Shown: piece by piece, positions 1 to 63,039 of the stretch
How the letters are laid out: the number at the start of each line of letters is the position of its first letter
How positions within the stretch are numbered: the first letter of the stretch is position 1
Notes under the pieces: model-generated
Database searches by the model: none
The model's input: only the letters and a program-made list of their open reading frames with translations
What the model was told of the DNA's origin: nothing
Program-made: the position numbers and the translations under genes
DNA from: Elusimicrobiota bacterium
Lineage (GTDB): Bacteria > Elusimicrobiota > Elusimicrobia > Elusimicrobiales > UBA9959
Direction of reading: 5' to 3'
DNA: 63,039 nt
Assembly (NCBI GenBank): GCA_012517285.1
Contig: JAAYVG010000043.1
Span: 1 to 63,039 of the forward strand

Positions 1-63
1 AAAGGCTTATATGATAAAGCGAAAAAAGATTTTGAAATGTATAACCAATTAAAAAACAGATAA
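1..63 (+). CDS. C-terminal tail of an unidentified protein, possibly TPR
   Basis: Frame 1 is open from the window edge to a TAA at 61-63 and encodes about 20 residues, with a G-L-Y-D-K-A-x-x-D-F pattern. That pattern is typical of the second helix of a tetratricopeptide repeat near a C-terminus. The rest of the gene lies outside the window, so no function can be given. Confidence 0.4.
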   Translation, partial: KGLYDKAKKDFEMYNQLKNR

Positions 64-136
64 TCTTTAATATATAACTGCCAACTGAAAATTTTATGTA
101 ACACTTCTGGACTGATACTGGACGCTTTTGGATTAC

Positions 137-279
137 TCTCCCTTTTATAAAGGGAGTGTTATATCAGTCCGACTGTTATACTGGTAAGTGACAGTCACCT
201 TTTTACAGGCCGGATTTCGGTTAGGTTATTTTTGATTTGATGATACATGTTATAGTTAGATTATATTTGATTTGATTCG
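137..279 (+). repeat. Dispersed 143 bp repeat, copy 1
   Basis: This stretch is nearly identical to 10443-10585, and part of it recurs inverted at 14750-14809. It begins with a small palindrome (CTCCC...GGGAG), contains an internal inverted repeat GACTGT...ACAGTC and ends in repeated TTTGATTTGAT words. No coding potential is visible. It could be a non-autonomous mobile element or a structured RNA element. Confidence 0.8.
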
Positions 280-364
280 CAGATTTTCTTTTATTAATAA
301 ATTTATATATAATTTAGTGTGTAATATATTGATTGCTCTTTTTTACGGGCGTAGTCCCAAGTCC

Positions 365-487
365 GTCGAAGATATATCAGCAAAGTGGCGAATAGCCACA
401 TTTGTTTTGATGATATGTTTATCGTAGGTGGAAAAGCACACCCACCGTCGTTTGACATGACGTCAAAAAGGCAGCGACTATTCGTCG
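365..487. other. Run of short hairpins in a non-coding gap
   Basis: Between 279 and 745 no gene is convincing. This part shows successive inverted repeats: CAAAGTGGC with GCCACaTTTG near 380-405, GGTGG with CCACC near 428-448, TTTGAC with GTCAAA near 451-467, and GCGAC with GTCGC near 472-486. They could fold into consecutive stem-loops. Whether the stretch is transcribed is unknown. Confidence 0.35.
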
Positions 488-553
488 CCTGCCTGCGCCG
501 AAATGGCTTCGGCAGGCAGGCCTGCCTGCGCCTAAATAGCTTCGGCAGGCAGG
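488..553. repeat. Two tandem copies of a 33 bp palindromic repeat
   Basis: Copies at 488-520 and 521-553 have the form CCTGCCTGCGCC(G/T)AA, a short spacer, then GCTTCGGCAGGCAGG. Further copies lie at 12383-12415, 12416-12448 and 39036-39068. Each is an imperfect palindrome that would form a GC-rich hairpin. The short reading frame over this area only reads through the palindromes and is not a gene. Confidence 0.85.
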
Positions 554-745
554 TATTGACGGTATAACTTTCAGCGGGCCTGCTCGCTTTGCTGGTGCTG
601 AGAAAACATTTATAATAGTAATTCGGGACTGAAAATGTGTTTTGGTAATATGTTATTGATTCAGCAGATGTATTAAATGGATAATGGAAAAAGCTAATTT
701 AAAAGGTATAATAAAAGTACAGCCGTATTTTACAAAAGACGCGAT

Positions 746-1642
746 ATGAAATATACCTCTAAAAAAAACAATTTTTTTACAAATAAAAAATCAGTTTTTT
801 TAGTTAATGAAGATGCTTCCTCCTATAATACAAAAAAAACATCGTTCCTTTATTATCATGATCCTTCTTTCAATATTAGATTATTCAAAGGCGATTCTTT
901 AAATATACTGGCAAAAGCGAATCCAGAGTCGGTCGATATGATTTTCGCGGATCCTCCTTACTTTCTTTCGAACAATGGAATATCCTGCCATGCTGGTAAA
1001 ATGGTGAGTGTAAATAAAGGCTATTGGGATAAAAGTATGGGGGTTATTGGGAATTATGAATTTGTAAAGAAATGGCTTGCTTTATGTCAGAGAGTTTTGA
1101 AAAAAGACGGAACAATTTGGGTTTCTGGCACATCACATATAATTTATTCAATTGGCTTCGCTATGCAGGAATTGGGATTTAAAATACTGAATGACATTAT
1201 CTGGTATAAAATAAATCCTCCTCCAAATCTCTCATGCAGATATTTTACACATTCTACTGAGATTATTATATGGGCTACCAAAGATAAAAATAGTCATCAT
1301 TTTTTTAATTATAAACTCATGAAAACAATAAATAATGGGAAGCAGATGAAAAATTTATGGAGTATTATGCCTCCCACAAAGGATGAAAAAAAATTTGGGA
1401 AACATCCGACTCAAAAACCGATAACCCTGCTGGATAGAATAATCAAAGCTTCTACGAAAGACGGAGATTTAGTACTTGATCCTTTTTGTGGTAGTTCTAC
1501 AACAGGGGTTGCAGCGTTAATGAACAATAGGAAGTATATAGGAATAGATATGAGTGAGGAATATTTATCTCTTTCTGTTAAGAGATTGGAAGAGGCAATG
1601 AAATTAAAATATAATGAAGAATCGCTATTTAAAAAGGGATAA
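746..1642 (+). CDS. Adenine-specific DNA methyltransferase, DpnA-like (type II R-M)
   Basis: The protein (298 aa) is a SAM-dependent N6-adenine methyltransferase of the beta class: the catalytic DPPY motif (residues 69-72) precedes the SAM-binding motif DPFCGS (245-250). The stretch FADPPYFLSN, a VNKGYWDK element, NLSCRYFTHSTE and GKHPTQKP strongly resemble DpnA (M2 of the DpnII system, GATC), as recalled from the family. Residues 1-40 are a low-complexity, Lys/Asn-rich extension. The stop is 3 nt before a nuclease gene, so the two form a restriction-modification operon. GATC specificity is inference from family resemblance. Confidence 0.9.
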   Translation: MKYTSKKNNFFTNKKSVFLVNEDASSYNTKKTSFLYYHDPSFNIRLFKGDSLNILAKANPESVDMIFADPPYFLSNNGISCHAGKMVSVNKGYWDKSMGVIGNYEFVKKWLALCQRVLKKDGTIWVSGTSHIIYSIGFAMQELGFKILNDIIWYKINPPPNLSCRYFTHSTEIIIWATKDKNSHHFFNYKLMKTINNGKQMKNLWSIMPPTKDEKKFGKHPTQKPITLLDRIIKASTKDGDLVLDPFCGSSTTGVAALMNNRKYIGIDMSEEYLSLSVKRLEEAMKLKYNEESLFKKG

Positions 1643-1645
1643 AAT

Positions 1646-2188
1646 ATGAAAGAGAAAGGTATTGGTGGGGCAAATACAAAAACAGGTTTAATTTTTGAGG
1701 GTAAAACTGACCTCGCTACATTTTTAAATAAACAAAATGGATATAAAGTCAATGAGTACGGAGTTGTCTTTTATAATTCAGAGGAGGTAGCAAGAATATT
1801 TAAAAAATATGGTTTGTATAAATTTTTAGAAGGGTATAGAATAGATTGGAAAAAGATTATTTCTAAAAGGCTTCTTCCTGATGATTCTATATATGTGATT
1901 GTAAAAAACACTATTTATATAATTGAATGTAAGTTTCAAAAAGTGCCAGGTTCTGTCGATGAAAAATTGCAAACATGCGATTTTAAGAAAAAACAGTATC
2001 AAAAACTTTTTTCAAGAATTAATATTGAAGTGGAATATATGTATTTATTAAGTGATTGGTTTAAAAAACCTGAATATAAAGATGTTCTGGATTACATTAT
2101 ATCTGTTAATTGTAAGTTTTATTTTAACTATATCCCTCTTCAGGAAATTGGCCTGCCTGTTCCGAAAAATAATATCGAAATTGAATAA
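1646..2188 (+). CDS. Probable type II restriction endonuclease (PD-(D/E)XK)
   Basis: This 180 aa protein follows the methyltransferase by 3 nt. It has a plausible PD-(D/E)XK core: PD at residues 78-79, then a beta strand ending in the ExK triad E94-C95-K96, followed by helices with Lys/Gln. Near the N-terminus is a conserved-looking GGANTKTG segment of a kind I associate with small restriction nucleases. Position and motif suggest cleavage of the sequence protected by the upstream methylase. The recognition site cannot be read from sequence. Base composition is AT-rich like the methylase, so the pair probably moved together. Confidence 0.7.
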   Translation: MKEKGIGGANTKTGLIFEGKTDLATFLNKQNGYKVNEYGVVFYNSEEVARIFKKYGLYKFLEGYRIDWKKIISKRLLPDDSIYVIVKNTIYIIECKFQKVPGSVDEKLQTCDFKKKQYQKLFSRINIEVEYMYLLSDWFKKPEYKDVLDYIISVNCKFYFNYIPLQEIGLPVPKNNIEIE

Positions 2189-2612
2189 AAGTTTTGATAC
2201 TACCCATCTGTTGTTTTTTTTTAATTTTCCGATAAGTAAAAATCATTGCTACTACATCCTCTGATTGACTTTTCTAAAAAAGTAGGAGATAGATTCCCGC
2301 TGGAGTTTACCCCTTTGGATTCCCGCTTACGCGGGAATGACAAAAAGGGACGGGAATGACAGAGGAGGGGGAATGGCAAAAACTTGCGCCGCTTTAATAT
2401 CCAAAGTCGTTAATGGGAAAACATGTCCTCACGAAAGTTGGGATTGATGTAAGATAAGATGTCATACCCGCCCCCTCTTTTCAAAAGAGGGGGAAGTTTA
2501 TATCACACACTGGGTGTGTTAAACGGTTTTACCACCGCTCACCGTTCCCCACTTTCGTGGTGACAAGCTTCACGAGGACAAGTTTCGCGGGAGGAGACAT
2601 AGAAGGGTTTCA
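2189..2612. other. Non-coding gap with degenerate palindromes
   Basis: No gene is supported. The gap contains a CCCGCTTACGCGGG palindrome (near 2323-2336) followed by GGGAATGACA-type words, a CCCCCTCTTTTCAAAAGAGGGGG perfect inverted repeat near 2471-2493, and ACTTTCGTGG/CACGAAAG words. Such GGAATGACA-linked palindromes are common dispersed intergenic repeats in many bacteria. Confidence 0.5.
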
Positions 2613-2778
2613 CCCGACTTCCGAATTTTTTAAGATAAAAAAACTTTTTCCATAGGGGAATTTTAAAAATGCCGTTTTTTCATGGGCACTACATTGGCTT
2701 TGCGGGTTTTTAAAAATCTGTCATTGGGGGAAATAATTGCACAAGACCTCTTTTTTTCAAAAAAATGCAGAAGTCGGG
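2613..2778. mobile_element. MITE family A, copy 1 (166 bp)
   Basis: The ends CCCGACTTCCGAATTTTTT and AAAAATGCAGAAGTCGGG are near-perfect terminal inverted repeats. The interior is strongly conserved with 9996-10159 and, in shortened form, with 11838-11962, including the words ATGGGCACTACATTGGCTTTGCG and CTGTCATTGG. There is no transposase, so it is non-autonomous. It stands just upstream of the efflux operon. Confidence 0.85.
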
Positions 2779-2931
2779 AAATAGACCCTATGCTATTTTT
2801 CAGGCTCTTGTATGGGATAATTGGTAATGTCAAAAGTTTTGTGTAATTTTTTTAATGGCTTCTACTTCCAATTTATTTGTTCTTGTCAAGAATTACACAA
2901 TTTATGATACATTATCGACCCTTACAGTGTC

Positions 2932-2967
2932 TTGACAAAATTGTTATACGAATGTATAATTATACAT
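2932..2967 (+). promoter_or_regulatory. Consensus promoter with overlapping TetR-type operator
   Basis: A perfect -35 TTGACA (2932-2937) is separated by 17 bp from a perfect -10 TATAAT (2955-2960). Two overlapping palindromes cover the spacer and -10: TTATAC-GAAT-GTATAA (2944-2959) and the 16 bp perfect palindrome ATGTATAATTATACAT (2952-2967). This is the layout expected for autorepression by the TetR protein encoded just downstream at 3072. Binding is inferred. Confidence 0.75.
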
Positions 2968-2993
2968 ATGAGTAGTTATTTTTTTCGCTTTCT

Positions 2994-3053
2994 TTCTTGT
3001 CTCACCGTCACTTGAGACCTGAGACTTGTGACTTTGAACCTGTGTCTTTGAAC
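2994..3053. repeat. Low-complexity pyrimidine/purine word repeats
   Basis: Short degenerate words (GAGACCTGAGACTTGTGACTTTGAACC) follow one another in the 5' leader of the tetR gene. Similar tracts occur in other operon gaps of this window. The stretch is open in frame with tetR, but the ribosome-binding site and family alignment place the true start downstream at 3072. Confidence 0.5.
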
Positions 3054-3071
3054 TTATTTTATGGAGGTTAT

Positions 3072-3713
3072 ATGTCGAGACCGTCCACCGGAACCGATAA
3101 AAAACTGATAGAAGCCGGGAAGAAACTGGCCCGGGAGGACGGGGTCGCCTCCCTGATCGCCAGGAATGTCTGCCGCGAGGCCGGCGTGAATCTCGGGATG
3201 TTCCATTACCATTTCAGGAACAAGAAAAATTTCGAGCACGCAGTTCTCAAGGATCTTTACGCCGAACTTATGGCAAAGTTCGTTCCCGCCGTGTCCGGAG
3301 AAGGCGAGCCGCTGGAAAAGTTGAAAAAATGCCTTTTCACCCTGGCCGGTTTCGTGCGGGAGAACAGGGGCGTAATAGTGCCGATGGCCAGGGATATTCT
3401 TTCCGGCAACAGGGAAACCCTTTTGTTCGTAAAGAAGAATTTCACCGCTCACGTGCGACTGCTGGTCGGGCTGATAGAGGAATGCAGGAAAAAGAAAATG
3501 ATAGCCGATTATCCTTTGACCGTAACCCTGCCGATGATAGCGTTTGCCGTTCTCCTTCCGGTGGCCGGGGTGGGAGTGGCGGAAAGGCTGGAGCTGGGGC
3601 CTTTTTTCCCCATTGCCTTTTCTTTCGTTAAGAACGGGATAATTTCCGATTCGGCCATAAGGACAAGAATAGACCTGGCCTTGAGAGGTCTTTCGCCGAA
3701 GGGGGGAGTATGA
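3072..3713 (+). CDS. TetR/AcrR-family transcriptional repressor
   Basis: The 213 aa protein has an N-terminal TetR helix-turn-helix (roughly residues 8-55, with the recognition-helix pattern LGMFHYHFRNKKNF) and a variable ligand-binding C-terminal half. The start is set at 3072, where GGAGG precedes ATG by a proper distance; an upstream in-frame start would add 25 low-complexity residues. Its stop overlaps the start of the TolC-like gene (ATGA). It most likely represses the whole efflux operon through the palindromes at 2944-2967 and releases on binding a substrate. The codons are GC-rich compared with genes beyond 15 kb. Confidence 0.88.
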   Translation: MSRPSTGTDKKLIEAGKKLAREDGVASLIARNVCREAGVNLGMFHYHFRNKKNFEHAVLKDLYAELMAKFVPAVSGEGEPLEKLKKCLFTLAGFVRENRGVIVPMARDILSGNRETLLFVKKNFTAHVRLLVGLIEECRKKKMIADYPLTVTLPMIAFAVLLPVAGVGVAERLELGPFFPIAFSFVKNGIISDSAIRTRIDLALRGLSPKGGV

Positions 3714-5047
3714 AAAGGCTTCTGCCGGTATTTCTCCTTTTTTTGTCCGGTCTCTGTTACGGTCGTACGACGCTGGAACTCACGCTCGGGGAAACCGTAT
3801 CCGCGGCGATAAACCATTCCCCGGCCCTGAAAGCCCTCAAAGCGGGTCTCGACTCCAAAAGAGCCGGGGCATCTTCCCTGGAATCGCTCCTTTATCCCAG
3901 GGTTTTGCTGGAGGGCAGTTTTAAATACCAGAGCGAAACGCAGGAAATAACTTTGCCCCTGCCCGGCACCGAGAAGACCGTAAAATTGGGCAATAACTGG
4001 AATATGTCGGCCGGTCTCTCGGCTTATTACACCCTTTTCGACAAAGGGGCAGATGAAAAAAAATATAAAGCCTCGCTGGCTTCGCTGAAGGCCGCCGAAA
4101 AGGAATACGAAGCGGAGAAACGCTCCGTGGAGCTTGCCGCGAGAATGGCCTATTTCGACCTGAAACTCGCTCTCGAAAGAATCTCTTTCCTAGAAGACGC
4201 CGTGTCCGTGGTCAAAAGCCAGTACGAAGAGATAAAGCTCAAAGTCAAAGCTGGCCTGTCTGCCAAGCAGGACGAATTGCGAGCCCATCAGGAGCTTAAC
4301 TCCCGGCTCATAGACCTGATAAATGCCCGTTCGGCTTTCGCCCGGTCATTCAGAGAACTCGCGACTCTTTGCGGCAAATGGGGCGAAGTGAATCCCGCTG
4401 CGGCTCTGCCGGCCGGCGCCAGCTCAGCGGACGGAACCCAGGCCACTCTTTATATTTCGCTTGAGCCGACCGAAGAATTGCTGAAAAAAATCCCTCTTTC
4501 CGGCAAAACCGTGGACGGCCATCCTTCTTTGCTTTCGATGGAGGAAAGCGTCCGGGCTTTGCGTCTCCTCTCCGAAAGTCTCAGAGCCGGACTCTGGCCC
4601 AGGGCAAATCTCGCCTTTCGCAGTTCGCTCGATTATCCTAACGGGATTGAAACCTCGAGTTACTGGCAGAATTCCGCTTTCCTGTCAATAAGTGTGCCGA
4701 TTTTCGAAAGCGGAAAGACCAAATCGCGGGAAGAGGAGCAGAAACTGAAAGCGCTTTCCGCCCAGGAGATGAAGAACGGGCGGAAAAACGAGATAGAAAA
4801 AGGCTGGCTGAATGCCAAAGACAGGCTCTTGTCCCTGCTTTCCCGGAAAAAACTCATGGAGGAGAATGCCGCCGAGTCGGAAGAGGTGGCCAGCCTCGTT
4901 TACGCTTCTTACAGGTCCGGCTCTTCCACCTATCTCGAAGTGCAAAGCGCCAATTTAAAGGCGCTCGAGTCCAGATTACTGAAAGCGGAGAACGATATTG
5001 CCACGCTGGCTCAGATGGCCGTGCTGGCAGCCCTGGAAGGAGAATGA
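3710..5047 (+). CDS. TolC-like outer membrane efflux protein
   Basis: The 445 aa precursor begins with a signal peptide (MKRLLPVFLLFLSGLCYG). It then shows two long coiled-coil/beta halves typical of the outer membrane efflux protein family (OEP), each with LxxAxxxxPxL- and YxxG-type elements (NHSPALKALKAG near 35-46, and a C-terminal ASLVYASYRSGSSTYLEVQSAN element). It would form the trimeric outer membrane duct for the adaptor and ABC-2 transporter encoded downstream. It overlaps tetR by 4 nt. GC-rich codon use matches the whole operon. Confidence 0.88.
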   Translation: MKRLLPVFLLFLSGLCYGRTTLELTLGETVSAAINHSPALKALKAGLDSKRAGASSLESLLYPRVLLEGSFKYQSETQEITLPLPGTEKTVKLGNNWNMSAGLSAYYTLFDKGADEKKYKASLASLKAAEKEYEAEKRSVELAARMAYFDLKLALERISFLEDAVSVVKSQYEEIKLKVKAGLSAKQDELRAHQELNSRLIDLINARSAFARSFRELATLCGKWGEVNPAAALPAGASSADGTQATLYISLEPTEELLKKIPLSGKTVDGHPSLLSMEESVRALRLLSESLRAGLWPRANLAFRSSLDYPNGIETSSYWQNSAFLSISVPIFESGKTKSREEEQKLKALSAQEMKNGRKNEIEKGWLNAKDRLLSLLSRKKLMEENAAESEEVASLVYASYRSGSSTYLEVQSANLKALESRLLKAENDIATLAQMAVLAALEGE

Positions 5048-5135
5048 AGGAGTGAAAAGTGAAGAGTGAAGGGTGAGCAGGGAGGAAGGCGCAAAGAGAA
5101 CTCTCAACTTTGAACTGTGAACCATGAACTTTTGT
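5048..5135. repeat. Low-complexity 7-8 bp word repeats in operon gap
   Basis: GTGAAAAGTGAAGAGTGAAGGGTGAG on the left and CTCAACTTTGAACTGTGAACC on the right are degenerate repeats partly complementary to each other. They sit between the TolC-like and adaptor genes. The adaptor's own AAGGAG ribosome-binding site follows them. Confidence 0.55.
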
Positions 5136-5148
5136 TAAGGAGAGCGAT

Positions 5149-5874
5149 ATGAAGAAGAAAATTATAATTATAGTTCTTGTGGCGGCGGTCGCGGGGGTGG
5201 TCGTCTGGGAAACCTCCGCTAAAAAGGATTTCCTTTACGCCGGGACCATAGAAGCCACGGAGGTCGACCTTTCGTCGAGGCTTTCCTCCGTGATAAAAAA
5301 ATTCACCGTAGCCGAAGGGGAGGATGTCAGGCCAGGCCAACTCCTTGCGGAACTCGATTGCGACGAGCTGAAGCTGTCTGCCGATATAGCCGAAAAAGAT
5401 TTCAAAAGGGCCGGGGAGCTTTACAACAGCGGTTCCGTCTCTCGGGAAAATTACGACAGGCTGAAATACAAAAGGGACGACGCCGCCCTGCACCTTTCCT
5501 GGTGCAGGATAAAATCCCCCGTTCCCGGCCGGGTCCTGTATAAGTACAGGGAAGAGGGGGAAATGGTGGCCCCGGGGACTAAACTTCTTACCGTGGCCGA
5601 CCTGTCCGAGGTCTGGACATATGTCTACGTGCCGCACGATCTCCTGGCGAAACTGAACGTGGGAATGGATGTAAAGGGTTTCCTGCCCGAGGCCGCCGAT
5701 AAAGAGTTTCCCGGCCGCGTTTCCGTGATATATCCCGAAGCGGAATTCACGCCCAAGAACGTGCAGACCCGCAAGGAGCGCACACGCCTGGTTTTCGCCG
5801 TGAAAGTTTCTTTTTCAAATACGGATGGGATGCTTAAGCCGGGAATGACCCTGGAGGTGAAACTGCCTGAATGA
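5149..5874 (+). CDS. HlyD/YbhG-type periplasmic adaptor (membrane fusion protein)
   Basis: The 241 aa protein has one N-terminal membrane anchor (residues 3-20), a lipoyl-like barrel-sandwich half (GTIEATEVDLSSRLS... and VPGRVLYKYREEGEMVAPG), a short helical hairpin between them, and a C-terminal beta-barrel ending in KPGMTLEVKLPE. It would link the inner membrane ABC-2 transporter to the TolC-like duct. It is shorter than typical HlyD adaptors because the coiled-coil hairpin is brief. AAGGAG lies about 7 nt before the ATG. Confidence 0.85.
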   Translation: MKKKIIIIVLVAAVAGVVVWETSAKKDFLYAGTIEATEVDLSSRLSSVIKKFTVAEGEDVRPGQLLAELDCDELKLSADIAEKDFKRAGELYNSGSVSRENYDRLKYKRDDAALHLSWCRIKSPVPGRVLYKYREEGEMVAPGTKLLTVADLSEVWTYVYVPHDLLAKLNVGMDVKGFLPEAADKEFPGRVSVIYPEAEFTPKNVQTRKERTRLVFAVKVSFSNTDGMLKPGMTLEVKLPE

Positions 5875-5976
5875 GGCGTGGGGGATGAGGATTTAAGGTT
5901 TTAAGGGTAAAAAATAAGCCTCGCACTCCGCGAGTCTCTCTAACCCTTGACCCCTCCCTCAGAAACCCTTATAATT

Positions 5977-6711
5977 ATGAATTCTTTTTCCATTAAAACA
6001 GAAAACCTGTCAAAATCCTTCGGTGCCGTAAAGGCGTTGAAAGGAGTTTCTTTCGATTTTTCGGAAGGGCTGCTGCACGGCCTGATAGGCTCCAACGGGG
6101 CGGGCAAGACCACCGCGATGAGGCTTCTGGCCGGGCTCCTGCGGCCGTCTTCCGGCTCCATAACCTATTTTAAGGACGGTAAAGCCGCCGATTTCGCCGA
6201 GTTCCGTCCCGGCCTGGCCTATATGCCGCAACAGGCCAGCCTTTACCCGGATCTTTCGATAGAGGAACACCTGGAATTCTTCCGCGCGCTTTACCGGCTG
6301 GACGCCGAAACCTACGCTCGCCGCTCGGCCGGATTGCTGGAGATAACCAGGCTGGGGAAATTCCTGAAGCGCCGCGCCGGGCAGCTTTCCGGCGGCATGT
6401 ATAAAAAACTGGGGCTGATGTGTGCACTGTTGCAGTCCCCTTCCGCCCTCCTGCTCGACGAGCCTACCAACGGAGTGGATCCCATCAGCCGCCGGGAATT
6501 CTGGGAGCTGCTTTACGGCCTGGCGGCGGACAGGGTACTCGTCATAGTTTCCACTGCCTATATGGACGAGGCCGAACGCTGCGCCAGGGTACACCTTCTG
6601 GACGACGGAACCCTGCTTGCTTCCGGAGAGCCGAGAGCCGTGCTTGAAGAGGCCGGGGCGGCCGGTTTCGAGGAAATATTCATCAGGCGGGGTAAGGGGG
6701 CGGAGCGATGA
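5977..6711 (+). CDS. ABC transporter ATPase, YbhF N-terminal-half type
   Basis: This is an ABC ATPase (244 aa from the ATG at 5977). It has Walker A GSNGAGKTT, the signature LSGGMYKK, Walker B LLLDEPTNGVD and a late H-loop region in which the usual His appears replaced (VSTAYMDEAERC). The family alignment starts at residues MNSFSIKTENLSKSF, so an upstream TTG start is unlikely. It overlaps the second ATPase gene by 4 nt. YbhF-type exporters usually carry both ATPase halves in one chain; here they are separate genes. Confidence 0.88.
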   Translation: MNSFSIKTENLSKSFGAVKALKGVSFDFSEGLLHGLIGSNGAGKTTAMRLLAGLLRPSSGSITYFKDGKAADFAEFRPGLAYMPQQASLYPDLSIEEHLEFFRALYRLDAETYARRSAGLLEITRLGKFLKRRAGQLSGGMYKKLGLMCALLQSPSALLLDEPTNGVDPISRREFWELLYGLAADRVLVIVSTAYMDEAERCARVHLLDDGTLLASGEPRAVLEEAGAAGFEEIFIRRGKGAER

Positions 6712-7634
6712 AAACCGGCCCGGCCCTTGAGGTAAAAAACCTCTCCATAAAATTCGGCGATTTCACCGCGGTCGACGACGTTTCCTTCAGCGTGGCACGC
6801 GGGGAGATTTTCGGCTTTCTCGGCGCCAACGGGGCGGGCAAGACCACCGCCATAAGGACGCTCTGCGGCCTGCTCGTTCCCTCTTCCGGCTCGGCTCTGG
6901 TAGGCGGGCTGGATTTTTCCGACGGCGGCAAGGGCATTAAAAAGATAGTCGGATATATGTCTCAGAAGTTCACGCTTTACAACGACCTAACGGTGGGTGA
7001 GAATCTGGATTTCGCCGCCGGTCTGAGGAAAATGGAACCGCGTTACGCCGCGGAACGCCGACGAGAGCTTTTTGAACTTATAGGCTTCGACCGGCCCCTG
7101 TCCACCATGGTCGCTTCTCTGCCCGGCGGCGTTAAACAGGAACTGGCGCTGGCGTCCGCCATTCTGCACGATCCCGAGGTGGTGTTCCTCGACGAACCCA
7201 CGTCCGGCGTGGCGCCGGCTTCCCGCGCGCGTTTCTGGAATTTGATACGCAAGTTGACTGAAATGGGCAAGACGGTGATAGTTACCACTCACTACATGGA
7301 CGAGGCGGAGCAATGCGGCCGCATTGCCCTGATGAGCGCCGGCCGCCTTATAGCCCTCGGCTCGCCCGAAGAGTTGAAACGAGGAGCGTTCCCCGGCCCG
7401 ATGGCCGAGTTGGATTTTAAAGGGACTGAAGACGTAGAGTTTATACGCTCACTGGAAAAAGCGCCGGGCCTGCTCGAACTATTTCCGCACGGTATGCGAT
7501 GGCACGCGGCTTTCCGCGATCAGGCCGCCCTCTCCGCCGCCTTAACCGGCCTGCCCCCGTCCGTTTCCTCCCGGCCGGTCGAGCCTTCCCTTGAGGATGT
7601 TTTTATACGCATTATAGAGGGGGCCGAAAGATGA
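6708..7634 (+). CDS. ABC transporter ATPase, YbhF C-terminal-half type
   Basis: The 308 aa protein has Walker A GANGAGKTT, a slightly altered signature LPGGVKQE, Walker B VVFLDEPTSGVAP and an intact H-loop His in VTTHYMDEAEQCG. About 90 C-terminal residues form the regulatory tail typical of drug-export ATPases (ending SLEDVFIRIIEGAER). With the preceding ATPase it presumably forms an asymmetric heterodimer that powers the two permeases. It overlaps both neighbours by 4 nt, which implies coupled translation. Confidence 0.9.
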   Translation: MKTGPALEVKNLSIKFGDFTAVDDVSFSVARGEIFGFLGANGAGKTTAIRTLCGLLVPSSGSALVGGLDFSDGGKGIKKIVGYMSQKFTLYNDLTVGENLDFAAGLRKMEPRYAAERRRELFELIGFDRPLSTMVASLPGGVKQELALASAILHDPEVVFLDEPTSGVAPASRARFWNLIRKLTEMGKTVIVTTHYMDEAEQCGRIALMSAGRLIALGSPEELKRGAFPGPMAELDFKGTEDVEFIRSLEKAPGLLELFPHGMRWHAAFRDQAALSAALTGLPPSVSSRPVEPSLEDVFIRIIEGAER

Positions 7635-8743
7635 ACGGTTTCGACCTGAACAGGGCCTATTCCGTGGCGCGCAAAGAGGTCATGCATATCCTGCGCGACC
7701 CTTTTACTCTGGTTCTGGCCCTTGGCCTTCCGGTGATGCTGGTGACTTTTTTCGGCTACGCCATAGATTTCGAGGTACGCGATATAAAACTGGCGGTTTC
7801 GGACCTTGATCAGGGCCCTGCCGCCAGGCGGCTCAAGGAGATATTCACCTCCTCGGGTTACTTCATACCCGTAGAAGCGGGATCGGGAACCGTGGGTATG
7901 CTCGATTCTGGAAAGGCGGACGCGGCATTGTTCATCGAGCCCGGTTTTTCACGAACCGTCATGGGCGGCGGTCCGGTAACGGCGCAATTTATCATGGATG
8001 GAAGCGACAATTCCAAGGCCGCCGCCGTGTCGGGCTATCTGGCCGGCATACAGCGGTCCGCCGCCTTTAAGCTGGGCGGAGCCGCTACGCCGGAAGGCCT
8101 GGCCGTGGAAACGCGTTTCCTTTACAATGCGGAACTCAACAGCCAGTGGTTCACCATACCGGGACTCGCCGCTATAATAATAGGCCTGCTGGCCATACTT
8201 CTGACCGCGTTGACCGTTGCCCGGGAGTGGGAGAACGGTTCCATGGAGTTGCTGCTTTCCACCCCGGTGCGGCCGATAGAAATAATAGCGGGCAAACTGG
8301 CGCCCTACGCTTTGCTGGTGCTGGGAGGAGTTTTTTTCGTCTACTTGAGTTCCCGCTTCGTCTTTGGCGTTCCTTTCGCCGGGAGTCGCCCGCTTTTCCT
8401 CGCGTTTTGCCTTCTCTACGTGGTGTCCGCCCTTTCCCAGGGGCTTTTTATTTCCGTGGCCACACGCCAGCAGCAGGTAGCCATGCAGTTCGCCATGATA
8501 ATCGGCCTCCTGCCGTCGCTGCTTTTGTCCGGTTTTATTTTCCCGGTGGAGAGCATGCCGCCGTTCTTCAATTATTTTACGATGATATTGCCGCCCCGTT
8601 GGTTCATGGAAGCCGTGCGTGGTATTTTTCTGAAAGGGGCCGGTCTCAGGGAGCTCGCCTTGCCTTTCTTGGCTCTGCTGGCCCTGAGCGCCGCCCTGCT
8701 GGCGCTGGCGCTGAAAAAATTCAAGACGGACATGGAGCCGTGA
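7631..8743 (+). CDS. ABC-2 type permease, YbhS/YhhJ-like
   Basis: The 370 aa protein has a first membrane segment after VARKEVMHILRDP, a large extracytoplasmic loop and five further membrane segments in the C-terminal half, as in ABC-2 drug permeases. The EWENGSMELLLSTPVRPIEI motif is the conserved cytoplasmic element of the family, and GFIFPVESMP lies between the last segments. It pairs with the next gene to form the membrane channel of a YbhGFSR-like exporter. Confidence 0.9.
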   Translation: MNGFDLNRAYSVARKEVMHILRDPFTLVLALGLPVMLVTFFGYAIDFEVRDIKLAVSDLDQGPAARRLKEIFTSSGYFIPVEAGSGTVGMLDSGKADAALFIEPGFSRTVMGGGPVTAQFIMDGSDNSKAAAVSGYLAGIQRSAAFKLGGAATPEGLAVETRFLYNAELNSQWFTIPGLAAIIIGLLAILLTALTVAREWENGSMELLLSTPVRPIEIIAGKLAPYALLVLGGVFFVYLSSRFVFGVPFAGSRPLFLAFCLLYVVSALSQGLFISVATRQQQVAMQFAMIIGLLPSLLLSGFIFPVESMPPFFNYFTMILPPRWFMEAVRGIFLKGAGLRELALPFLALLALSAALLALALKKFKTDMEP

Positions 8744-8747
8744 AATT

Positions 8748-9851
8748 ATGAATATTACGCTGAGAGCGTTTATAAAGAAAGAACTGGCGCAAACCCTCAG
8801 GGATGTGCGAATGCGCGTTCTGTTGTTCGGCGCACCCGTCATACAGTTGACGATTTTCGGACTGGCCCTCTCCACCGAAATAAAGAACATAAAGCTGGCT
8901 TTTTTTTACGCTCCGGACGATGTCATGGCGCGGCGGCTGGAAGGGGATTTTTATTCTTCCGGCTGGTTCAAGCCCGTCGATTTTACGGCCGGGGAGGACC
9001 CTTTGGAGCTTATAGTTTCAGGGCGGGCCGACGCCGCGATCATAGCCCCAGACGAAGGCCTGGCCCGTTCCTCGGAGCGCGGCGAGGGCCGCGTACAGCT
9101 CCTTGTGGACGCCTCCAACGCCACCAAGGCCCGGACGGTGGAGACTTATGTCAAGACCATAATTTCCGCGGGCTGGGCCGGAAAGGGAGGAGGAGCGGCG
9201 AATCCGCCGCCGGTAAAGCTGGACGTTCGGGTGCTGTATAACCCGGCGATGGAATCTTCTCTGTTTTTGGTGCCGGGCGTTATGGGGATGGTGGTCTGCC
9301 TGATAACGATAATACTTACCGCCATGTCTTTGGCCCGCGAGCGGGAGATGGGAACTTTCGAGACCATAGTTTCGGCCCCGCTTTCCGACGCGGAGATACT
9401 GCTGGGGAAGACCATCCCCTTCGTTCTGCTGGGCCTGGCGGTCACGGCGCTGACTTTGCTGGCCGCTTACTTTTTTTTCGGGGTGCCGGTTCGCGGACCG
9501 CTTTGGCAGCTGGCTTTGGGGTCTCTGGTTTTCATTATAACCACCGTAAGCGTGGGTACCTTGATCTCCACCATAGCCAAAAACCAGCAGCAGGCCATGC
9601 TGGGCGGCTTCATCTTTCTTTTTCCGGCCATTCTTATGAGCGGGATAATGTACCCCGTGGAGAACATGCCCACGACCGTCATAGCCGCCGCTTACCTGAA
9701 TCCTCTGATGTGTTTTATGCGCATCCTGCGCAGCGTGCTGCTGAAGGGGGGCGAGGCTTATGTTTTCTGGACCAATATGGGCGCCCTTGCCCTTATGGCG
9801 ATGGCCGCCGGCGGACTGGCTTATAACCGCTTTAAACAAACTCTGGATTAG
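8748..9851 (+). CDS. ABC-2 type permease, YbhR-like
   Basis: The 367 aa paralogue of the preceding permease shares the N-terminal FIKKELAQTLRD, the motif AREREMGTFETIVSAPL and GIMYPVENMP. It has six predicted membrane segments with a large loop after the first. It starts 4 nt after the previous stop and closes the efflux operon. The substrate cannot be inferred; relatives export drugs or cations. Downstream non-coding DNA leads directly into a degenerate and then an intact MITE copy. Confidence 0.9.
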   Translation: MNITLRAFIKKELAQTLRDVRMRVLLFGAPVIQLTIFGLALSTEIKNIKLAFFYAPDDVMARRLEGDFYSSGWFKPVDFTAGEDPLELIVSGRADAAIIAPDEGLARSSERGEGRVQLLVDASNATKARTVETYVKTIISAGWAGKGGGAANPPPVKLDVRVLYNPAMESSLFLVPGVMGMVVCLITIILTAMSLAREREMGTFETIVSAPLSDAEILLGKTIPFVLLGLAVTALTLLAAYFFFGVPVRGPLWQLALGSLVFIITTVSVGTLISTIAKNQQQAMLGGFIFLFPAILMSGIMYPVENMPTTVIAAAYLNPLMCFMRILRSVLLKGGEAYVFWTNMGALALMAMAAGGLAYNRFKQTLD

Positions 9852-9912
9852 CAAACGCCCCGAAAAGCGACCGACTGCCGGTAAACCGGGCATCCCTTCG
9901 TCTTCCCGCTAG

Positions 9913-9984
9913 CCCAACTTCCGCAGTTAAAAACAAAAAACTCTTGTTTTTTAAGAATTTTATCCTAAAAAAATCAAAAGTCGG
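9913..9984. mobile_element. Degenerate MITE family A remnant
   Basis: CCCAACTTCCGCA at the left and AAAAGTCGG at the right resemble the ends of the intact element that follows, with an A-rich interior that also contains AAAAAACTC. It looks like an old, internally deleted copy. Confidence 0.4.
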
Positions 9985-9995
9985 CACTACATCTT

Positions 9996-10159
9996 CCCGA
10001 CTTCCGCATTTTTTAAGACAAAAAAACTCTTCTCATAGGGGAATTTGAAAAATGCCTTTTTTCCATGGGCACTACATTGGCTTTGCGGGCTTTCAAAAAT
10101 CTGTCATTGGAGGAAATAATTACGTTAAATTCCTTTTTTCAAAAAATGCGGAAGTCGGG
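9996..10159. mobile_element. MITE family A, copy 2 (164 bp)
   Basis: It has perfect 19 bp terminal inverted repeats, CCCGACTTCCGCATTTTTT on the left and its complement on the right. The interior matches copy 1 at 2613-2778 in the same orientation. With copy 1 it brackets the GC-rich efflux operon. Small reading frames over it start inside the element and run out of it, and are not genes. Confidence 0.9.
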
Positions 10160-10317
10160 ATGTATCTGTTACTTTTTGATTATTTATAATGTTCAAATTA
10201 CAGGTTTTAGTATATTCTCATATTCTGCAGAATTAGAGAATAACAATTACTGGAAGACAGGCATATTTTTTATGTAGAATTTTACTCCAGACTGTGACTT
10301 CATACCGTCCTGAACGG

Positions 10318-10436
10318 TAAAAAAAGTTAGAAAGTTGAAATGTTGGAAAGTTTAAAAGTTAGAAGGTTGGAAGGGTAGAAGCGTAGAGGTTTAGAGGTAT
10401 AGCAAAATGGAGGAAAGTTAGAAAGAGAAAAATCCC
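10318..10436. repeat. Tandem degenerate GTTAGAAAGTTG-type words
   Basis: About fifteen successive 7-8 bp words of the GTTAGAA / GTTGGAA / GTAGAAG / GTTTAGA type fill this stretch. There is no coding potential. The same words recur at 14287-14327. Confidence 0.7.
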
Positions 10437-10442
10437 TCTGTG

Positions 10443-10585
10443 TCTCCCTTTTTTAAAGGGAGGGTTATATCAGTCCGACTGTTATACTGGTAAGTGACAG
10501 TCACCTTTTTACAGGCCGGATTTTGGTTAGGTTATTTTTGATTTGATGATACATCTTATAGTTAGATTATATTTGATTTGATTCG
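10443..10585 (+). repeat. Dispersed 143 bp repeat, copy 2
   Basis: It matches 137-279 almost base for base, in the same orientation. Together the two copies bracket the restriction-modification genes, the MITEs and the efflux operon. Confidence 0.85.
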
Positions 10586-10686
10586 GGGACTTTCCTTTTT
10601 TTGTCTTATTAGGTATAATTATAATAAGCAAGTTAGAGATAGTTTGTTATAATATTTATTATAAAGTTTAGCAAAGTCAAGAGAAT

Positions 10687-10827
10687 ATGACAAACAAGGT
10701 TGGCAATAATATCCGTAAAATCAGACAGAAAAAAGGCATGTCCCAAGACTGCCTTTCAAAAAAGGCGGATTTGGCGTTAAATACTATGGCGTGTGAAACG
10801 TTAAAACGATTGTCGGGGGATTTATGA
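10687..10827 (+). pseudogene. Truncated Xre-family regulator (HTH_3) remnant
   Basis: A 46 aa frame begins MTNKVGNNIRKIRQKKGMSQ and continues through LSKKADLALNT, which is the start of a classic cro/C1 helix-turn-helix. It then jumps to CETLKRLSGDL, the region that normally follows about ten residues later (IERG... followed by ETLKKIADAL). A small deletion in the recognition region is the simplest reading. The stop overlaps the ATG of the next gene by 4 nt. Confidence 0.6.
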
Positions 10828-11324
10828 AACATCCGGTATTATTTAAAAAATGGGTCGCCCCCATTCTTTTATGTGCCCTATTGACTGGCTGCGCAACTGC
10901 TCCCGTTAAACTCAATACTCCCTCAGGCAGACCGGAGGTAACTATTTTTGGGTCCACGAAAAAGAAAATTTCGAACACAATTATAAATCGGGAGCTTTCA
11001 AAGGGATGGGATTTGAAATCTCAAGCCGATTCCCTGCTTGTTTTTACCAGAAAAAACACCGAGCTTGGCACTCAACTTCTGTTTGGGTCAAGATATGATA
11101 GCGTCCCGGAAAGCAGAATAACTTTCACTTTGGTCGAGATTGAGGACGCAATTAGGGTTTTGCTCAAAGGGGAGATCGTTACCAATCCTGGCAGCACCTT
11201 TGAGCGGATTGAAGATGTAACGGCAATAAATGCCGCTGAAGCCGAAGCATTGCAAATTGCTCTCGAAGAAATAAAAACAGGGATAGAAGCAACGAATAAT
11301 CGAGATGGCGTTGTGTCTCGCTAA
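10824..11324 (+). CDS. Small lipoprotein of unknown function
   Basis: The 166 aa protein has a basic N-terminus, a hydrophobic stretch and a lipobox LLTGC (Cys at residue 23), so it is a predicted lipoprotein. The mature part reads as a compact alpha/beta domain (EVTIFGSTKKKISNTI..., LTFTLVEIEDAIRVLLKGEIV). I do not recognise the family. Base composition is intermediate between the GC-rich efflux operon and the AT-rich core. A shifted ATGA overlap links it to the broken Xre gene. Confidence 0.6.
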   Translation: MKHPVLFKKWVAPILLCALLTGCATAPVKLNTPSGRPEVTIFGSTKKKISNTIINRELSKGWDLKSQADSLLVFTRKNTELGTQLLFGSRYDSVPESRITFTLVEIEDAIRVLLKGEIVTNPGSTFERIEDVTAINAAEAEALQIALEEIKTGIEATNNRDGVVSR

Positions 11325-11374
11325 AAGGAACAGTACCGGTAAAACGAGCAAAAAAAGCGGACGAAATAAATAAG

Positions 11375-11671
11375 TAAACTGAAACGAAAGCATACAGAGG
11401 CTTCAAGATCATCAGTTTTAATCCACGGTGGGAAGATGGTCGACTTCGTGCCATTGGGGAAATAAAGAATGTGGGGGAAACACCGGGCGGTCCTCATGTC
11501 GAGGTGATAGCACGCGACGAAAACGGCGAATTAGTCGCATCTACGGATTTTTGGCCAAACAGCATTAACAATATTCCCCCAGGGGAAACGCGCGGTATTG
11601 CATTCACGATTACAGAGGACAGTCGGGCAAAGTCGGCTGAAATAAAAATAATCGGGGTTAATATCTGGTAA
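11375..11671 (+). pseudogene. FxLYD-like domain remnant lacking its N-terminus
   Basis: The frame is open from just after a TAA at about 11372-11374 to the stop at 11671, and aligns by eye to an FxLYD-type domain: RLRAIGEIKNVGETPGG, then EVIARDENGELVASTDF and NIPPGETRGIAFTI. No start codon or signal peptide precedes the domain, and only a weak internal GTG (11471) is available. It looks like the 3' end of an exported protein gene. Confidence 0.5.
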
Positions 11672-11705
11672 ATATTACAGTAGGCTATCCAACTATCCCC
11701 GCGAA

Positions 11706-11822
11706 ATGAATATGGGAAAAACCAAGGGCGAAAACGCCAGGGAGGCAGATAGAAGATATTGGGAGTGTCTCCGGCGCAACGAGCAATATCAGCGGGACCA
11801 TAAGGAATTAGGTCCGGAGTAA
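11706..11822 (+). CDS. Very small ORF, possible fragment of a regulator
   Basis: The 38-codon frame encodes a charged peptide with the segment READRRYWECLRRNEQYQRD. This resembles the N-terminal FLRRNPxYQxDY element of some small transcription-factor-like proteins. It may be a fragment cut by the adjacent MITE (starting 11838). Support is weak. Confidence 0.25.
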   Translation: MNMGKTKGENAREADRRYWECLRRNEQYQRDHKELGPE

Positions 11823-11837
11823 ATCGTCTCTATGTTT

Positions 11838-11962
11838 CCCGACTTCCGCATTTTTTAAGATAAAAAAACTTTTCTCATAGGGGAATTTGAGAAATGCCGT
11901 TTTTTCATGGGCACTACATTGGCTTTGCGTGCTTTTATTTTCAAAAAAATGCAGAATTCGGG
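11838..11962. mobile_element. MITE family A, copy 3, internally deleted (125 bp)
   Basis: The left end CCCGACTTCCGCATTTTTT matches copies 1 and 2, and the right end AAAAAATGCAGAATTCGGG carries one mismatch. About 40 bp of the interior is missing after TTGGCTTTGCG. Confidence 0.85.
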
Positions 11963-12117
11963 AAAATATCTGCGCGATATTTTTCTTGAAGACACCAGAA
12001 TTCCTCATCGGAAAGCTTTACAATGTCTTGATTTTTTTGCTGGGGACTTTGCGGAGCTCATAACGCAGGTAATTATACTCTTTCAAAGTTTTGACTGTAA
12101 CTTGCATATATGACATC

Positions 12118-12273
12118 CTATGCGGAGCGCAAAATATTGGTAATATCGCGAATAACCATGCCTACGGTCTTTAAGACTTTTTTACTGCATTCTTTATCCA
12201 TACTTCCCTTGACTGCTTCCCCAATCTCCTCTATCAGCAAAAGCAAGGTCGGAGAGGCGACAGCTGAAAATCC
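12118..12273 (-). pseudogene. Gene fragment of unknown family
   Basis: A minus-strand frame of 51 sense codons ends at 12118 and reads as plausible protein (SPTLLLLIEEIGEAV, then KKVLKTVGMVIRDITNILRSA). A TAA lies directly upstream and there is no convincing start. It is probably the 3' end of a lost gene. Confidence 0.3.
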
Positions 12274-12331
12274 TTAAGTCCGCATAACAACAGTGACATA
12301 CCGGAGCAAACCAGCACCATCAGTTTTAAAT

Positions 12332-12679
12332 AGGGGGCACTGAAAAAGTCTATTTGCGATATAAATTAGTCGATTTTTCATGCCTACCTACGCCTAAGTA
12401 GCTTCGGTAGGCAGGCCTGCCTACGCCAAGGCAGCTTCGGCAGGCAGGCGTGGGGCGAGACGAGGAACGAGGAGTGAGCATACCTGAATAAGGTCTGTAA
12501 ACGACGAGTGACGAAGTCGTAGCCAAAAAGCGACAATTTATACACAAAAGGGGGGAAAAACTGTATGCTTTTTTAATATTAAAGATCAAAAACCTTGCAC
12601 TTTGGATATAAATTTTTAAACTCTTTATACAGTTTCTCATTTATAAAATCTCCACCGTTAGGCTTTTTCAGTGCCCCCT
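12332..12679. mobile_element. MITE family B, copy 1 (348 bp) with 4 bp target duplication
   Basis: The ends AGGGGGCACTGAAAAAG and CTTTTTCAGTGCCCCCT are perfect 17 bp inverted repeats. The element is flanked on both sides by AAAT (12328-12331 and 12680-12683), which fits a 4 bp target duplication. Two tandem 33 bp palindromes (12383-12448) lie inside. The interior shares GAGGAACGAGGAGTGAGCATAC and GACGAAG(T/C)CGTAG words with the copy at 33134-33412. There is no transposase. Confidence 0.85.
12383..12448. repeat. Two tandem 33 bp palindromic repeats inside the MITE
   Basis: Copies at 12383-12415 and 12416-12448 belong to the same family as 488-553. The first has CCTACCTACGCC in place of CCTGCCTGCGCC. 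Their presence inside the element suggests the palindromes insert into or travel with it. Confidence 0.8.
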
Positions 12680-12785
12680 AAATATCTGCTGCCACGCATT
12701 AAGTTTAATGTGAAGATTTGTTTCAAACAACTAGCCCCATATCCGTTGTTCAAGAATCAAGGCATATGAGCGTTGTCTTTTTGAA

Positions 12786-14036
12786 CTATCCCTCATTCTT
12801 TATCTCCTCAAATCCGGTATATTTCACCAAGCAAGCTGGCAATTTGATATTTCCTTTCTCGTCTTGAAAGGTTTCTATTATTGCCAAAAGCGGCCTATCA
12901 CTGGAGACCGTTCCATTTAACGTGTGCAGCAGGCGTTTCTCGCCTTTTGAGTTCACACACTTAATATTTGCTCTACGGCTCTGATAGTCAGTCGTATTGC
13001 TCGTGCTGGTGACTTCACGATATCTACCCTGTCCAGGAAACCACACTTCGCAGTCATATTTTTTTGCGGCTGATGCGCCAAGCTCTCCGGAACAGATATT
13101 TACTACTTGGAAGTGCAATCCCAAGTCTTTCAAAACGCTCTCTTCGTGAGCAAGAAGCTCTTCGTGTATGCTCCAAGAATCTTCGGGGCGACAAAACACA
13201 ACCATCTCCACCTTATAAAATTGATGGACACGAAAGATGCCGCGGGTATCTTTTCCATAACTACCAGACTCACGCCTAAAACATGGAGTAACACTGACAT
13301 ACTTCAAAGGCAAGTCCGCCTCAAGTATCGTCTCGTCAGAGTGCATATACACAAGCGGTACTTCCGATGTGCCGATCAGGAACAACTTGTCATCATCAGG
13401 GTTAACTGTATATATTTCGTTTTTGTCAGCTGGAAAAAAGCCAGTAGCGAACATTGCGTCCTGCTTAACCAAAAGAGGCGGGAGTATAAGCTTGAAACCT
13501 CTCTGCAAGGTTTTATCCAGAGCAAACTGTATCATGGCACGTTCAAGTATTGCCAATTTGTCCTTAAGATAATAGAATCGGCTCCCTGAAACTTTCGCTC
13601 CACGTTCCAAATCAAGCATGCTCGCAACGGCCCCGACCTCAAAGTGCTCTTTAGGAGAAAAAGAAAACACCGGCTTATCTCCGACATGTCGCAAAACCAA
13701 ATTACCGGTTTCATCTTTACCAATGGGAGTAGACTCATGGTTCAGGTTAGGAATCTTAAGGGCAAAGTCGTTCAGCTTTGCCTCCAACTCAGCGAGCTCA
13801 ACCTCCATGGTCTTGATTTCAGCCCTGACCTGCTTAACCTTCTCTATTTCCTCCGGCGTAGGCTTAGACACCGATTTGGCTTTCCGCATAGCGCGTAGAT
13901 CTTCGATCTTTCGTTGCAAAACACACATTGCATCATAGGTTTCAGAGAATGCCCTAAAATCAAGATCCAGATTTCTGGTCTTGGCATTTTTTTCAACAAG
14001 CTCAAGATTGTCGCGGACAAATTTAATATCTAGCAT
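12786..14036 (-). CDS. serS: Second seryl-tRNA synthetase
   Basis: From MLDIKFVRDNLELVEKN the protein is 416 aa, with an N-terminal tRNA-binding coiled coil (about 30-105) and a class II catalytic domain. Motif 2 is CFRRESGSYGKDTRGIFRVHQF. Motif 3 is divergent: NGTVSSDRPLLAI keeps the Arg but lacks the usual Gly-rich NGSGLAVGR form. The start at 14036 has GGAG a few bases upstream; a longer frame would add 26 unrelated residues. A normal serS lies at 53892. Composition is richer in GC than the core and the gene sits among repeats, so acquisition is likely. It may be a drug-resistant or specialised SerRS. Confidence 0.85.
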   Translation of the reverse strand: MLDIKFVRDNLELVEKNAKTRNLDLDFRAFSETYDAMCVLQRKIEDLRAMRKAKSVSKPTPEEIEKVKQVRAEIKTMEVELAELEAKLNDFALKIPNLNHESTPIGKDETGNLVLRHVGDKPVFSFSPKEHFEVGAVASMLDLERGAKVSGSRFYYLKDKLAILERAMIQFALDKTLQRGFKLILPPLLVKQDAMFATGFFPADKNEIYTVNPDDDKLFLIGTSEVPLVYMHSDETILEADLPLKYVSVTPCFRRESGSYGKDTRGIFRVHQFYKVEMVVFCRPEDSWSIHEELLAHEESVLKDLGLHFQVVNICSGELGASAAKKYDCEVWFPGQGRYREVTSTSNTTDYQSRRANIKCVNSKGEKRLLHTLNGTVSSDRPLLAIIETFQDEKGNIKLPACLVKYTGFEEIKNEG

Positions 14037-14052
14037 AGCAACTCCATTTCTA

Positions 14053-14232
14053 TTATTTTTTCTGCGAAGACTTCCACTCGGAAATAATCTCGCGCAAAAC
14101 GATAAATAAGGCAATCACTTCACGTTGTGAAAGAGTAACGGAAGATGATTCCTTACGCAGAACAAGCTTATCCTTGTCCCATTCAAGCGTCGAATCCAAA
14201 ATCTTTTGAGTTTTCATTGTGTAAGAATCCAT
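14053..14232 (-). CDS. 59-codon ORF upstream of the second serS
   Basis: This minus-strand frame ends 16 nt before the serS start. It encodes an acidic/basic helical peptide (MDSYTMKTQKILDSTLEW..., then LSQREVIALFIVLREIISEWKSSQKK). Composition matches the adjacent serS, so the two probably form a transcription unit. No strong ribosome-binding site is visible. I do not recognise a family. Confidence 0.45.
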   Translation of the reverse strand: MDSYTMKTQKILDSTLEWDKDKLVLRKESSSVTLSQREVIALFIVLREIISEWKSSQKK

Positions 14233-14286
14233 AACATATTGGACTTTTTATAGTTGTTAATAAAATTATCCTTTCCCCCTTTTTAA

Positions 14287-14327
14287 AAAAGTTGAAAAGT
14301 TAGAACATTAGAAAGAGTAAAATCCCT
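14287..14327. repeat. Low-complexity GTTGAAAAGTTAGAA words
   Basis: This short tract is related to 10318-10436. It is followed by a CCTTTTATAAAGGGAG palindrome like the one that opens the 143 bp repeat. Confidence 0.5.
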
Positions 14328-14514
14328 CTCTTTCTTCCTTTTATAAAGGGAGCGGTAAATCTCCCCCATGCTTCAAGGCATGCAGGGGCAGGCTCTGGCC
14401 ACTCTTTATAAAAGAGGAAAGTTCCTTTTTTCAGCGTAACTTAACTATTAGATAATTTCATCCATTCGCTTATCAGGATTTTTTTAAAATCTTAATGTTA
14501 TCAAAATCCTTAAA

Positions 14515-14706
14515 TTAAGCAGCTTTGACTATTCTGTTGCCTTTTATGCAATCCGTGCATACATAACAGGTAGTAACCTTACTGTTCAGAATAATCTTCT
14601 GCCTTTAAAAATTAGGTTTAAACTTTCTAATAGAATATCTATTGGAATGACTATAACTTCTTCCGCTTACGGATGATTTACTGCATATTGCGCATTTATA
14701 AGCCAT
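14515..14706 (-). pseudogene. rpmB: Ribosomal protein L28 copy with one in-frame stop
   Basis: On the minus strand the frame reads MAYKCAICSKSSVSGRSYSH, a Ser-Asn-Arg stretch, KPNF, then TAA (14605-14607), then RQKIILNSKV, TTCYVCTDCI and KGNRIVKAA. This aligns over its full 63 residues to bacterial L28, with both zinc-ribbon CxxC pairs intact. The TAA falls where Gln (CAA) is usual (PNLQ), so a single C-to-T change would explain it. Otherwise the frame is undamaged, suggesting recent inactivation or an extra copy. Composition is AT-rich like the core genome. Confidence 0.85.
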
Positions 14707-14749
14707 ATCAATAGATTGTACAAAATTTTAGCCGTTTTTATTCATACAC

Positions 14750-14809
14750 CGAATCAAATATAATCTAAACATGTATCATCAAATCAAAAATAACCTAACC
14801 GAAATCCGG
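14750..14809 (-). repeat. Dispersed 143 bp repeat, partial inverted copy 3
   Basis: The reverse complement of this stretch matches the right half of the repeat (CCGGATTTCGGTTAGG through TTTGATTTGATTCG). The left half is missing. Confidence 0.8.
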
Positions 14810-14837
14810 AATGTCTATAATTTAATTATCAGGAGGT

Positions 14838-15182
14838 ACTTATGGACAAACCGGACTACAAATTCCGTATGAAATACTTATCAATAATAATCCAGAACTT
14901 CTCACTTTTTTAAAACAATTAGATAAAAATAATTACAATATTATTAACAAAGAGAGAAGAAATTTAAAATTCAGGTTAACTAATAATTCTGAATTTACTG
15001 GTGGTTGTATTTATAATAAGAAAAAAACAGAATGGGAAGTAGGTATTAAGCGTAATAATAAAATTTGGACGCAATTTTAAGATTCTGCTGGCAAATTAAT
15101 AAGAGAAAAAGAATATGCTCCTCCATTATTAGGTGATTGTAATCAAAGTTATGGAGATGAGAATAATTCTTTTTCTTTATAG
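14838..15182 (+). pseudogene. Decayed gene, frameshift at start and internal stop
   Basis: A strong AGGAGG with ATG at 14842 opens a frame that stops after 23 codons. The frame shifted by one continues as convincing protein (GLQIPYEILINNNPELLTFLKQL, then TEWEVGIKRNNKIWTQF) to a TAA at 15078-15080, and again beyond it (DSAGKLIREKEYAPPLLGDC) to the final TAG. One early frameshift plus one nonsense codon explains this. The family is not recognised. Confidence 0.5.
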
Positions 15183-15222
15183 AGTAATTGTAATTTTGTA
15201 GAATATATTAGCGAGGTAATTT

Positions 15223-16272
15223 ATGGATAAGATAAGATTTGGTGTTGTTGGTGCTGGAAAGATTGGTACATTTCACACAAGAACTCTGGCTAAGATGAAA
15301 GAGGTTGATCTCGTTGGTGTTGCAGATGTTGATCTTTTAAGAGCTCAGGCCCTTGCTTGGAATAATAATACTATAGCATATGGAAACTATAAGGATCTTT
15401 TACCTCAGATTGATGCACTTGTTGTGGCTGTCCCTACACATCTCCATGCTGAGGTAGCTATGGAGGCTATGTCAAACGGGATACACTGTATGGTTGAAAA
15501 GCCAATAACTGATTCCATAGATGATGCAAAAAAAATGAGCGAGCTTTCCGAAAAAAAGGGTGTTGTTCTTCAGGTAGGGCATGTTGAAAGATTTAACCCT
15601 GCTGTTGTGGAAGCTCAAAAATATGTGAAATCGCCGCTTTATATAAATATGGAAAGGCTTGGTCCTTATGATCCGAGGGTTTCATCAATAGGGGTTACGC
15701 TTGATCTTATGATCCATGACCTTGATATCCTTCTATCGCTTGTCAATTCTGATATAGCATCTGTTGATTCAATAGGTGCAAGGGTTTTTTCAAACCATGA
15801 GGATATATCAAATGCAAGGATCAAATTTACAAACGGTGTTACGGCAGATCTCACTGCGAGCAGGATAACCTTTGAAAGAATAAGAAGAATGAGAATATAT
15901 CAGGATGAGGAGTATATATCAGTTGATTATATAAGTTCAAAGATACGAATATACAGAAAGAAGAATGATAATCCCAAAAATCTCAATGATATTGAAATAT
16001 TAGCTCCAAGGATAGAAAAACAACTTCCAATAACTCAGGAGCTGTATCATTTTATAGATTGTATCAGAAATTCTAAAAAACCTGTTACTGATGCAAACAA
16101 GGGAATAAATGCTTTAAAGCTTGCTATTGAGGTTACCGAAAATATTAAGAGATATGATTTGCCACGACAGTCAGCTGTAGAAAAATCAAAGATGTCTCAA
16201 AAGATTGGTGATGCTATAAACGCTGCAAAGGTGATTTTTGATACTAAGATGGATAATAAAACAGGTGATTGA
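15223..16272 (+). CDS. Gfo/Idh/MocA-family NAD(P)-dependent oxidoreductase
   Basis: The 349 aa protein has an N-terminal Rossmann fold (GVVGAGKIGTFH), the EKPITDS element that carries the catalytic Lys, and the HDLDILL motif of the C-terminal alpha/beta domain. It lies directly upstream of and overlaps the lpxB start region. Members in this setting act on UDP-N-acetylglucosamine-type sugars; GnnA, which oxidises the 3-position for 3-amino lipid A, is the best-known case. Its partner aminotransferase GnnB is not in the window, so the substrate remains inferred. GAGG precedes the ATG. Confidence 0.85.
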   Translation: MDKIRFGVVGAGKIGTFHTRTLAKMKEVDLVGVADVDLLRAQALAWNNNTIAYGNYKDLLPQIDALVVAVPTHLHAEVAMEAMSNGIHCMVEKPITDSIDDAKKMSELSEKKGVVLQVGHVERFNPAVVEAQKYVKSPLYINMERLGPYDPRVSSIGVTLDLMIHDLDILLSLVNSDIASVDSIGARVFSNHEDISNARIKFTNGVTADLTASRITFERIRRMRIYQDEEYISVDYISSKIRIYRKKNDNPKNLNDIEILAPRIEKQLPITQELYHFIDCIRNSKKPVTDANKGINALKLAIEVTENIKRYDLPRQSAVEKSKMSQKIGDAINAAKVIFDTKMDNKTGD

Positions 16273-16274
16273 AT

Positions 16275-17432
16275 ATGCTTAAAATTTCAAGAAACAATGA
16301 TGTGCTTGTGGTTGCTGGTGATGTCTCAGGGGATCTCCATGCATCAAACCTTGTGAGGGAGCTAAAAAAAGTTGCTCCTTCACTTATAATTCACTCAATA
16401 GGTGGGGTTCGGTTGAAAGAGGTCTCTGATAGATTTGTTTATGATCTTGTATCAAAGGGAAGTTTCGGGTTTGTGGACAGTGTTAAAAGCTTTGGGCTGT
16501 GGATAAAACTTATATCAATTGTTAGAAGATTTTTAGAGGATAAGAAACCTGCATTTGTTATTGTTGTTGATTTCTATGGGTTTAACAGACAGGTTCTCGG
16601 ACTTTCGAGGGATAGGGATATTCCAGTTTACTATTATATACCACCACAGGTCTGGGCTTCAAGACCCAAGAGAGCAAATACTATATCAAAAATATGTAAG
16701 GAGATATTTGCAATATTTCCGTTTGAGGTTGATATATATAAAAAGCTTGGTGGAAGGGTAAGTTTTTTCGGACATCCTCTGCTTGATATAGTTCCTGATG
16801 TTGACATTAATAAAAAAATAGACATAAAAAAAGATGATGATTTTGATTATAAGATAGGAATACTCCCAGGTTCAAGGAGATCGGAGATAGAAAATCACCT
16901 CGGAGTTTTTTCAAAAATTTTTAGCAACATAGAAAGCAAATTTAAAAATTCTAAGGGCTATGTGTTTGCTGTCAATGAGTTTGGTGATGAATACTATGAA
17001 AGAATCATTGCCGAAAATTATACAGGAAACAATATCAGAGTTGTGAGGGATAATAACTACAGCATAAGAAAGGATATGACATTCTGTCTTACATGTTCCG
17101 GTACTGCAACGCTTGAAAATGCACTCATGGGTGTGCCGATGATTGTCGGATATAAGACTTCAAGAATAAACTATGAGCTTTCAAGAGCCGTGATAAGAAT
17201 ACCATATATATCGCTTGTCAATATAATACTTAAAAGGGAGGCTGTTAAGGAGTTTATTCAGGGCGATTTAAGGGTTAATAAAATATCAGCTTATGTCATT
17301 GATCTGTTGCATGATAATGACAAATATAATGCTATGGTCAGTGAGATATACAGCATAAGAAAGATGTTAGGTGAAAGTGGGGTGAATAAAAGAATTGCAG
17401 AAAAGATAGTATCAGATTTTGAGATAATATGA
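16275..17432 (+). CDS. lpxB: Lipid-A-disaccharide synthase
   Basis: This GT19 glycosyltransferase condenses UDP-2,3-diacylglucosamine with lipid X. Visible family features are VVAGDVSGDLHASNLVREL at the N-terminus, GHPLLDIVPD, ILPGSRRSEIENHL and LTCSGTATLENALMGVPMIVGYK. Length (385 aa) is normal. ATG 16275 is preceded by AGGTGA at 6 nt; a TTG two codons earlier is less likely. It overlaps msbA by 4 nt. Confidence 0.95.
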   Translation: MLKISRNNDVLVVAGDVSGDLHASNLVRELKKVAPSLIIHSIGGVRLKEVSDRFVYDLVSKGSFGFVDSVKSFGLWIKLISIVRRFLEDKKPAFVIVVDFYGFNRQVLGLSRDRDIPVYYYIPPQVWASRPKRANTISKICKEIFAIFPFEVDIYKKLGGRVSFFGHPLLDIVPDVDINKKIDIKKDDDFDYKIGILPGSRRSEIENHLGVFSKIFSNIESKFKNSKGYVFAVNEFGDEYYERIIAENYTGNNIRVVRDNNYSIRKDMTFCLTCSGTATLENALMGVPMIVGYKTSRINYELSRAVIRIPYISLVNIILKREAVKEFIQGDLRVNKISAYVIDLLHDNDKYNAMVSEIYSIRKMLGESGVNKRIAEKIVSDFEII

Positions 17433-19171
17433 AGATATCCCCAGAACAGAAAAAATTATACAAATCGCTTTTTTCCTATTTAAAACCACACAAGAAAAGA
17501 ATGGTTATAGCATTTGTTTCTATGGCTGTGCTCGCCGGAATAAGAGGGTTGATAGTTTATCTTGTTGGTCCGTTCATTCAGGGTATATTCATAGATAAAA
17601 ACACAAAAATGGTAAAGATTTTGCTTATAGTTTTGCCAATTCTTTTTATCATAAGATTGCTTGCTGAGTACATAAACAATTATGTTATGAACTATATAGG
17701 CCAGAAGACTGTCCAGCAGATGAGAGAGGATATTTTTATTAAAATACACGAGTTGCCTATGGAGTTTTACTGGAGATCAAAGACCGGTGATATACTTAGC
17801 AGGGTTATGAACGATATAGGAAATATACAGAGTGCTGTTCAGTTCATACCACTTTATGGTGTCCGTGATATGCTCACGGTCATATTTGTTACATTCTTTT
17901 TATTTTATATAAATTTTAAGTTAGCTATATTTTCACTTGTTTTCCTGCCTTTTTCGCTTGTGGCACTAAGAATTTTTGGAAAAAAGATGAGAAAATATTC
18001 CAGAGATTCTCAGCGGCTCATAAGTGATGTATCAAACAGCTTTCAGGAGAGCCTTGGAGCAATACCAATAATAAAGGCATATAACTATGAGGATGAGTCA
18101 GTAAAAAAATTCAGATTTTCAAATCAGGAGTATTTCAATAAGGTTATGAAGTATCTGAGGGCTACGTCACTCTCAGGACCTGTTATGGAGTTTATAGGAA
18201 GCATGGTTGTTTATGTTCTTATATTTATTGGCTACAAGTGGATAATGAGCGGTCAGATAACTGCTGGAGTTTTCTTTTCATTTATAGCAGCATTTGTTAC
18301 TGTTTACATGCCTTTTAAAAATATCTCTAATATGAATTCAAAGCTTCAGATAGGAATGGCAAGTTGGGAGAGAATATACAGTTTATTGAATGAAAAAAAG
18401 GTTGTTGAGGTCAAAAGCAATCCTGTGGTTCTAAAAAATCCAAAGGGAAAAATAGAGTTCAAAAATGTTCATTATAAATATCCAACATCTGATGGATATG
18501 TTTTAAATGATATCAATCTTGTTATAAATCCAAATGATATCGTGGCCTTTGTCGGGAGTTCAGGGAGCGGGAAGAGCACGATAATACAGCTGTTATTGAG
18601 ATTTTTTGATCCTGTTAAGGGGCAGATACTCATAGATGATTACGATATAAGAGATCTTGATCTAAAATCGCTTAGAGAATTTATGAGCATAGTGACTCAG
18701 GACACGATAGTTTTTAATGATACAATAGAAAACAACATAAGGGTTGGAAGGCTTGATTCAACAGAAAAGGATATTCTTGAAGCAATAGAGGTTTCTGATT
18801 CATATAATTTTATCAAGAAAATGCCACAGGGCTTAAAAACTGTGATAGGTGAGCATGGCTTAAAGGTTTCAGGTGGGCAGAAGCAGAGGCTTGCGATAGC
18901 AAGAGCGGTTGTAAGGAAACCGAGGATACTGCTCCTTGACGAGGCCACATCAAACCTTGACTCAAAGAGTGAAGAGGTTGTTCAAAAGGCTATAGAAAAT
19001 GTTTTAAAGGAAAAGACAGTTGTTATGACAGCTCATAGACTTTCCACAGTGGTTAATGCTGATCAGATATTTGTTTTAAAAAATGGTGAGGTGGTTGAGC
19101 ATGGAAAGCACGATGAGCTTATAAAGCATAATGGTGAATACTATAATCTGTACAAAAAACAGAATATTTAG
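17429..19171 (+). CDS. msbA: MsbA-type lipid A export ABC transporter
   Basis: The 580 aa half-transporter has an N-terminal six-helix ABC exporter domain (about 1-320) and a C-terminal ATPase with Walker A GSSGSGKST, signature VSGGQKQRL, Walker B ILLLDEATSNLD and the H-loop MTAHRLST. Position after lpxB supports a lipid A core flippase role in the inner membrane. Its start overlaps the lpxB stop (ATGA). Confidence 0.92.
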   Translation: MKISPEQKKLYKSLFSYLKPHKKRMVIAFVSMAVLAGIRGLIVYLVGPFIQGIFIDKNTKMVKILLIVLPILFIIRLLAEYINNYVMNYIGQKTVQQMREDIFIKIHELPMEFYWRSKTGDILSRVMNDIGNIQSAVQFIPLYGVRDMLTVIFVTFFLFYINFKLAIFSLVFLPFSLVALRIFGKKMRKYSRDSQRLISDVSNSFQESLGAIPIIKAYNYEDESVKKFRFSNQEYFNKVMKYLRATSLSGPVMEFIGSMVVYVLIFIGYKWIMSGQITAGVFFSFIAAFVTVYMPFKNISNMNSKLQIGMASWERIYSLLNEKKVVEVKSNPVVLKNPKGKIEFKNVHYKYPTSDGYVLNDINLVINPNDIVAFVGSSGSGKSTIIQLLLRFFDPVKGQILIDDYDIRDLDLKSLREFMSIVTQDTIVFNDTIENNIRVGRLDSTEKDILEAIEVSDSYNFIKKMPQGLKTVIGEHGLKVSGGQKQRLAIARAVVRKPRILLLDEATSNLDSKSEEVVQKAIENVLKEKTVVMTAHRLSTVVNADQIFVLKNGEVVEHGKHDELIKHNGEYYNLYKKQNI

Positions 19172-19206
19172 TTTAACTCTTAACTTTTCTGTGCTGTAAA
19201 ATAGCT

Positions 19207-20646
19207 ATGGATTTTAAAGAACTTGTAAATAAATTTAAAGAATATTCAAACACTGATACGACTCTTCTTGAACTCGCATATGATTTTGCTAAAAAAGCCC
19301 ATGGTGAACAGAAAAGAGCCAGCGGTGAGATGTATTTCGTTCATGTCTATGAGGTTGCTGTAATACTCTGTAACCTTAGAATGGATATAAACACTGTTTG
19401 TGCAGGACTCCTCCACGATGTCCTTGAGGATACTCAAGTAACTCCTGATATATTAAAAAAAGAATTTGGTGATGAAATATGTAACCTTGTTGATGGAGTA
19501 ACAAAGATAGATGGGCTTCACTTCTCGTCAAAGGATGAGGAACAGGCACAGAACTGGCGAAAGATGATAATAGCAACAGCTAAGGATGTAAGGGTTATAA
19601 TCATAAAATTAGCCGATAGACTTCATAATATGAGAACGCTTGAATACCTTTCAAATGAGAAGCAAAAAGATATAGCATATGAAACCCTTACCCTCTATGC
19701 ACCCATAGCACACAGGTTAGGCATATTTAACATAAAAAATGAGCTTGAGGATCTATCGTTTAAATATCTGTATCCTGAGGATTATAAAAAACTAAAGCTT
19801 CAGGTGGACAACAGCTATGCAAAGAGGGAAGAGATACTGAAAGTTTTTAGTGATAAGATACATGATATACTCAAAAAATCAGGGGTTGAGTACAGAATAC
19901 TTTATAGAGCAAAAAATCTTTATTCAATATACAGAAAGATGCAGAATCAAAATAAGCCTTTTGAAGAAATACAGGACACCCTTGGTATAAGAATAATAAC
20001 GGATACTGTTCTTAACTGTTATGCTATATTAGGTGTTATCCACTCCAATTTTAAACCATTAAGCGGTAGCTTTACAGATTATATAGCTATGCCTAAGAGC
20101 AATCTTTATCAGAGTCTTCATACCACAGTGCTTTCTCCAGGTGGTGAGCCAATAGAGATACAGATAAGAACAGAGGATATGCACAGGATATCTGAGTATG
20201 GAATAGCAGCTCACTGGAGATACAAGCATGGCAATGTGGTTGATGGTCAGCTCAATGATAAATTAAACTGGGCAAGACAGTGGATAGAGTGGATGAATGA
20301 TATAGAAAGCCCTCATGAATTTATGGAGATGTTTAAGACAGAGCTTGATGTTGAGGAGATATTTGTATTTACGCCTAAGGGTGATGTAAAGGCCTTGCCA
20401 AAGGGTTCTACCCCTGTTGACTTTGCTTACTCTATACATACCGATATCGGCGAACATTGCTTTGCAGCGAGGGTTAATTCAAAGATTGAAAAACTGGATT
20501 ATGAGCTTAAGAGTGGTGATGTTTGCGAAATAATAACAAGAAAGAATATGACACCGAACAAGGACTGGCTTAACTTTGTAAAATCTCAGAGGGCACGATC
20601 CAAGATAAAAAAATATCTCAGGGAACACGGGAATACGGACATATAA
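19207..20646 (+). CDS. RelA/SpoT (p)ppGpp synthetase/hydrolase lacking the C-terminal domain
   Basis: The order is an HD hydrolase domain (H46, H70-D71, E74-D75 in LLHDVLEDT), a synthetase domain (about 215-335, with KSNLYQSLHTTV and EIQIRTEDMHRISEYGIAAHW) and a TGS domain (about 383-445, FVFTPKGDVKALPKGSTPVDFAY). It ends at residue 479 just after KSQRARSKIKKYLREHG, so the helical, zinc-finger and ACT regions of a normal ~720 aa RSH are absent. Both catalytic domains look intact. Low-complexity repeats begin immediately after the stop, and a terminator follows. Confidence 0.92.
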   Translation: MDFKELVNKFKEYSNTDTTLLELAYDFAKKAHGEQKRASGEMYFVHVYEVAVILCNLRMDINTVCAGLLHDVLEDTQVTPDILKKEFGDEICNLVDGVTKIDGLHFSSKDEEQAQNWRKMIIATAKDVRVIIIKLADRLHNMRTLEYLSNEKQKDIAYETLTLYAPIAHRLGIFNIKNELEDLSFKYLYPEDYKKLKLQVDNSYAKREEILKVFSDKIHDILKKSGVEYRILYRAKNLYSIYRKMQNQNKPFEEIQDTLGIRIITDTVLNCYAILGVIHSNFKPLSGSFTDYIAMPKSNLYQSLHTTVLSPGGEPIEIQIRTEDMHRISEYGIAAHWRYKHGNVVDGQLNDKLNWARQWIEWMNDIESPHEFMEMFKTELDVEEIFVFTPKGDVKALPKGSTPVDFAYSIHTDIGEHCFAARVNSKIEKLDYELKSGDVCEIITRKNMTPNKDWLNFVKSQRARSKIKKYLREHGNTDI

Positions 20647-20648
20647 GT

Positions 20649-20757
20649 AGTGGACAGTGATCAGAAAAGACAAAAAGCAATAGTGGACGGTAAGCAGTGA
20701 ATAAGATGTTTCCTTTTGCTGAACACTGTTAACTACCCACTGCTCACTATCTGTGCC
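20649..20757. repeat. AGTGGACAGTGATCAG-type repeats forming an imperfect inverted pair
   Basis: The left half is made of GTGGACAGTGATCAG / AGTGGACGGTAAGCAGTG words. The right half (AACACTGTTAACTACCCACTGCTCAC) is roughly their complement. The tract directly follows the relA stop codon. A related tract lies at 50588-50706. Confidence 0.65.
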
Positions 20758-20888
20758 CGAAGGACCTAAAATCATATAGTAAATAAAACTTTAAATTAAA
20801 GGGCAATATGTCCCTGATTATTTCGGTAAAATTGTTATAGAATATTTATATAGATTTAATGATTAGAAAATATCACTGAATTCCCTCT

Positions 20889-20924
20889 CCCCCTTTTCTT
20901 AATTGGAAAGGGGGTCTTTTTTTT
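20889..20924 (+). terminator. Rho-independent terminator after relA
   Basis: CCCCCTTT pairs with AAAGGGGG (extendable by a G-T and a C-G pair) around the loop TTAATT, followed by TC and eight T's. It lies 240 bp past the relA stop and probably ends the gfo-lpxB-msbA-relA transcript. Confidence 0.85.
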
Positions 20925-20981
20925 ATCATAGAATATAATTTTGATGATTACGATTACTAAAATTCTTCTGACATAAACTGA

Positions 20982-22283
20982 TTAAAGCAGCTCTGATACA
21001 AGCTTTGCTAACTCACTCCTTTCAGTTTTTGTGAATGTTATATGACCATAGATTGATTGACCCTTAAACCTGTCAACTATGTATGTTAGACCGTTTGAAG
21101 CTATATCAAGGTAAGGATTGTCTATCTGATATGGGTCGCCTGTTACTACGACCTTTGTTCCTTCGCCTGCTCGTGATAGAATTGTTTTTATTTCATGGGG
21201 AGTAAGATTTTGGGCATCATCGACTATCATATACTGCTTTGGAAGTGTTCTTCCCCTTATATGTGTTACTGATGCTATCTCAAGCTTGTTCTGCTGAAGC
21301 AGATAATCAAACTTAGAAATACCTTCCTCAGGATGTTTTTTATCCATAATAAATTCTAAATTATCATATATCGCACCTGACCAGCTCTGAAGCTTTTCAT
21401 CCATGCTGCCCGGCAAAAATCCTATATCCTTTCCCACAGGAACTACTGAGCGGCATACCACAACCCTTCTGTAAATATTTGCATCAATGGTTTTGTGGAG
21501 TGCACAGGAAAGTGATATTAGTGTCTTGCCTGTTCCAGCTGTTCCTAAAAGTGTTACGAGCTTTATATTGTCATCAAGCAGGAGTTCCATTGCAAATCTT
21601 TGTTCCTTGTTCAGAGGCCTTATTCCCCATGGAGATTGCTCTGGAGCAATATTTTTTATTACTGATGTATCGTTGTATGGAACCCTTCCAAGCGCTGCTT
21701 TTTTGCTATCCGAGTTAGATTTAAGTATAACAAATTCATTTGGGAATGAACTCTTCAGTATATTCTTTATTTGTTTTTTTGCATAAAATTCTTCTATGAC
21801 AGAATCATCAACCTCGAGCGTATCTGTTCCTGAGTAAAGCTCGTCTATGTTTACCTTACCAGTTTCATAATCCTCAGCTTTTAAACCGAGTGCTTCTGCT
21901 TTTAATCTTAGGTTTATATCCTTTGATACCATTATTGAGTTTTTTGTTTTTTTATTATAGTAGTATGCAACATTCAATATCCTGTCATCCATGAGGATTT
22001 TTGAAAATCCCGGTGGCAGGTCAAATTCATGCTCCATCTCTATTTTAATTATTCCATTATCCTTTGTTTTAACCCCTTTATCAAGCCTTCCATTTGCTCG
22101 TAGCTCATCCAGCTTTCTTGAAACTATTCTTACATTCTTACCCTTTTCATCGGCATGACTTTTAAATGTATCAAGCTCCTCTATCACTGCTATTGGAATG
22201 ACAACAGTATTATCCTCAAATTTTAAAAAAGCAAGAGGATCATGGATCAAAACATTTGTATCAAGTATATAAACTTTTTTCAT
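20982..22283 (-). CDS. PIN-PhoH fusion protein (PhoH2/YlaK type)
   Basis: The 433 aa protein has an N-terminal PIN RNase domain (VYILDTNVLIHDP, later acidic residues in DRILNVAYY and SKDINLRLKA) and a C-terminal PhoH ATPase with Walker A LGTAGTGKT and Walker B MIVDDAQNLTP. Such fusions are ATP-dependent RNA-unwinding ribonucleases. The start is ATG 22283, with AAAGGAG 5 nt upstream; an in-frame TTG earlier would lie on the RBS itself. It is on the minus strand, downstream of mntP. Confidence 0.92.
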   Translation of the reverse strand: MKKVYILDTNVLIHDPLAFLKFEDNTVVIPIAVIEELDTFKSHADEKGKNVRIVSRKLDELRANGRLDKGVKTKDNGIIKIEMEHEFDLPPGFSKILMDDRILNVAYYYNKKTKNSIMVSKDINLRLKAEALGLKAEDYETGKVNIDELYSGTDTLEVDDSVIEEFYAKKQIKNILKSSFPNEFVILKSNSDSKKAALGRVPYNDTSVIKNIAPEQSPWGIRPLNKEQRFAMELLLDDNIKLVTLLGTAGTGKTLISLSCALHKTIDANIYRRVVVCRSVVPVGKDIGFLPGSMDEKLQSWSGAIYDNLEFIMDKKHPEEGISKFDYLLQQNKLEIASVTHIRGRTLPKQYMIVDDAQNLTPHEIKTILSRAGEGTKVVVTGDPYQIDNPYLDIASNGLTYIVDRFKGQSIYGHITFTKTERSELAKLVSELL

Positions 22284-22351
22284 ATAAGCTCCTTTCAATA
22301 TTGATATATTCTAAAATATGCTAAACCATAAATACATTATAGAAAATAATT

Positions 22352-22918
22352 CTATATTATGTGTGAGATGAGAGTTTTAAAACCAAGCAATACCAGAATA
22401 ACTCCTGCTATAGTTTCCATCCTGTTTTCAAAAAAATGTTTGCCTGTATAACCAATTGCGTTGCCCGCTATGCTCATAATAAATGATATTGCTCCTATTA
22501 TTATTACAGGAAGAAGTATTGAAGTTTTTATCAGTGAAAAGGTAAAGCCGATTGCAAGTGCATCAACGCTTGTTGCTACTGCAAGTATTATAAGTGTTTT
22601 AAACCCAAAAGGGCAGCCTCTGTTTTCATTGCAGTTTAATTCATCTATTTTTTTGCTCTCATATATCATCTTTGTCCCTATGGCTACAAGTATGATAAAG
22701 GCTATCCAGTGATCTATTTTTGAGATATAGTTTATTAAATTCAAACCCAAAAAAAATCCTATGACTGGCATAATTGCTTGAAAAACTCCAAAAAAGAAAG
22801 CCATTCTAAAGATGTGTCTTATGTTTATGTATTTCATTGTTCCACCGCTTGATATGCTTACGGCAAAACAATCTGCTGAAAGGCTCAAGGCTATTAACAG
22901 AATTTCTAAGAAGCTCAT
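22352..22918 (-). CDS. mntP: Putative manganese efflux pump MntP
   Basis: This six-helix membrane protein (188 aa) has the duplicated MntP motifs LSLSADCFAVSISSG and VATSVDALAIGFTF, whose Asp residues line the proposed ion path. It exports Mn2+ across the inner membrane. ATG 22918 is preferred over a GTG one codon upstream. It is divergent from secE. Confidence 0.9.
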   Translation of the reverse strand: MSFLEILLIALSLSADCFAVSISSGGTMKYINIRHIFRMAFFFGVFQAIMPVIGFFLGLNLINYISKIDHWIAFIILVAIGTKMIYESKKIDELNCNENRGCPFGFKTLIILAVATSVDALAIGFTFSLIKTSILLPVIIIGAISFIMSIAGNAIGYTGKHFFENRMETIAGVILVLLGFKTLISHII

Positions 22919-22984
22919 CACTATATTTTATAATTTTTAAATGAATAATAATATAATCATCATTTTTTTGTATAATATTATAAT

Positions 22985-23194
22985 ATGGAAAAAATTATAA
23001 AATTGCCAAAAACGCTCGTTGAGTTTTTTAAGGAAGCTTATGCTGAGTTAAAAAAGGTTACATGGTTATCAAGACAGGATGCCATCAAGGCAACATATGG
23101 AGTTTTTATAGTTGTCATATTTTTTGCTATATATGTTGGAATTCTTGATTTTGTGATAAGCAAAATTATGGCTCTTATCATGGGTACGAGATAA
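22985..23194 (+). CDS. secE: Preprotein translocase subunit SecE
   Basis: The 69 aa protein has the amphipathic helix FFKEAYAELKKVTWLSRQDA followed by one membrane segment (about 38-62), as in single-span SecE. It is followed 15 nt later by nusG, the universal gene order. Confidence 0.95.
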   Translation: MEKIIKLPKTLVEFFKEAYAELKKVTWLSRQDAIKATYGVFIVVIFFAIYVGILDFVISKIMALIMGTR

Positions 23195-23209
23195 TAAAGG
23201 AGTAATAAA

Positions 23210-23737
23210 ATGGCTTATAAATGGTATGTGCTTAATATAAAAACTGGCTACGAAGATAAGGTCAAGGATGCAATACTTACCAAAAAAGAAAACAATGAGC
23301 TCCCTCAGGAAGTTGATGTTTTAATACCTACGGAAAATGTTCTTGCTGTGAAAAATAATAAAAAAGAGATAAGAAAAAGAAAATTTTTTCCTGGATACCT
23401 TATTGTTCATATAGATTTGAATGAGGATATTTACTGGAAGATAAAAACTATAACTGGAGTCAGCGGCTTTCTCGGTGGAAGCACTCCGACACCTCTTACT
23501 GATGATGATGTAAAAAGTTTGATGACCAAGATAGAGGAAACAAGTAAGGAAAATCCAAAGCCAGCTGTTGATTTTTATAAGGGTGAGATGGTGAGAATAA
23601 CAGAAGGTCCATTCAAACATTTTACAGGTGTTGTTGATGATGTTAATTTGCAGAAGTCAAAGCTTCTTGTGATTGTTACTATATTTGATAGACCTACTCC
23701 TGTGGAGCTTGATTTCTTACAGGTGGAGAAGGTATAA
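23210..23737 (+). CDS. nusG: Transcription elongation/antitermination factor NusG
   Basis: The 175 aa protein has an NGN domain (WYVLNIKTGYEDKVKDAI, then RKFFPGYLIVHIDL) and a C-terminal KOW domain (GEMVRITEGPFKHFTGVV). It binds RNA polymerase and couples it to Rho or ribosomes. AAGGAG precedes the start. It sits between secE and rplK. Confidence 0.97.
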   Translation: MAYKWYVLNIKTGYEDKVKDAILTKKENNELPQEVDVLIPTENVLAVKNNKKEIRKRKFFPGYLIVHIDLNEDIYWKIKTITGVSGFLGGSTPTPLTDDDVKSLMTKIEETSKENPKPAVDFYKGEMVRITEGPFKHFTGVVDDVNLQKSKLLVIVTIFDRPTPVELDFLQVEKV

Positions 23738-23752
23738 ATATAAGGAGATTAT

Positions 23753-24184
23753 ATGGCAGTAAAAAAAATAAAAGTTCAGATAAAACTTCAGGTTCCGGCA
23801 GGACAGGCTAATCCTGCACCACCAATAGGTCCTGCGCTTGGACAGCATGGTGTGAATATAATGGATTTCTGTAAACAGTTTAATGAAAAAACAAAAAAAT
23901 TAGATCAGGGTATGCCGATACCTGTTGTGATAACTGTTTATGAGGACAGGAGCTTTGTTTTTATAACAAAGATGCCTCCGATGTCAGCTCTCATAAAAAA
24001 AGCTTGTGGAATTGCAAAGGGTTCAAGCCATCCAAACAAGGATAAGGTTGCAAAAATTACACTCCAACAGGCTGAAGAGATAGCAAAACAGAAGCTTCCT
24101 GATCTCAACACAAAGGATGTAAAGAGTGCTGTTGAGATGGTAAAGGGAGCAGCAAGAAGTATGGGAGTAGATGTAGTAGAATAA
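23753..24184 (+). CDS. rplK: 50S ribosomal protein L11
   Basis: The 143 aa protein has the N-terminal signature [27 protein letters not shown] and the rRNA-binding C-terminal domain ([22 protein letters not shown]). It belongs to the GTPase-associated centre of the large subunit. AAGGAG lies before the start. Confidence 0.97.
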
Positions 24185-24233
24185 TGTATTTTGAGGGAGT
24201 TCTAAAAAAACGCTAACACCTCAGGGAGATAAA

Positions 24234-24917
24234 ATGGGAAAAAGAATAGAAAATGTAAAGAAGAGTATAGATCTTAACAAAAAATATTCAGTTGAAGATA
24301 CTGTGAAGCTTATAAAAGAAAAGGCTAATGCTAAATTTGATGAGACTGTAGAACTTCATATAAAGCTTGGTATTGACCCTAAAAAAGCTGATCAGAATGT
24401 TAGAGGGACAATTCCGCTACCACATGGGACTGGGAAAAAAATAAGGGTTGCTGTTATAGCAAAGGGTGAGAAGGTCAATGAAGCAAAAGAGGCAGGGGCT
24501 GATTTGGTTGGATCAACTGAGATTATTGATGAGATTTCAAAGGGAAAGATTGATTTCGATGTTCTTGTGGTAACCCCTGATATTATGAAGGATATTGCAA
24601 AGTTAGGAAAAATCTTAGGTCCAAAGGGGCTTATGCCAAATCCTAAATCTGGAACTGTTACATTTTCTATCGGGCCGGCTGTGAAAGAGATAAAGGCTGG
24701 AAGAATAGAGTTTAAAAATGATGCTTATGGGATAATTCATACCGGTTGTGGAAAAAAATCTTTTTCCGATACTGATCTTGTTGAGAATATAAAAGCCATT
24801 ATTGATTCAGTTATTAAGGCAAAGCCGTCAACATCAAAGGGCAAATATATTCAGTCAATTTATTTATCAAGCACCATGGGCCCTGGCATTCCTGTTAAGT
24901 TTGAAGAAGAAGCTTAA
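24234..24917 (+). CDS. rplA: 50S ribosomal protein L1
   Basis: The 227 aa protein has VELHIKLGIDPKKADQNVRG, LPHGTGKKIRVAV and the GPKGLMPNPKSGTV motif that contacts 23S rRNA. L1 usually also represses the rplKA mRNA. The gene is followed by a strong terminator and by skp-lpxD, not by rplJ-rplL-rpoBC as in most bacteria. Confidence 0.97.
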   Translation: MGKRIENVKKSIDLNKKYSVEDTVKLIKEKANAKFDETVELHIKLGIDPKKADQNVRGTIPLPHGTGKKIRVAVIAKGEKVNEAKEAGADLVGSTEIIDEISKGKIDFDVLVVTPDIMKDIAKLGKILGPKGLMPNPKSGTVTFSIGPAVKEIKAGRIEFKNDAYGIIHTGCGKKSFSDTDLVENIKAIIDSVIKAKPSTSKGKYIQSIYLSSTMGPGIPVKFEEEA

Positions 24918-24926
24918 ATCATTAAG

Positions 24927-24971
24927 ATAATACCATACATCCTTTGTTCGGTTGTATGGTATTATTTTTTT
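24927..24971 (+). terminator. Rho-independent terminator after rplA
   Basis: A perfect 13 bp stem (ATAATACCATACA with its complement) closes a loop of about 13 nt and is followed by seven T's. It begins 9 nt after the rplA stop, so secE-nusG-rplK-rplA is a complete transcription unit. Confidence 0.93.
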
Positions 24972-24985
24972 AGTAAAATAATATT

Positions 24986-25924
24986 ATGAAGCATCTGCTT
25001 ATCCTTTCATTATTTTTATTTTCTCCTTTTTTAAATGCCATAGAAATATCGCTTGAAGAAAACAAGGCAGAGAGTGGTACGGTTGGATATGTTGATATAG
25101 GCCTGATATTTAAAAAATATTCTATAAATTCCAAAAAGGATTTTGATAAGATTGTACTCGAAAAACAAAATATTGTTGACGATAAAAAAAAGGAGTTAAA
25201 TTATTACAGGGCACTAAAAGAAAAGTTGAAAAATGAGCGCGAGATAGCAAGGATGGCTGAGGATTTTTATAAAAGGATGTCAGAAGCTATTGTATCCTCA
25301 TCATCTATTTCTGACACCATAACAATTTCTTCTTCAGATGTTAATATATCATCCTACACACTAAACTCATCATCAGCTGTTATTTCAATCTCAACCATTT
25401 CTGTATCAATATCATCGGTGGAGTATACTGCTAATATCTCAACAGCTTCCCTTGCCAGATTTGATAATATATCTGCTGCTGATATCGCTATATCATCCGT
25501 GAGTGTTTCTGTTCCAGATAATGTTTCAGTCTCATCTGTTGCTATATTATCTCAGACAGCCTTAAATTCACAGGAAGAGCCGTATATTTTTATACCGGGA
25601 ATGGGTAAAATTCCAATATCAAATTTTAAATTTTCGGTTTCATCATCCACAGTTGAAATAGATCGTGCGATAGGTGATGTCGATGCTAAAATTTCTAAGT
25701 TGCAGTCTGATATACTCAGCCTTAAAAATAAGTTTGATGATGAGCTTTCAAAGAGTGCATCAAAGGAGAATGAGAGGATGCTTAAAAAAATATATGATGC
25801 TATAGATGAGGTTTCAAAAGAGGAGGAGGTGACTGTTGTTGTTGATAAGAGAAATATACTTTTTGGCAGGAAAACTGTTGATCTAACTGAAAAAGTTCTG
25901 GAAAAGCTTAGGAGTGAAAGATGA
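24986..25924 (+). CDS. Skp/OmpH-type periplasmic chaperone with long Ser-rich insertion
   Basis: The 312 aa precursor has a signal peptide (about 1-18). The first OmpH strand and helix (GYVDIGLIFKKYS, then Lys/Glu-rich helix to about 100) and the returning helix with the final strands (about 224-310, TVVVDKRNILFGRKTVDLTEKVL) match Skp/OmpH. Between them residues 103-222 are a Ser/Ile/Val-rich tract of alternating beta character (SVSVSVPDNVSVSSVAIL) at the place where the chaperone arms would turn. Position before lpxD is canonical for skp. Its stop overlaps lpxD by 4 nt. Confidence 0.8.
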   Translation: MKHLLILSLFLFSPFLNAIEISLEENKAESGTVGYVDIGLIFKKYSINSKKDFDKIVLEKQNIVDDKKKELNYYRALKEKLKNEREIARMAEDFYKRMSEAIVSSSSISDTITISSSDVNISSYTLNSSSAVISISTISVSISSVEYTANISTASLARFDNISAADIAISSVSVSVPDNVSVSSVAILSQTALNSQEEPYIFIPGMGKIPISNFKFSVSSSTVEIDRAIGDVDAKISKLQSDILSLKNKFDDELSKSASKENERMLKKIYDAIDEVSKEEEVTVVVDKRNILFGRKTVDLTEKVLEKLRSER

Positions 25925-26934
25925 ATTTGAAAGTAAGTGATATAGCAAATTTTTTAAATCTGACTTATGTCGGTAACGGTGAGAAGATCATTAAAAAGCT
26001 ATCCTCTCTTGATAGCTGCGATAGTGATTCTATAGTTTTTATCGAAAAAATAGAAAACATAAAGAATGAAATAAAACCGGGTTGTGTGATATCAAAAAAT
26101 GATGAGAGAATTATCAGAATGTTTGATAGTGTTATATTATCGGATAATCCAAAGCTTTCATTTTCAAAGCTTCTTGCATTTGTGGAGAAGGATAATCAGA
26201 TGAAATATGCTCCGCATGTATCTGAAAGCTCGCATATAAGCGGCAGTGCTAAAATATCTCCAACTGCATTCATAGGTAATTTTGTAACTGTTGAGGATGG
26301 GGCTGAGATAATGGATGATGCTGTAATAGAAAGCGGTTGCTATATAGGTAAGAATTCAAGGATTGGTGAAAGAACAAGAATTTATCCCGGTGTGGTGATA
26401 AGAGAAAACGTTTCTATAGGAAGAGGATGTATTATACATTCTAATTCTGTTATAGGAAGTGATGGATTTGGTTATGTATTTGATCAGGGTAAACATATAA
26501 AAGTTCCTCAGGCTGGTGGAGTAATCATTGGTGATGATGTGGAAATAGGGGCATCTGTCGCAATAGACAGAGCCACAATAGATTTTACTGTTATTGGCAA
26601 TGGAACAAAGATAGATAACCTTGTCCATATAGCACACAATGTAAAAATAGGCAGTAACTGTCTTATATTAGCTCAGGTCGGTATATCGGGGTCCACTGTT
26701 ATAGAGGATGGCGTTATAATAGCGGGACAGGCTGGGCTTAGTGATCATATAAGAATAAAGGCGGGGACCATTGTTATGCCTCAGAGTGGTGTCATAGGAA
26801 ATTTAGAAGGGAACAGGGTTGTTTTTGGAACACCTGCAAGGGATAGGGGAGAGTTTATGAGAATACAGGCTGCTATGACAAAGCTACCTGAGATGTATAA
26901 ATATTTTATGAAGAAGATTAAAAATGAAGGTTAA
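25921..26934 (+). CDS. lpxD: UDP-3-O-(3-hydroxyacyl)glucosamine N-acyltransferase
   Basis: The 337 aa protein has a uridine-binding N-terminal domain and a left-handed beta-helix of hexapeptide repeats (VIESGCYIGKNSRIGERTRIYPGVVI). GSDGFGYVFDQGKHIKVPQ contains the conserved substrate-binding core, and HIAHNVKIG the catalytic His. It adds the N-linked acyl chain in lipid A assembly. It overlaps lpxC. Confidence 0.95.
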   Translation: MNLKVSDIANFLNLTYVGNGEKIIKKLSSLDSCDSDSIVFIEKIENIKNEIKPGCVISKNDERIIRMFDSVILSDNPKLSFSKLLAFVEKDNQMKYAPHVSESSHISGSAKISPTAFIGNFVTVEDGAEIMDDAVIESGCYIGKNSRIGERTRIYPGVVIRENVSIGRGCIIHSNSVIGSDGFGYVFDQGKHIKVPQAGGVIIGDDVEIGASVAIDRATIDFTVIGNGTKIDNLVHIAHNVKIGSNCLILAQVGISGSTVIEDGVIIAGQAGLSDHIRIKAGTIVMPQSGVIGNLEGNRVVFGTPARDRGEFMRIQAAMTKLPEMYKYFMKKIKNEG

Positions 26935-27766
26935 AAGAAAAACTATATCAGAGGAGTTTACTCTTGAAGGAATCGGTCTTCACAAGGGAAAACGTAATTT
27001 TTTAAGGTTAACTCCGTCGTTTAGTTCAAATGGTATAAGATTTATCAATGCTTCAACTGGTGAAAAGATTATTCTGAATACTGAAAGTGTTAATGGAGTT
27101 AATAGGGGAACTACACTTTCAAACGGCAATTTTGAAGTGAATACTGTTGAACATCTTTTGTCTGCGCTTATGGCATTTTCTATAGATGATCTTGATATAT
27201 ATATAGAGGGTGATGAGATTCCTGTCTGTGATGGTTCGTCAATGGCTTTTTCAGAGAATTTATTAAAAGCTGGTGAGATTGAAAAGGATGATACTGTTGA
27301 AGTTTTTGAAGCTATGGAAGAGCTGGTCTTTAGATCACAAGATACTTATTATAAAGTTGAAAAATCTAACTGCTTTGAAATAGAGTGTATGTTTGAAAAT
27401 GATCACCCTCTTATAAAAAAACAGATGTTAAGGATTGAGATAAATAGGGATAATTATATCAAAGAAATATCACCTGCAAGAACATTCGGATTTGATTATG
27501 AAGTGGAATTTTTAAGAAAAAATAATCTTGCTCTCGGCGGTTCTCTTGATAACTCCATTGTTTTAAGCAGTGATTCTGTTTTAAACAGAGAACCATTGAG
27601 ATTTGAAGATGAGTTTGTAAGGCATAAGATACTTGATCTTCTTGGCGATTTAAAGGTGTTGGGTCTTCGCTTTACAAACACAAAAATAACTGCCTTAAGA
27701 CCATCTCATAGGTTGAACTATGAGCTTGTAAAACTCATCTCTGCAAGAAGGAGTTTTTATGAATAA
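26924..27766 (+). CDS. lpxC: UDP-3-O-acyl-N-acetylglucosamine deacetylase
   Basis: This zinc hydrolase catalyses the committed step of lipid A synthesis. Visible features are EGIGLHKGKRNFLRL, the first zinc ligand in VEHLLSALMAF, and the H-x3-D pair in RHKILDLLGDL. Length (280 aa) is normal for a stand-alone LpxC; it is not fused to FabZ. It overlaps lpxD by 11 nt and fabZ by 8 nt. Confidence 0.95.
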   Translation: MKVKRKTISEEFTLEGIGLHKGKRNFLRLTPSFSSNGIRFINASTGEKIILNTESVNGVNRGTTLSNGNFEVNTVEHLLSALMAFSIDDLDIYIEGDEIPVCDGSSMAFSENLLKAGEIEKDDTVEVFEAMEELVFRSQDTYYKVEKSNCFEIECMFENDHPLIKKQMLRIEINRDNYIKEISPARTFGFDYEVEFLRKNNLALGGSLDNSIVLSSDSVLNREPLRFEDEFVRHKILDLLGDLKVLGLRFTNTKITALRPSHRLNYELVKLISARRSFYE

Positions 27767-28199
27767 TAATCACAGAATACTGAATGCTAACGAAATACTT
27801 AAAATCATACCTCACAGATATCCATTTCTTATGGTTGACAGAGTTGAGATAATTGATGATCTTAAATCAGCAAAAGGAATTAAGTGTGTAAGTGCAAATG
27901 AGCTTTTCTTTCATGGTCATTTTCCTGAAAGGCCCATAATGCCTGGAGTTTTGATACTTGAGTCCATGGCTCAGACCTCAGCTACGCTTATGGTCTGTTC
28001 TCCAGAGTATAGTGGAAGGTTTGCATATTTTGCAGGGATAAACAAGGCCAGATTTAGAAAGCAGGTTATCCCTGGTGATGTGCTTGAGATTTATATAAAT
28101 GTTGAAAGAATAAGAGGCAAGATTGCAAAGGTGAGTGGTCTTGCCAGTGTTCGAGATAATAAAGTCTGCGATGCGGAGTTGATTTTTGCTGTTGATTAA
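27759..28199 (+). CDS. fabZ: 3-hydroxyacyl-ACP dehydratase FabZ
   Basis: This hot-dog fold dehydratase (146 aa) has IPHRYPFLMVDR and the catalytic His in FFHGHFPERPIMPGVLILESMAQ. It supplies acyl chains for fatty acid synthesis and competes with LpxA/LpxC for 3-hydroxyacyl-ACP, which explains its place within the lpx operon. Confidence 0.96.
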   Translation: MNNNHRILNANEILKIIPHRYPFLMVDRVEIIDDLKSAKGIKCVSANELFFHGHFPERPIMPGVLILESMAQTSATLMVCSPEYSGRFAYFAGINKARFRKQVIPGDVLEIYINVERIRGKIAKVSGLASVRDNKVCDAELIFAVD

Positions 28200-28211
28200 T
28201 AAGGAGTTGAT

Positions 28212-29003
28212 ATGAAAAAAATACATCAAACTGCAATAGTATCTGATGATGCTGAAATAGCTGATGGTGTTGAAATAGGGCCATATGCTATCATAGGTCC
28301 TGAGGTAAAAATAGGCGAGAACACATATATAGGGCCTCACTGTGTTATAGAATTTTCTAAGATAGGTAGGAACAACAGGTTTGTTACATCCTGTTTTATA
28401 GGAACACCACCTCAGGATTATAAGTACTCAAATGAAAAAACATATGTTGAGATAGGAGATAACAATATAATAAGGGAGGGTGCATCTATACACCGTGGCA
28501 CTCCCAATGGACATAAACTCACAAAGCTTGGCTCAGGATGCTTTATAATGTCAAACTCACACATAGGTCATGACTGTGTGGTTGGTGATAATGTTATTAT
28601 GGTGAATGCCTCAGGGCTTGCAGGGCATTGTACTGTTGAAAACAATGCTGTGATATCAGGACTTTCAGGTGTCCATCAGTTTACAAGGATTGGTTCATAT
28701 GTAATGCTCAGTGGTGGTTCTATGGTATCACAGGATATAATTCCATATGTAATAGCTCAAGGTGATAGGGCGAAACCTGTTGGACTTAATATGGTTGGTC
28801 TTAAAAGAGCGGGTTTTTCTGCTTATTCCATAAAATCAATAAAATACGCTTTCAATATAATTTTTAGAAGTGGACTTCCACTTGAGGATGCTTTAAAAAA
28901 ACTTGAGGATGAAAAAATTTCATCTGAGGTCGATCATATTGTTGAGTTTATAAAAGGAAGCAAACGGGGAATATCAAGGCCGAAAAGAACTGATAATGAA
29001 TAA
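28212..29003 (+). CDS. lpxA: UDP-N-acetylglucosamine acyltransferase
   Basis: The 263 aa protein is a hexapeptide-repeat beta-helix (IGPYAIIGPEVKIGENTYIGPH) with the catalytic His in NSHIGHDCVVGDNV and the helical C-terminal domain starting at VGLNMVGLKRAGFS. It performs the first acylation of lipid A synthesis. AAGGAG precedes the ATG. It overlaps lpxI by 8 nt. Confidence 0.96.
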   Translation: MKKIHQTAIVSDDAEIADGVEIGPYAIIGPEVKIGENTYIGPHCVIEFSKIGRNNRFVTSCFIGTPPQDYKYSNEKTYVEIGDNNIIREGASIHRGTPNGHKLTKLGSGCFIMSNSHIGHDCVVGDNVIMVNASGLAGHCTVENNAVISGLSGVHQFTRIGSYVMLSGGSMVSQDIIPYVIAQGDRAKPVGLNMVGLKRAGFSAYSIKSIKYAFNIIFRSGLPLEDALKKLEDEKISSEVDHIVEFIKGSKRGISRPKRTDNE

Positions 29004-29796
29004 GATAGGAATAATAGCAGGAAGTGGAAATCTTCCGATCATAGCAGCTAAAAATGCAGCTGACGAGGGATTTGAGGTTTATACCATAGCCTTTAACAAC
29101 TATACTGATAAAGAAATAGAAAAATATTCTGTTACAAAGTTTTTTAACCTTGGAAGCATCTCAAAACCAATAGAGTTTTTAAAGGAAAATGGTGTTGATA
29201 GTTTGGTTATGCTTGGAACAATTCCTCATGTAAATGTTTTTAGGGACCTACGACCTGATCTAAGAGCAATGAAATTTTTTGTAAAGTTAAGAAACAAAAC
29301 TCCTCTCAGTATCCTAAATGCAATAGCTGATGAGCTGTTATCAGATGGGATAAGGGTTATTGATTCCACAGTATTTCTTAAAAATCTTATAATTGGGAAG
29401 GGGGTTGTATGTGGCAGTGTTAGTGATGAGAAAATAAAGGAGATAGAATACGGTTATAACATTGCTAAGAAGATAGCAGAGCTTGATATAGGTCTGTCTG
29501 TTGTAATAAAGGATTATTCTGTGATAGCTGTTGAGGCTATAGAAGGGACTGATGAGTGTATAAAAAGGGCTGGGCTTTTGCTTGATGATAAAAATGGCTT
29601 TATCCTTATAAAGGTTGCAAGGCCTCACCAGGATTTTAGGTTTGATCTTCCTGTGATAGGAGAGAGAACAATTAAAAATCTTTCAGAGGCCGGTGGTGAT
29701 ATCATAGCTATTGAAAGCGGAACAACCTTGCTCGTGGATAAAGAGAAATCTATTGAAATTGCTAACAAGCTCAATGTTTCCATAATTGGAATTTAA
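28996..29796 (+). CDS. lpxI: UDP-2,3-diacylglucosamine pyrophosphatase LpxI
   Basis: The 266 aa protein is the LpxI (DUF1009) alternative to LpxH. It has an N-terminal domain (IGIIAGSGNLPIIAAKNA) and a C-terminal domain with AVEAIEGTDECIKRAG and KVARPHQDFRFDLPVIGERT. It forms lipid X from UDP-2,3-diacylglucosamine, so the operon plus lpxB covers lipid A synthesis from lpxA to the disaccharide. Confidence 0.93.
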   Translation: MNKIGIIAGSGNLPIIAAKNAADEGFEVYTIAFNNYTDKEIEKYSVTKFFNLGSISKPIEFLKENGVDSLVMLGTIPHVNVFRDLRPDLRAMKFFVKLRNKTPLSILNAIADELLSDGIRVIDSTVFLKNLIIGKGVVCGSVSDEKIKEIEYGYNIAKKIAELDIGLSVVIKDYSVIAVEAIEGTDECIKRAGLLLDDKNGFILIKVARPHQDFRFDLPVIGERTIKNLSEAGGDIIAIESGTTLLVDKEKSIEIANKLNVSIIGI

Positions 29797-29853
29797 GTTG
29801 TATAATATATTTAGGATTTGAATGCTTTTAATTATAAATAAAAAGGGGGCAAA

Positions 29854-31353
29854 ATGTTGAGAACAAATCCTCACCTCATAGAAATAAATACAAAAATATT
29901 TTTGAACAGAATGAGAGCTAAGTATTCCTCTCCTGATATGACATTGAGTTTAATACCTGATGATGAGTGGTTGAGGTTAAAGCATCTTGGGTTTGATATT
30001 GTATGGCTTATGGGTGTGTGGAAGTCGAGTGAAATATCTGCTGCAATATCAAGGGATGAAGAATTTTTAAGGGACTTTGTTAAGAAAACATCCTCCGATA
30101 TGAATGTTATATCTGCTTCACCATACTCTGTTGTTGAATACACGCTCGATAGTTTTTTTGGATTTGAATGGGAGCTAAAAGCATTGAGAGAAAAGCTTAA
30201 TTCTATGGGATTAAAGCTTTATCTTGATTTTATGTCAAATCATATGGCAATAGACTCAAAGTTTTCTGATGATTGTATTGACTGTTTTGTAACTGCTGAC
30301 TATGAGGATTATATTAAAAATAAAGATGCGTTTTGTGAAAAAAAGGTTGGTGATAAAATATATTACATAGCTCATGGCAAGGATCCTAACTTTCCGTGCT
30401 GGAAGGATACTATACAACTGAATTATTTCAATCCTAAGACAAGGGAAAAAATGATTTCAGAGCTCATAAAGATATCAGATCTCTGTGATGGTGTCAGATG
30501 TGATATGGTTATGTTAAGCCTCAATGATGTTCATGAAAGCGTATGGGGTTGGCTTTTGAAAAAGCGGGGATTTAAAAAACCTGAGACTGAGTTCTGGCAG
30601 GAGGCTGTTTCAGCTGTGAAGTCATTGGATCCACAGTTTGTTTTTATAGCTGAGGTTTACTGGGGATTGGAGTGGAAGTTACAGCAGCTTGGATTTGATT
30701 ACACATATGATAAGGTGTTCTATGATAGGCTAAAGAATATGGGAGCTGAAGAGGTAAGAGGGCATCTGAGAGCTGAAAGGCTTTATCAGAAAAAATCTGT
30801 CAGATTTATAGATAACCATGATGAGGAACCATCATTAATTTCTTTCAATGATAAGAGAAGAGCACTTGCAGCTGCTGTTATGATATCAACCGTAAAAGGG
30901 TTAAGATTTTATAATCATATGCAGCTTAATGGGATAAAGATAAAGGTTCCTATTCAGATCTCTGATTTTGTTAATATCTCTGATTATGAGGATTTAGAGG
31001 TAAAAAAGTTTTATGAAAAGCTTTTAAAGATAGCTGATCACCCAGCATTTCACGGTGGCGAGTGGGAGTTATGCGATGTCCTTCCAGTAAGTGATTCTGA
31101 TAGGAGCTTTATAAACGTAATAGCATATAAGTGGACTCAGATGAGGACTATAAAGATCATTGTTGTAAACTATTCCAATGAAAATTCTGGGGCAAGAATT
31201 AATATACAGCTTAAATCAAAGGGGGATGTTGTTACCCTTTATGAGGAATTCTCTGAAAGATTTTTTTCATACAATATAAATGATATATCCCAAGGGCTTA
31301 AGATAGAAAACATACCTCCATATAACTTTTATATATTTGATCACGAATTCTGA
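29854..31353 (+). CDS. GH13-family alpha-glucan hydrolase/transferase
   Basis: The 499 aa protein is an (alpha/beta)8 alpha-amylase fold. The nucleophile is D217 (GVRCDMVM, with R215), the acid/base E267 (FIAEVYW) and the transition-state Asp D323 in FIDNHDEE; FMSNHMA corresponds to family region I. There is no signal peptide, so it is cytoplasmic. It probably acts on glycogen or maltodextrin; the exact specificity is not readable. It lies between lpxI and comF, sharing one base with comF (stop TGA, ATG). Confidence 0.88.
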   Translation: MLRTNPHLIEINTKIFLNRMRAKYSSPDMTLSLIPDDEWLRLKHLGFDIVWLMGVWKSSEISAAISRDEEFLRDFVKKTSSDMNVISASPYSVVEYTLDSFFGFEWELKALREKLNSMGLKLYLDFMSNHMAIDSKFSDDCIDCFVTADYEDYIKNKDAFCEKKVGDKIYYIAHGKDPNFPCWKDTIQLNYFNPKTREKMISELIKISDLCDGVRCDMVMLSLNDVHESVWGWLLKKRGFKKPETEFWQEAVSAVKSLDPQFVFIAEVYWGLEWKLQQLGFDYTYDKVFYDRLKNMGAEEVRGHLRAERLYQKKSVRFIDNHDEEPSLISFNDKRRALAAAVMISTVKGLRFYNHMQLNGIKIKVPIQISDFVNISDYEDLEVKKFYEKLLKIADHPAFHGGEWELCDVLPVSDSDRSFINVIAYKWTQMRTIKIIVVNYSNENSGARINIQLKSKGDVVTLYEEFSERFFSYNINDISQGLKIENIPPYNFYIFDHEF

Positions 31354-32069
31354 TGGATCTTTACAGAGTAAAGGAAGCAATACTTCATTTCTGCCTGCCC
31401 TCGCTATGTTTTTGTTGTTCAAATGATCTTCCGTTTGGTTATAAAGGACCACTCTGTCCGCATTGTCTTAGAGAGCTTTTTTATATAAGATCACCTTATT
31501 GTAAAAGATGTGGGGTATATCTCAAAAATGGCGGAGAAGTGTGTCATACTTGCCGTAATAAAAAATATAATTTTGATTTTTCAAGATCAGTTTTTATGTA
31601 CAATGATGAGATATCATCAGTTATATCTGCATATAAATATAAAAAAATGGACTGGCTTTCAGATTGGTTTTCGATTGAAATGGTAAAAAAGTTTAAGGAT
31701 TACACTGAATTCACTGGATATGATAGTCTTATCTATATCCCAATTTCTGCCAGAAAAATAAGAAAGAGAGGGTTTAACCAGACTTATCTTATAGCAAAGA
31801 AGCTATCAGCAATGCTTGGGATAGAGCTTATAGAGAGCGCTGTTATCAAAAAAAAGGATGCAAGAAATCAGGTTGGGCTTGATGCTCATGAGAGAGCATT
31901 TAATATAAAGGATAGCTTTGAATTGGTTGACCACAGCCGCATAAATGGAAGGAATATCATAATAATTGATGATGTGGCTACCACAATGTCAACGATTGAT
32001 GAGATGGCTGGCATATTGAAATCAGGTGGAGCAAAAAAAGTTTCTGCATATACGATTGCAAGGGAGTGA
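31353..32069 (+). CDS. ComF-family phosphoribosyltransferase-like protein
   Basis: The 238 aa protein has N-terminal zinc-ribbon cysteines (CLPSLCFCC, CPHC, CKRC, CHTC) and a C-terminal PRTase domain with the PRPP-binding loop IIIIDDVATTMST. ComF proteins take part in DNA uptake/recombination (with PriA/DprA in competent bacteria) but are widespread; the role here is inferred. Confidence 0.9.
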   Translation: MDLYRVKEAILHFCLPSLCFCCSNDLPFGYKGPLCPHCLRELFYIRSPYCKRCGVYLKNGGEVCHTCRNKKYNFDFSRSVFMYNDEISSVISAYKYKKMDWLSDWFSIEMVKKFKDYTEFTGYDSLIYIPISARKIRKRGFNQTYLIAKKLSAMLGIELIESAVIKKKDARNQVGLDAHERAFNIKDSFELVDHSRINGRNIIIIDDVATTMSTIDEMAGILKSGGAKKVSAYTIARE

Positions 32070-32127
32070 GACTTTTTGTTAAATCTGATAATTTTAAAAT
32101 TTATATAATAATTTAGTAGAGGTGGTT

Positions 32128-33123
32128 ATGATAAAATTAATATTTTTGTGTTTTTCGCTGCTTGTCCCTGCGTGGGGTGAAAAAATAGAACTGTTTGATG
32201 GAACTGTTATCTATGGTGATTTTGAAGGTGTAATTGATGATTATTATGTTGTTAGAACAAAGTATGGTGTTTTAAGCATATCAAAATCTGATATACTGAG
32301 TCCTGTAAGCGTTGAGATAAGCAGTCAGACAGCAATTGAAGCTGATAAACAAAAAAATCTAAAAATAATAATTCATAAATCAACTGATGGTTACAACCGT
32401 AATTTTTATGATGGGGATATCATCATCGGGACTCAAATATTTTCGTCAAGCGGAGTTTTTATATCAAGCTCTGGTTTTATAAAGGATGGGATATATTATG
32501 AGTATGATGAAAACAATAATATGCTTTCAGAAAGAACAATAAAGGATGGTATAGAAAATGGTCCAGTGATTGAGTTTTATCCTGATGGAATTATAAAATC
32601 AAGGATAGATTTTAAGGATGGTAAAATTAATGGCAAGGCTTTTTTTTATACACCTGACTCAAAGCTTGTGCTTGAACAATCCTATTCCGACGGAGTGCTT
32701 GATGGCTTTTCTGTAGAATATGACTCTGATGGCAATATTAAATCAAGGGTGCTTTATTCAAAGGGTGAGCTTGCCAACAATATTATAAAAAAAGATCAGG
32801 AAAAAGATACTGAGGCCAAACCAGAAGAAAAAAAACCTACCAAAAAGGATGAGTTTTCTACTAAGACACTTAAAATTGCCCGCGGACAGAAGATATTTAT
32901 ATACAAAAACAACAAATATATTGGCAGCTTTACTGTTGATGACAGTTATAATATCATAGATGTTACAGGAAAGATACCAGACAGGGATTATGAGATCGTT
33001 GATAAGGGAATAAAGCAGATTTTTAGTTTTGATGGAAATACTCCGACAAAATTAAGGATATTAAAAGGTGAAACTGAAGAAGAGTTTGGTTATGTTGATT
33101 TTAAGGCAGTAAAAAGCAAATGA
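32128..33123 (+). CDS. Exported MORN-variant (YwqK-like) repeat protein
   Basis: The 331 aa precursor has a signal peptide (MIKLIFLCFSLLVPAWG). A short beta domain for surface/membrane sensing (KIELFDGTVIYGDF) is followed by three to four EFYPDGIIKSRIDFKDGKINGKAFFY-type MORN variants (about 120-220), a charged linker and a C-terminal beta domain. ATG 32128 is chosen because AGAGGTGG precedes it. The function is unknown; the repeats are usually structural or bind lipids or proteins. Confidence 0.7.
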   Translation: MIKLIFLCFSLLVPAWGEKIELFDGTVIYGDFEGVIDDYYVVRTKYGVLSISKSDILSPVSVEISSQTAIEADKQKNLKIIIHKSTDGYNRNFYDGDIIIGTQIFSSSGVFISSSGFIKDGIYYEYDENNNMLSERTIKDGIENGPVIEFYPDGIIKSRIDFKDGKINGKAFFYTPDSKLVLEQSYSDGVLDGFSVEYDSDGNIKSRVLYSKGELANNIIKKDQEKDTEAKPEEKKPTKKDEFSTKTLKIARGQKIFIYKNNKYIGSFTVDDSYNIIDVTGKIPDRDYEIVDKGIKQIFSFDGNTPTKLRILKGETEEEFGYVDFKAVKSK

Positions 33124-33133
33124 TAAAATACTT

Positions 33134-33412
33134 AGGGTTCACTGAAAAAGTCTATTTGAGCAATAAAACAAGGATTTTCGTTATGAGGCGAGGAAGGACG
33201 AGCGAGCATACTACAAAGTAGTCTGTAAGCGAGTTCTGACGAAGCCGTAGTAGAAAAGCATTGAGTTTATTGCCAAAAGAAAGATAAAAAAAGTGCAAGT
33301 TTTTTTCAACATTACCCCAAAAATCGTGCACTTTTAAAGCAATAATACACTATAATCAAGACAACTATTCATTTGGAAAATTATCTTTCGTTAGAGTTTT
33401 TCAGTGAACCCT
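33134..33412. mobile_element. MITE family B, copy 2 (279 bp) with ACTT target duplication
   Basis: The ends AGGGTTCACTGAAAAA and TTTTTCAGTGAACCCT are perfect inverted repeats. ACTT flanks both sides (33130-33133 and 33413-33416), a 4 bp target duplication like the AAAT of copy 1. The right duplication overlaps the stop codon of the histidine kinase gene, so insertion occurred exactly at that gene's end. There is no transposase frame. Confidence 0.9.
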
Positions 33413-33414
33413 AC

Positions 33415-34662
33415 TTATTCTTTTAGCAAAGGAAGTGTTATTTCACATACAGCGCCATTGTTGTTGTATATTCTAAGGCTGCCGTTTAATTTTCTGACAA
33501 TTTCATAGGTCGAGAACAGTCCCAACCCTGTGCCACCAACCTTTATCCTTGTTGACTTATATGGTTCTATCTTATCTATTATCTCTTTTGGAAATCCAGG
33601 TCCATTGTCTGATATAACTATACTGATGTTTGAATCATCATTTTTGAGATCTATCTCTATATGACCATTGTGCTTTGGAACAGCTGATCTTGAGTTTAAA
33701 AGTATATTGAGAATAGCTCTTGTAAGGAACAGCTTGTTTCCCATAATCTTGGATCGTGTTAATTTATTGTTTATAACAATCTTTATCTTGTTAAGTTCAA
33801 ATTCAAGCTTTACTATATCATTTACATCGTTTATGATATTGTTTATATCAATGACATCCATCTCAATATTATCTGATCTTGTAACAGAAAGGGTGTATGA
33901 TAAAATATTTGCTGCCATCTTTGATGCATACTTTATCCTTGCTAAATCAGTCTGGTTTTCGTTGTTTTCCCTTCCCATCAGATCAGCTGTTAGATCTATT
34001 ATTGTGATAAGATTTTTTATATCATGGATAGCTGTTGACATAAACTCAGTGTTGTTTATAGGTCTGTTCATATGTGATATTGAGTTTTTCAAATTTATCT
34101 GGGCAAGGAGGTCATTAACCTCTTTTCTTTTTGAAATAATCTCTTTTTCAAGGAGATATCTTGTCTTTACCTGCCTGTATATAACATACCCTCCACCAAT
34201 GATTATAAAATTTTCTATAAACATTATACCTAACGAGAATATATCTCTTGATGATTGATTTAAGTATATCATTATAAAGCCAACAAAAATAAAAAGTGAT
34301 GTGGCCCAAAAATATCTTGTTATACCGGTCATTGAAACTGTAAATATAGGCAGAAGAAGCAAAACCCAAAAATATGATGCAAGTCCCCCTGAAAGGTTCA
34401 TTATTAAAAAGCCAAGAACCATATTTATCAGAATAATTGACAAAACAAAGTATATGTTGACATATATCTTGTTCTTAAGATATCTGTTAGAAATAAAGTT
34501 AACTATCATCAGTGCCAAGAATGGATAGAGTACCTCAGGATATTTTACATCAGGATTGGAATAAAAGAAAAATGCTGATGTAAACATGAAAATTGCAAAA
34601 ACAAGCTCATATCTGTTTTTTGAAAAATTTGGGATCTGATTAGAATTGTTATTGTCCTGCAA
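33415..34662 (-). CDS. Membrane sensor histidine kinase
   Basis: The 415 aa protein has about six N-terminal membrane segments (20-165) with no large periplasmic sensor. A HisKA-like H-box follows with H213 in STAIHDIKNLITI, then an HATPase domain with an N-box (LFLTRAILNILLNSRSA), G1 SDNGPGFP and G2 GGTGLGLFSTYEIV. No response regulator is adjacent, so the partner lies elsewhere. Its last codons abut a MITE. Confidence 0.88.
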   Translation of the reverse strand: MQDNNNSNQIPNFSKNRYELVFAIFMFTSAFFFYSNPDVKYPEVLYPFLALMIVNFISNRYLKNKIYVNIYFVLSIILINMVLGFLIMNLSGGLASYFWVLLLLPIFTVSMTGITRYFWATSLFIFVGFIMIYLNQSSRDIFSLGIMFIENFIIIGGGYVIYRQVKTRYLLEKEIISKRKEVNDLLAQINLKNSISHMNRPINNTEFMSTAIHDIKNLITIIDLTADLMGRENNENQTDLARIKYASKMAANILSYTLSVTRSDNIEMDVIDINNIINDVNDIVKLEFELNKIKIVINNKLTRSKIMGNKLFLTRAILNILLNSRSAVPKHNGHIEIDLKNDDSNISIVISDNGPGFPKEIIDKIEPYKSTRIKVGGTGLGLFSTYEIVRKLNGSLRIYNNNGAVCEITLPLLKE

Positions 34663-34696
34663 GACGACTTCCTTATTCGATTGCTTTTAAAATATC

Positions 34697-34770
34697 TGGG
34701 CCCGGTAGGACTTGAACCTACGACCCATCCGTTATGAGCGGATTGCTCTGACCAACTGAGCTACGGGCCC
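34697..34770 (-). tRNA. tRNA with CAU anticodon (Ile2 or elongator Met)
   Basis: The reverse strand folds as a full cloverleaf: acceptor GGGCCCG with CGGGCCC, D-arm GCTCAGTTGGTCAGAGC, anticodon loop CTCATAA on a TCCG/CGGA stem, variable loop and T-arm GTAGGTTCAAGTCCTAC. The CAU anticodon fits elongator Met or lysidine-modified Ile2. The CGCTCATAACG arm and GGTCGTAGGTTC resemble Ile2. It does not encode CCA. It is not initiator-like, as the first acceptor pair is matched. Confidence 0.93.
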
Positions 34771-34805
34771 AAAACATTGCTTATAAATATATTTTAATTA
34801 TTTTT

Positions 34806-36044
34806 TTAAAAAAATCCAAACTTTATTAAATCATCCCAGAAATCTGGATAAGTTTTTGAAACACAGCTTTTATTTTTAACCTTTATTTTTGGATTGTTTA
34901 TGATTTTTAATACACCTGCTACCATAGCAAGCCTGTGATCTCCCTTTGTATCAATGCAACTTATTTTTTTAAAACTCTTAGTACCGTATATAACTATGCT
35001 GTTTTTTTTCTTTTTAAAGCTGACACCAAGCATATGAAGCAGATTAATAATCTCGTTCTCTCTGTCAGATTCCTTGTTCCTTATCATCTCAGTATTCTTT
35101 ATCTCACTTACACCATCAGCACTGGCCATAAGGAGTGCAATTAAAAAAACCTCATCTATCAATGGTGTTATATTATATATTTTTATGGCCTTTAAAATTT
35201 TTGGAGGCTTTATCAATATATCACCAACAAGTTCATTTGATATATATCTTTTATTATTAATCTTAACCACTACCCCCATATCTGATATCGCTTTTAAAAA
35301 ACCAGTTCTTAAAGGATTTATTCCACAGTTTTTAACCAGTATTTCCCTGCCTATAAATAATGATATGGTAATAAATACTGCAGCTTGTGATATATCGCCA
35401 CAGATTTCTAAATTTTTGGCCATCAATTGGTTTTTTGCTATGTATAGTTTATTACCATTCTTTTTTATCTCACATCCTAAGTATTCAAGGATTCTTTCTG
35501 TGTGTTCCCTTGTTTTGACATCTTCAATTATTTTTATTTCCTTTGTGTAAAGCGATGCAATAAGAAGTGATGATTTCGTTTGTGCAGATGATGTCCTGTA
35601 TTTAACAGGTTTTAATTCTGAAGGATAAACAGTTATAGGAAGATGATAATTGTTATGCTTGATATGCGCCCCCATACTTTCAAAGGCAGATAGAGTGTCT
35701 TTAAAGCTTCTTCTCAAGAGTGTTTTCTTACCTGTTATCCTATAAGTTTTTTTCTGATTTAAAAGCACAGGGAGTATTAGTCTTAAAAAAAGTGCAGACT
35801 CACCGCAGTCTATATCCCTCTGATGAAATCCATATTTACATTTTCCTGTTACTTCAATAAAATCACTGCCATTTTTTATATTAACTCCAAGCCTGATTAA
35901 AGCCTTTACACTGTTTACGGTATCATCAGATATCAATGGATTTTTAATTATAATTTTTTCGCTACAAAGGCTTGCAATAACAAGTGCCCTTACAGTTATT
36001 GACTTATCAGCTGGTGGATAATAAATTATTTTTTTTTCAGACAT
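34806..36044 (-). CDS. aroA: 3-phosphoshikimate 1-carboxyvinyltransferase (EPSP synthase)
   Basis: The 412 aa protein has PADKSITVRALVIASL at the PEP/shikimate-3-phosphate site. A SAQTKSSLLIASLY element and RNKESDRENEI with KGDHRLAMVAGV near the C-terminus are standard EPSP synthase motifs. It is the last gene of the aro operon, with the tRNA just downstream. It overlaps aroQ by 19 nt. Confidence 0.95.
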   Translation of the reverse strand: MSEKKIIYYPPADKSITVRALVIASLCSEKIIIKNPLISDDTVNSVKALIRLGVNIKNGSDFIEVTGKCKYGFHQRDIDCGESALFLRLILPVLLNQKKTYRITGKKTLLRRSFKDTLSAFESMGAHIKHNNYHLPITVYPSELKPVKYRTSSAQTKSSLLIASLYTKEIKIIEDVKTREHTERILEYLGCEIKKNGNKLYIAKNQLMAKNLEICGDISQAAVFITISLFIGREILVKNCGINPLRTGFLKAISDMGVVVKINNKRYISNELVGDILIKPPKILKAIKIYNITPLIDEVFLIALLMASADGVSEIKNTEMIRNKESDRENEIINLLHMLGVSFKKKKNSIVIYGTKSFKKISCIDTKGDHRLAMVAGVLKIINNPKIKVKNKSCVSKTYPDFWDDLIKFGFF

Positions 36045-36457
36045 AGTTCAATAGCATCAAAATATGAATAAATTCCCTTGCCATAGATCTGAGAGATTAC
36101 CACATCCTTTATAACAGACTTTTTTCTAAATTCTTCTCTGTTCTTGATATCAGAGATGTGAACCTCAATCGTTGGTATTTTTACAGCTTTTATGCAATCC
36201 CTTATAGCATAGCTGTAGTGAGTAAATGCTCCAGGATTTATTATAATAAAATCTGCCCATTTTATATTAGCGGTTATGATATCTATTATCCTTCCCTCAC
36301 AGTTGGACTGAAATATTCTCAAGCTTATACCCTTTCCTTTCACATATTTTTTTATCCCTGCATTCATCTCATCAAGTGTCATATGGCCATATACATCAGG
36401 TTCCCTCAAACCAAGCAGATGAAGGTTTGGGCCGTGTATTATTAATATTTTTTGCAT
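36026..36457 (-). CDS. aroQ: 3-dehydroquinate dehydratase, type II
   Basis: The protein is 143 aa from MQKILIIHGPNLHLLG. It has the lid Tyr in EPDVYGHMTL, NPGAFTHYSYAI and the catalytic His in IEVHISD. The usual SNHEG reads SNCEG here, a His-to-Cys change next to the active-site Asn. The start at 36457 matches the family; the longer form adds four residues. It overlaps aroB by 16 nt. Confidence 0.93.
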   Translation of the reverse strand: MQKILIIHGPNLHLLGLREPDVYGHMTLDEMNAGIKKYVKGKGISLRIFQSNCEGRIIDIITANIKWADFIIINPGAFTHYSYAIRDCIKAVKIPTIEVHISDIKNREEFRKKSVIKDVVISQIYGKGIYSYFDAIELCLKKK

Positions 36458-37488
36458 AGTTCTTCCCATGATTTTTTAATAATTGATACGGGGATGTTTG
36501 CTTTCCCTGTTGTTTTTCTTTTGTCATTTATCAGAAGAAAATAATTATTACAACCCCTGTTCTTTTTATCCTTTTTAAGTGTTTCAATAAAAACTGGAAA
36601 ATCATTTTTAACCAGTTTTATTGTTGGCCTATAGTTTTTAAAAAGTGATATGAATCTATCAAATCCTTTATGGCTTAGAAGCTTTGTATTCACTGAAAGT
36701 ATAAGAGCGTATATTAGCCCGTATATCACAGCATCACCATGCGATATCTTGTAAATGACCTCAATCGGATGAGCCGCAGTATGACCGAAGTTCAAAATCT
36801 TTCTTATACCATTGGTATCAAGCATATCCTTTTCTACAATAGATGCCTTGTATCTGAGACACAGTTCGACAGTCTTCTTCACAGCTTTTCTATCTTTTTT
36901 TAAAACATATGGCAAAAGTTTTTTTAACCTGTTTGAAGTTTTTGTAGGCGATATAAATATATACTTATACAACTCACCCATCGCCTCAAAAAAGGTTTCA
37001 TTTTGTTCTATTACAAAATCTGTATCAATCAAAACAAGCTCTGGCAGATAAAAACTACCTATAACATTTTTTGTATTGTTAAAATCAACAGCAGTTTTGC
37101 CACCTACTGATGCATCTATCTGAGCAAGAAATGTTGTTGGAACAGATATCCATCTTATCCCTCTTTTCCATAACGATGCTGCAAGACCTGTTATATCACT
37201 TATCTTGCCTCCACCAAACGATACAACACAGGAGTTTTTTGTAAGATTGTTTTTTTCAAAAAAAATGAATATTTTTTTAAGCTCATCAAAGCTCTTTTCT
37301 CTCGTATGGTCAAGCTCGCATACAGGGGCAAAATCAATCAATCCTTTAAATTTTTTTCTAAGACTGTTATCTGTTATTACTACGGTTTTATCTGATTCCA
37401 TTCTATCTATTTCACCACGTATATCAATATGTTCCTTACATATTATAACAGATGACATCTTGTTATTGACTTTTATATTGATCTTCAT
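36442..37488 (-). CDS. aroB: 3-dehydroquinate synthase
   Basis: The protein (348 aa from ATG 37488) has the NAD-binding FGGGKISDITGLAASLWKRGI, PTTFLAQIDASVGGKTAVDF, and zinc ligands in GELYKY and NFGHTAAHPIE. It converts DAHP to 3-dehydroquinate. It overlaps aroK upstream by 26 nt and aroQ downstream. Confidence 0.95.
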   Translation of the reverse strand: MKINIKVNNKMSSVIICKEHIDIRGEIDRMESDKTVVITDNSLRKKFKGLIDFAPVCELDHTREKSFDELKKIFIFFEKNNLTKNSCVVSFGGGKISDITGLAASLWKRGIRWISVPTTFLAQIDASVGGKTAVDFNNTKNVIGSFYLPELVLIDTDFVIEQNETFFEAMGELYKYIFISPTKTSNRLKKLLPYVLKKDRKAVKKTVELCLRYKASIVEKDMLDTNGIRKILNFGHTAAHPIEVIYKISHGDAVIYGLIYALILSVNTKLLSHKGFDRFISLFKNYRPTIKLVKNDFPVFIETLKKDKKNRGCNNYFLLINDKRKTTGKANIPVSIIKKSWEELCKKY

Positions 37489-37996
37489 AAATATCAATTA
37501 TTTTATCCACTATTTTTCTCATATCAGTTTCTTTTATTTCAAGCGATGCTTTCATATATCCTTCCAACCTTTTATTATACAGCTTTTTTATTCTATCCCT
37601 GCTGTCAGGAAAATCAGAAAGAAGCGGCCTTTTCTCAGTGTTTTTAGCAAGGCGTTTTTCAATTACTTCCCAGCATGGGTTTAAAAAAACCTCAAGATTA
37701 TACCTATCCCCGCGAGGTAGTATCCCACCACCGCAGGCAATAACAGAAGTCTCTTTCTTACTACGGAGTGATAAGAATATTTGTTTTTCAATATCTCTAA
37801 ACCTTCTCATACCATTTTTTTTAATAAAACTTCCTATATCTGAATATATTTTTTCAAACTCAACATCAGTATCATAAAATGGTAATAAAAGCCTTTTGGC
37901 AACAAGTTTTCCTATACTGCTTTTCCCTGCTGTCATGAAGCCATATATTATTATTTTTTTATACCTTTTAATGTCTTTTTTGTTTTTCTTTTCCAT
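37463..37996 (-). CDS. aroK: Shikimate kinase
   Basis: The 177 aa protein has Walker A GFMTAGKSS, the shikimate-binding FYDTDVEFEK, RRFRDIEKQIFLSL and CGGGIL, and a lid Arg in KRPLL. It phosphorylates shikimate at the 3-position. It overlaps the aroC end by 46 nt, unusually long for this operon. Confidence 0.93.
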   Translation of the reverse strand: MEKKNKKDIKRYKKIIIYGFMTAGKSSIGKLVAKRLLLPFYDTDVEFEKIYSDIGSFIKKNGMRRFRDIEKQIFLSLRSKKETSVIACGGGILPRGDRYNLEVFLNPCWEVIEKRLAKNTEKRPLLSDFPDSRDRIKKLYNKRLEGYMKASLEIKETDMRKIVDKIIDIYEDQYKSQ

Positions 37997-38970
37997 AACT
38001 CATATTGTTTTTTTATGTCATAAAAATTATCTGAACCAAATTTTTTAATGATCTCATCGGCAATAACAAAGCTTACTAAATACTCCGATATGACAGCCGC
38101 AGCAAACACTGATGTTATATCGCTTGTAGTATTTGATATAAAAACCTTTTTTTTTGTTTTTAAATTGTAACTCTCAACCTTCTTTCTTATACCCGCAAGC
38201 GGTCTTGTGGTTGCACGAATTAAAATTGGTCCTCCCGTTGTCATTCCTGCCTCAATACCACCGAGAAGATCTGGATTTTTTATTATATCTGAGGATTTTT
38301 TTAAAGCTATGTTGATACCATCACCAAACTCAACAGCCTTTATTGAGCCAATAGTAAAAATAATCTCTGACAGCTTTGATTCAAGTCTATCATAACCTTC
38401 CATAAATCCACCGAGACATGGGATAAGGTTTTCAACTCTTATTTCAAAAACACCACCAAAGCTGTCCCCCTCTTCCTCAAATTTTTTTATTATTCTGCTG
38501 AAATCTTTTTTGTTTTTACTGTCGTAGCAGGATATTACATCGGAAGTTATGGTTATGCCCAGCAACTCCAAAAATCTTTTAGCAAACGACAAAAGAAGAA
38601 CCCTTGCAGCAGTTTCTCTGGCTGATGTCCTTTCTTTTATAACTGATGAGTTAAAGCTTGAGTATTTAATCATTCCATATAGATCACCGTATGATGGAGT
38701 GAAAACTGATGAATCGTTTATTTCCCTTGTTGATTTGTTGTAAAGTATGACTCCAACAGGCATACCGGTTGTTATGCCGTTATGAAGTCCACTTATGATA
38801 TCAAACCTGTCATCCTCAATATTTTGTCTTTTGCTTCTTCCCATGCACTCTCGTCTCCTTCTCATCTGTTCATTAATATATTTTTCATTTATATCAATAC
38901 CATACGGGATCCCCTCAATTATTCCAACAAGACATTTCCCGTGTGAATCCCCTGCTGTAAGATATTTCAT
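37951..38970 (-). CDS. aroC: Chorismate synthase
   Basis: The protein (339 aa from MKYLTAGDSHGKCLVGIIEG) has the FMN/EPSP-binding RRRECMGRSKRQNIEDD, ARETAARVL, GGIEAGMTTGGPI and RATTRP segments. The start is set at 38970 because GGAGG lies 3-8 nt upstream; six more residues are possible in frame. It makes chorismate, the end product of the pathway. Confidence 0.95.
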   Translation of the reverse strand: MKYLTAGDSHGKCLVGIIEGIPYGIDINEKYINEQMRRRRECMGRSKRQNIEDDRFDIISGLHNGITTGMPVGVILYNKSTREINDSSVFTPSYGDLYGMIKYSSFNSSVIKERTSARETAARVLLLSFAKRFLELLGITITSDVISCYDSKNKKDFSRIIKKFEEEGDSFGGVFEIRVENLIPCLGGFMEGYDRLESKLSEIIFTIGSIKAVEFGDGINIALKKSSDIIKNPDLLGGIEAGMTTGGPILIRATTRPLAGIRKKVESYNLKTKKKVFISNTTSDITSVFAAAVISEYLVSFVIADEIIKKFGSDNFYDIKKQYELWKRKTKKTLKGIKK

Positions 38971-39035
38971 AACTCCTCCAATCAACAAAAGTTAGAAAAC
39001 ATAAATCAGATCTCAGAACTTAAAGGAACTCACTG

Positions 39036-39068
39036 CCTGCCTGCGCCGAAGCGGCTTCGGCAGGCGGG
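39036..39068. repeat. 33 bp palindromic repeat within the aro operon
   Basis: CCTGCCTGCGCCGAAG...CTTCGGCAGGCGGG lies in the 100 bp gap between aroE and aroC and ends 3 nt before the aroE stop (39071-39073). It is the only non-overlapping junction of the operon. It could act as an internal mRNA hairpin. Confidence 0.85.
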
Positions 39069-39070
39069 CA

Positions 39071-39868
39071 CTATTTCGTCTTTACCTTTTGCCTGACGTA
39101 CTCAATTATTTCATCCTTATCTTCAAAAAAATTATATCCTGTTATAAACTCAAACCCAATAATAGCCTGAACCACAAGTATTTCTATACCGCTTATAGTC
39201 TTTATATTATTAGCTCTGGCATCTTTTATAAGTACAGTCATACCCTTAGAGTATGGCCAGTCTATTACAAGCTCCGTGTTAGAAAAATCTGTTGCAATTC
39301 TTTCATTATAATACATACCAACAGGCGTTGCATTTATCAATATATCATATTTTTTAAAACATCTGTTGAAATCAAAAATTTCGATATCAATATCATCAAA
39401 TCTTTTTTTTATCTCTACTGCTTTGGTTAAATTTCTTGCTGATATATAAACTTTTTTTATTCCACCAGCTCTGAGTAGATAAATTGATGTAACAGCTGTT
39501 GCCCCGCTACCAAGTAGTAGTGCAGTTTTATTTTTAAAACTGAATACTGATGAAAGAATTTTCAGTGCAATAAAATCAGTATTTGTTGCTATGATATCCG
39601 AGCCTGAAAATTTAACACAGTTTATGATATTAAAATTTGTAAACATCAGCTTTGGTTTTAATATATTATACAGCGTTTCTTTAAACGGTGTCGTGATAAA
39701 AAAGCCATTGTATGAAAGCTTTCTCAGCTCTTTTACAGTTTCACCAGGACTTGATGTCTCAAAAAGATTGAATTCTATTTCAATCTTTTTCTTCTCTGAT
39801 ATATAACTGAATATGTCAGGTGAAAGTGATTTTGAAAGTGGGTTTCCTAAAAGTCCTAATAATATCAT
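39071..39868 (-). CDS. aroE: Shikimate dehydrogenase
   Basis: The 265 aa protein has SKSLSPDIF at the shikimate site, the catalytic Lys in TTPFKE and Asp in ATNTDFIAL. A glycine-rich LLGSGATAVTSIYLL NADP loop, NATPVGM and the terminal EILVVQAIIGFEFITG are also visible. It reduces 3-dehydroshikimate. It overlaps aroF by 4 nt. Confidence 0.93.
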   Translation of the reverse strand: MILLGLLGNPLSKSLSPDIFSYISEKKKIEIEFNLFETSSPGETVKELRKLSYNGFFITTPFKETLYNILKPKLMFTNFNIINCVKFSGSDIIATNTDFIALKILSSVFSFKNKTALLLGSGATAVTSIYLLRAGGIKKVYISARNLTKAVEIKKRFDDIDIEIFDFNRCFKKYDILINATPVGMYYNERIATDFSNTELVIDWPYSKGMTVLIKDARANNIKTISGIEILVVQAIIGFEFITGYNFFEDKDEIIEYVRQKVKTK

Positions 39869-40803
39869 CTTATAATCTTCAGTATCTTTTTAAACTCGTC
39901 AATATCTACTATCTGTTTTGTATCAATCGGTGATGCATCAGGATTTATGCTTGTTTCAATCATTATGCCATCTGAATATTTTATTGTTTTCTTAACAAAA
40001 CTCATAACCCTGTCTCTTCTTTTTGCACTATGGCTTACATCAGCTATAACAGGTATATCAGTCTCTTTTTTTATTTTTTTTATCATCTCAGTATCTATTG
40101 ATGCGACATCATCAGAGAGATTGTCTCCCCTTTCACAGAGTATTATATTTCTGCATGAATATTTTAACAGGTATTCAGCGGAGTAAAGAAATTCCCTAAA
40201 ATTTGATCTTGGCTCTCTTTTTAGAAGAACAGCTTTATTCGATTTAGCTGCCTCTTTTAACAGAGCATAGTTTCTCATATTCCTTGCACCTATTTGAATT
40301 ATATCACAGACTTCAGAAACACTATCAATAAGTCTATAATCAATTATTTCCATAATAAATGGTGTTCGTATGCTCTTTTTAATCTCTTTCAACCTACTAA
40401 TCCCCTCCTTGCCGTATCCATCCCAGCCGTATGGCGAACTCCTCGGCTTGAAAAGCGGCGTTCTTAAAGCATAAACATTGAGTTGTTCTAACTCTTTTGC
40501 AGTTTCAAGAAAATCATCCCAGCTGTATATTACACATGGCCCTGCAATAATTATTGGAATATTTTTATTAATATTTTCAGTTGCTTTAAACGAATAACAT
40601 AGAGGTAGTAGCTCGTCATTTTTCATTAAAACTCTTATAACCCCTCTGATATTTTCAATCTTTGGTAGAAAATTATATACATAACCCTTATCAAAGTTTT
40701 TTATCTCTATATAATTCTTACTAAAAATCAACTCAACATCAGTCATTAACTTTTTTATTTCAGACGTCACATAATCTCTGCTGCCATTAAATTCAATTCT
40801 CAT
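39865..40803 (-). CDS. aroF: DAHP synthase, type I-beta (AroF/KDO8PS-like)
   Basis: The 312 aa protein has a small N-terminal ferredoxin-like (ACT-like) domain (about 1-70). A TIM barrel follows with IIAGPCVIYSWDD, LRTPLFKPRSSPYGWDGYG, LLKREPRSNFREFLYSAEYL and PVIADVSHSAKRR carrying the metal ligands. It condenses PEP and erythrose 4-phosphate. The N-terminal domain suggests feedback control. It overlaps the chorismate mutase gene by 4 nt. Confidence 0.9.
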   Translation of the reverse strand: MRIEFNGSRDYVTSEIKKLMTDVELIFSKNYIEIKNFDKGYVYNFLPKIENIRGVIRVLMKNDELLPLCYSFKATENINKNIPIIIAGPCVIYSWDDFLETAKELEQLNVYALRTPLFKPRSSPYGWDGYGKEGISRLKEIKKSIRTPFIMEIIDYRLIDSVSEVCDIIQIGARNMRNYALLKEAAKSNKAVLLKREPRSNFREFLYSAEYLLKYSCRNIILCERGDNLSDDVASIDTEMIKKIKKETDIPVIADVSHSAKRRDRVMSFVKKTIKYSDGIMIETSINPDASPIDTKQIVDIDEFKKILKIIR

Positions 40804-41072
40804 CTCTGAATTCTCCTTGAAAGAGTTATCACTTTTTTAAAAACTTCTTCTATCTCTTTTTTATAACTGCCGGCATTTTTTATGGCATTCTTTATCACAT
40901 CTTTTTCTCTTTTTTTATCAGTGATTTTAATGCCATTTTGTCTTTTTAATTTACCAAGTTTTTTCACAGAATCAAATCTTTTTTTTAATAATTCTGTTAT
41001 TAAATTATCTGTCATATCAATTTCATATCTTATGTTATTTAGCAATTTGTTTTCTGGTAGTTTTGTGGACAT
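40800..41072 (-). CDS. Chorismate mutase (AroQ class)
   Basis: This 90 aa all-helical protein has the AroQ-class pattern RYEIDMTDNLITELLKKRFDSVKKLGKLK, the Lys in the second part, and DKKREKDVIKNAI. It converts chorismate to prephenate. As first gene of the operon it lies before DAHP synthase, an arrangement often linked to allosteric control of type I-beta enzymes by an attached or associated mutase. Confidence 0.88.
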   Translation of the reverse strand: MSTKLPENKLLNNIRYEIDMTDNLITELLKKRFDSVKKLGKLKRQNGIKITDKKREKDVIKNAIKNAGSYKKEIEEVFKKVITLSRRIQR

Positions 41073-41146
41073 AACTAAATTTTATAAAATTTATGTAAAA
41101 TAATGTTATAACTGTTGTTTGTGTAATACTATAGAATGGAGGAGAA

Positions 41147-42310
41147 ATGAAATTGTCATCAATATTTTTAAGCAGCGAGGATGGAAGCACTGAAAGGCTT
41201 GTCCAGTATTCTCTTTTATACTTTGGACTTTATGTTATATACACTATACTTACTAAAAAGGTGGAGATGTTTTTGGGCTGTGGTGGGACAGTCTTTACTG
41301 TTTACAGTACTATAGGTGGTATGATCATACCTGTTATAGTTGTTTTTGCGCTTGGCTGGTATAAGTTTAAATCATCAACATACATAAAATTTCTCGGTAT
41401 GAACATGCCAAAAGAGTTTTTATATATAATACCATCTGGTGTATGTACAGCGATAGTTATACCAACAACGACGCTGATGTACACACTTCCTATATCTGTG
41501 ATGGTTGCTATGATAATAATGAGGGCAAGCATAATAGTTATAAGCAGAATAATAGACCAGATTCAGATATGGCAGGGGATACTAAAAAAGAAGGTTTACT
41601 GGGAGGAAAATGTTGGTGCCATAGTAGCAATACTTGCTTTAAGCGTCCAGCTTTTTGTAAAGGTTAGAACTGATAATGGACTTGAGATAAAGTTTTTTCA
41701 GTTAGGAGCCGGTGACTTTGACTTTTTACACAATGCTGCAGCACTTACAATAATGGCTTTTTATTTGGTTGCATATTCAATAAGGCTTTACATAATGAAC
41801 TATTATAAAAACACAAGACCTAAGGGTGCAATATATGACACAAAGGGATTTTTTGCAATAGAGCAGATAGCAAGTGTTATTACCATAATGATTGCCGGTA
41901 TCATCTATTATTACAGTGCCAGTGTGGATTTCAATGCTGTTGATTATGCAAAAACTTTTGCATATCAATTTAAGTCTGCATTTGATGCGGTGCCCAACAA
42001 ATGGTACTATGCCCTTTTAGCAGGTGTACCTTTTGGTATATCTGCCTTTTTCTCAGTTTTTCTTTTTATGTTCAAGGGAAGAACTGCAACATTTGCAGGA
42101 CTTGTAAACAGGTTGACCTCGCTCATAGCAGGAACAACATCCACAATTATTTTATGGGTCTTTTTTGATTTTAAGGCTCCTAAAAATGAGGACTGGATCG
42201 CCCTCGTATTGATATTTGTTGCCCTGTATTTTTTGAGCAAGAGCGAAATCAGAAGAGCAAAGGAGCTTATTGCTAACAAAGAGATATCTGGAACACCTGA
42301 AAGCAAATAA
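41147..42310 (+). CDS. Polytopic membrane protein of unknown function
   Basis: The 387 aa protein has about ten hydrophobic segments, e.g. IIPVIVVFALGWY, FLYIIPSGVCTAIVIP and WIALVLIFVALYFL near the C-terminus. The general pattern (paired bundles, polar residues in helices) recalls the drug/metabolite transporter superfamily, but no diagnostic motif is visible. It lies upstream of the UDP-glucose dehydrogenase gene. A ribosome-binding GGAGGAG precedes the ATG. Confidence 0.75.
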   Translation: MKLSSIFLSSEDGSTERLVQYSLLYFGLYVIYTILTKKVEMFLGCGGTVFTVYSTIGGMIIPVIVVFALGWYKFKSSTYIKFLGMNMPKEFLYIIPSGVCTAIVIPTTTLMYTLPISVMVAMIIMRASIIVISRIIDQIQIWQGILKKKVYWEENVGAIVAILALSVQLFVKVRTDNGLEIKFFQLGAGDFDFLHNAAALTIMAFYLVAYSIRLYIMNYYKNTRPKGAIYDTKGFFAIEQIASVITIMIAGIIYYYSASVDFNAVDYAKTFAYQFKSAFDAVPNKWYYALLAGVPFGISAFFSVFLFMFKGRTATFAGLVNRLTSLIAGTTSTIILWVFFDFKAPKNEDWIALVLIFVALYFLSKSEIRRAKELIANKEISGTPESK

Positions 42311-42341
42311 CTTTTATTAGGATTTATAATAAGGAGTTTAG

Positions 42342-43667
42342 ATGAAAAACAAGGGCGTTAATATTGTTGTTGTTGGAACAGGATATGTTGGCCTTGTTAG
42401 TGGTGCATGTTTTGCTGAAATGGGGCACAGGGTAGTATGTGTGGATAACGATGTTAAGAAAATAAAAATGCTAAAAAAGCTTCAAATGCCAATATATGAG
42501 GAAGGGCTTGAAGATCTTGTAAAAAAGAATGTAAAGGCTGGAAGGCTCTTTTTTACAACAAACGTTAAGGATGCTATAAACTATGGAGGTAAGAGGGCCG
42601 AGGTGTTTTTTATAGCCGTAGGGACTCCTCCAAGGGATGACGGTTCAGCTGATCTTTCAGCAGTGGAAAAGGTTTCAAGCGATATTGCTGAGAATATGTC
42701 AGATTATACCGTTATAGTTGAAAAATCTACTGTTCCTGTGGAAACATGTTTATGGATTGAAAAAACAGTTAAAAAGCACAACAAGAAAAATATTCCTTTT
42801 GATGTATGCTCAAATCCTGAGTTTTTAAAGGAAGGTGTAGCAATAAATGATTTTTTGAAGCCTGACAGAATTGTTGTCGGTGTATCTTCAAAAAGGGCAG
42901 AAGAGGTTATGAGAAGGATATATAAACCGCTTTCCAATTATCCTTTGCTCGTTTGTGATGTGAAGAGTGCAGAACTTATAAAGCATGCATCTAACTCATT
43001 TCTATCCACAAAAATTTCATTTATAAACGCAGTGGCAAACATCTGTGAAAAAACAGGTGCTGATGTGGAGCTTGTTGCAAAGGGTATGGGCCTTGATAAA
43101 AGGATAGGACCTGCATTTTTAAAACCAGGGATTGGATTTGGTGGTTTTTGTTTCCCAAAGGATCTTGAGGCTTTTTACTGGCTTAGCAAGCAGAAGGGAT
43201 ATGATTTTGAGATGTTAAAAGAAGTTAAAAAAATAAACGACGAACAGAAAAACTGGATGGTAAAAAAAGTTGAGGGCGAGCTATGGAATATACATGGCAA
43301 GACCATAGCAATTCTCGGTTTGAGCTTTAAACCCAAAACTGATGATATGAGATTTGCGCCTTCAGTTGATATCATAAATGCTCTTATTAAAAAAGGAGCA
43401 AGGATAAAGGCATATGATCCTGCTGCAATGGCAAATGCAAAGAAAATCTTTAAAAATAAAATATATTATGCAAGAGATGTCTATGATTGTATAAGGGAAA
43501 CTGATTGTATATGCCTTGTAAGCGAATGGGAAGAGTTTTCTTCAATTGATTTTAACAAAGTTCTAAGGTTAGTTAATCATCCACTACTGATAGATGGAAG
43601 AAATTTTTATAAACCTGAAGAGTTAAGAGCTCTCGGTTTTACATATATATCTGTTGGAAGACCATAA
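42342..43667 (+). CDS. ugd: UDP-glucose 6-dehydrogenase
   Basis: The 441 aa protein has the NAD fold VVVGTGYVGLVSGACFAEMGH, EKSTVPVET, NPEFLKEGVAINDFLKPDR, the catalytic Cys in GIGFGGFCFPKD and FKPKTDDMRFAPS. It makes UDP-glucuronate, the substrate for the next gene. AAGGAG is present. Confidence 0.94.
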   Translation: MKNKGVNIVVVGTGYVGLVSGACFAEMGHRVVCVDNDVKKIKMLKKLQMPIYEEGLEDLVKKNVKAGRLFFTTNVKDAINYGGKRAEVFFIAVGTPPRDDGSADLSAVEKVSSDIAENMSDYTVIVEKSTVPVETCLWIEKTVKKHNKKNIPFDVCSNPEFLKEGVAINDFLKPDRIVVGVSSKRAEEVMRRIYKPLSNYPLLVCDVKSAELIKHASNSFLSTKISFINAVANICEKTGADVELVAKGMGLDKRIGPAFLKPGIGFGGFCFPKDLEAFYWLSKQKGYDFEMLKEVKKINDEQKNWMVKKVEGELWNIHGKTIAILGLSFKPKTDDMRFAPSVDIINALIKKGARIKAYDPAAMANAKKIFKNKIYYARDVYDCIRETDCICLVSEWEEFSSIDFNKVLRLVNHPLLIDGRNFYKPEELRALGFTYISVGRP

Positions 43668-43694
43668 AAGATTTAGCAGTTTGCTGGAGGAGAG

Positions 43695-44630
43695 GTGAGA
43701 GTTGTTATAACAGGTGGTTGTGGATTTTTGGGAAGTAATTTATCAAAATATTTTATAGAGAATGGACACAGCGTTGTTGCCATAGACAATCTTTTAACAG
43801 GGAGACTTTCTAATGTTGAAAAGCTTTTTGACACTGGAAAATTTGAATTCATAAAATATGATGTTACAAATTATATTCATGTTTCAGGCAGAGTTGATGC
43901 TGTTCTTCACTTTGCAAGCCCTGCTAGTCCCATAGACTATATAAAATATCCAATTCCAACCCTTAAGGTCGGAGCATTAGGGACACATAAGGCCCTTGGT
44001 TTTGCAAAGGAAAAAAAAGCTATATTTATGCTTGCCTCAACATCTGAGGTTTATGGTGACCCTGATATAAACCCTCAACCTGAGTCCTACTGGGGTAATG
44101 TAAATCCTATAGGTCCGAGAGGGGTTTATGATGAGGCAAAAAGATTTGCTGAGGCAATGACAATGGCATATCACAGATATCATAAAATGCCAGTAAGAAT
44201 TGTAAGAATTTTTAATACCTATGGACCGAATATGAGGATTGATGATGGCAGGGCAGTTCCTAATTTTATGTCTCAGTCATTAAAGAACAGGCCGATAACT
44301 GTCTATGGGGATGGTAGTCAGACAAGAAGTCTTTGTTATGTTGATGATCTTGTCAGGGGTATATACAAGCTGCTTTTAAGCAACTTAAATGAACCTGTTA
44401 ACATAGGAAATCCTTATGAAATAACTCTTCTTGAGTTAGCAAAAACAATAAAAAAAATTACAGGGAGTAGATCAAAAATAATTTTCAAACCGCTTCCTGT
44501 TGATGATCCAAAAGTAAGAAGGCCTGACATATCAAAAGCAAAAAAATATCTTAAATGGGAGCCTGAGGTAGATCTCAACGCAGGGCTTTTAAATACATTA
44601 AAATACTTTAAAAAGGAACTTTGTAATTAG
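43695..44630 (+). CDS. UDP-glucuronate decarboxylase (UDP-xylose synthase)
   Basis: The 311 aa extended SDR begins at a GTG preceded by GGAGGAG. It has [34 protein letters not shown], the YxxxK pair in [12 protein letters not shown] and [21 protein letters not shown], a UXS-type combination. With ugd it converts UDP-glucose to UDP-xylose for envelope polysaccharide. Confidence 0.88.
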
Positions 44631-44762
44631 GGGCACGGCTGGTTATTTAATTATCAGGATGAAAACAGATATCAGATAAATAATGGTTCTTTCATATTAA
44701 GCTTTTGAATAATGTGGAATTCCTCATAGACTTAAATGAAATTAAAAAGATAAAAATATAAT

Positions 44763-45893
44763 TTATTTTATATTAAACTCTTTTATAGATACATTATTAT
44801 CACAATCAATAACTGAAAGTTTGTATCTTCCTTTTAATTTTAAATCGATAGAGAGATCCTTTTCAAAAGGAACAGATTTAGCATCCATAACAACGTTGGC
44901 TGATCTTTCAACATGTTCAGAATTGCTTAAGGAATATGAGACAACATTGCATCTGTTTTCAAGTATCTTGAATCTTATGCTGGTATTGATTATCTGAAAG
45001 TCATCTATAATAGGTGGAAGATTCCTTGATGCTGACTCTAAAAGACTTGCTGTAGCAAATATCGCCATAGCTATCTGCCTCTGTCCTATCTCAGGACTTT
45101 TTGGAACTGATTTACATTCATAATTACCACTATAATTGTTTTCGCACTGAGTTGTAGTAAAATGATCCTTACCACCACCATATTGACCGTGAGGTCCCAT
45201 TGTGGAATCCTTGCCTAATGGTGGGGCATCCTTTGCTGATTGCCAGTATGGAATTTTTGTTTCAGGATCAAGCCACTCATTTAAATGCCTTCTAGTGTCA
45301 TCCTGAACATATTGATAATAATCCCATGGTTTAAAGTAAGAAGGGAAGATAAAACTAAAATTAGATATATCTATATTTTCATTCTCACCGTAATACCTTT
45401 CAAACTGATCAAAAAAGGAATGTTCAATGTTTGCCGCATGTGTTGGAACAGCCTGATCTTGAGTCAGATGACAGATAATGCCTATGTTTTCATAGGCATC
45501 CTCAAATTTTTTATTAAAATATTTATATAAAACACCAATTTCCTTGCCGTTATTTAGTTCTTTTGTAGAAAACCATATATCATATGGATATCCACCATTA
45601 TCCTTTTTAGTAGGATGGCCATCCTCATCACTTGCTCCATCAATTAATTTATCCTTATAATAAAAAAGATCAGGATAATCATTCTTTGATATAAGGGAAA
45701 ATGATTTCTGTGCTATCTTTTTATGGGTATTGAAAAAAACACTGCTCCACCACCTATCACCTTGAATCAGAGGAATAGGTTCTTTAACTAGGGAATCATT
45801 GTTTAATTTTATTATAGAATTTTTTTCAGCACATGCTGTTACTGAGAAAACTATAACGCCAACGATAACAATAACTAAAATATTTTTATTCAT
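44763..45893 (-). CDS. Lipoprotein, zinc-dependent phospholipase C / S1-P1 nuclease-like
   Basis: From MNKNILVIVIVGVIVFSVTAC the precursor has a lipoprotein signal with a lipobox ending at Cys 21. The mature part shows the metal-site pattern of the PLC/P1 superfamily: THKKIAQKS, then ICHLTQDQAVPTHAAN (His-x3-Asp-x4-His spacing) and EHSFFDQFERYYG with further His and Glu. A beta C-terminal domain follows. The substrate could be phospholipid or nucleic acid. It is divergent from the secreted RNase gene, 140 bp away. Confidence 0.7.
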   Translation of the reverse strand: MNKNILVIVIVGVIVFSVTACAEKNSIIKLNNDSLVKEPIPLIQGDRWWSSVFFNTHKKIAQKSFSLISKNDYPDLFYYKDKLIDGASDEDGHPTKKDNGGYPYDIWFSTKELNNGKEIGVLYKYFNKKFEDAYENIGIICHLTQDQAVPTHAANIEHSFFDQFERYYGENENIDISNFSFIFPSYFKPWDYYQYVQDDTRRHLNEWLDPETKIPYWQSAKDAPPLGKDSTMGPHGQYGGGKDHFTTTQCENNYSGNYECKSVPKSPEIGQRQIAMAIFATASLLESASRNLPPIIDDFQIINTSIRFKILENRCNVVSYSLSNSEHVERSANVVMDAKSVPFEKDLSIDLKLKGRYKLSVIDCDNNVSIKEFNIK

Positions 45894-46033
45894 ATGCTTA
45901 TATATACTCATTTTATCTAAAATTTTATTACATAACAAGGGACTTTAACACTATCTTTATAGGAAATTAGTAAACAAATGACATAGGACTTTTGGCCTTG
46001 ATTTTATTATTTATTATTCACAATAATATATAT

Positions 46034-46609
46034 ATGAAAAAGCTATTATTAACAATATTGGTTTCATCAGGGTTGTTCTTAAATGCAACAGATACAGTAA
46101 ACAAAGATCTGGGCACTAACCCCATTAATCAGATTTCAACCTATGCTGAAAAAGCTGATTTAAGTATCGTACAAAAGGATGTTAATTTAACCATTGATTT
46201 ATCCTTGAGCAATGATGAAAAGTCAGCCTGTCAGTATCCAAATGATGGCCTGAACTATGGAACGGATGTAACACCTAAGATAACCGATCCGGTAAGGGTC
46301 AACGCCATAGTTTCACTCGTTACAAAAATAATTAAATGTGAAAAATTACCATATAAAGAGGATGGGCAGATATTTATCAACAAGGAAGGATTACTTCCTC
46401 AGATGGAAAAAGGCTATTACAGAGAGTACACGCTTATAATACCTTCCGGTTCTCAGAAAGAATTCAATGTTGGTGATACTCATTTCACAGCATATCCAAG
46501 CTACAGTGGAAGAGGCCCTGAAAGAATTGTTATTGGTGGCGGGAGCATAATATATTATACCCCGACTCACTATGAGAGCTTTGTTCAGATAAAGTTAATA
46601 AACAAATAA
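46034..46609 (+). CDS. Secreted guanyl-type ribonuclease (RNase Sa/barnase family)
   Basis: The 191 aa precursor has a signal peptide (about 1-17), a linker (18-90) and a C-terminal microbial RNase domain. LPYKEDGQIFINKEGLLP and GYYREYTLI correspond to the family core. The three catalytic residues of RNase Sa/barnase are all present: E131 (YREYT), R164 (GPERIV) and H179 (TPTHYESF). About 15 extra residues lie between the Glu and Arg strands. The start is ATG 46034, since earlier in-frame codons give an implausible signal. A barstar-like gene follows 5 nt downstream, so this is probably an exported toxin with its inhibitor. Confidence 0.85.
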   Translation: MKKLLLTILVSSGLFLNATDTVNKDLGTNPINQISTYAEKADLSIVQKDVNLTIDLSLSNDEKSACQYPNDGLNYGTDVTPKITDPVRVNAIVSLVTKIIKCEKLPYKEDGQIFINKEGLLPQMEKGYYREYTLIIPSGSQKEFNVGDTHFTAYPSYSGRGPERIVIGGGSIIYYTPTHYESFVQIKLINK

Positions 46610-46614
46610 GATAA

Positions 46615-46950
46615 GTGATAACAGTAAAAAATAAGAATGAGTTTTTGAGTTTATTTCCAAATTATCGTCTTTTTGAGGTTAAAGATGTTCCTCTCTCTGA
46701 TAAGAGGAAGTTTATATCTGCTCTGGCCCAAGTTCTTAACCTTCCAACTTATGTCTTAAACTGGGATGGACTTATAGATGAGATGAGGGGGCTGTATAAG
46801 GTTGATGCAGAGAAAATAATCATAATTTTCTACACAGATCCAGAAAAAAATCAGTTTTTGTCAGATCTTTCTGAGGTTGTTGAGACAGTCAATGAATTCC
46901 TTAAAGATTTCAATAGAGAGATAATCCTTGCAGTATCAGAGATAAAATAA
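46615..46950 (+). CDS. Barstar-family ribonuclease inhibitor
   Basis: The 111 aa cytoplasmic protein from a GTG start contains the barstar signature LNLPTYVLNWDGLIDEMRGL. The following beta strand is KIIIIFYTD and the last strand REIILAVSEIK. It begins 5 nt after the RNase gene, strong evidence that it neutralises that enzyme inside the producing cell. Confidence 0.88.
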   Translation: MITVKNKNEFLSLFPNYRLFEVKDVPLSDKRKFISALAQVLNLPTYVLNWDGLIDEMRGLYKVDAEKIIIIFYTDPEKNQFLSDLSEVVETVNEFLKDFNREIILAVSEIK

Positions 46951-46967
46951 TTTTATAAAATTAATTT

Positions 46968-48638
46968 ATGGCTATAAATGTTGCAGTTGTGACTGATGAC
47001 CTCTTATTGAGTGAAAAAATCATAAAAGCACTTGATTATAATTATAATCTGCGATTTTTTAATTATTCTGATTTTATAATTGAAGAAATTGAAAAGATTA
47101 ATCCTGAACTTTTAATAGTTGATATCATATCAATACCAAAATATTTTACTGGATTTATTGAGAGAATTAGAAATACTTCGTTTCTATCATCTAAAAAAAT
47201 ACTTATACTTTCACAGAACAAAAAAATTGATCTTATAATAGGGGAACAGTCAAAGGTTAACGCATATTTTACAAAGCCTGTTGATTTTGATGAATTAAAT
47301 ACTGCTATAAAGAACAACATAAAGAGAAATGGCCCAATAGTTGTCATAGATTATGATAAAGAATTTCTTGAGCTTACAGAACTTTTTTTGAAATCTAACG
47401 GTTATGAGGTTATTACCATTGAAAATTCTCTTAAAGCAATTGATACAATTAGAAAAACACATCCATCGCTTGTTATAGTTGATCTTATAATGCCGGATAA
47501 GGATGGCTTTGAAATCATCTCTGAACTTTTTGGTGAAGAAAAAAAATATGATATTCCAGTTATAGCAGTTTCGGCTATTTCTTTTAATAAGTTGAATAAA
47601 AAAGGAATCATAAGTGGATATCCAGAGTATATATCAAGGGATCTAACACCTGAATTAATAAAAGAACTTGTAGAAAATTCAATCTCAAATGTTTTTGTGA
47701 GTGAGGATGAAAAAATAAAGGTACTGCTTGCTGATGATGAGTTAGGACTTTTGCTGCTTTTAAGAGAATCTCTTGAAATGGCAGGTTTTAAAGTTTTTAC
47801 TGCATCTGATGGTAAGGAAGCAGTTGAGAAAATTTATGATCTAAATCCTGACATAGCTGTGATAGATTATAATATGCCGTTTAAAAATGGTATGGATGTT
47901 GCAATTGAGATTAAAAACAATCCTCTCTATTCACATATGCCGATCATCATAGTTACAGGAAAATCTGACAAGGAAACAAAGATAAAAGCTCTTAATATGG
48001 GAATAGATGATTATATAATAAAACCTGTTGATACGGATGAGCTTGTAGCCCGCATAAGAATGATTGTTAAAAGGAACAGATTGGTGCTTGACGCAAATCC
48101 ACTTTCAAAACTACCGGGCAATCCTTCCATACAATCAAGGATAGAAAAGGCTATAGAAAAGAATGAAAAGTTTGCTGTTTTATATGTTGATCTAAACAAC
48201 TTTAAAGCCTACAACGATGTTTATGGCTTTGAGGCAGGTGATAGGGTGATCAAAACTCTTAGCGATATACTTGTAAATATTATTATGCCAGAGTTCTCAT
48301 CGTTTGATTTCATAGGTCATATTGGTGGTGATGATTTCATTGTTTTAACGACTGTTGATAGGGCTGAGGCTGTTGCAAAAAAAATTATCAACAATTTTAA
48401 TCAGATAGTTCCATCATTCTATAATGATAGCGATAGAAAGAATGGTTATATAATTACAAGCGATAGATCAGGCAATGTTATGAAATTTCCATTTTTATCA
48501 GTTTCTATTGGTATAGTTCATAACCTCCATAAGCCGCTGAGATCCTATGCACAGGTAAGTCACATAGGAAGTGAGTTAAAAAAGGCTGCAAAATCTGCTG
48601 GAGTTAGTTCTTATATAATGGATAGAAGACATTCCTGA
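46968..48638 (+). CDS. Three-receiver response regulator with GGDEF domain
   Basis: The 556 aa protein has REC1 (about 1-118, phospho-site region LLIVDIISIPK, lacking the following Met-Pro), REC2 (about 122-235, VIVDLIMPDKDGF), REC3 (about 247-365, AVIDYNMPFKNGMD) and a GGDEF domain (about 370-550) with GGDDF at the active site. The GGDDF variant may still make cyclic-di-GMP. No cognate kinase is adjacent; the orphan kinase at 33415 is one candidate. Confidence 0.88.
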   Translation: MAINVAVVTDDLLLSEKIIKALDYNYNLRFFNYSDFIIEEIEKINPELLIVDIISIPKYFTGFIERIRNTSFLSSKKILILSQNKKIDLIIGEQSKVNAYFTKPVDFDELNTAIKNNIKRNGPIVVIDYDKEFLELTELFLKSNGYEVITIENSLKAIDTIRKTHPSLVIVDLIMPDKDGFEIISELFGEEKKYDIPVIAVSAISFNKLNKKGIISGYPEYISRDLTPELIKELVENSISNVFVSEDEKIKVLLADDELGLLLLLRESLEMAGFKVFTASDGKEAVEKIYDLNPDIAVIDYNMPFKNGMDVAIEIKNNPLYSHMPIIIVTGKSDKETKIKALNMGIDDYIIKPVDTDELVARIRMIVKRNRLVLDANPLSKLPGNPSIQSRIEKAIEKNEKFAVLYVDLNNFKAYNDVYGFEAGDRVIKTLSDILVNIIMPEFSSFDFIGHIGGDDFIVLTTVDRAEAVAKKIINNFNQIVPSFYNDSDRKNGYIITSDRSGNVMKFPFLSVSIGIVHNLHKPLRSYAQVSHIGSELKKAAKSAGVSSYIMDRRHS

Positions 48639-48653
48639 TAATTTCAAAATAAC

Positions 48654-49055
48654 TTATGATTTATAATTTTCTTTAAGAATTTTCATTGCCTTATCAACGT
48701 CTGAAACATTTAAAAGTATCCTTGATGATGGTGCTGATGTCGTTCCATAAATGTTTGTTATGTTTATGTCGTTGTCAGCCAGAAGCTTGGTAAGCTTGAC
48801 AAGATTTCCCGGTTCATCAGGGAGTATTATTGATATCATAACGGTTTCAAGCGTGGTAAAGCCTGCGCGTGTAAGTATGTAGCTCAACTTTTTATTGGAG
48901 TCAATCGCTATCTTTACTATTCCTGACTCGTCATGGACCTCAGATGTGATACCAATTATGTTTATGTTTTCCTGAGCAAATAGTTCTATAAACTTATGAA
49001 GTGCTCCGGGCTTGTTGGGCAGAAAAACAGTGTACTGTTTGACAGTAGTTATCAT
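48654..49055 (-). CDS. Tandem ACT-domain protein
   Basis: The 133 aa protein consists of two ACT domains: QYTVFLPNKPGALHKFIELFAQENINIIG (about 7-70) and MISIILPDEPGNLVKLTKLLADNDINITNIY (about 72-130). Stand-alone ACT pairs sense amino acids. It converges on the GGDEF gene. Confidence 0.88.
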   Translation of the reverse strand: MITTVKQYTVFLPNKPGALHKFIELFAQENINIIGITSEVHDESGIVKIAIDSNKKLSYILTRAGFTTLETVMISIILPDEPGNLVKLTKLLADNDINITNIYGTTSAPSSRILLNVSDVDKAMKILKENYKS

Positions 49056-49166
49056 AATTATATTTTACAAATTTTATTATAAAAAATGATAAAATATAAT
49101 GATTAAAGGAATTTCCTTTGATGATAAAAAAATATTTTATGCGGTGTTATAACAGAGGTATGAGTT

Positions 49167-50585
49167 ATGGCCATATCACAGAAAATTAGTTTTGGTACTG
49201 ATGGTTTTAGGGGAGTTATTGGAGACAATTTTAATTATGAGAATATTAGAAGAATAGCTCAGGGCTTTTTTGACTGGTTCTGTTACAAGGGCTACAAAAA
49301 GGAAGAGGCAAAGATTTTTATAGGATATGACAGACGTTTTCTTTCTGATAAGTTTGCAAGAGAGTTTGCAACGGTTTTGATAAACAATGATATAAACTGT
49401 GTGCTTTCAAAAACTCCTGTGACAACGCCGCTTGTGAGCTATCTTACTACAAAGGATTATACATTTGGTATTATGATAACAGCAAGCCACAATGGTTATC
49501 TTTACAACGGAGTCAAAATTAAATATCAGGGCAGGAGTGCTCTGCCTCAGATGACTGCTGAGCTTGAGATTTACATAGATAAAAATTTAAAGTCATACAT
49601 ATCAAAGTCTTTAAAAAAAGATATAGTTGAGATGGACATGAGAGCTGAGTATGTCAAATACCTTAATGACAGATTCAATATAAAAAATATTGTATCAAAA
49701 ATAAAGGGGAAGATAGTTTTTGATCTGATGTATGGTTCATCTGCTGATATCGTTGATATGCTTTTTGGAAATTATAAGAATATCATTGTGATTGATAAAA
49801 AACATGATCCACTTTTCGGTGAGTATGGTTCTCCTGAGCCTGTTGAAAAGAGATTGTTCAAACTCAAAGAGGTTGTTAAAAAGGAGAATGCATTGTGCGG
49901 ATTTGCTCTTGATGGTGATGGTGATAGATTTGCTCTCATTGATTCAAACGGAAATTATATCTCACCTGCTCAGGTGGCACCTGTGATCTTGAACTATCTG
50001 ATAGAAAAAAAGAAGATGTCTGGCAGAATTGTTCAGGCTGTTTCGCTTGGATTTTTGACACACAGGATAGCAAGGGAAAAAAATATGATGTTTGAGTTTT
50101 CGCCGGTTGGATTTAAATATTTAGCAGACAGGATATCTGATGGTGATACAATATTCGGGGCTGAGGAGTCTGGCGGATACTGCTGGAAGGGTTGCATCCC
50201 TGACAGGGATGGATTTGTTACCTCATTGCTTTTTATGGAGATGATGGCATCAAGTGGTACTAGTGTAAATGAGCTGTGTAAGGAAATAGAATCAAGATAT
50301 GGTAGTTCTAACTTTATAAGAGAGGATTTCCCGCTTAATAAGATTGTAGTATCAAAGTATGCATTTGCTATGAAGATAAAGTCAAAACTTCCAAAAACAA
50401 TTTTGAATAGGCCTATCAAAGAGATTATTACGATTGATGGAATAAGAGTTATACTTGACAATGACTGGTGGTTTCTTATAAGACCGAGCGGGACAGAACC
50501 ACTTCTGAGAGTCTATGTGGAAACAGATTCTTTAAAAAATTCAAACGAGCTTATGAAGTTTGCAAAGGATTTTTTGGCAGTATAA
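49167..50585 (+). CDS. Phosphoglucomutase/phosphomannomutase
   Basis: The 472 aa alpha-D-phosphohexomutase has FGTDGFRGVIG, the phosphoserine loop TASHNGYLYNG, the metal loop DGDGDR, the sugar loop GAEESGG and the phosphate-binding RPSGTEPLLRVY. Whether it acts on glucose, mannose or glucosamine phosphates cannot be told from these motifs. It would supply sugar phosphates for the nucleotide-sugar genes. Confidence 0.9.
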   Translation: MAISQKISFGTDGFRGVIGDNFNYENIRRIAQGFFDWFCYKGYKKEEAKIFIGYDRRFLSDKFAREFATVLINNDINCVLSKTPVTTPLVSYLTTKDYTFGIMITASHNGYLYNGVKIKYQGRSALPQMTAELEIYIDKNLKSYISKSLKKDIVEMDMRAEYVKYLNDRFNIKNIVSKIKGKIVFDLMYGSSADIVDMLFGNYKNIIVIDKKHDPLFGEYGSPEPVEKRLFKLKEVVKKENALCGFALDGDGDRFALIDSNGNYISPAQVAPVILNYLIEKKKMSGRIVQAVSLGFLTHRIAREKNMMFEFSPVGFKYLADRISDGDTIFGAEESGGYCWKGCIPDRDGFVTSLLFMEMMASSGTSVNELCKEIESRYGSSNFIREDFPLNKIVVSKYAFAMKIKSKLPKTILNRPIKEIITIDGIRVILDNDWWFLIRPSGTEPLLRVYVETDSLKNSNELMKFAKDFLAV

Positions 50586-50587
50586 TA

Positions 50588-50706
50588 GCAGTGGCCAGAT
50601 AGTGGGTAGTGATCAGTGGACAGTGGTCAGCAAAACAGTGGTCAGTGATCAGTTGTTGATAATAAGTGATTAGCTTGTTTAACTGTCCACTGAATACTGA
50701 ACACTA
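50588..50706. repeat. CAGTGGTCAGTGATCAG-type repeats before metK
   Basis: Degenerate repeats (GTGATCAGTGGACAGTGGTCAG) occupy the left half, with complementary words (AACTGTCCACTGAATACTGAACAC) at the right. The tract resembles 20649-20757. No SAM riboswitch motif is visible in this gap. Confidence 0.65.
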
Positions 50707-50741
50707 AAATTTGCCAGAGGCAAATTTTTCAAGGAGGAGAT

Positions 50742-53230
<2,489 letters not shown>

Positions 53231-53260
53231 CAGGACTGTTCTACAATCATTACAACCAAT

Positions 53261-53764
53261 ATGATAAAAATTTTAATTGCCATACTTCTTAATCAAAGCC
53301 TGCTTTTTTCACAGAGACTTGATCTTAAGCTTGAAAAGGGTGTAGGTGGTATAGAGGCAAAGCCAAAGTATGAGATTTCAGATTCTATATACCTGCACAG
53401 TATTGATAGGGACAATAAACTCAGGTCTGATGATTACAGAATAGCTGTTCTTATTACGAACACCTCTGATAAAAAGATGACAGGTATAATTCTGAGATAT
53501 GATATAAAATTGAATATTAAAAAGGATGACAATACTTACAGAACTGTATCTCTTTACAGCTCAAGTCTCAGAGTATCTGAGATTAAATCACATAGATCCA
53601 GAAAAGTATATATATATGACATTAAAAATGTATTTCCTGAAATCCAGAGGTTTTTAAATGCAGGCTATACTCCTTTTGAAGTTGTTATAGATATTATGAA
53701 GGAACCCAAAAAGGGAGAGGATTATGTTTTTTATTCTATTCCCTTTGCCGTAAACTTTAAATGA
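53261..53764 (+). CDS. Small exported protein of unknown function
   Basis: The 167 aa precursor has a signal-like N-terminus (MIKILIAILLNQSLLFSQ). The mature part looks like a single beta-sandwich domain (RIAVLITNTSDKKMTGIILRYDI... KVYIYDIKNV). I do not recognise the family. It follows ahcY by 30 nt. Confidence 0.65.
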   Translation: MIKILIAILLNQSLLFSQRLDLKLEKGVGGIEAKPKYEISDSIYLHSIDRDNKLRSDDYRIAVLITNTSDKKMTGIILRYDIKLNIKKDDNTYRTVSLYSSSLRVSEIKSHRSRKVYIYDIKNVFPEIQRFLNAGYTPFEVVIDIMKEPKKGEDYVFYSIPFAVNFK

Positions 53765-53872
53765 GAATCAGAAGTTAGAGGTCAGAGGACAGATGTCAGA
53801 AAGCAGAAGGCAGAGAACAGAAGGAGAAGTAATTCCTTAAAATCTGACTTCCGATATCTGTCGTCTGTTAGC
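53764..53872. repeat. Purine-word tract with complementary pyrimidine words
   Basis: AGAAGTTAGAGGTCAGAGGACAG with GAAAGCAGAAGGCAGAG on the left is partly complementary to TCTGACTTCCGATATCTGTCGTCTG on the right. It could form a long imperfect hairpin just before serS. Confidence 0.6.
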
Positions 53873-53891
53873 TTTTTTCAATGGAGATCTT

Positions 53892-55169
53892 ATGATAGAT
53901 ATAAAAATTTTAAGGACTTCTCCTGATGTTATAAAAAACTCTATAATCAGGAGGGGAGGCAGATATCTTGAGACATTTGAAAAATTGGTGGCTAAGGATA
54001 CTGAGTGGAGAAATATTTTAAAGGATGTTGAATCGCTGAGGAGCAAAAGAAATGAGATAGCAAAGGATATTGCTCAGTATAAGATAAAAAAGACAGAGCC
54101 ACCAGATGAGCTTAAAAATCTAAGTCTTAGCAACAAAAAACAAATAGCTGATAAAGAAGATCTTCTTAAAAAGATTGAGATTGAGGTAAATTCACTTCTC
54201 CTTTCAATACCGAATATCGTTGATGATTCTGTACCATTTGGCAAGGGCGATGAGGATAATAAAGTTGTTTACGAGGTCGTAGAGAATAGAAGAAATTTTG
54301 ATTTTAAGCCTCTTGCTCACTGGGAGATTGGCGAGAGGTTAGATATACTTGATTTTAATACTGCATCAAAACTCAGTGGTTCAAGGTTTTCAATGCTTAA
54401 AGGAAAAGGGGCAAGGCTTGAGCGGGCTCTGATAGAGTTTATGCTTGATCTTCATACACTTCAGAATGGTTATACAGAGATTTTACCACCTTTTCTTGTT
54501 AATCGTGAGACTATGACTGGTACCGGTCAACTCCCAAAATTTGAGGAAGACCTTTATAAGGTTTATTCTGACCCTGAGCTTTTTTTGATTCCTACTGCTG
54601 AAGTACCTCTGACTAATATTTATTCTGGGTCTGTATTAAGGGAGGAAGATCTACCCAAGCAGTTTGCTGCTGCTACAGCCTGTTTTCGTCAAGAGGCTGG
54701 CAGTTATGGCAAGGATACAAAAGGGCTTATAAGAAATCATCAGTTCAATAAGATTGAACTGGTATGGTTTACAACACCAGATTCTTCTATGGATGCCCTT
54801 GAAAAGTTAAGGCTTCATGCAGAGATGGTGTTAAAAACTTTAAAACTTCCTTACAGGGTTGTTGAGCTTTCAAGCGGAGATTTAGGATTTTCATCATCAA
54901 AGACATATGACATTGAGGTCTGGATGCCTTCACAGAATATGTTTAGAGAGATATCATCCTGTTCCAACTGTAAGGATTTTCAGTCAAGGAGAATGAACAC
55001 AAAATTTAAGAGGGCTGATGGTAAAACAGATTATCCCCACACACTCAATGGCTCTGGACTTGCTGTTGGAAGAACATTTGCAGCTGTAATTGAAAACTAT
55101 CAAAACTCTGATGGATCTGTAAGCATTCCTGATGCACTAATTAAATACACGAGGTTTGATAAAATATGA
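53892..55169 (+). CDS. serS: Seryl-tRNA synthetase (primary copy)
   Basis: The 425 aa protein has an N-terminal coiled-coil arm (about 30-105), class II motif 2 CFRQEAGSYGKDTKGLIRNHQF and canonical motif 3 NGSGLAVGRTFAAVIENYQ. Composition matches the core genome, so it is the housekeeping enzyme; the copy at 12786-14036 is the extra one. Its stop overlaps the TPR gene by 4 nt. Confidence 0.96.
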   Translation: MIDIKILRTSPDVIKNSIIRRGGRYLETFEKLVAKDTEWRNILKDVESLRSKRNEIAKDIAQYKIKKTEPPDELKNLSLSNKKQIADKEDLLKKIEIEVNSLLLSIPNIVDDSVPFGKGDEDNKVVYEVVENRRNFDFKPLAHWEIGERLDILDFNTASKLSGSRFSMLKGKGARLERALIEFMLDLHTLQNGYTEILPPFLVNRETMTGTGQLPKFEEDLYKVYSDPELFLIPTAEVPLTNIYSGSVLREEDLPKQFAAATACFRQEAGSYGKDTKGLIRNHQFNKIELVWFTTPDSSMDALEKLRLHAEMVLKTLKLPYRVVELSSGDLGFSSSKTYDIEVWMPSQNMFREISSCSNCKDFQSRRMNTKFKRADGKTDYPHTLNGSGLAVGRTFAAVIENYQNSDGSVSIPDALIKYTRFDKI

Positions 55170-56347
55170 AAACATTAACATTGATGATCTTGTTTGGCAA
55201 CTCTCTTTTTGCTCAGTTTATTACAAAGGATAACAAAGAGATAATGGATAAGACCTATGAAGGGATGGAGTATATCTATTCAATTAAACCTGACAAGGCA
55301 AAAGCTGTTTTTGAGGAGCTGATAAAAAAATATCCTGATCATCCATTTGGCCATTTCGGATATGCTATGAGCAAGTGGGCAGAGCTGGAGTATCTTGAAG
55401 AGGAGTCGTCGCCCACACTCTTTGATGATTATAAAAAGCTTACTGATAAGGCTATTGATGTTGGAAAGGTTTGGGTCAAAAAAAATCCAAATGATGCCAA
55501 CGCTTATATGTGTCTTGGTGGGACATACGGTCTTATGGCGAGATTGTATATTATGAAGCACAGCTGGTTTAATGCTTATATTGTTGGAAAGAAAGCAGTT
55601 AATAATATGAGGCAGGCTTTAAAAGTGGATCCTGAGCTTTATGATGCTTATTTAGGAACAGGAACATGGGAGTACTATGCTGGAACTCTTCCGGGTGTGA
55701 TAAGATGGCTTGCCAAGCTTGTTGTCAATGGTGATGCAAAGAAAGGAATAGAATACTTAAAACTCTGTGCCGAGAAGGGACACTTCAATAGAACAGCTGC
55801 AGAGCTGCTACTGATAGAAATATACACTCAAACAAATGGAAAATATTCAAATCCAAAGCTTGCAGTTGAATGGTCAAAAAAGCTTGTTGAGCATTATCCC
55901 GGGTTAGCTCAAATGCAGTATGTCCTTATCGTTTCACTCTATGAGTCAAAGGATTATGATGCTACAGAAAAAGAGATGCTTGAATATCTCAAAAGGATAG
56001 ATGATAAAAGGGAAAGCTATTATCCAAAGTTTTATCCGAGGGCATATACTTCCCTCGGTACACTTTATATGATGAGAAAGGATTATGACAAGGCTATTTC
56101 ATATCTTAACAGGGCGAGAGATTATATAAAGGAAGAAAAACACCCATCGAGGTGGGCTGTCTGGGGTGTTGTTAGACTTGGTAATATTTATGATCTGATG
56201 GGAGAAAGGGATAAAGCGATCAGTTTTTATAAGGAGGCTCTTAGCTATAACGATCAGTGGGGCTTTAAAGATTATATAGAACAGTATTTAAAAAAGCCTT
56301 TTTCATTTAATGTTAACACCATAGCGACACAGCTTCCTCCTCCATAA
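55166..56347 (+). CDS. Exported TPR-repeat protein
   Basis: The 393 aa precursor has a short signal peptide (about 1-16). At least four tetratricopeptide units are visible (PDKAKAVFEELIKKYPDHPFGHFGYAM near 38-65; DPELYDAYLGTGTWEYYAG; YPRAYTSLGTLYMMRKDYDKAISYLNRA; RLGNIYDLMGERDKAISFYKEAL). It probably acts as a periplasmic scaffold. Confidence 0.85.
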   Translation: MKTLTLMILFGNSLFAQFITKDNKEIMDKTYEGMEYIYSIKPDKAKAVFEELIKKYPDHPFGHFGYAMSKWAELEYLEEESSPTLFDDYKKLTDKAIDVGKVWVKKNPNDANAYMCLGGTYGLMARLYIMKHSWFNAYIVGKKAVNNMRQALKVDPELYDAYLGTGTWEYYAGTLPGVIRWLAKLVVNGDAKKGIEYLKLCAEKGHFNRTAAELLLIEIYTQTNGKYSNPKLAVEWSKKLVEHYPGLAQMQYVLIVSLYESKDYDATEKEMLEYLKRIDDKRESYYPKFYPRAYTSLGTLYMMRKDYDKAISYLNRARDYIKEEKHPSRWAVWGVVRLGNIYDLMGERDKAISFYKEALSYNDQWGFKDYIEQYLKKPFSFNVNTIATQLPPP

Positions 56348-56351
56348 ACCT

Positions 56352-56780
56352 ATGACTACAGAAGCAGTTGTTTATCTTGTAATTGCAATATTAAGCTGGG
56401 GACTTGGTGCTATTTTTGATAAGCTTACTCTCAGATATTTAGATGCTCTCCCAGCATTTTATGGCAGAACAATGATAATGATAGTTTTTTTTCTTCTGTT
56501 TATACTTACAAGATTTTCTAAAACAGTCAATGATCTTGTCAGAGCACCGAGGATTTCTCTGCTTTATATATCACTGAGTGTTATAGTGTCAATGTTAGGT
56601 GTTTATACATATTTAAAGGCTATGAGCTTTTCAGATGCCTCAAAGATCGTTCCACTTTCTTCAACATATCCACTTGTAACATTTATAGTTGCAGTTTTAT
56701 TTTTGGGTGAGAGTTTCAGCTTTAATAGATTTTTAGGAACAGTCTTTGTTATTTCAGGAGTATATCTCATATCAAAGTAG
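56352..56780 (+). CDS. EamA/DMT-family membrane protein, single-bundle
   Basis: The 142 aa protein has five hydrophobic helices and the EamA pattern (SWGLGAIFDKLTLRY, YTYLKAMSFSDASKIVPLSSTYPLVT, FLGTVFVISGVYLISK). It is half the size of usual EamA carriers, so it likely works as a homo- or heterodimer. Confidence 0.85.
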   Translation: MTTEAVVYLVIAILSWGLGAIFDKLTLRYLDALPAFYGRTMIMIVFFLLFILTRFSKTVNDLVRAPRISLLYISLSVIVSMLGVYTYLKAMSFSDASKIVPLSSTYPLVTFIVAVLFLGESFSFNRFLGTVFVISGVYLISK

Positions 56781-56782
56781 CT

Positions 56783-57058
56783 ATGGCAAGAGTAACTATA
56801 AAGGTTTATACAACACTCAAGGACAGATTGGGCTTTTCACAGATTGATCTTGTAGCTGCAACACTTAAAGAGGCTGTTTTAGAACTTTGTAAAAAGAACA
56901 GTGATATAAGTGATATTCTGTTTGAAGATAAAAACAGGATAAAAAGCTATTTTGTTATAACAATTAACTCAGAGATAATAGATAATTCAAAGATTGGAAG
57001 AGTAAAGCTTTCTGATGGTGATATAATCAATATATTTCCACCTGTTTCAGGAGGATGA
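56783..57058 (+). CDS. MoaD/ThiS-like small ubiquitin-fold protein
   Basis: The 91 aa beta-grasp protein ends in LSDGDIINIFPPVSGG; the diglycine terminus can carry a thiocarboxylate. Such proteins donate sulfur to molybdopterin, thiamin, tungstopterin or tRNA. No MoaE, ThiF or MoeB gene is adjacent, so the pathway is open. Its stop lies within the ribosome-binding region of the next gene. Confidence 0.85.
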   Translation: MARVTIKVYTTLKDRLGFSQIDLVAATLKEAVLELCKKNSDISDILFEDKNRIKSYFVITINSEIIDNSKIGRVKLSDGDIINIFPPVSGG

Positions 57059-57060
57059 TT

Positions 57061-57909
57061 ATGACGGATCTTGAAAAAGTACAGAAAAATGAAATAACGG
57101 AGTACTATGTTTATAAAAATATGGCGGAGAGAGCAAATAGATCTGATCACAGAGCCATCCTTGAAAAAATATCCTCTGAAGAACTTGAGCATTACAATAT
57201 AATAAAAAAATTTACAGGAAAGGATATAAAGCCATCAGCACTCAAAATATTTATATATACAAATGTTTCAAGGTTTTTGGGCCTTAATTTTGGTTTAAAG
57301 CTTATGGAGAATGGCGAAAAAAATGCCGAATCAGTATACAATATGAACAATACGGCTGAGTTAAAAAATCTATTTAATGCTGAGGAAGAGCATGAAAAAG
57401 CCCTGATATCTATGATAGATGAAGAGATTCTAAACTATATCAGCTCTGTTGTCCTCGGTTTGAACGATGCCCTCGTTGAGCTCACTGGAGCTTTAACCGG
57501 TTTTACATTTGCCTTAAACAATTCAAAGCTTGTTGCTGTTGTAGGCTTTATAACAGGTATAGCTGCAAGCCTTTCAATGGGTGTATCAAACTATTTAGAA
57601 ATAAAGAATGAGGATTCAAGCGACAAGCATCCACTTAAATCTGCCCTGTACACATTCATTGCTTATCTTTTCACAGTCATATTGCTTATACTTCCGTATT
57701 TAATATTCTCAAACATATATGTATCATTGGGAGTTGTAATAGTTACAGTGGTTATAATAATAGCATTCTTTAATTTTTACACATCTGTTGCAAAGGGGCT
57801 CGATTTCAAAAAGCGGTTTTTAGAGATGTTTTTACTGAGTATGTGTGTTGCTTTTATAAACTATATAATTGGATACTTTATGAAGAATACTATGAATATA
57901 AACGTTTAA
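57061..57909 (+). CDS. Erythrin-VIT1 type iron/manganese transporter
   Basis: The protein (282 aa) has an N-terminal ferritin-like/rubrerythrin domain (Glu and ExxH residues in RAILEKISSEELEHYNIIKKF and AEEEHEKALI, about 1-120). A VIT1/CCC1 membrane domain follows (GLNDALVELTGALTGF and SMGVSNYLEIK). Such fusions export or store Fe2+/Mn2+. The start is ATG 57061, with AGGAGG at 57049-57054 at proper spacing; ATG 57055 touches the RBS. The GGAGG is also the Gly-Gly codons of the upstream MoaD-like gene. Confidence 0.88.
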   Translation: MTDLEKVQKNEITEYYVYKNMAERANRSDHRAILEKISSEELEHYNIIKKFTGKDIKPSALKIFIYTNVSRFLGLNFGLKLMENGEKNAESVYNMNNTAELKNLFNAEEEHEKALISMIDEEILNYISSVVLGLNDALVELTGALTGFTFALNNSKLVAVVGFITGIAASLSMGVSNYLEIKNEDSSDKHPLKSALYTFIAYLFTVILLILPYLIFSNIYVSLGVVIVTVVIIIAFFNFYTSVAKGLDFKKRFLEMFLLSMCVAFINYIIGYFMKNTMNINV

Positions 57910-57926
57910 TTTTATAGGGGGGGATT

Positions 57927-58829
57927 ATGACAAGGGATGAAATAATTGAGATAATGGCATCGGCTGGTATATATCCTTTCTGGAAAAATGGGATGATATA
58001 TTTCAATGGGATGACCTCATCATATCAGTTCATTGCTGACGAGATAGAAAAAAATTCAATAATAAAAAACAGGTATGATTGTGAAGCTGTTAGAAATGAA
58101 GTAAAGAGTAGAGCTTTACAGAGGAAGACAAACCTACCAATTAAAAAGTGGGCAAAGAGCACAAGACCACGCGAGATGTTTTTATCAAATGGTCCAAATA
58201 GCATTGACAATGTAAAGCTTCTTGCAATCATACTGAGAACAGGTGTCAAGGGGAAAAGTGCTGAGGAGCTTGCACGAGATATTCTAAATAAATTTGATGG
58301 TAGCCTTAGAAATATAGATTCTGCATCAATAGAAGATCTAACGGAGATAAAAGGAGTGGGTAGGGCAAAGGCCATATCGATTAAAGTTTGCTTTGAGCTT
58401 GCAAGAAGGCTTTACAAAGAACAAGCTGAGTCCAAGCTCAAAATAAAGGATGCAGCTGATGTAATAGACTATATAAATGATTTCAACTCTCTGTATCTTC
58501 GCGATGAGTTAAAGGAGCATTTCAATATAATACTTCTTGATATAAAAAATAAGATTATAGATAACATTGAGATAAGCATTGGAAGCATAAATGCTTCTGT
58601 TGTTGATCCTAAGGAAGTAGTAAGACATGCATCGATAAGATCAGCGTCATCTGTGATACTTATTCACAATCATCCATCAGGTGAAATCAAGCCATCATCA
58701 AGCGATATAGAAATAACAAAAAAGATATCATCAGCATGTTCATTGATAAACGTAAAAGTTTTAGATCACATAATCATAGGTAAAAACCAAGATGAATATT
58801 TCAGCTTTGCTAAGGAAGGACTTATTTAA
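57927..58829 (+). CDS. radC: RadC-like JAB-domain protein
   Basis: The 300 aa protein has a helix-hairpin-helix (ELTEIKGVGRAKA-type, about 130-150) and a C-terminal JAB1/MPN domain with the metal motif HNHPSGEIKPSSSDIEI. About 70 extra residues precede the usual RPREMFLSNG start; they form a small helical domain. Bacterial RadC roles in repair remain unclear. It converges with the WG-repeat gene, overlapping by 4 nt. Confidence 0.88.
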   Translation: MTRDEIIEIMASAGIYPFWKNGMIYFNGMTSSYQFIADEIEKNSIIKNRYDCEAVRNEVKSRALQRKTNLPIKKWAKSTRPREMFLSNGPNSIDNVKLLAIILRTGVKGKSAEELARDILNKFDGSLRNIDSASIEDLTEIKGVGRAKAISIKVCFELARRLYKEQAESKLKIKDAADVIDYINDFNSLYLRDELKEHFNIILLDIKNKIIDNIEISIGSINASVVDPKEVVRHASIRSASSVILIHNHPSGEIKPSSSDIEITKKISSACSLINVKVLDHIIIGKNQDEYFSFAKEGLI

Positions 58830-60403
58830 AATGATATATTGCCAAAATGGTCCATAAATCGGTAATTTTCATTTATCCTTATCAATACAATGCCAGAATT
58901 AAATAATTGTTGGGCAGTTGTATCAGTTGATGAAATCGAGGCCTCATGTATCATATTCCCTCTCGTATTTATGAAGATCCACTTATTTTCTAACCTAATA
59001 GCTGAGATCCGTTCCGAAAATTTAACACCTGCTATCCCTTCGGAAAATGGTTGCGCGTAATCGTATTTCGGTGGGATAATCTCTTTCCCTGTTATATCTA
59101 TATATCCCCATTTGTCATTTATTTTTACCGGTGCAAGTCCATATGCAAACTTTCCTACGTTTTGGTATTTGAATGGTATGGCTTCCTTTTCGTCTTTATC
59201 AATAAATCCACAACCGTCCTTTATGCATACAGGTGCAATACCTGATGAAAAATCATCAGCCCAGATATATTTTAAAGATATTATCTCTCTCCCAGTCTGA
59301 TCTATGTAGCCAAACATCTTATTCTTTTCCACAACAGCTAACCCATCTGAGAAATCATTTCCATCATCATATATCGTTGGTGTGATCATCTCTCCCTTTT
59401 TATTTATATATCCTCTATGACCATCAATCCATACAGATGCGAGTCCTTCGCTAAACGGTCTTGCGTTGTCATACTGAAATGGAATAACCTCTTTGCCATC
59501 GGTGTTGATATATCCCCATCTATTATCAATTCTAACAGCTGCAAGCCCTCCTGAAAATGGATAAGCACTTTTATATTTAAACGATATTACCTTTTTACCT
59601 GTTTTATCTATATATCCCAATTTGTTTCCTGATTGAACCAAAGCAAGTCCATCTGAAAAGGACCATGCAGCATCATACTTAGGAGGTACTATCTCATTAC
59701 CATTTATATCAACAAATCCCCACTTGTTGTTTAGCTTAACAACAGCAAGTCCCTCCGAAATGGTTGACGTGAGATCATATTTGGCATCTATTATTGTAGA
59801 ACCATCATAGGCACAAAATCCCCATCTGGATTTATTATCAATATATTTTATGCATGGAAGAACCCTATAAGAAAAAAGACTTTCATAGTATTTATTATTA
59901 ATATTATAACCGTATGCCTCTAAAAATTTTTCAACAAGCAGTGATTTATCCTTTGATGATATTATTTCCATATCAAGTATTTTCTTTAATTTTTTATAAT
60001 CGCTGTCCATTGCATAATTCCTTTTTTCAATAATAAGATCATATGCTTTTTTGTCAATCATATATTTTTTCCAGATATCTATTTTTTTTGATGCTGTGTC
60101 TCTAAATTCTTCTGTATTGTTTTTAAGCTCTTCCCACTTAGCTATAATCTTGTTTATATCCCTTTCAGTTTTTTCAAACCTTACAGCCTCATCATATTTT
60201 ATGAGTTTGTTGATATCTATCCCACTTAAACTTATTTTTTTATCGTCTCGAAGATTTATCCCCGGGATGTCTATCCTGCTGATATCTGTTATGGCTGGAT
60301 CCATCTCAAATATGAATTTTCCATTATTGTTATCATCTGCCATCACAATACTGGCAAATAATAAAGATATTATAAAAAATAAATAGTTTGTATGTGATTT
60401 CAT
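58826..60403 (-). CDS. Exported WG-repeat protein
   Basis: The 525 aa precursor has a signal peptide (MKSHTNYLFFIISLLFASIVMA). A helical N-terminal part (about 23-180) is followed by eight WG beta-motifs of about 34 residues (e.g. NKWGFVDINGNEIVPPKYDA and WSFSDGLALV) plus a final degenerate one. They form a repeat solenoid outside the cytoplasm; the ligand is unknown. Confidence 0.9.
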   Translation of the reverse strand: MKSHTNYLFFIISLLFASIVMADDNNNGKFIFEMDPAITDISRIDIPGINLRDDKKISLSGIDINKLIKYDEAVRFEKTERDINKIIAKWEELKNNTEEFRDTASKKIDIWKKYMIDKKAYDLIIEKRNYAMDSDYKKLKKILDMEIISSKDKSLLVEKFLEAYGYNINNKYYESLFSYRVLPCIKYIDNKSRWGFCAYDGSTIIDAKYDLTSTISEGLAVVKLNNKWGFVDINGNEIVPPKYDAAWSFSDGLALVQSGNKLGYIDKTGKKVISFKYKSAYPFSGGLAAVRIDNRWGYINTDGKEVIPFQYDNARPFSEGLASVWIDGHRGYINKKGEMITPTIYDDGNDFSDGLAVVEKNKMFGYIDQTGREIISLKYIWADDFSSGIAPVCIKDGCGFIDKDEKEAIPFKYQNVGKFAYGLAPVKINDKWGYIDITGKEIIPPKYDYAQPFSEGIAGVKFSERISAIRLENKWIFINTRGNMIHEASISSTDTTAQQLFNSGIVLIRINENYRFMDHFGNISF

Positions 60404-60504
60404 ATATAAAATTATACAATTTTTTATAATTTATTATTACAGATGTTCTAACCAATAGTTTGTTCTGATTTTTGGTTGTGTTATTTTAGCATACTAATAC
60501 CAAT

Positions 60505-60533
60505 TTGACAGCTTGGCATTAAGTTTATACAAT
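60505..60533 (+). promoter_or_regulatory. Promoter of nifU-nifS
   Basis: TTGACA (60505-60510), a 17 bp spacer and TACAAT (60528-60533) lie about 100 nt before nifU. The leader contains AAGAGC-N9-GCTCTT, followed 6 nt later by seven T's (about 60577-60610), which could attenuate transcription. Confidence 0.7.
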
Positions 60534-60640
60534 ATAATTATGATAGAAGACAGGATAGGAGGTTATCTCTCAAAGAGCAGATAAACAGCTCTTCGATTTG
60601 TTTTTTTCTGTTTTCTGACATCTGTTTTATTGGAGGATAT

Positions 60641-61474
60641 ATGTGGAATTATACAGATAAGGTTATGGAGCATTTTAAAAATCCTAAAAATGTTGGTGAG
60701 ATAAAGGATGCTGATGCTGTAGGAGAGGTTGGGAGCATAGTTTGTGGCGATGCACTAAAACTCACGTTGAAGATTGATCCACAATCTCACAAAATAATAG
60801 ATGCAAAGTTTAAAACATTTGGCTGTGCAAGTGCCATAGCCTCATCAAGCGCATTGACAGAGATGATAAAGGGCAAAACACTTGAAGAAGCTTCAAAGAT
60901 AACCAATCAGAACATTGCTGAGTATTTAGGTGGACTTCCTGATGAGAAGATGCACTGCTCTGTTATGGGTATGGAGGCTCTTGAGGCTGCAATAGACAAC
61001 TATAATACCAAAAAAGGTGGTAAGAGGATAATAGGGGAGCAGGAGAAAATAATTTGTAAATGCTTTAATGTTTCAGAAAAAACTATATTGAAGGCAATAG
61101 AGCTCAATAATTTAAAAACAGTTGACGAGGTGACCCACTTTACAAAGGCTGGCGGTGGATGTGGGCAGTGTAAGGGTGAAATAGAAAAGATTTTAAAGGA
61201 TTTTTGGGCATCAAAGATAAAAATGAATTTTTCTGATATGACAGTGGTTGAGAAGATCAAGATAATAGAAAAGATATTAAACGATGATATCAATCCTAAA
61301 CTGAAGGCTGATGGTGGATTCTTGGAACTTGTTGATATAGATAACAATAAAATAAAGGTCAAGTTTCTTGGAGCGTGTTCGGTTTGTAAGAGTGCTGATA
61401 CTACCTTTAAGGAAGTTGTAGAAAAAGAATTGAAGAGTAAAATAAATGGTGATATAGAAATTGTTCTTGTATAA
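60641..61474 (+). CDS. nifU: Three-domain iron-sulfur scaffold NifU
   Basis: The 277 aa protein has an IscU-like scaffold (about 1-125, Cys35 in GSIVCGD, a Cys in TFGCASAIAS, a Cys in KMHCSVMG), a central BFD-like [2Fe-2S] domain (CKCFNVSE, then GGGCGQC) and a C-terminal Nfu domain with CSVC (about 205-277). GGAGG precedes the ATG. nifS follows 62 nt later. No nitrogenase genes are nearby, so it likely serves general Fe-S assembly. Confidence 0.94.
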   Translation: MWNYTDKVMEHFKNPKNVGEIKDADAVGEVGSIVCGDALKLTLKIDPQSHKIIDAKFKTFGCASAIASSSALTEMIKGKTLEEASKITNQNIAEYLGGLPDEKMHCSVMGMEALEAAIDNYNTKKGGKRIIGEQEKIICKCFNVSEKTILKAIELNNLKTVDEVTHFTKAGGGCGQCKGEIEKILKDFWASKIKMNFSDMTVVEKIKIIEKILNDDINPKLKADGGFLELVDIDNNKIKVKFLGACSVCKSADTTFKEVVEKELKSKINGDIEIVLV

Positions 61475-61536
61475 AATAAGGATAAAAAAAAATCAAAATA
61501 TTTGATAAATTAAATTTAGCCTGCCGGAGGATATCT

Positions 61537-62733
61537 ATGAAAAAAATATATTATTTTGATAACAATGCTACAACAAGAGTTCACGATGAAGTTAAAAAGG
61601 AAATGGAACCGTTCTTTACAAAACTTTATGGCAATCCATCAAGCATGCATTTCTTTGGTGGTCAGGTGCAGAAGTATGTGGATGAGTCAAGGAAGAAGAT
61701 ATCACTGCTCTTAGGATGTTTGCCAGAGGAGATAATATTTACAAGTTGTGGGACTGAGAGCGATTCAACAGCTATATATTCAGCATTAAAGGTTAATCCT
61801 GATAAAAAGCATATAATAACATCAGCTGTGGAGCATCCTGCTGTGATAAATCTATGTAAACATCTTGAAACTCAAGGGTATTCTGTAACCTATTTAAATG
61901 TTAATGAGGATGGGATGATTGATATCAATGATTTAAAAAGTGCAATAAGACCTGATACCGCTGTTGTCTCAATTATGTGGGCAAACAATGAAACAGGTGT
62001 TATTTTTCCTGTTGAAGAGATAGCTGATATATGCCATGAAAAGGGAGTTCTGTTTCATACCGATGCGGTTCAGGCTGCTGGTAAAATTGATATAGATCTT
62101 TCAAAGAATAAAATAGATATGCTTTCAATATCTGGTCATAAACTTCACTCTCCAAAGGGAATTGGTGTGCTTTTTGTTAGAAAAGGTGTAAAGTTTGCTC
62201 CATTTCTTTTGGGTGGTCATCAGGAAAGAGGTAGAAGGGCTGGAACTGAAAATGTTCCTTATATTGTTGGGCTTGGTAAGGCTAGTGAGATAGCTTTAGC
62301 AAATATGCAAAAAGAAAATGATTATGTAAGAAAGCTCAGAGAAAAGCTTGAGAGAGGACTTGTTGAAAAAATACCTAATACAAGGATAAACGGTCTTAAA
62401 TCTCCAAGGCTTCCTAACACGCTCAGCATAAGCTTTGGTTTTGTTGAGGGGGAGTCTATAATAATGCTTTTGAGTGAAAAGGGTATCTGTGCCTCCACAG
62501 GTTCGGCATGTTCAAGTGGTTCACTTGAACCATCCCATGTCCTTATGGCTATGAAAATCCCGTTTACTCACGCACAGGGGACTGTAAGGTTTTCTTTAAG
62601 TATTTATAACACTGAGGAAGAGGTTGACTACATACTAAAAGTCATGCCTGATGTAATAAAAAGGCTGAGAGAGATATCTGCTTTTAATGATGAAACACCA
62701 CAGTTTGAAAATGCTAAGGATATTCATCATTGA
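61537..62733 (+). CDS. nifS: Cysteine desulfurase (NifS/IscS type)
   Basis: This PLP enzyme (398 aa) has the Lys-containing SGHKLHSPKGIGVLF, the substrate region AGTENVPYIVGLGKA and the active-site Cys loop CASTGSACSSGS. It supplies sulfur to NifU and perhaps the MoaD-like protein. GGAGG lies before the start. Confidence 0.95.
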   Translation: MKKIYYFDNNATTRVHDEVKKEMEPFFTKLYGNPSSMHFFGGQVQKYVDESRKKISLLLGCLPEEIIFTSCGTESDSTAIYSALKVNPDKKHIITSAVEHPAVINLCKHLETQGYSVTYLNVNEDGMIDINDLKSAIRPDTAVVSIMWANNETGVIFPVEEIADICHEKGVLFHTDAVQAAGKIDIDLSKNKIDMLSISGHKLHSPKGIGVLFVRKGVKFAPFLLGGHQERGRRAGTENVPYIVGLGKASEIALANMQKENDYVRKLREKLERGLVEKIPNTRINGLKSPRLPNTLSISFGFVEGESIIMLLSEKGICASTGSACSSGSLEPSHVLMAMKIPFTHAQGTVRFSLSIYNTEEEVDYILKVMPDVIKRLREISAFNDETPQFENAKDIHH

Positions 62734-62833
62734 TTTTTTAGAATAACAATTTAAGACTGAAAAATTTTATTCTGAGATATCATTTTAATAGTGGCCTGAA
62801 TCTGTGCTAATTCTTAAACCAAAAATAAGGGGC

Positions 62834-62861
62834 TTGACAAATTAAAATTATCTGCTATACT
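62834..62861 (+). promoter_or_regulatory. Consensus promoter for the terminal candidate RNA
   Basis: TTGACA (62834-62839), a 16 bp spacer and TATACT (62856-62861) are present. Transcription would begin near 62868. Confidence 0.75.
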
Positions 62862-62867
62862 ATAAAG

Positions 62868-63011
62868 GTAGTTGAGTGAAGTCTGGTTCTTTAGAAGTGA
62901 GGAAGTAGGAAAAGATAAGGTTAGTAGCCGTTGCGGTAGACTTGGCTTAGATGCCAATTATGGCACGATAAAAATAAGAAGTGCCTGTCTGAACTACCGC
63001 AACGGCTTTTT
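62868..63011 (+). ncRNA. Candidate structured RNA or attenuated leader
   Basis: Downstream of the promoter lies about 140 nt without a reading frame. It ends in a perfect 14 bp stem, AGCCGTTGCGGTAG (62926-62939) with its complement (62994-63007), followed by five T's. The stem encloses two smaller hairpins: TTGGC-ttagat-GCCAA (62942-62957) and GGCAC-N14-GTGCC (62962-62985), giving a three-way junction. The 5' part is purine-rich. I could not match it to tRNA, SRP RNA, tmRNA, 6S, RNase P or common riboswitches. The downstream gene is outside the window, so a regulatory leader is also possible. Confidence 0.55.
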
Positions 63012-63039
63012 CATTTCCATTCAAAAGATTGTTCGCTCT

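Follow-up and report, generated by a model that had tools for sequence, protein, structure and literature searches.

Skp has been studied mostly in Escherichia coli, whose protein is a soluble holding cage with short arms. Clients of Skp contact all three of its arms and the arms are flexible, as stated in the available part of PMC7577714. Lineage-specific appendages have been described as well. In Flavobacterium johnsoniae SkpA, a mostly unresolved C-terminal extension supplies a helix that touches PorV, and export was not detectably affected when this helix was removed from SkpA (both from the accessible part of PMC10994853). The SkpA extension is a precedent for a Skp appendage that contacts a partner.

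Here we describe a Skp/OmpH protein of an Elusimicrobiota bacterium, encoded in the window, by which we mean the whole analysed stretch of 63,039 nucleotides (contig JAAYVG010000043.1). The open reading frame at 24986–25924 is a Skp/OmpH gene, and its product combines the normal fold with family-wide disordered tip loops that carry a conserved repeated motif. This variant of Skp is new; a search of the literature on Skp/OmpH in Elusimicrobiota and on disorder or insertions in Skp gave no paper on these inserts among the matches listed.

The skp gene and its surroundings

The gene (24986–25924, forward strand, as are all features of the locus given below) encodes 312 amino acids in an intact frame with no break. 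Pfam OmpH (PF03938) matches it with 49.7 bits against a curated cut-off of 32.4. The match is restricted to residues 234–308 because the insert splits the domain. There is one clear member of the OmpH family in the 1.96 Mb genome, and the second match (E 0.046) is below the cut-off. Directly downstream lies lpxD (25921–26934, identified by Pfam and the ORF call), whose start at 25921 overlaps the skp stop codon. Thus the identity proposed in the earlier note and the canonical position ahead of lpxD are both borne out, the former also by the fold comparison described below.

Upstream of skp in the window is rplA, named by inspection. The best Omp85/BamA-like match of the same genome is found on another contig (G000:C45:6459-7406) and bamA is not adjacent to skp, while at the related locus L059 an 836-residue POTRA/Omp85 protein is encoded directly upstream of skp. 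The bamA–skp link seems to have been lost in this genome. Elsewhere in the window, a 33-bp unit (GCCTGCCTGCGCCGAAATAGCTTCGGCAGGCAG, with a close variant) forms tandem pairs at two places far from each other, 487–553 and 12382–12449; it is apparently partly palindromic.

The N terminus looks like a signal peptide both by eye and by a crude hydrophobicity rule, and the protein may be exported to the periplasm. The putative signal peptide covers residues 1–18 (24986–25039), with an approximate boundary set by inspection; AlphaFold2 places a helix at residues 4–10, followed by coil. The next part starts at 25043 with a conserved segment, [IL]E[IL]SLEEN+xESGT[VI]GYVDI (residues 20–38, 25043–25099), which is supported by alignments A1 and A2 and by AlphaFold2 and includes the first core strand (residues 33–36). 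In all homologues of its own family (f1), the opening of the mature protein, [IL]E[IL]SLEEN+xESGT, belongs to the best-conserved parts, though it is N-terminal of the first core strand. A start of the mature protein resembling [IL]EIP is also seen in several other families.

Predicted structure

AlphaFold2 was run on a single chain with the 54-row alignment of family f1, and a second job had L054 as the first sequence. The model has a mean pLDDT of 75.3 and a pTM of 0.58. Strand 33–36 is followed by the outgoing arm helix, residues 38–112 (25097–25321), for which the block means are 90–98 up to residue 100, then 82 and 54. The Ser/Ile/Val-rich hypervariable tract, delimited from the sequence and AlphaFold2, occupies residues 103–198 (25292–25579); residues 118–195 are predicted to be disordered, most of them with pLDDT below 50. 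Next comes a conserved hairpin, [IV]xMPG[VIM]xx[VI]P (residues 200–210, 25583–25615, strands 200–203 and 207–210), present in the alignments and in both models, in which P204-G205 is near-invariant. A conserved FKFSVSSS block (residues 214–221, 25625–25648), identified by alignment and motif scan, stands just ahead of the return arm helix, residues 222–280 (25649–25825; block means 94–98 over residues 221–280). The C-terminal core, VVVDKRNILFG...VDLT (25832–25921), is supported by Pfam, alignment and AlphaFold2 and consists of strands 283–286 and 297–299 and helix 301–311. The model with L054 first follows the same plan and again shows tip disorder and the hairpin.

Comparison of the model by VIA-align gives Z 13.2 with E. 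coli Skp 1sg2_C (138 residues, spanning model residues 29–309), 13.1 with 1u2m_C, 11.9 with 4kqt and 11.8 with 8gl8_C; the next chains, which are unrelated, are at Z 3.5 and below. Foldseek gives E. coli Skp the top rank at a weak E value (0.19), with no match at E 0.001 or better. In a profile search of PDB sequences Skp is again first (E 3e-4) and both halves of the protein match. The fold assignment rests on VIA-align of Foldseek's top chains together with the sequence profile.

As modelled, both arms are present in full, and at their tip the insert adds a disordered loop together with a hairpin. The location of the extra residues at the tip of the chaperone arms, suggested earlier, agrees with the helices 38–112 and 222–280 that flank the insert. 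Beta structure of the tract is not supported, both models showing disorder. The chain would form a homotrimer with its tip loops at the mouth of the client cavity.

Size and spread of the insert

We measured the insert as the distance between the GYVDI and VVDK anchors. This is 251 residues in the window protein vs 126–128 in 12 insert-free homologues of family f12, an excess of about 123 that agrees with the roughly 120-residue insertion originally reported. Among 137 homologues (L163, one of the f7 proteins, is cut at the end of its stretch, and genomes G103, G114 and G226 are each counted twice) the spacing is 126–128 in f12 (n = 12, no insert), 136–139 in f6 (n = 4), 171–173 in f2 (n = 14, fixed), 164–342 in f1 (n = 54), 160–324 in f7 (n = 24), 241–299 in f8 (n = 4) and 147–220 in the remaining families. 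Every other family sampled has a longer spacing than f12. All 54 aligned f1 proteins have an insert of some length, and the part between the conserved arm base and the conserved PG is 26–204 residues long among them, with 115 in the window protein.

Skp homologues are found at E 0.1 in 59 of 61 genomes (our own and 60 relatives), specifically in 36/37 of family f1 and 23/24 of its sister family f2, and 203 of 245 genomes across the phylum have an OmpH match at E 0.001. The 54-row f1 alignment (A2) consists of the window protein and 53 of 57 loci; L095 (alternative start), L105 (fragment) and L106 and L107 (both Pelagibacteraceae) were left out. Alignment A3 contains 41 of those 53 loci plus the window protein.

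An assembly artefact or a frameshifted insert, named in the earlier note as the refuting outcome, is ruled out, since the same layout is seen in homologues across the family. The length of the insert changes quickly: L084 and L085 are 97% identical in the flanking core and differ by 13 residues in the insert. Tandem Repeats Finder detects no array within the skp gene, on which ground a DNA tandem repeat is rejected, and the Viral_contigs scan gave no match. The observation of an inserted Skp is thus confirmed, and the interpretation attached to it is partly supported: identity, gene position and tip location agree with it, while a changed client cavity or anchoring to the envelope is conjectural.

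In the f2 homologues (L031–L039 and L046–L050) the arm is fixed at 171–173, and a variable stretch rich in Ala, Pro, Gln and Glu is located between the signal peptide and the domain, not at the arm tip. Because f2 has a fixed arm with an N-terminal low-complexity stretch and f12 has no insert, the tip tract is dispensable in these two lineages.

Composition of the tract and a repeated directional motif

The tract contains the 60-residue segment richest in Ser+Thr, with a share of 0.47, among 376 ORFs sampled from the same genome; the next has 0.42. Composition follows the G+C content of the locus. Over 110 tracts from 19 families the correlation is rho 0.83 for Ala+Pro and −0.70 for Ser+Thr. 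Since Ala+Pro rises and Ser+Thr falls with G+C, the Ser/Ile/Val richness is largely what an AT-rich genome gives. Of the Ser/Ile/Val-rich, beta-like tract claimed at the outset, the Ser+Thr richness stands, the bias tracks low G+C and the beta-like character is not supported.

Beyond composition, the tracts contain a motif, Phi-x-[VI]-S-T-x-[TA], which is relaxed to Phi-x-[VI]-S-[ST] in the AT-rich genome of the window. For the counts, the 137 homologues were reduced by f2 (14), f12 (12) and L163 to 110 tracts and, after removal of 22 redundant ones, to 88; L124 duplicates L051 and was not counted. The FKFSVST block of f1 was removed prior to counting (35 of 37 f1 tracts were cut), leaving 7201 residues in the 88 tracts, and expectations come from 1000 shuffles of each tract, which ignore shared ancestry. 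[VI]ST occurs 80 times vs 11.1 expected and [VI]STx[TA] 56 times vs 2.7, and none of the 1000 shuffles reaches either value. The motif is directional: the reverse words are depleted, TS[VI] to 3 vs 11.1 and [TA]xTS[VI] to 0 vs 2.8 expected. [VI]TT is likewise depleted, with 1 vs 7.5 expected. Val is preferred 4.7-fold at position −2. The excess of [VI]STx[TA] is seen in f1 (34 vs 1.4 expected), in f7 and f8 together (14 vs 0.7) and in the other families (8 vs 0.7). LPG and MPG recur as well, [LMI]PG being found 58 times vs 4.4 expected. Motif count is not significantly related to G+C (rho 0.16, P 0.09; in f1 alone rho 0.07, P 0.63). On the other hand, [VI]S[ST] is absent from all eight tracts of f5 (n = 3), f6 (n = 4) and f11 (n = 1).

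In the window tract itself, [VI]S[ST] and [VI]x[VI]S each occur eight times, vs 3.0 (P 0.0014) and 1.9 expected, respectively, while for strict [VI]ST the count in this single tract, 2 vs 0.56, is not significant (P 0.10). One copy of the motif pattern is fixed, at the conserved residues 216–220 (FSVSS).

Regarding the origin of the copies, 111 of them are spelled by 53 different 9-mers, and the motif is therefore not one copied DNA word. Wobble bases are identical in 5 of 89 within-gene pairs of motifs. TCN codons encode 106 of the 111 motif serines, compared to 813 of the 953 remaining serines of the tracts and a share of 0.69–0.77 in background ORFs. This bias suggests that the copies arose partly by duplication and descent, not by repeated selection. 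A motif acting at the DNA level, such as an uptake signal, was rejected: GTYTCCAC and RTNTCNAC reach 1.0–2.0 times expectation in sampled DNA vs the 20-fold excess of the protein motif in tracts.

Outside Skp, [VI]STx[TA] was counted in five samples of ORFs, with export status assigned by a crude rule and two Skp genes dropped. Exported-looking ORFs (n = 454) have 28 vs 13.1 expected (P 2e-4) and other ORFs (n = 1279) 22 vs 21.2. From a reading of the listed stretches, part of the excess falls in repeated beta-domain proteins. We reject the motif as a general property of exported proteins, as the excess is only twofold. Two proteins of the same genome have tracts of similar appearance: an exported alpha/beta hydrolase with an AXE1 match (L198:5480-6367, reverse strand), whose tail with ITLSTQTVSISTESINTST resembles the Skp tract, and a protein that has no Pfam match and is exported or membrane-bound (L188:12930-14615, reverse strand), in which a Pro-rich linker is followed by a NVSSASISTVTESNVSISTIITSTE tract.

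Possible roles of the tip loops

The explanation we favour, tentatively and at a little short of even confidence, is that this is a true Skp cage whose disordered tip loops serve as multivalent docking or client-holding arms. Long disordered loops would form the ends of the coiled-coil arms, and a putative trimer would have three of them around the opening of its client cavity. Several copies of the extended directional motif, together with the conserved LPG/MPG hairpin, would be displayed by each loop. Many weak copies of one peptide could engage a fixed outer-membrane partner and so provide a docking site for hand-over; alternatively, they could engage unfolded clients by their amphipathic strands where these enter the cavity. 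Given that clients touch all three flexible arms, tip loops could serve either to retain clients or to dock a cage that has been loaded. The gene itself, its predicted fold with the disordered tip, the spread of the insert across the family and the excess of the motif are results; binding by the motif and the nature of its target, like export, the trimer and the position of the loops at the opening, are inferences. A repeated directional motif makes a binding or modification role likelier than a plain spacer. Against the favoured explanation stand the strict motif's lack of significance in the window tract, its absence from f5, f6 and f11, the dispensability of the tract in f2 and f12, the TCN bias, the disregard of shared ancestry in the shuffles and the unchanged export after removal of the SkpA contact helix.

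There are two main alternatives. The first, which is rather unlikely, sees in the tract a disordered and almost neutral spacer tolerated at the tip of the coiled coil, with its composition set by mutation bias and its motif copies being relics of duplication. The hypervariable length (26–204 residues), the dependence of composition on G+C (Ala+Pro, rho 0.83), the TCN bias of the motif serines, the absence of the tract in f12 and its apparent replacement by an N-terminal stretch in f2 would all be expected of such a spacer. Against it, the insert is lost in none of 54 f1 proteins, and both the PG hairpin and the FKFSVST block are strongly conserved. Moreover, the motif is directional, with depleted reverse words, in three separate family groups, and its copies within a gene differ at wobble bases in all but 5 of 89 pairs.

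The second alternative, which we hold to be unlikely, is that the tract is a low-complexity O-glycosylation region in which the V-S-T motif is the local acceptor and glycans at the arm tips keep the loops soluble or protected from periplasmic proteases. A disordered stretch rich in Ser, Thr, Ala and Pro in an exported-looking protein would suit this, and so would the look-alike tracts in the two further exported proteins and the mild enrichment of [VI]STx[TA] in exported and not in other ORFs, an excess that comes partly from repeated beta-domain proteins. Proteins of the Wzy_C type, a family common to O-antigen ligases and O-oligosaccharyltransferases, occur in 226 of 245 genomes, with six matches in our own. 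Wzy_C proteins are mostly polysaccharide enzymes, and for this reason their presence is unspecific and says little; co-variation of Wzy_C with the tract is uninformative, as the family is present almost everywhere. OGT-type glycosylation is ruled out by the absence of GT41 (PF13844) in all 245 genomes with a profile that was positive in 2 of 14 controls. In the available part of PMC12871550, bacterial O-glycosylation is described as generally lacking a sequence motif, with Bacteroidota the only known exception. Nor is the Bacteroidota-type D-[ST]-hydrophobic the dominant motif of the tracts: D-[ST]-[AILVMT] is found 38 times vs 21.4 expected, against 111 vs 12.5 for [VI]ST in the same tracts with the FKFSVST block included.

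Finally, we consider it improbable that the loops fold into the cavity as a pseudo-client, their amphipathic V-x-V-S-x pattern mimicking unfolded outer-membrane strands and plugging the chaperone while it is empty, to give way to an arriving client. The alternating hydrophobic/Ser pattern of the window tract ([VI]x[VI]S, above) speaks for this, as does the fact that a peptide can be bound and ordered inside a Skp cavity, with the N terminus of SprA being enclosed by SkpA (accessible part of PMC10994853). However, most of the tract has pLDDT below 50 in both single-chain models, and amphipathicity would not require a feature as specific as the strict S-T pair.

Returning to the multivalent tip arms, a stronger version of this explanation is conceivable, and we put it forward with less assurance. 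Across most Elusimicrobiota, the motif of the three arms might be recognised by a dedicated envelope factor, either for outer-membrane docking, which would make Skp a tethered delivery chaperone, or for a Ser/Thr modification guided by sequence, such as has been described to date from Bacteroidota alone. The lack of the motif in f5, f6 and f11, the TCN bias, the disregard of shared ancestry in the shuffles and the twofold excess of the motif in other exported-looking ORFs count against this strong version. In most families of a whole phylum the arm tips of Skp have been rebuilt, with a short motif conserved while its surroundings drift. If the motif binds a partner, it offers a handle on how Skp hands over its clients. 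Should it instead be a site of modification, a system for modifying proteins would come to light in a phylum of which few members have been cultured.

Comparison with known systems

A parallel to the motif is the O-glycosylation motif of Bacteroidota, D-[ST]-hydrophobic, which is likewise a short Ser/Thr motif of exported proteins; it differs in its letters and is 1.8-fold enriched in the tracts. The OmpH-like protein CC_1914 of Caulobacter (PDB 4kqt) has the Skp-type fold (Z 11.9, 140 residues aligned). With 140 residues aligning in a chain of 169, it has no room for a comparable tip tract.

E. coli Skp (PDB 1sg2, 1u2m) shares the head-and-arm fold, with 138 of 142 residues of 1sg2_C aligned at Z 13.2 and both halves recognised by profile. 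It is without the tip insert (anchor spacing about 111, by hand count on the profile alignment, vs 251 here) and hence without the motif array and the MPG hairpin. F. johnsoniae SkpA (PDB 8gl8), which forms a trimer, likewise has an extension specific to its lineage, most of it unresolved, and the shared fold aligns at Z 11.8. This extension is found at the C terminus and works for the type 9 translocon, according to the available part of PMC10994853, whereas in the Elusimicrobiota protein the extra part is located inside the arm tip.

What the first reader, a model, noticed from the sequence alone, without database searches (positions are those of the whole stretch)
62834..63011. Candidate structured RNA with its own promoter at the right edge
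A consensus promoter is followed by about 140 nt with a perfect 14 bp stem enclosing a three-way junction and ending in T's. It resembles none of the RNA classes I checked by eye. It could be an independent small RNA or a terminator-controlled leader of an unseen gene.
Basis: partly seen in the sequence, partly recalled or inferred. Interest (0 to 1): 0.7.

Follow-up and report, generated by a model that had tools for sequence, protein, structure and literature searches.

The report
Promoter-driven hairpin RNA beside queG
At the end of this contig of a bacterium of the Elusimicrobiota lies what looks like a small stand-alone non-coding RNA gene, with a strong promoter and a hairpin that stops transcription; the same hairpin in its nearest sequenced relative sits behind a c-di-GMP riboswitch, which makes it a modest, lineage-specific new RNA candidate of unknown target.

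Summary
TTGACA-16-TATACT with an extended -10 TG lies at 62834-62861, the perfect 14-bp stem at 62926-62939/62994-63007 encloses two small hairpins and runs into TTTTT, and the hairpin folds far better than shuffles (z -7.1). Rfam has no match. The window ends where contig C15 ends. Its last 109 nt overlap the end of contig C7 without a branch, and there the next gene is queG, convergent, with its stop 10 nt past the T run. So it is not the leader of an unseen gene; an independent ~145-nt RNA fits best. The hairpin, but not the 58-nt leader, recurs in one relative (same genus; 2 of 341 phylum genomes; 34/39 identity in its 5' half; 23 of 24 pairs kept, none by double compensation). There it follows a c-di-GMP-I-GGC riboswitch, upstream of a 13,077-codon open frame for a surface-like protein. 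The window RNA has no recognisable aptamer. Most likely it is a lineage-specific small RNA, probably related to a riboswitch terminator; its function is untested. Side finding: a covarying ~45-nt promoter-driven hairpin RNA in 13 related genomes.

The parts
62834..62861 (+). Promoter: TTGACA, 16 nt, TATACT; TG of an extended -10 at 62853-62854
   Evidence: same promoter type recurrent in related genomes
62868..62925 (+). Leader of the RNA (inferred 5' end ~62868), with a weak hairpin at about 62882-62909; no homologue found
   Evidence: Fold z -2.97; no similarity to the aptamer of the relative: 918/2000 shuffles as good; no Rfam match
62926..62939 (+). 5' arm of the 14-bp outer stem
   Evidence: conserved in G001
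62942..62957 (+). Inner hairpin 1, UUGGC-N6-GCCAA
   Evidence: all 5 pairs kept in G001, one as U-G
62962..62985 (+). Inner hairpin 2, GGCAC...GUGCC
   Evidence: all 5 pairs kept in G001, one as G-U
62994..63007 (+). 3' arm of the 14-bp outer stem
63007..63011 (+). T run that makes the hairpin an intrinsic-terminator-like structure
   Evidence: Sequence
61537..62733 (+). Upstream gene nifS (cysteine desulfurase-like; a nifU-like gene at 60641-61474 precedes it)
63021..63039 (-). Last codons of convergent queG (epoxyqueuosine reductase); the gene continues on contig C7 (L003:7069-7902)
   Evidence: unbranched 109-nt contig overlap

Best explanation
A short, independently transcribed non-coding RNA of about 145 nt lies between nifS and convergent queG. 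RNA polymerase starts at a strong promoter near 62868, makes a 58-nt leader, then a 14-bp hairpin with a three-way junction, and stops in the T run at 63007-63011. The conserved and probably functional part is the hairpin: it ends the transcript and is likely to stabilise the product, which I think acts as a small RNA in trans (inferred, not shown; about 0.4). The hairpin is shared with the sister species, where it is the first strong hairpin with a T run after a c-di-GMP-I-GGC riboswitch. The window copy is therefore probably related to a riboswitch terminator, the part in front of it having been exchanged in one of the two lineages. Shown: anatomy, stability, position, one homologue. Inferred: transcription, termination, any action.
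For: Promoter and hairpin as described. The downstream gene is convergent and the RNA ends 9 nt before its stop codon, so nothing is left for it to lead. The contig junction is a plain overlap shared by no other contig end, whereas branch points of this assembly show as shared 141-nt ends. The same hairpin stands in G001 behind the same kind of promoter, in a genome whose NifS is only 78% identical; model R2 finds it only in G000 and G001. G001 carries RF03167 between promoter and hairpin. One open frame runs through the hairpin in both genomes, but the first five codons that differ all change the amino acid (my reading), so no peptide is being conserved.
Against: No transcript data. Only one homologue and no compensatory change. 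The leader, 40% of the RNA, is not conserved. Part of the identity in the 5' half could reflect recent exchange between the two lineages. A perfect hairpin between two convergent genes could also be just a terminator.
Confidence: 0.55

Rival explanations
1. Terminator only: the hairpin is the shared, two-way transcription stop between convergent nifS and queG; the short promoter transcript is a by-product without a role of its own.
For: Convergent arrangement, hairpin 9 nt from the queG stop codon, T run on the + strand. On the - strand the hairpin is as stable (-38.1 kcal/mol). Terminators need no wide conservation.
Against: A strong promoter of a recurrent type lies within 200 nt before the T run. 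Inner-junction sequence is conserved in a relative at a different locus, which a plain terminator does not require. On the - strand no T run follows.
Confidence: 0.22
2. Decayed riboswitch: a c-di-GMP riboswitch unit like that of G001 lost its aptamer and its target operon in this genome; promoter and hairpin are left over and have no function.
For: G001 has promoter, RF03167 aptamer and the same hairpin. The surface-protein gene further downstream in G001 has no match in G000, and G000 has no RF03167 match although 30 of 61 genomes searched do.
Against: Promoter and 14-bp stem are intact, which a relic would hardly keep. The leader shows no trace of the aptamer (918/2000 shuffles as good). 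The locus is not syntenic with the G001 unit. G000 still has GGDEF proteins.
Confidence: 0.15
3. Attenuator of antisense transcription: the leader and the hairpin 5' arm can pair in partial transcripts; when they do, polymerase reads through and makes antisense RNA to queG, birA and nadC.
For: Partial transcripts of 82-122 nt are predicted to fold into a leader-hairpin helix that excludes the terminator. queG, birA and nadC lie head-on downstream. Antisense-acting riboswitches are described as a model in PMC9943018.
Against: The leader-hairpin pairing is no better than with shuffled hairpins (101/400). The full-length fold is the terminator by a wide margin. The leader is not conserved.
Confidence: 0.06

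Closest known systems
c-di-GMP-I-GGC riboswitch with its terminator-like hairpin (Rfam RF03167), as in G001:C6:230589-230826
   Same: Same promoter type and the same hairpin (34/39 identity in the 5' half, 23 of 24 pairs kept)
   Different: The window RNA has no aptamer and no gene downstream in its direction; the locus is not syntenic
Terminator-like hairpins of riboswitches ahead of exported and surface-protein genes in the same family (GGCCGUUUCnGCUGUCUUCGGG...GAAACGGC-UUUU)
   Same: Similar start and end of the stem (GCCGUU...AACGGC), promoter type and T run
   Different: Their model scores the window hairpin at chance level (13.6 bits, E 0.22); the CUUCGG segment that pairs with the aptamer's 3' strand is absent
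Stand-alone bacterial small RNAs with intrinsic terminators (general kind)
   Same: Own promoter, no open frame needed, terminator hairpin, intergenic
   Different: Unusually long perfect stem with an inner three-way junction; known in one genus only; no target known

Membership tests
c-di-GMP-I / c-di-GMP-I-GGC riboswitch | Conserved aptamer (RF01051 / RF03167) | tested here: not met
   No match in 62730-63039 up to E 5; none for RF03167 in the genome; best RF01051 match in the genome 21.1 bits, below cut-off and elsewhere
c-di-GMP-I / c-di-GMP-I-GGC riboswitch | Regulated gene downstream in the same direction | tested here: not met
   Next genes queG, birA, nadC are convergent
Intrinsic terminator | Stable GC-containing hairpin followed at once by a T run | tested here: met
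   14-bp stem, -39.5 kcal/mol, TTTTT; activity not testable here
Independent small RNA gene | Own promoter and own terminator, no downstream gene in the same direction | tested here: met
   (by sequence only)
Independent small RNA gene | A discrete transcript | not testable with these tools
   No RNA data available
Structured RNA conserved in evolution | Compensatory changes in the stems | tested here: inconclusive
   Two sequences only: 21 pairs unchanged, 2 changed on one side and still paired, 1 broken, 0 double changes
Any other Rfam family (6S, SRP, tmRNA, RNase P, known riboswitches) | Match to the covariance model | tested here: not met
   Only a tRNA in the whole window reaches its cut-off; best sub-threshold match at the locus is a microRNA model on the - strand, 17.7 bits against a cut-off of 60
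Antisense-acting riboswitch | Ligand-controlled read-through antisense to a convergent gene | tested here: inconclusive
   Arrangement fits; the alternative pairing is not better than chance; no ligand known

The most novel reading that the evidence does not exclude
The hairpin is a portable effector module that one species places under a c-di-GMP riboswitch and the other under a different 58-nt leader, which would itself be an undescribed sensor controlling a stand-alone small RNA or antisense read-through into queG.
Probability: 0.06. Interest if true: 0.75.

Novelty: new member of a known kind. Interest (0 to 1): 0.35.

Why it matters
Little seems to be written on regulatory RNAs of the Elusimicrobiota (6 papers in the library hold both words, none with either in its title). 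If the RNA is real, it is a lineage-specific small RNA whose hairpin stands in the terminator position of a c-di-GMP riboswitch unit in the sister species, a possible case of a small RNA arising from a riboswitch terminator. More practically, the work shows a promoter class in this family that leads straight to non-coding RNA candidates, including a covarying short hairpin RNA in 13 related genomes.

Tried and rejected
Leader of an unseen gene: rejected, next gene convergent. Contig break at a repeat, so that queG adjacency would be unsafe: tested with all contig ends; C15/C7 is a lone 109-nt overlap, like several others of 31-141 nt in this assembly, while branch points share 141 nt. Remnant of the aptamer in the leader: by eye GUCUGGUU...GAAG looked like an aptamer end, but the alignment was no better than shuffles. 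Homology to the riboswitch terminators of other genera: chance level (its other window match, 52087-52150, is antisense inside an ahcY-like gene). Viral homologue (L177): a chance 20-mer in a phage gene, no hairpin. Phages and plasmids: none. Same hairpin elsewhere: none beyond G001, by BLAST in 341 phylum genomes or by covariance model in 60 relatives. The region downstream of nifS in G001 and four other relatives: no such RNA seen. Protein-coding reading: the open frame through leader and hairpin has no ATG, and the codon changes are not synonymous (my reading). A second perfect 14-bp repeat in the window (22925-23003): pure A/T, folds no better than shuffles. One own-genome promoter pattern was wrongly spaced and found nothing; with correct spacing only two sites match, the second before a response-regulator-like gene.

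Full report
What is there. A promoter TTGACA-16-TATACT with an extended -10 TG lies at 62834-62861. A perfect 14-bp stem, 62926-62939 with 62994-63007, encloses UUGGC-N6-GCCAA and GGCAC-N14-GUGCC and runs into TTTTT. The 87-nt hairpin folds to -39.5 kcal/mol, z -7.05, MFE and centroid agreeing; the whole inferred RNA has z -5.1 and the leader alone z -3.0. In 40 dinucleotide shuffles of the window no perfect 14-bp inverted repeat of such spacing arose. A consensus promoter match by itself is not above chance in this AT-rich region; what lends this one weight is that nearly the same stretch recurs in many genomes of the family, ahead of riboswitches and short hairpin RNAs.

Where it lies. The window is the whole contig C15 of the assembly G000. 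Its last 109 nt are the reverse complement of the end of contig C7. I collected both ends of all 52 contigs: branch points of this assembly show as ends that share 141 nt, whereas C15 and C7 share a single plain overlap with each other and with nothing else. C7 therefore most likely continues C15. There queG ends head-on, its stop codon at 63021-63023 in window coordinates, followed by birA and nadC in the same convergent direction. Upstream is nifS. So the RNA has no gene to lead. NifS relatives put the genome in the Elusimicrobiota.

Relatives. Over 341 genomes of the phylum, BLAST with the hairpin finds it only in G000 and in G001, which is of the same genus. A covariance model of the two finds no third copy in 60 relatives. 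In G001 the 5' half is 34/39 identical although NifS is only 78% identical at the protein level. Of 24 pairs 21 are unchanged, two stay paired through a change to G-U, one is broken, none is doubly compensated. This supports but does not prove selection on the structure.

The riboswitch link. In G001 a c-di-GMP-I-GGC riboswitch (RF03167, 53 bits against a gathering score of 59; over the cut-off of RF01051) lies between the promoter and this hairpin. Downstream follow, in the same direction, a nucleotidyltransferase-like gene, an exported HEAT-repeat-like protein and a surface-like protein in a 13,077-codon open frame (functions judged by eye). RF03167 occurs in 30 of 61 genomes searched, ahead of PorV-like outer-membrane proteins and of other exported or surface proteins, mostly followed by a terminator-like hairpin (functions judged by eye). 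In the second group the hairpin carries CUUCGG, which pairs with the aptamer's 3' strand better than all but 0-35 of 400 shuffles, but in G001 the pairing is no better than chance (82/400). The window leader is not an aptamer by Rfam and shows no trace of one by alignment. The window hairpin is not recognised by a model of the second group (13.6 bits, E 0.22). I therefore claim kinship with the G001 hairpin only, and treat descent from a riboswitch terminator as likely but unproven.

How it works. Most likely it is transcribed from its own promoter and stops at its own hairpin; a role in trans as a small RNA is my inference. A plain two-way terminator between convergent genes is the main rival; a dead riboswitch remnant and an attenuator of antisense transcription are others. 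Partial transcripts can fold into a leader-hairpin helix that excludes the terminator, which would suit attenuation, but the pairing is no better than with shuffled sequence (101/400).

Side finding. Thirteen related genomes carry, directly behind the same promoter type, a ~45-nt hairpin of a 9-bp stem, an asymmetric internal loop and a 3-bp inner stem. Nine of 12 pairs show changes on both sides and 99.4% of cells are paired, against 77% in shuffles and 30-56% when slid. Eight of these loci were in an Rfam search at E 0.05 and had no such match. This is better supported by covariation than the RNA of the finding itself and deserves its own study.

Verdict. A real structural feature, probably a genus-specific small RNA gene; ordinary in kind, with an interesting link to a c-di-GMP riboswitch in the sister species.

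Noticed in passing
L005, L006, L009, L010, L014, L015, L016, L018, L019, L021, L022, L023, L025 (about locus position 1500, just behind the promoter match): A short (~45 nt) promoter-driven hairpin RNA in 13 same-family genomes, with 9 of 12 pairs changed on both sides, near different genes; the 8 loci scanned had no Rfam match for it.
   Followed up: partly
L114-L143, L113: c-di-GMP-I-GGC riboswitches (many below the Rfam gathering score) are widespread in this family, ahead of PorV-like outer-membrane proteins and of exported or surface proteins; in the first group open frames start within a few nt of the aptamer and run through the terminator-like hairpin.
   Followed up: partly
G001:C6, around 228500-228844 (L178): A surface-like protein in an open frame of 13,077 codons downstream of the riboswitch-hairpin unit; no match in G000.
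   Followed up: no
window 50605-50700: Strong inverted repeat (z -4.8) of CAGTGGTCAGTGATCAGT-like units directly upstream of a SAM synthetase-like gene (50742-51941); no Rfam match.
   Followed up: no
window 24920-24975: Near-perfect long hairpin followed by a T run (z -6.2), a strong terminator-like structure.
   Followed up: no
L003 about 5370-5600: Intergenic tract of degenerate short repeats (CATCAAGATGAA-like and CTTCTGTCCTCTG-like); similar degenerate tracts stand in intergenic regions of relatives.
   Followed up: no
L033 and G001: G001 has a contig of the same length (169,807) as the record titled 'Elusimicrobium minutum isolate TT109_36_37', with the same nifS region; it is probably that assembly. 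Whether the species name fits was not tested.
   Followed up: no
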